A DNA stretch of 7,774 nt from an uncultured Anaerolineaceae bacterium (lineage in GTDB: Bacteria > Chloroflexota > Anaerolineae > Promineifilales > Promineifilaceae): assembly GCA_937967805.1 (NCBI GenBank), contig CALBTC010000516.1:1-7774 (forward strand), given 5' to 3'. The position numbers and the translations under genes are program-made. The first letter of the stretch is position 1. Every line of letters begins with the position of its first letter. Positions 1-7,774 of the stretch are shown here, in pieces. Under the pieces are notes generated by a model, which had not been told where the DNA came from, did not search any database, and worked only from the letters and a program-made list of their open reading frames with translations.

Positions 1-56
1 GGCAGAGCAGTCGGCTCATAACCGATCGGTTTCAGGTTCGAATCCTGGCAGGCCCA
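1..56 (+). tRNA. tRNA with CAT anticodon, 5' end cut by the window edge (elongator Met or Ile2)
   Basis: The 3' part of a tRNA begins inside the D arm. The anticodon stem is 10-14/22-26 with a seven-base loop at 15-21 and anticodon CAT at 17-19. The T arm is 32-36/44-48 around the TTCGAAT loop (37-43). The 3' acceptor strand is 49-55, followed by discriminator A at 56. The 3' CCA is not encoded (CTT follows). The anticodon stem lacks the three consecutive G-C pairs of initiator tRNAs, so this is not fMet. The acceptor strand CAGGCCC implies C4-G69 and C5-G68 pairs, which are features that TilS reads in E. coli tRNA-Ile2. Automated tools would call Met, but lysidine-modified Ile(CAU) is a real alternative. 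The 5' acceptor strand lies outside the window. Confidence 0.93.
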
Positions 57-66
57 CTTTCCTCAA

Positions 67-2940
67 TTACTCTTCAATTGTTGTTTCACCTAAGGGAATC
101 CAGCTGTAAACGGCCGTAATCCGTTCATCCAATAGCGGCAGCGGGCGGTTGGTAAAGGCATCATACAGGCGCAAAATGCCGCTGACGGTTTGGCCTGGCG
201 TGGCTGCATTGTCCACAAACAGGATCGGCGCACCGGGCGCTGGCTTTTGGCTCTGGCAAAAGCCGTTGAAAGTGGCCGGGTCCGGGCGGGGCGGGAAAAC
301 AATCGTTCGCGGCGACTGCACCTGGGAGCCGTGTATCCATTTGAGCGTGGGCATACCGCCCACCGCCGGGATGCCATCCACCAGGTCACACCAGGCCCAG
401 GTAAAATTGTCTGTTTCCAGCCCTACCAGCCGGGTGGAAACCACATAGTCGCGCAGGAGAGGACGGCCGTTTATAAACCGCATCGGCAAGGGATATTCAT
501 TGCCCGGAGAGAGTGTTCCGGGCCAATCTGAAAGTGAGTCACCCGTCCAAACAATGCCTTGCCCCAGCGGCACATAGTGGCTGTTTTCCGCTGGACCCGG
601 CATAAACCAGCGATTTTGCCGCAGTCCCCAGGGTCCTAACGTTGGCAGTTCTACCGTTGTTAGATTATCCTGCACACTGCTCCAATAGCCCTCATCGTTT
701 TTCCAGTGCAGATAAAGACGTGTTTGCCCCGGCAAAGTTTGGTCCCAATCATAACCAATGAGCGCCTGAGCAGTTTGACCATCGTTAGCTGGCCGATAAA
801 TTGGATTTTGGGTGGCAGGCGGCAGCTTTGCCAGCGTCACGGTCAGCCGGCCAATTTCAGCAAATTTGCTGCCGCTGCCTAGCCGCAGCGTAAAATCACC
901 CGGCCCCCGGCGGGGCGTCAGGCGGAACTGGGTGAGCGTGATACCTTCAAGTTGGGGAACAGCCTGCACATCTGCCTGGGCCACAATGTTGGCCGATTCA
1001 TCCAGCAGGTGCACAAAAAATGGCACTGGCTCACTCCCTTGCCAGGCCAAAGTGAGGCGCGCTTCCAGGCCAGTTTCCACCTCGGGTTGCTCCAGCCTGT
1101 AGCCCACGACTTGCGTCCTGCCTCCTAGTGAAAAATCAAGCGGTGTGTAATTGTTCGGCAGTTCCATGCGTGGATTTTGACGAAAGAGCAGTCCCTCGCC
1201 CAGCGGTTCGGCGGAAGGGAGCTTGCTGTAGGCGGCTTCATCTACAAAGGTAGCGATGACGGAACGGCCGTTTCCCAATCCCGCCCCAATTTCGTTCACC
1301 CAGGTCTGGCTGTACAATCCGTCACCCGGTGCAACATATTCAATCGTCACATCTGGCCGCACGCCTTCCACCGTTTGCAAATACCACAGCGGCGTGACCC
1401 AATGCCAGTTGGCCAGAATCAGGCTGTCTGGCGGCGCGCCATCCAGGATGGTTTGGGCGTAGTCACGGGCATCTTCCGTTTGGTGCAGCCAGCGATAGCT
1501 GGGATAACGGTGCCACCCTTGCCAGACGGCTGTTGTAAAAAGAACGGCCGTCACCGTCAGCGGCATCCAGCGAACGGCCGCTTTCTGCTGCAAGCCAAAA
1601 CTGCTTAAATAGCCGCCGGCTGCCCCGATGCAAATTGCCAACGGCACATACGCCGGCAGCATATATTCCACCGTCTGCGGCGCGCGATAGGTAGCCGTTA
1701 CCAGCGTGTGCAGGGCAAATGAGCCGCCCAGCAGCAGCCCTAAGCGCCACTGCCGCCAGGTCAATAGCAGCCAGCCCAGCAGCGCACCGGCCAGCAGCCA
1801 GGGCGAAAATTGGAAGGTGAGCACGTTGCCCATCACCTTGAGCCGTGGCCACAGCACCACGGGTTGGACAAAATAAAAAAAATCTCCCTGAAAGCCCAGG
1901 GCAAGGAAATGGTTCAAAAAACCGGAGATGGTGTTGAGGCCTTCGCTGGCTCCCGGCACGTCGACTCCGGCGCGCAGCGGCAGGTAGAGGAGAGGAAGGA
2001 GACCAAGGAGTGTGGCTAGAAACGGCCGTTTCCAGCGCGAGGGCATCCTGAAAAAGCCAGGATCAATCAACAGTAAGCTCAGCCCAAAAACAAGCCCCAT
2101 AAACGCCAGCGACAGATGGTGAGTAAAGCCAAAGCTCAGGGCAGCCGCAAACAGGATCAGATAACGATCTGTCTGGGCTCTTGCCTGCCAATGGCGGACA
2201 AGGGCATAGATGGCCAGGGCGGCAAACAAGGTTGTCAGGCTGCGGATGTTGGCGGTGGTGGCCTGGGCCCAGAAGGTGGTAGCGGTGCCGAGGGCAATGA
2301 CGGCCGTTCCCGCCGCCAGATGTCGCTCTGTTAGCCGAAACACTGTCAGGTAAACCAGGCCCAATGTGGCCGTGCCGGTAATTACCGAAAGCAGATTGAT
2401 TTTGTACGCGGCCGTGGCGGTCAGGGGCAGCCAGGTCATCAACTTACTTAGCAAGGTGTAAAGAGGAAAGCCGGGCGGATGAGCCACGCCCAATGTGGCT
2501 CCCACCAATTGAAACTCCCCATTGTCGGCCGGCAGCAGGCCAGGAGCCAGGGTGAAGCTGTATAGCAGGCCAAACAAAATGACGCTGCCTAGCAGCCCAA
2601 CCCTTAAAGCCCGATCTGGCTGCAAAATTTGTTGGGGAAAAGGCATCATTTGGGACAATACGGCCAATACCAACAAAATGGTTACGACAGCAGCAATGGG
2701 ATCAGGATGGGGATAAAACACGTAGCCCAACAGCAACAGCAACGGCCACGTCTGGCACAGCGGATGACGCCGCAGGCAGAAAAATGCCAAAGATACTAGG
2801 CTGACGGTGAGCAAAATAGCGGCCAACAAGCTGGCTCCATAATGGCGCGCCCATTGCTCACTGACCACTCGACCGGCAAACAAGCCCAGTGCAAGCGGGG
2901 CAATCAGGGGAACCATCTTGTTTTTTAGCTTGGACCACAT
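67..2940 (-). CDS. DUF2723-family multi-spanning membrane protein, predicted protein O-mannosyltransferase (TMEM260-like)
   Basis: A 957-residue integral membrane protein. It has roughly a dozen hydrophobic segments in residues 10-475, followed by a largely soluble C-terminal half (about 480-957). The DUF2723 hallmark is at 137-161: PADNGEF, then GVAHPPGFPLY, with D139, E142 and H154 as likely active-site or conserved residues. This family (human member TMEM260) transfers mannose from a lipid-linked donor to protein hydroxyls; in bacteria the acceptor is generally unknown, so the substrate is inferred. The segment ILANWHW (508-514) followed by a GVRPDV motif is typical of what follows the membrane part. 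Residues 605-710 and 720-925 look like beta-sandwich modules (for example FFVHLLDE at 641-648), probably outside the membrane. The frame stays open upstream to a GTG at 3051, but those 37 extra residues are neither hydrophobic nor family-like. ATG 2940 is preferred because a perfect TATAAT lies 7 bases upstream, which suggests a leaderless message. M9 (2916) is the other option. The gene ends 10 bases from the tRNA on the opposite strand, with no terminator seen between them. Confidence 0.9.
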   Translation of the reverse strand: MWSKLKNKMVPLIAPLALGLFAGRVVSEQWARHYGASLLAAILLTVSLVSLAFFCLRRHPLCQTWPLLLLLGYVFYPHPDPIAAVVTILLVLAVLSQMMPFPQQILQPDRALRVGLLGSVILFGLLYSFTLAPGLLPADNGEFQLVGATLGVAHPPGFPLYTLLSKLMTWLPLTATAAYKINLLSVITGTATLGLVYLTVFRLTERHLAAGTAVIALGTATTFWAQATTANIRSLTTLFAALAIYALVRHWQARAQTDRYLILFAAALSFGFTHHLSLAFMGLVFGLSLLLIDPGFFRMPSRWKRPFLATLLGLLPLLYLPLRAGVDVPGASEGLNTISGFLNHFLALGFQGDFFYFVQPVVLWPRLKVMGNVLTFQFSPWLLAGALLGWLLLTWRQWRLGLLLGGSFALHTLVTATYRAPQTVEYMLPAYVPLAICIGAAGGYLSSFGLQQKAAVRWMPLTVTAVLFTTAVWQGWHRYPSYRWLHQTEDARDYAQTILDGAPPDSLILANWHWVTPLWYLQTVEGVRPDVTIEYVAPGDGLYSQTWVNEIGAGLGNGRSVIATFVDEAAYSKLPSAEPLGEGLLFRQNPRMELPNNYTPLDFSLGGRTQVVGYRLEQPEVETGLEARLTLAWQGSEPVPFFVHLLDESANIVAQADVQAVPQLEGITLTQFRLTPRRGPGDFTLRLGSGSKFAEIGRLTVTLAKLPPATQNPIYRPANDGQTAQALIGYDWDQTLPGQTRLYLHWKNDEGYWSSVQDNLTTVELPTLGPWGLRQNRWFMPGPAENSHYVPLGQGIVWTGDSLSDWPGTLSPGNEYPLPMRFINGRPLLRDYVVSTRLVGLETDNFTWAWCDLVDGIPAVGGMPTLKWIHGSQVQSPRTIVFPPRPDPATFNGFCQSQKPAPGAPILFVDNAATPGQTVSGILRLYDAFTNRPLPLLDERITAVYSWIPLGETTIEE

Positions 2941-2947
2941 GATGGGG

Positions 2948-2953
2948 ATTATA
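2948..2953 (-). promoter_or_regulatory. -10 box TATAAT just upstream of the DUF2723 gene
   Basis: A perfect consensus TATAAT reads on the minus strand and ends 7 bases before ATG 2940, so transcription would begin at or next to the start codon. No Shine-Dalgarno precedes that ATG, which fits leaderless translation. The -35 match is poor: TTGGTG at 2978-2973 with a 19-base spacer is the best seen. Confidence 0.5.
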
Positions 2954-3084
2954 GCGTGGATACAGCGACCGTCACCAAGCCTGGCCTGGGACGTCTCGAT
3001 GCCTATAAAATCATTGAGAATATTGCAGCGCGTGTTGCGCAGCTTGATCACGCCGATAGTTTGCGGCTATTGCGAAACAGTAGA

Positions 3085-3267
3085 CTACTGCTCAGCCTGG
3101 CGCGGATACATCTCTTGGGCAACCTCAGCTTCCTTTTCTTCCCAATCGTCGTAGCTTTCAGTTAAGCCTTCTTCTTGACTGATTCGGGATGAAAGCATGA
3201 GGGCTGCTATTACTAATATTGAGGTGAGGAGCCCCAAAATTAGCCAAACAATGATAATGGTTTGCAT
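3085..3267 (-). CDS. Small single-pass membrane protein, 60 residues, function unknown
   Basis: The family is not recognised. A strongly hydrophobic segment spans residues 3-25 (IIIVWLILGLL and onward), and a very acidic, glutamate-rich tail (30-60, with DDWEEKEAE) follows. This pattern suggests one transmembrane helix near the N-terminus and a charged tail on one side of the membrane. ATG 3267 was chosen because GGAAGAAGAG lies just upstream on the minus strand. The frame also opens at a TTG at 3315, which would add a polar 16-residue extension ahead of the helix and has no better ribosome site. The gene sits 144 bases upstream of the DUF2723 gene on the same strand and is divergent from the kinase gene. 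A TACAAT at 3331-3326 could be its -10 box, without a convincing -35. There are no signs of decay. It could be an accessory subunit of a membrane enzyme, but nothing shows which. Confidence 0.62.
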   Translation of the reverse strand: MQTIIIVWLILGLLTSILVIAALMLSSRISQEEGLTESYDDWEEKEAEVAQEMYPRQAEQ

Positions 3268-3397
3268 ACGGCTCTTCTTCCAATTTGTCGCATTCTCTTC
3301 CTGCTTTTGCGGCAATGCAGGCTAGATTGTATCCTATTTTGCCCAAAAAAAGAGCAATCATCTAAGATTTGCTCATTTTGGGTACTAATTTGCAACA

Positions 3398-3427
3398 ATG
3401 ACAAATTCACGCGCTCAATGTTATACT
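3398..3427 (+). promoter_or_regulatory. Sigma-70-type promoter for the kinase gene
   Basis: ATGACA (3398-3403, five of six matches to TTGACA) and TATACT (3422-3427, five of six matches to TATAAT) are separated by 18 bases on the + strand. Transcription would start near 3434, giving a leader of about 55 bases. That leader contains one ACGGCCGT octamer (3448-3455). It shows no clear Shine-Dalgarno before ATG 3491. The divergent small gene lies on the other side. Confidence 0.55.
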
Positions 3428-3490
3428 TAGCTTAATTCGTAATTTTAACGGCCGTATACAAACCAGGCAGCTTAACCAAAAAACCGTCTC

Positions 3491-6151
3491 ATGACAGAAA
3501 CTGCAACCCGGTCTCCAATAGAAGATCTGGCTAACCCCACACCTGACCGCAAGCCGGCTAAACGGTATATTGCAGAACGGTATGAAGTAGTAAACATGTT
3601 GGAAGGTGGCATGGGGCTTGTGTACCTCTGCCGCGATCATTTCACTTCTGAACTCGTTGCCCTTAAAACATTCAAACCGGAATTTTTGTCTCACCGTGCC
3701 GCCCGTGATCTGTTTTTGCGTGAAGGAACGATGTGGGTGGAAATCGGACGCCATCCTAACGTGGTACAGGCGTACCGTGTGGAGCGCGTGGGGGACGGCC
3801 GTGAAGTGTACCTGGTGCTGGAATGGATTGTGCAGCCGCAGGGCAAAAAATCACCTTCGCTGCGCTCCTGGTTAAAGGGGCAGCCTTTGCCGCTTGAGCA
3901 GGCCATTTTGTTTGCCCTGCACGTCGCTCGAGGGATGCGCTTTGCCACCCAAAAAATCCCTGGCCTGGTTCACCGCGATCTCAAGCCCGAAAATATCCTC
4001 ATCGGCCATGATGGTTCTGCCAGGGTCACCGACTTTGGCCTGGCCAGTACGCTGTCTGGTCACAGTCCCGGCTCGACAGTGGGTGCATTAGAAAACACCC
4101 GAGAAAACATCGGCCGTACGCAGCTAACGCAAGGTGTGGCGGGCACGCCGCTTTACATGGCGCCAGAACAATGGGCGCACAAAGGTTTAGATGCCAGGGC
4201 CGATATCTATGCTTTGGGCTGCATCTTGTATGAGATGGTGACCGGCCGCTTTGCCGCCGAAGGTGAAACGCGGGAAGATTTGCGAGAGGTGCACGTGGAC
4301 GGCCGTATCAAACCGCTCGATCCGGAACTGCCTCTGGCACTGCGCCAATTCATAGAACGTTCTCTCTCTATTCCCAAAGAGCAGCGTTATCGTGACTGGG
4401 CTGAAGTAGAAAAAACACTCGCCACCGTTTATACCAGGGTCACCGGCAAGCTTTCGCCGCCGGAATGGGACGGCGCCGAAGAAACGCCTGACGAGCGACG
4501 GGCGGCAGGCAACTCGTACAACACAATGGGACTTTCCTACCTTGATATCGGCAAACTGGATGTGGCCGTAATGTATTTTGAGCAGGCAGTGAATGTCGCC
4601 CGCGCTGAAAAACTTCGCGAACTGGAAGGCAAAGGACTGGGTAATTTGGGGTTAGCCTATGCCGCATTAGGCTACATTGAGCGCGCCATTGAGTTCCATG
4701 AAGAGCATCTGGCCATTGCCCGCGAACTTGGTGACCGGGCAGAAGAAGGCCGCTCGCAGGGCAATTTGGGTTTGGTGTACCGGCAAAAAGGAGAGCCGGA
4801 GCGGGCGGTGCGCTTTCATGAGAAGGAGCTGCAAATTTTTCAACGCCTGGCTAACCGATACAAGGAAGCAGAAGCGCTGCACAATTTAGGCGAGACCTAC
4901 CGCGAGTTAGGTGATCCAGACCGTGCCGAAAACTATTACAAACAATCATTGGCCATTGCCCGTGACATTGGTGACCGCACCCGCGTCGAACGCATCTTAA
5001 ACAGCATGGGCAAGGTGTTCCTGGATTCCGGCGAGTATAAAGAAGCTGCCCAACTGTTTAAGCAGACGTTGACAATTGCCCGCCAAATTGGGGATCGCGT
5101 GGGTGAAGGCGAAGTGTTGGGTAATCTTGGTGAACTGTATCAGGCTTCCGGCTTCACTGACCGGGCGATTGAATATTACAACTATGCCCTGACCATCTCC
5201 CAAGAAAGCAATGACCGGCGTAAGTTGATCAAAAACCTGCTGCGCCTGGGTGATCTTTACCTGATCAAAAAGGATGTTGATGAGGCGCTGACCCATTATG
5301 AAAGCGGCTTGATTGCCGCCCAGGAAATCTCCGATCAGATGCAGGAACTGGCTGCATTTTCCAAGCTGGGGATAGCGTTTGATGCTCAGGGAAATTACAC
5401 GGAATCTGGCCGGATGTACAAGCGTGCTTTGCTGCTTAGTCGTGAACGAAATGATCGTCAAACCGAGCAAATCATGCTGACCAAGTTGGCCAAGGCGTAT
5501 GAATTGTGGGGTGATTTTAGCCGGGCAATTACCTACCTGGAGCAAAGCTTAGCCATGGTGCAGGCGCAGGAAGATGTCAAGGCGCAAAGCTGGCATTGGC
5601 GTGAATTGGCCCAGTTGTTCCGCAAGCTGAATCAAGTGCGCCCGGCGCTGGAAGCGTTGGAAACCGCCCTCAGACTGGCACGTTCGGTGGCGGATTACGC
5701 CGGTGAAGCAGAAATTTTGACCGACTTGGGAGATTTATATCGTCTGATTAATGATCAAACGCAGGCAATGGAGCATTACAAAGAGGCGCTGGTCCTGGTT
5801 CAGGCCCATGAGCTGATCCTGCACGAGGCCAATGTGCTAAGCGGCATGGGCATGAGCTACCAGGAGATGGGGAAGAAGCGACCGGCCCTGCGTGAGCTGG
5901 AGCGGGGGTTGGAGGTGGCCAAAAAGTCGCGCAGCAGCCGGGCGGTGGCCGATGTCAGCTACCGTTTGGCGATAGTACTATGTAAGCAGAAGAGCTGGGA
6001 GAAGGCAAAACCACATGCGCAGATGGCTTCCCGGCTTTACGGCCGTCTCGCCGATACAAGCATGGCCGACCGGGCCGCAACCCTTCTCAGCCGCATTCAG
6101 CAGAACAAAGGCAAATCAACCGGCTTTTTCCAGAATTTACTGGAATCTTAG
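3491..6151 (+). CDS. Eukaryote-like Ser/Thr protein kinase with a 13-unit TPR array
   Basis: An 886-residue protein with no transmembrane segment, so a cytosolic kinase. The kinase domain (about 31-311) transfers ATP phosphate to Ser/Thr. The ATP lysine is K59 in VALK, the probable helix-C glutamate is E78, and the catalytic loop is VHRDLKPEN (160-168; D163 and N168). DFG is at 181-183, GTP at 218-220, APE at 224-226, the conserved helix-F aspartate is D238, and R299 sits in the last helix. All catalytic residues are present, so it should be active. The glycine loop reads LEGGMGLVY (37-45), one residue short and lacking the first glycine of GxGxxG. The stretch between DFG and APE is long and rich in Ser/Thr, with T213 and T219 as candidate autophosphorylation sites. 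Residues 341-860 form the TPR superhelix, which probably binds a partner or substrate. The ATG has no Shine-Dalgarno, but M36 would delete part of the kinase fold. The gene converges on the metallophosphoesterase gene. Confidence 0.95.
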   Translation: MTETATRSPIEDLANPTPDRKPAKRYIAERYEVVNMLEGGMGLVYLCRDHFTSELVALKTFKPEFLSHRAARDLFLREGTMWVEIGRHPNVVQAYRVERVGDGREVYLVLEWIVQPQGKKSPSLRSWLKGQPLPLEQAILFALHVARGMRFATQKIPGLVHRDLKPENILIGHDGSARVTDFGLASTLSGHSPGSTVGALENTRENIGRTQLTQGVAGTPLYMAPEQWAHKGLDARADIYALGCILYEMVTGRFAAEGETREDLREVHVDGRIKPLDPELPLALRQFIERSLSIPKEQRYRDWAEVEKTLATVYTRVTGKLSPPEWDGAEETPDERRAAGNSYNTMGLSYLDIGKLDVAVMYFEQAVNVARAEKLRELEGKGLGNLGLAYAALGYIERAIEFHEEHLAIARELGDRAEEGRSQGNLGLVYRQKGEPERAVRFHEKELQIFQRLANRYKEAEALHNLGETYRELGDPDRAENYYKQSLAIARDIGDRTRVERILNSMGKVFLDSGEYKEAAQLFKQTLTIARQIGDRVGEGEVLGNLGELYQASGFTDRAIEYYNYALTISQESNDRRKLIKNLLRLGDLYLIKKDVDEALTHYESGLIAAQEISDQMQELAAFSKLGIAFDAQGNYTESGRMYKRALLLSRERNDRQTEQIMLTKLAKAYELWGDFSRAITYLEQSLAMVQAQEDVKAQSWHWRELAQLFRKLNQVRPALEALETALRLARSVADYAGEAEILTDLGDLYRLINDQTQAMEHYKEALVLVQAHELILHEANVLSGMGMSYQEMGKKRPALRELERGLEVAKKSRSSRAVADVSYRLAIVLCKQKSWEKAKPHAQMASRLYGRLADTSMADRAATLLSRIQQNKGKSTGFFQNLLES
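4511..6070 (+). repeat. Thirteen in-register 120-bp units encoding TPR repeats
   Basis: The units begin at residues 341, 381, 421 and so on to 821, each exactly 40 residues with no insertion or deletion. Every unit carries LG, MG or LA at its sixth and seventh positions: M346-G347, L386-G387, L426-G427, L466-G467, M506-G507, L546-G547, L586-G587, L626-G627, L666-A667, L706-A707, L746-G747, M786-G787 and L826-A827. Several units share the motif LAIAR followed by a hydrophobic residue and GDR (407-416, 487-496, 527-536). This resembles the 40-residue TPRs of the GPSM2/Pins type rather than the usual 34-residue form. At the DNA level the units have diverged apart from those motifs. Confidence 0.9.
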
Positions 6152-6160
6152 AATTGGAGT

Positions 6161-6210
6161 TTGGGCCAATTTTTTCGATGCGAAGCCTTTTCCGGAGAAA
6201 ATTGGCCCAA
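6161..6210. repeat. Hairpin 1: perfect 13-bp inverted repeat with 24-base loop
   Basis: The arm TTGGGCCAATTTT (6161-6173) is exactly complementary to AAAATTGGCCCAA (6198-6210). The loop contains a nested TTCG-ATG-CGAA hairpin (6174-6184) and the palindrome TCCGGA (6191-6196). It starts 9 bases after the kinase stop codon. Neither strand has a T run after the stem, so it is not a standard intrinsic terminator. It could still protect a 3' end or help end transcription between the convergent genes. Confidence 0.75.
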
Positions 6211-6222
6211 TCTTGGCCAACT

Positions 6223-6272
6223 AAGTAGCCGTTCGGAATTAACATAGCGATTTCGGAACCGAACGGCTACTT
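6223..6272. repeat. Hairpin 2: perfect 14-bp inverted repeat with 22-base loop
   Basis: The arm AAGTAGCCGTTCGG (6223-6236) is exactly complementary to CCGAACGGCTACTT (6259-6272). The sequence is unrelated to hairpin 1, but the arm and loop lengths are nearly the same, and both span 50 bases. The only T stretch after the stem on the + strand is three bases long, too short for a usual terminator. Confidence 0.75.
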
Positions 6273-6275
6273 TAA

Positions 6276-6314
6276 GCCCATTCGCCAATTCCGCTAACTT
6301 ATTTGCGAATGGGC
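6276..6314. repeat. Hairpin 3: 10-bp perfect stem extended by 3 bp after one mismatch
   Basis: GCCCATTCGC (6276-6285) pairs exactly with GCGAATGGGC (6305-6314). After one mismatch, AAT (6287-6289) pairs with ATT (6301-6303), leaving an 11-base loop. Only three bases separate it from hairpin 2. It lies 22 bases beyond the stop codon of the phosphoesterase gene, which runs on the other strand. No T run follows on either strand. Confidence 0.7.
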
Positions 6315-6336
6315 ACTAACTATATGGTTACGAATT

Positions 6337-7338
6337 TTAATTGTTAAATACTGAGCGTAAATTGGGGACCAGGTCTGCGGCCGTTGCAAATCGCTCCCGA
6401 ATATTGAACAGCAAATAAAGACCCGCTTCACGGGGCAGTGCATGTTTGGCGCTGGCCACGCGCAGCTGCTGCCGGTTGACCACTTTGTGCCCGCCCCGGC
6501 AATCAATGTGGCCGGTTACCAGTACGGTTTGTCTCTCATACCCGTCAGAAAGTGCCTGAAGCAACGTGTTGAGCAGCACCTGGTAGCTGTTGTCGCCATA
6601 CTCTTTTTCATTGCGGGAAAACATGGCGGGCCACAGCAGCTCGAAATCTTCGTCTGAAGTGGCCAAAGTGCCAACGAGGAAATCGTCGTAGCGGGGATCG
6701 TTCAGGCCGGAGACGGCAAACCATTTGCGGGCCATCTCGTTGTAGGTACGGCCGTGCATCTTGCGCATGGCCCGAATGAGAGACGGCCGTTCTTCCTGCG
6801 TGATTTGGGCCCGGGTGCGGGTTAAAATTTTCTGGTGCGAGAAGTTAAACAGCCGCTCAATGCCGTTGGTTTCGCCCAGAGCCGTGCTGGCCCCGGCGTG
6901 GCAAATGGAGACACCGCCAGGCGTGCGCACGTAAAAAGGCAGGCTGTCAAAAAAAGAAACGATCTTTTCGCGATGGTCGCCCATGGCAAATTCAAAACGA
7001 GGGGTAAACAACTCATCCCCCTTTTGCAGGGTGATGCTGTAAATGTGGGGCAGTTCATGATTGCCCAACAGGTAGATCAGGTTGTCGCCCAGCTCTTTTT
7101 TTAGTTCGATGATATCTAAGACGATCTCAACCGATTTGTCTTGATGGGCCGGGGCACTGGCATGAATCATATCGCCAGCGAAGATTAAAATGTCGGCCTG
7201 ACCCAGGTCACGCAGCTGAAAAAAGGAGTCACGATACCGCCGGTAGGCATCCCAGTCGCCATGCAGATCGGTCACGACCATCGCCTGCCCTTCTGTGAGG
7301 TCTACCACCCGCTGCCATTTTTTGCCTGCGTCACTCAA
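6337..7338 (-). CDS. Calcineurin-like metallophosphoesterase (PPP type), possible protein phosphatase
   Basis: A 333-residue cytosolic protein with no signal peptide or membrane segment. It carries the metal-binding blocks of the calcineurin-like phosphoesterase fold in order. They are DLHGD (24-28; D24, H26), GDMIH (55-59; D56), GNHE (92-95; N93, H94), CHAG (146-149; H147) and TGHID (275-279; H277), with a further GGH at 282-284. These residues hold two metal ions and catalyse phosphoester hydrolysis. The second block lacks the DRG of classical GDxVDRG phosphatases and has His where Asp is usual. The protein is longer than lambda-type phosphatases (about 220 residues) or ApaH (about 280), and the extra sequence lies mainly between residues 150 and 270. 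The start is TTG at 7338, supported by AAGGAAG at 7351-7345 with 6-base spacing; the next Met is residue 20. Its substrate may be a phosphoprotein or a nucleotide, and the sequence does not decide. It converges on the Ser/Thr kinase gene. Confidence 0.88.
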   Translation of the reverse strand: MSDAGKKWQRVVDLTEGQAMVVTDLHGDWDAYRRYRDSFFQLRDLGQADILIFAGDMIHASAPAHQDKSVEIVLDIIELKKELGDNLIYLLGNHELPHIYSITLQKGDELFTPRFEFAMGDHREKIVSFFDSLPFYVRTPGGVSICHAGASTALGETNGIERLFNFSHQKILTRTRAQITQEERPSLIRAMRKMHGRTYNEMARKWFAVSGLNDPRYDDFLVGTLATSDEDFELLWPAMFSRNEKEYGDNSYQVLLNTLLQALSDGYERQTVLVTGHIDCRGGHKVVNRQQLRVASAKHALPREAGLYLLFNIRERFATAADLVPNLRSVFNN

Positions 7339-7344
7339 AGCTTA

Positions 7345-7351
7345 CTTCCTT
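7345..7351 (-). promoter_or_regulatory. Shine-Dalgarno site that fixes a TTG start
   Basis: AAGGAAG on the minus strand ends 6 bases before TTG 7338. It is the best ribosome site in the window and supports the non-ATG start of the phosphoesterase gene. TAAAAT at 7372-7367 could be a -10 box for the same gene, but no -35 is convincing. Confidence 0.65.
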
Positions 7352-7408
7352 CACTGGTTTGGCAAAATTTTATCACAACTCAAAACATTGTAGAGTCTTC
7401 ATCTATTT

Positions 7409-7432
7409 GTGTGCGAAATAGTGTACGAAACA
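7409..7432. repeat. Tandem pair of 12-base repeats upstream of the phosphoesterase gene
   Basis: GTGTGCGAAATA (7409-7420) is followed directly by GTGTACGAAACA (7421-7432), with 10 of 12 positions identical. It sits in the 114-base gap between hisE and the phosphoesterase gene, about 70 bases upstream of the TTG start. Head-to-tail spacing near one helical turn would suit an operator, but two copies this short could also arise by chance. Confidence 0.4.
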
Positions 7433-7439
7433 CATGAAT

Positions 7440-7457
7440 GGTAATGGATTCATTACC
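7440..7457. repeat. Short hairpin overlapping the hisE stop codon
   Basis: GGTAATG (7440-7446) and CATTACC (7451-7457) form a perfect 7-bp stem with a four-base loop, and the second arm contains the hisE stop codon (7453-7455). No T run follows on the minus strand, so termination here is doubtful. Confidence 0.4.
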
Positions 7458-7734
7458 GATGCCGTTGCTTAAGTTCAGCGCGGATATCATCCCAGGTAAG
7501 ATCGCGCGAAACCAGCAGAACCAGGAGATGGTAGATGAGATCGGCCGTTTCTTCCACAATGCGCTGCTCCCCCTGGCCTTTGGCTGCCAAAATCACCTCC
7601 ACGGCTTCTTCGCCAATCTTTTTAACAATTTCGTCTTCGCCGGCGGTAAGCAGGCTGGCAGTGTAGCTGTTGGGCGTAGGATTGCGCTTGCGTTCTTGCA
7701 GCGTGGCAAATAGTTCGTCTATAAAATCATTCAT
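7453..7734 (-). CDS. hisE: Phosphoribosyl-ATP pyrophosphohydrolase
   Basis: A 93-residue cytosolic enzyme of the normal length for stand-alone HisE. It catalyses the second step of histidine synthesis, hydrolysing phosphoribosyl-ATP to phosphoribosyl-AMP and pyrophosphate. The all-alpha MazG-like fold is shown by SYTASLL (23-29), the acidic helix KKIGEEAVEV (38-47) and EETADLIYHLL (61-71), whose Glu and Asp residues bind magnesium. ATG 7734 has no strong Shine-Dalgarno. The frame upstream stays open to the window edge, so a longer protein, or a fusion such as HisIE, cannot be strictly excluded. However, the residues just upstream do not look like the HisI C-terminus, and the alignment-like start at MNDFIDELF fits HisE. 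A TGA in another frame overlaps this start by 4 bases, which suggests translational coupling to an upstream gene. Confidence 0.93.
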   Translation of the reverse strand: MNDFIDELFATLQERKRNPTPNSYTASLLTAGEDEIVKKIGEEAVEVILAAKGQGEQRIVEETADLIYHLLVLLVSRDLTWDDIRAELKQRHR

Positions 7735-7774
7735 TGGTTTGCTCGCTTTTTGTGCGGACCCATATCCAGCCTTC
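7731..7774 (-). CDS. Possible C-terminal tail of an upstream gene, coupled to hisE
   Basis: One minus-strand frame runs from the window edge, ends in the peptide RLDMGPHKKRANQ, and stops at a TGA that shares ATGA with the hisE start. This is the classic 4-base overlap of coupled genes. A second frame also stays open and stops at 7727 (ending WVRTKSEQTNE), so the true frame is uncertain. Too little is visible to name a product. Confidence 0.35.
   Translation of the reverse strand, partial: RLDMGPHKKRANQ

Follow-up and report, generated by a model that had tools for sequence, protein, structure and literature searches.

The window (i.e., the whole stretch of 7,774 nucleotides analyzed here) includes a TMEM260-like glycosyltransferase gene, a protein-kinase/TPR gene, and a metallophosphoesterase gene (Table 1), and its relatives are Chloroflexota near Ca. 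Leptofilum/Promineifilaceae. The palindromic octamer ACGGCCGT occurs 12 times in the window, compared with a mean of 0.12 and a maximum of 2 in 200 dinucleotide-preserving shuffles, and every other palindromic octamer of the window occurs at most twice. The original prediction, which had described these copies as a highly iterated palindrome resembling HIP1 of cyanobacteria, had placed all 12 exact copies correctly. Its estimate of approximately 19 CGGCCG cores proved exact (19 cores, 12 with A...T flanks), the copies encoding TAV, RP, and GR lie in the codon phases that it had assigned, and the copy that it had attributed to a 5' leader falls outside the four genes.

Table 1. Genes and ACGGCCGT copies in the window
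Feature	Position	Strand	Context	Intact in	Altered in
TMEM260-like glycosyltransferase gene	67-3051	-			
Protein-kinase/TPR gene	3491-6151	+			
Metallophosphoesterase gene	6337-7338	-			
ACGGCCGT copy	110..117	.	TMEM260-like glycosyltransferase gene, Thr-Ala-Val (TAV) phase	L001, L002, L003	
ACGGCCGT copy	463..470	.	TMEM260-like glycosyltransferase gene, Asn-Gly-Arg (GR) phase	L001-L003	
ACGGCCGT copy	1264..1271	.	TMEM260-like glycosyltransferase gene, Asn-Gly-Arg (GR) phase	L001-L003	
ACGGCCGT copy	1544..1551	.	TMEM260-like glycosyltransferase gene, Thr-Ala-Val (TAV) phase	L001-L003	
ACGGCCGT copy	2022..2029	.	TMEM260-like glycosyltransferase gene, Arg-Pro (RP) phase; mid-point of 14-base palindrome	L001-L003	
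ACGGCCGT copy	2300..2307	.	TMEM260-like glycosyltransferase gene, Thr-Ala-Val (TAV) phase	L001-L003	
ACGGCCGT copy	3448..3455	.	Intergenic, first base 43 bases 5' of kinase start	L002 (L003 unaligned there)	Not intact in L001
ACGGCCGT copy	3795..3802	.	Protein-kinase/TPR gene, Asp-Gly-Arg (GR) phase	L001-L003, L008, L009	
ACGGCCGT copy	4299..4306	.	Protein-kinase/TPR gene, Asp-Gly-Arg (GR) phase	L001-L003	
ACGGCCGT copy	6039..6046	.	Protein-kinase/TPR gene, Tyr-Gly-Arg (GR) phase	L001-L004	
ACGGCCGT copy	6748..6755	.	Metallophosphoesterase gene, His-Gly-Arg (GR) phase	L001-L004	L005, L006, L007, L008
ACGGCCGT copy	6783..6790	.	Metallophosphoesterase gene, Arg-Pro (RP) phase	L001, L002, L005, L006, L007	L003, L004, L008

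Genome-wide counts, which the original prediction had proposed as a check and which were made in the genomes of relatives, were far above the Markov expectation: 684 copies of ACGGCCGT were observed in 400 kb of relatives versus 9.9 expected under an order-3 model. The octamer is present at 2,887 to 15,176 copies per genome (0.4 to 2.1 per kb) in 28 of the 56 genomes of the relatives' order, which is probably Promineifilales. Among 298 genomes sampled from the class, 11 contain >1,000 copies, and all 11 belong to this order. Genomes of other dialects contain <200 copies of ACGGCCGT each: two T-dialect genomes carry 9,414 and 7,668 copies of TCGGCCGA, and one G-dialect genome (G195) carries 12,040 copies of GCGGCCGC. 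The A, T, and G dialects are mutually exclusive alternative flanks on one CGGCCG core, and ACGGCCGT is the A-dialect of a highly iterated palindrome family, NCGGCCGN', in one Chloroflexota order. The core is 2.4- to 12-fold over the dinucleotide expectation in samples from 20 further genomes of the order, flank-free genomes in which the hexamer alone is enriched also occur, and four genomes (G318, G319, G322, and G323) are without clear core enrichment. One 26-kb stretch is free of the motif. In an rpoC tree, the two T-dialect genomes are sisters, and the A-dialect genomes do not form one clade.

The motif lies mostly within genes, where it occupies all three reading phases (phase 0 being the most frequent), and intergenic copies occur at 0.9 to 1.4 per kb. 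In six A-dialect samples, Thr-Ala-Val was observed 899 times versus 125 expected (an approximately 7-fold over-representation), with 863 occurrences (96%) encoded by ACGGCCGT. T-dialect genomes are enriched for Ser-Ala-Glu/Asp in place of Thr-Ala-Val (SA[ED] in two samples, 246 versus 55 expected; 221 encoded as TCGGCCGA), and AAA was observed 45 times versus 10 expected in the G-dialect sample (36 encoded as GCGGCCGC). Synonymously accessible codons are near saturation with the motif, which overrides the protein, i.e., peptide and codon use follow the motif and not the reverse. Copies that are mostly genic and led by phase 0 are what codon usage or a recurrent peptide (Thr-Ala-Val, Gly-Arg, or Arg-Pro) would produce, but we give this explanation practically no credence, as it is ruled out by the use of three phases, the intergenic copies, the enrichment of different peptides in different dialects, and the almost frozen fourfold-degenerate bases inside the motif. 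Codon pair usage in one phase, which the original prediction had named as a potential full explanation, fails in the relatives, where the motif shapes peptide and codon use. The proposal of a HIP1-like, genome-wide phenomenon at the level of DNA rather than codon usage is thus borne out in the relatives.

Conservation of individual sites in related genomes, also suggested earlier as a check, was far above background at orthologous positions. At 76% DNA identity, 59 of 66 ACGGCCGT sites were intact (0.18 for other octamers), and fourfold-degenerate bases were identical in 124/126 cases within the motif versus 2,826/5,545 outside it. Between the two T-dialect genomes, which at 64% identity are too distant from each other to reveal site conservation, 1/5 and 1/6 sites were conserved. 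In rpoC, one site that reads ACGGCCGT in 18 genomes (a count that excluded three A-dialect genomes, G007, G315, and G316) reads GCGGCCGC in G195, and a comparison of G003 with G195 revealed the other flank at the same position for 2/13 sites; such orthologous sites are too few to build a case for in-place dialect switching. Sites with a neighbor at ≤150 bp were retained somewhat less often than the others (50/59 versus 118/125, p = 0.05; in the reverse direction, 49/61 versus 117/126, p = 0.01).

The hexamer core is fixed, and deviations favor the first and last bases: one-off forms altered in the core were rarer than expected (69 versus 128), whereas those altered at the ends were more common (194 versus 104). 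In 888 kb of genes, neighboring sites <30 bp apart were depleted (41 versus 74; z, −4), spacings of 30 to 250 bp were about as expected, and those of 250 to 400 bp were mildly in excess (226 versus 192.5; z, 2.6). The depletion below 30 bp, together with the near-expected spacing at 60 to 250 bp, is compatible with a protein that leaves a footprint and acts site by site. The excess at 250 to 400 bp and the poorer retention near neighbors could each mean diminishing returns and hence function, although densely placed sites sit in faster genes. Beyond the depletion of close pairs and the mild excess at 250 to 400 bp, there is little sign of a function in even spacing. Cyanobacterial HIP1 is said to show a periodicity of 10 to 90 kb along the chromosome, a result attributed to Xu et al. 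in 2018.

Some viral contigs carry ACGGCCGT at 3.0 to 3.7 per kb, which is denser than in chromosomes; these contigs were picked by a pattern favoring dense ones, and the median over the first 120 loci listed was 0.37 per kb. In the dense contigs, TAV is spelled by the motif in 21/21, 24/25, and 16/16 cases. The hosts of these viruses were assigned from the motif alone. No T-dialect phages were found among the matches listed (239 viral loci), and no relative of the metallophosphoesterase was found in the viral contigs.

These patterns point to a force on the DNA itself, blind to reading frame, that writes sites and then holds them. In our view, the likeliest mechanism is molecular drive by a symmetric, palindrome-recognizing protein, although we put it at less than an even chance. 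A predicted homodimeric, sequence-specific protein would recognize the palindrome, and alleles with the full site would be preferentially retained in repair or recombination. The site would thereby be written wherever protein constraint allows and then held at that position, phage DNA would be subject to the same writing force, and a shift in flank specificity would lead a lineage to shed its old dialect and fill with the new one. The parts of this model that we infer are the protein binding and the choice of drive, rather than weak selection, as the writer. Standing against drive, no protein that does the writing was found, a large population under weak selection at each site would give the same observations, and the model must also accommodate the excess of 250- to 400-bp spacings, the lower retention near neighbors, and the failure of the A-dialect genomes to form one clade. 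In such weak positive selection, the palindrome would bind a nucleoid or chromosome-organizing protein, each copy making its carrier slightly fitter. This alternative is possible but rather unlikely: it equally predicts site conservation, and it is favored by the depletion of close pairs, the mild excess at 250 to 400 bp, and the slightly lower retention near a neighbor, and both selection and a role in chromosome structure were proposed for cyanobacterial HIP1 (Xu et al. 2018, as cited in PMC6604393). However, it sits less easily with the near-expected spacing at 30 to 250 bp and with the viral contigs, chosen by pattern, that exceed chromosomes in density, and dialect replacement would demand that thousands of functional sites change along with the protein.

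A less probable account is a DNA uptake sequence, i.e., a palindromic self-label for natural transformation built up by uptake-biased recombination. ComEC (PF03772) was found in 50 of the 56 genomes, but it is also present in the four whose core is not clearly enriched; it was not found in A-dialect G006 and G266, and its match contains a stop in the A-dialect genomes G001 and G004. Gaps in metagenome-assembled genomes (MAGs) may explain the misses. Approximately 2 sites per kb at near saturation would imply very short transforming fragments, and to our knowledge, uptake sequences are not palindromic. In its favor, the Neisseriaceae DUS described in PMC3630211 (up to 5,918 copies in 2.4 Mb) forms dialects with a common core resembling those seen here, and PMC6776037 reports that the uptake signal of the host builds up in prophages and is scarce in accessory genes, which resembles the viral contigs and the motif-poor regions here. 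For uptake sequences, forms with a single mismatch are over-represented (PMC1939737), whereas over-representation of the present motif does not fall gradually with mismatch load, with core one-offs below and end one-offs above expectation. Still more doubtful is the methyltransferase-coupled HIP (the Elhai 2015 model), in which a CGGCCG-specific cytosine methyltransferase and methylation-directed mismatch repair create sites. Cyanobacterial HIPs are usually accompanied by a cognate methyltransferase, with exceptions, and have the same fixed core and looser ends (PMC4390886). The original prediction had suggested a CGGCCG-specific methyltransferase; as a general cause, this found no support, because no enzyme with a plausible target from the three families tested (PF00145, PF01555, and PF02086, in 17 of the order's 28 A-dialect genomes) was common to the carriers. 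The m5C enzyme (PF00145) was not found in 9 of the 17, and PF01555 gave only weak matches in four genomes (1.8e-5 in G001, 4.3e-8 in G002, 5.0e-4 in G007, and 9.5e-10 in G181). D12 enzymes are present in 16 of the 17; the best protein per genome falls into one of two groups (31 to 39% alike), four proteins searched against NCBIfam match TIGR00571 dam, and for the two compared with the PDB, the matches are Dam or DpnII methylases. Dam methylates GATC, and the D12 enzymes examined were set aside as candidate writers because they look Dam-type. G217 is enriched in the core, and none of the three families gave a match in it; the genomes are MAGs and may be incomplete. The model itself predicts G...C flanks, found only in G195, if the outer C is methylated, and no flank preference if the inner C is methylated. 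Vsr endonuclease is sporadic (8/56 genomes), which speaks against a product of very-short-patch repair, and DndC, likewise sporadic (5/56 genomes above the cutoff and 10/56 at E 0.001), speaks against a Dnd phosphorothioation site.

The motif is a HIP1-type element outside cyanobacteria. Like HIP1 (GCGATCGC) and the alternate HIPs, it is a palindromic octamer in unrelated genes, with a fixed hexamer core and looser outer bases. As described in PMC4390886, most HIP1 genomes have 300 to 2,700 copies per Mb, comparable to the A-dialect density, and related lineages replace HIP1 by another palindrome, as with the dialects here. The Chloroflexota motif differs in its core and phylum, in its three flank dialects on one core with flank-free hexamer genomes, in outer bases that are A...T or T...A besides G...C, and in carriers that, among the families tested, do not have a plausible-target methyltransferase in common. 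DUS (Neisseriaceae) and USS (Pasteurellaceae) (PMC3630211 and PMC6776037) share with it common-core dialects, similar density, accumulation in phages, and slow accumulation in new DNA; unlike them, it is a perfect palindrome with depleted core one-offs, in an order where ComEC also occurs in motif-free genomes. Chi sites (PMC4390886) are likewise short, GC-rich, over-represented octamers, whereas the present motif reaches approximately 2 per kb and, being palindromic, has no reading direction. Known rare-cutter sites coincide with the G-dialect octamer (NotI, GCGGCCGC) and with the core (EagI, CGGCCG). Restriction-modification sites are usually avoided, whereas this motif is strongly enriched, which speaks against such a site.

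In the open literature, with subscription papers and preprints outside the scope, we found no report of HIPs or over-represented palindromes in Chloroflexi/Chloroflexota, and the listed matches to the octamer look like chance strings by title. The phenomenon extends HIP-type elements to a new phylum, in which dialects have switched naturally, the motif has been lost in places, and some relatives carry the hexamer alone, so whichever protein is responsible has to change with the dialect. The fuller reading, which we hold tentatively and with somewhat less confidence than the mechanism of drive itself, is that of a methylation-independent writing system, in which a symmetric recognition protein may spread the palindrome order-wide, in chromosomes and phages alike, until nearly every synonymously accessible site is filled and the proteome is reshaped. 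The flank specificity of this protein would have switched repeatedly (A, T, and G on CGGCCG), with thousands of sites rewritten and the common tripeptides changed at each switch. The role of HIP1 in cyanobacteria is unsettled, and a second HIP in a distant phylum provides a comparative contrast that weakens the cognate methyltransferase as a general explanation of HIPs. A DNA motif here sets amino acid sequence on a proteome scale, and in uncultured Chloroflexota it may serve as a host label for phages and as a marker of motif-poor islands.

Recounting confirmed the 12 exact copies of ACGGCCGT and the 19 CGGCCG cores that the original prediction had placed in the window, and the codon phases it had named for these copies are all correct. 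Across 200 dinucleotide shuffles of the window, the expectation for ACGGCCGT was 0.12 copies and the maximum was 2. The window encodes a TMEM260-like glycosyltransferase, a protein-kinase/TPR protein, a metallophosphoesterase, and hisE; the closest relatives of its proteins belong to MAGs of Chloroflexota, among them Ca. Leptofilum and Ca. Promineifilaceae, which the NCBI taxonomy assigns to Promineifilales. The genes around the kinase/TPR gene are found in the same order in the aligned relatives L001 to L003. Of 20 related loci, 11 contain 7 to 53 copies of ACGGCCGT (0.8 to 2.5 per kb), and the remaining nine (L012 to L020) contain 0 to 2. The predicted enrichment also holds at the genome level, with 684 copies versus 9.9 expected under an order-3 Markov model with the motif masked (relatives; 400 kb, two genomes). 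Whole-genome counts for 14 relatives were 6,147 to 12,866 in 10 and 99 to 152 in the other four, and the same letters reversed occurred 40 to 610 times. In a draw of 298 genomes from the class of G001, 11 carried >1,000 copies, and no genome outside the order exceeded 430.

Within the order (56 genomes examined), 28 genomes carry 2,887 to 15,176 copies of ACGGCCGT (the A dialect); three others (G165, G217, and G293; 1,189 to 2,982 copies) are core-rich, and their flank is not fixed. Order members without ACGGCCGT are not all palindrome-free: G314 and G108, which are sisters in a single-gene rpoC tree of 58 genomes, contain 9,414 and 7,668 copies of TCGGCCGA (T dialect), and G195 contains 12,040 copies of GCGGCCGC (G dialect), each with <200 copies of ACGGCCGT. 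A chance discovery came from TGCCGGCA, a control pattern in the genome counts, which occurs 3,665 times in G322 (12 copies in a 10-kb sample) and 886 times in G323 and is, in G322, an alternate palindrome on a core other than CGGCCG. In samples, some of just 3 to 12 kb and with G333 left out, CGGCCG reached 2.4 to 12 times a dinucleotide expectation itself inflated by the motif in 20 further order genomes with no single fixed flank, 1.4 to 1.8 times in G318, G319, and G323, 0.2 times in the G322 10-kb sample, and 0.6 to 2.2 times in five genomes from outside the order. On the rpoC tree, core enrichment extends as far as the order's deepest branches (G284, G237, G336, and G337), and the A-dialect genomes are not monophyletic: a group of eight core-only genomes (G302, G328, G327, G049, G128, G081, G325, and G326) is placed among them, as are G165 and G323. 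One reading is that the hexamer is ancestral and the flanks specialized later; another is that certain lineages relaxed from the A dialect to the core alone.

Single sites are conserved beyond their surroundings. The window copies are intact at 11 of 12 positions in L001, 12 of 12 in L002, and 10 of 11 aligned in L003, versus 0.26, 0.20, and 0.13, respectively, for other octamers. In codon alignments, 59 of 66 sites are kept from G002 to G003 (76% identity) and 57 of 71 in reverse (background, 0.18 to 0.19), 91 of 95 from G008 to G009 (93%; background, 0.60), and 18 of 23 from G311 to G313 (81%; background, 0.29). At 64 to 72% identity, retention falls to 10/29, 10/24, 13/25, 16/35, and 8/16 (background, 0.08 to 0.13), which shows turnover of the sites. 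When the rpoC genes of 25 A-dialect genomes (the 28 without G007, G315, and G316) are compared pairwise in both directions, with relatives thus counted repeatedly, 786 of 1,390 sites are kept (0.57); the fraction is 0.26 at other NCGGCCGN and 0.12 at other octamers. Fourfold-degenerate bases are identical at 124 of 126 positions in the motif versus 2,826 of 5,545 outside it from G002 to G003, and at 188 of 190 versus 6,011 of 7,281 from G008 to G009.

The motif also writes protein sequence. With genes taken as the longest open frames, six A-dialect samples (three pairs of relatives, and thus non-independent) contain 899 Thr-Ala-Val tripeptides versus 125 expected from composition, 863 of them spelled with ACGGCCGT, and 555 Asn/His/Asp/Tyr-Gly-Arg versus 182 expected (499 as the motif); in the third phase, x-Arg-Pro-y sites where the motif is reachable are 71% occupied (236 of 333). 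Six motif-free samples contain 16 Thr-Ala-Val versus 18 expected, 2 of them spelled with the motif. Ser-Ala-Glu/Asp occurs 246 times versus 55 expected in the T-dialect samples (221 as TCGGCCGA), and Ala-Ala-Ala 45 times versus 10 in the G-dialect sample (36 as GCGGCCGC); Ala-Ala-Ala is frequent in some other genomes too (G081, 59 versus 18), motif-spelled there in 1 of 59. The base 3' of the motif in Thr-Ala-Val is T in 190 of 345 cases, although GTT makes up 21% of valine codons, and the symmetrized flank preference, GGAA-ACGGCCGT-TTCC, is weak. The HIP1-type phenomenon is real and strong, and the palindrome is nearly certainly a HIP-type, DNA-level element.

The half of genes with lower conservation has about twice the site density of the other half, and densities are 0.91 and 1.39 per kb between genes versus 1.48 and 2.04 within them. 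Counts per 5 kb are overdispersed relative to Poisson (variances, 18.8 and 15.1; means, 7.2 and 9.9). Within genes, neighbors at <30 bp are depleted (41 versus 74 shuffled; z, -4), spacings of 30 to 250 bp are near expectation (z, -0.2 to -1.3), and those of 250 to 400 bp are in mild excess (226 versus 192.5; z, 2.6). Sites with a neighbor within 150 bp are retained somewhat less (P = 0.05 and 0.01, two directions), which is ambiguous because dense sites sit in faster genes. A motif-free stretch in G003 that includes a PF00145 methyltransferase gene has 33 copies in the adjoining 20 kb on one side and 32 on the other and is probably a recently acquired island. Separately, GCCGGC is strongly depleted in samples of G165, G293, G195, G314, G003, and G002 (0 versus 9 to 15 expected in three genomes; 28 versus 160 in G003), a pattern that restriction-site avoidance would produce; other samples do not show it.

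Viral contigs were scanned for two ACGGCCGT copies within 30 bases, a selection favoring close pairs. Among the matches listed, viral loci have a median density of 0.37 ACGGCCGT per kb, and at least 15 of 239 (A- and T-dialect scans together, some being pieces of one contig) passed the A-dialect threshold that we set. Three examined contigs carry 3.0 to 3.7 copies per kb and encode phage-type proteins: L121, encoding a terminase small subunit and a helicase loader; L133, encoding an anti-repressor and an FtsK-like protein; and L170, encoding a phage-type PAPS reductase, a ParB-like protein, and an N-6 methylase domain. In these three contigs, the motif spells 21 of 21, 24 of 25 (L133 taken together with L188, a piece of the same contig), and 16 of 16 Thr-Ala-Val tripeptides, respectively.

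Features located in the window, a related genome, and viral contigs
Feature	Sequence	Positions	Properties
Protein kinase domain fused to long TPR array	Window	3491-6151	
Motif-free stretch	G003 C90 (L246-L247)	103165-128944	25.8 kb; zero ACGGCCGT; GC 0.47
Viral loci at A-dialect density	L121, L129, L133, L170, L222, and ten more		

The leading idea was the methyltransferase-coupled HIP model of Elhai 2015 (PMC4390886). Among 17 of the 28 A-dialect genomes searched for PF00145, PF01555, and PF02086, a PF00145 match is absent in 9, and PF01555 gives weak matches only (G001, G002, G007, and G181). PF02086 (D12) is present in 16 (weak in G227), with a single copy in G001, G007, G008, G009, G010, and G181, and the four D12 proteins examined match Dam. 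Core-rich G217 has no match to any of the three families. The methyltransferase role proposed in the original prediction is not supported as a general cause by the three families searched, and an unseen methyltransferase is improbable; MAG incompleteness limits such absences, yet rpoC is present in 58 of 60 and ComEC in 50 of 56. The best D12 protein per genome (some genomes have further copies) falls, in 15 genomes, into one of two groups 31 to 39% alike (L085, L087, L089, and L091; L082, L088, L090, L092, L093, and L095 to L100), which replace each other among order members. Vsr is present in just 8 of the 56 order genomes, and DndC is above the cutoff in just 5.

An uptake signal would match the literature, in which the dialects of uptake sequences and the way these spread into phages resemble what is seen for the Chloroflexota palindrome (PMC3630211, PMC6776037, PMC1939737). 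ComEC does not separate carriers from noncarriers: it is present in G318, G319, G322, and G323, was not found in the A-dialect MAGs G006 and G266, and is interrupted by a stop in G001 and G004. This distribution settles the uptake role neither way, and we consider that role unlikely. Weak selection for a site bound by a putative protein is a possible but somewhat doubtful explanation. Our tentative preference is for molecular drive, in which a putative symmetric recognition protein would drive the spread of the motif. Relative to HIP1, the core, the phylum, and the dialect series are new, and the motif, from which alone the hosts of the viral contigs are inferred here, could label the host for phages of uncultured Chloroflexota.
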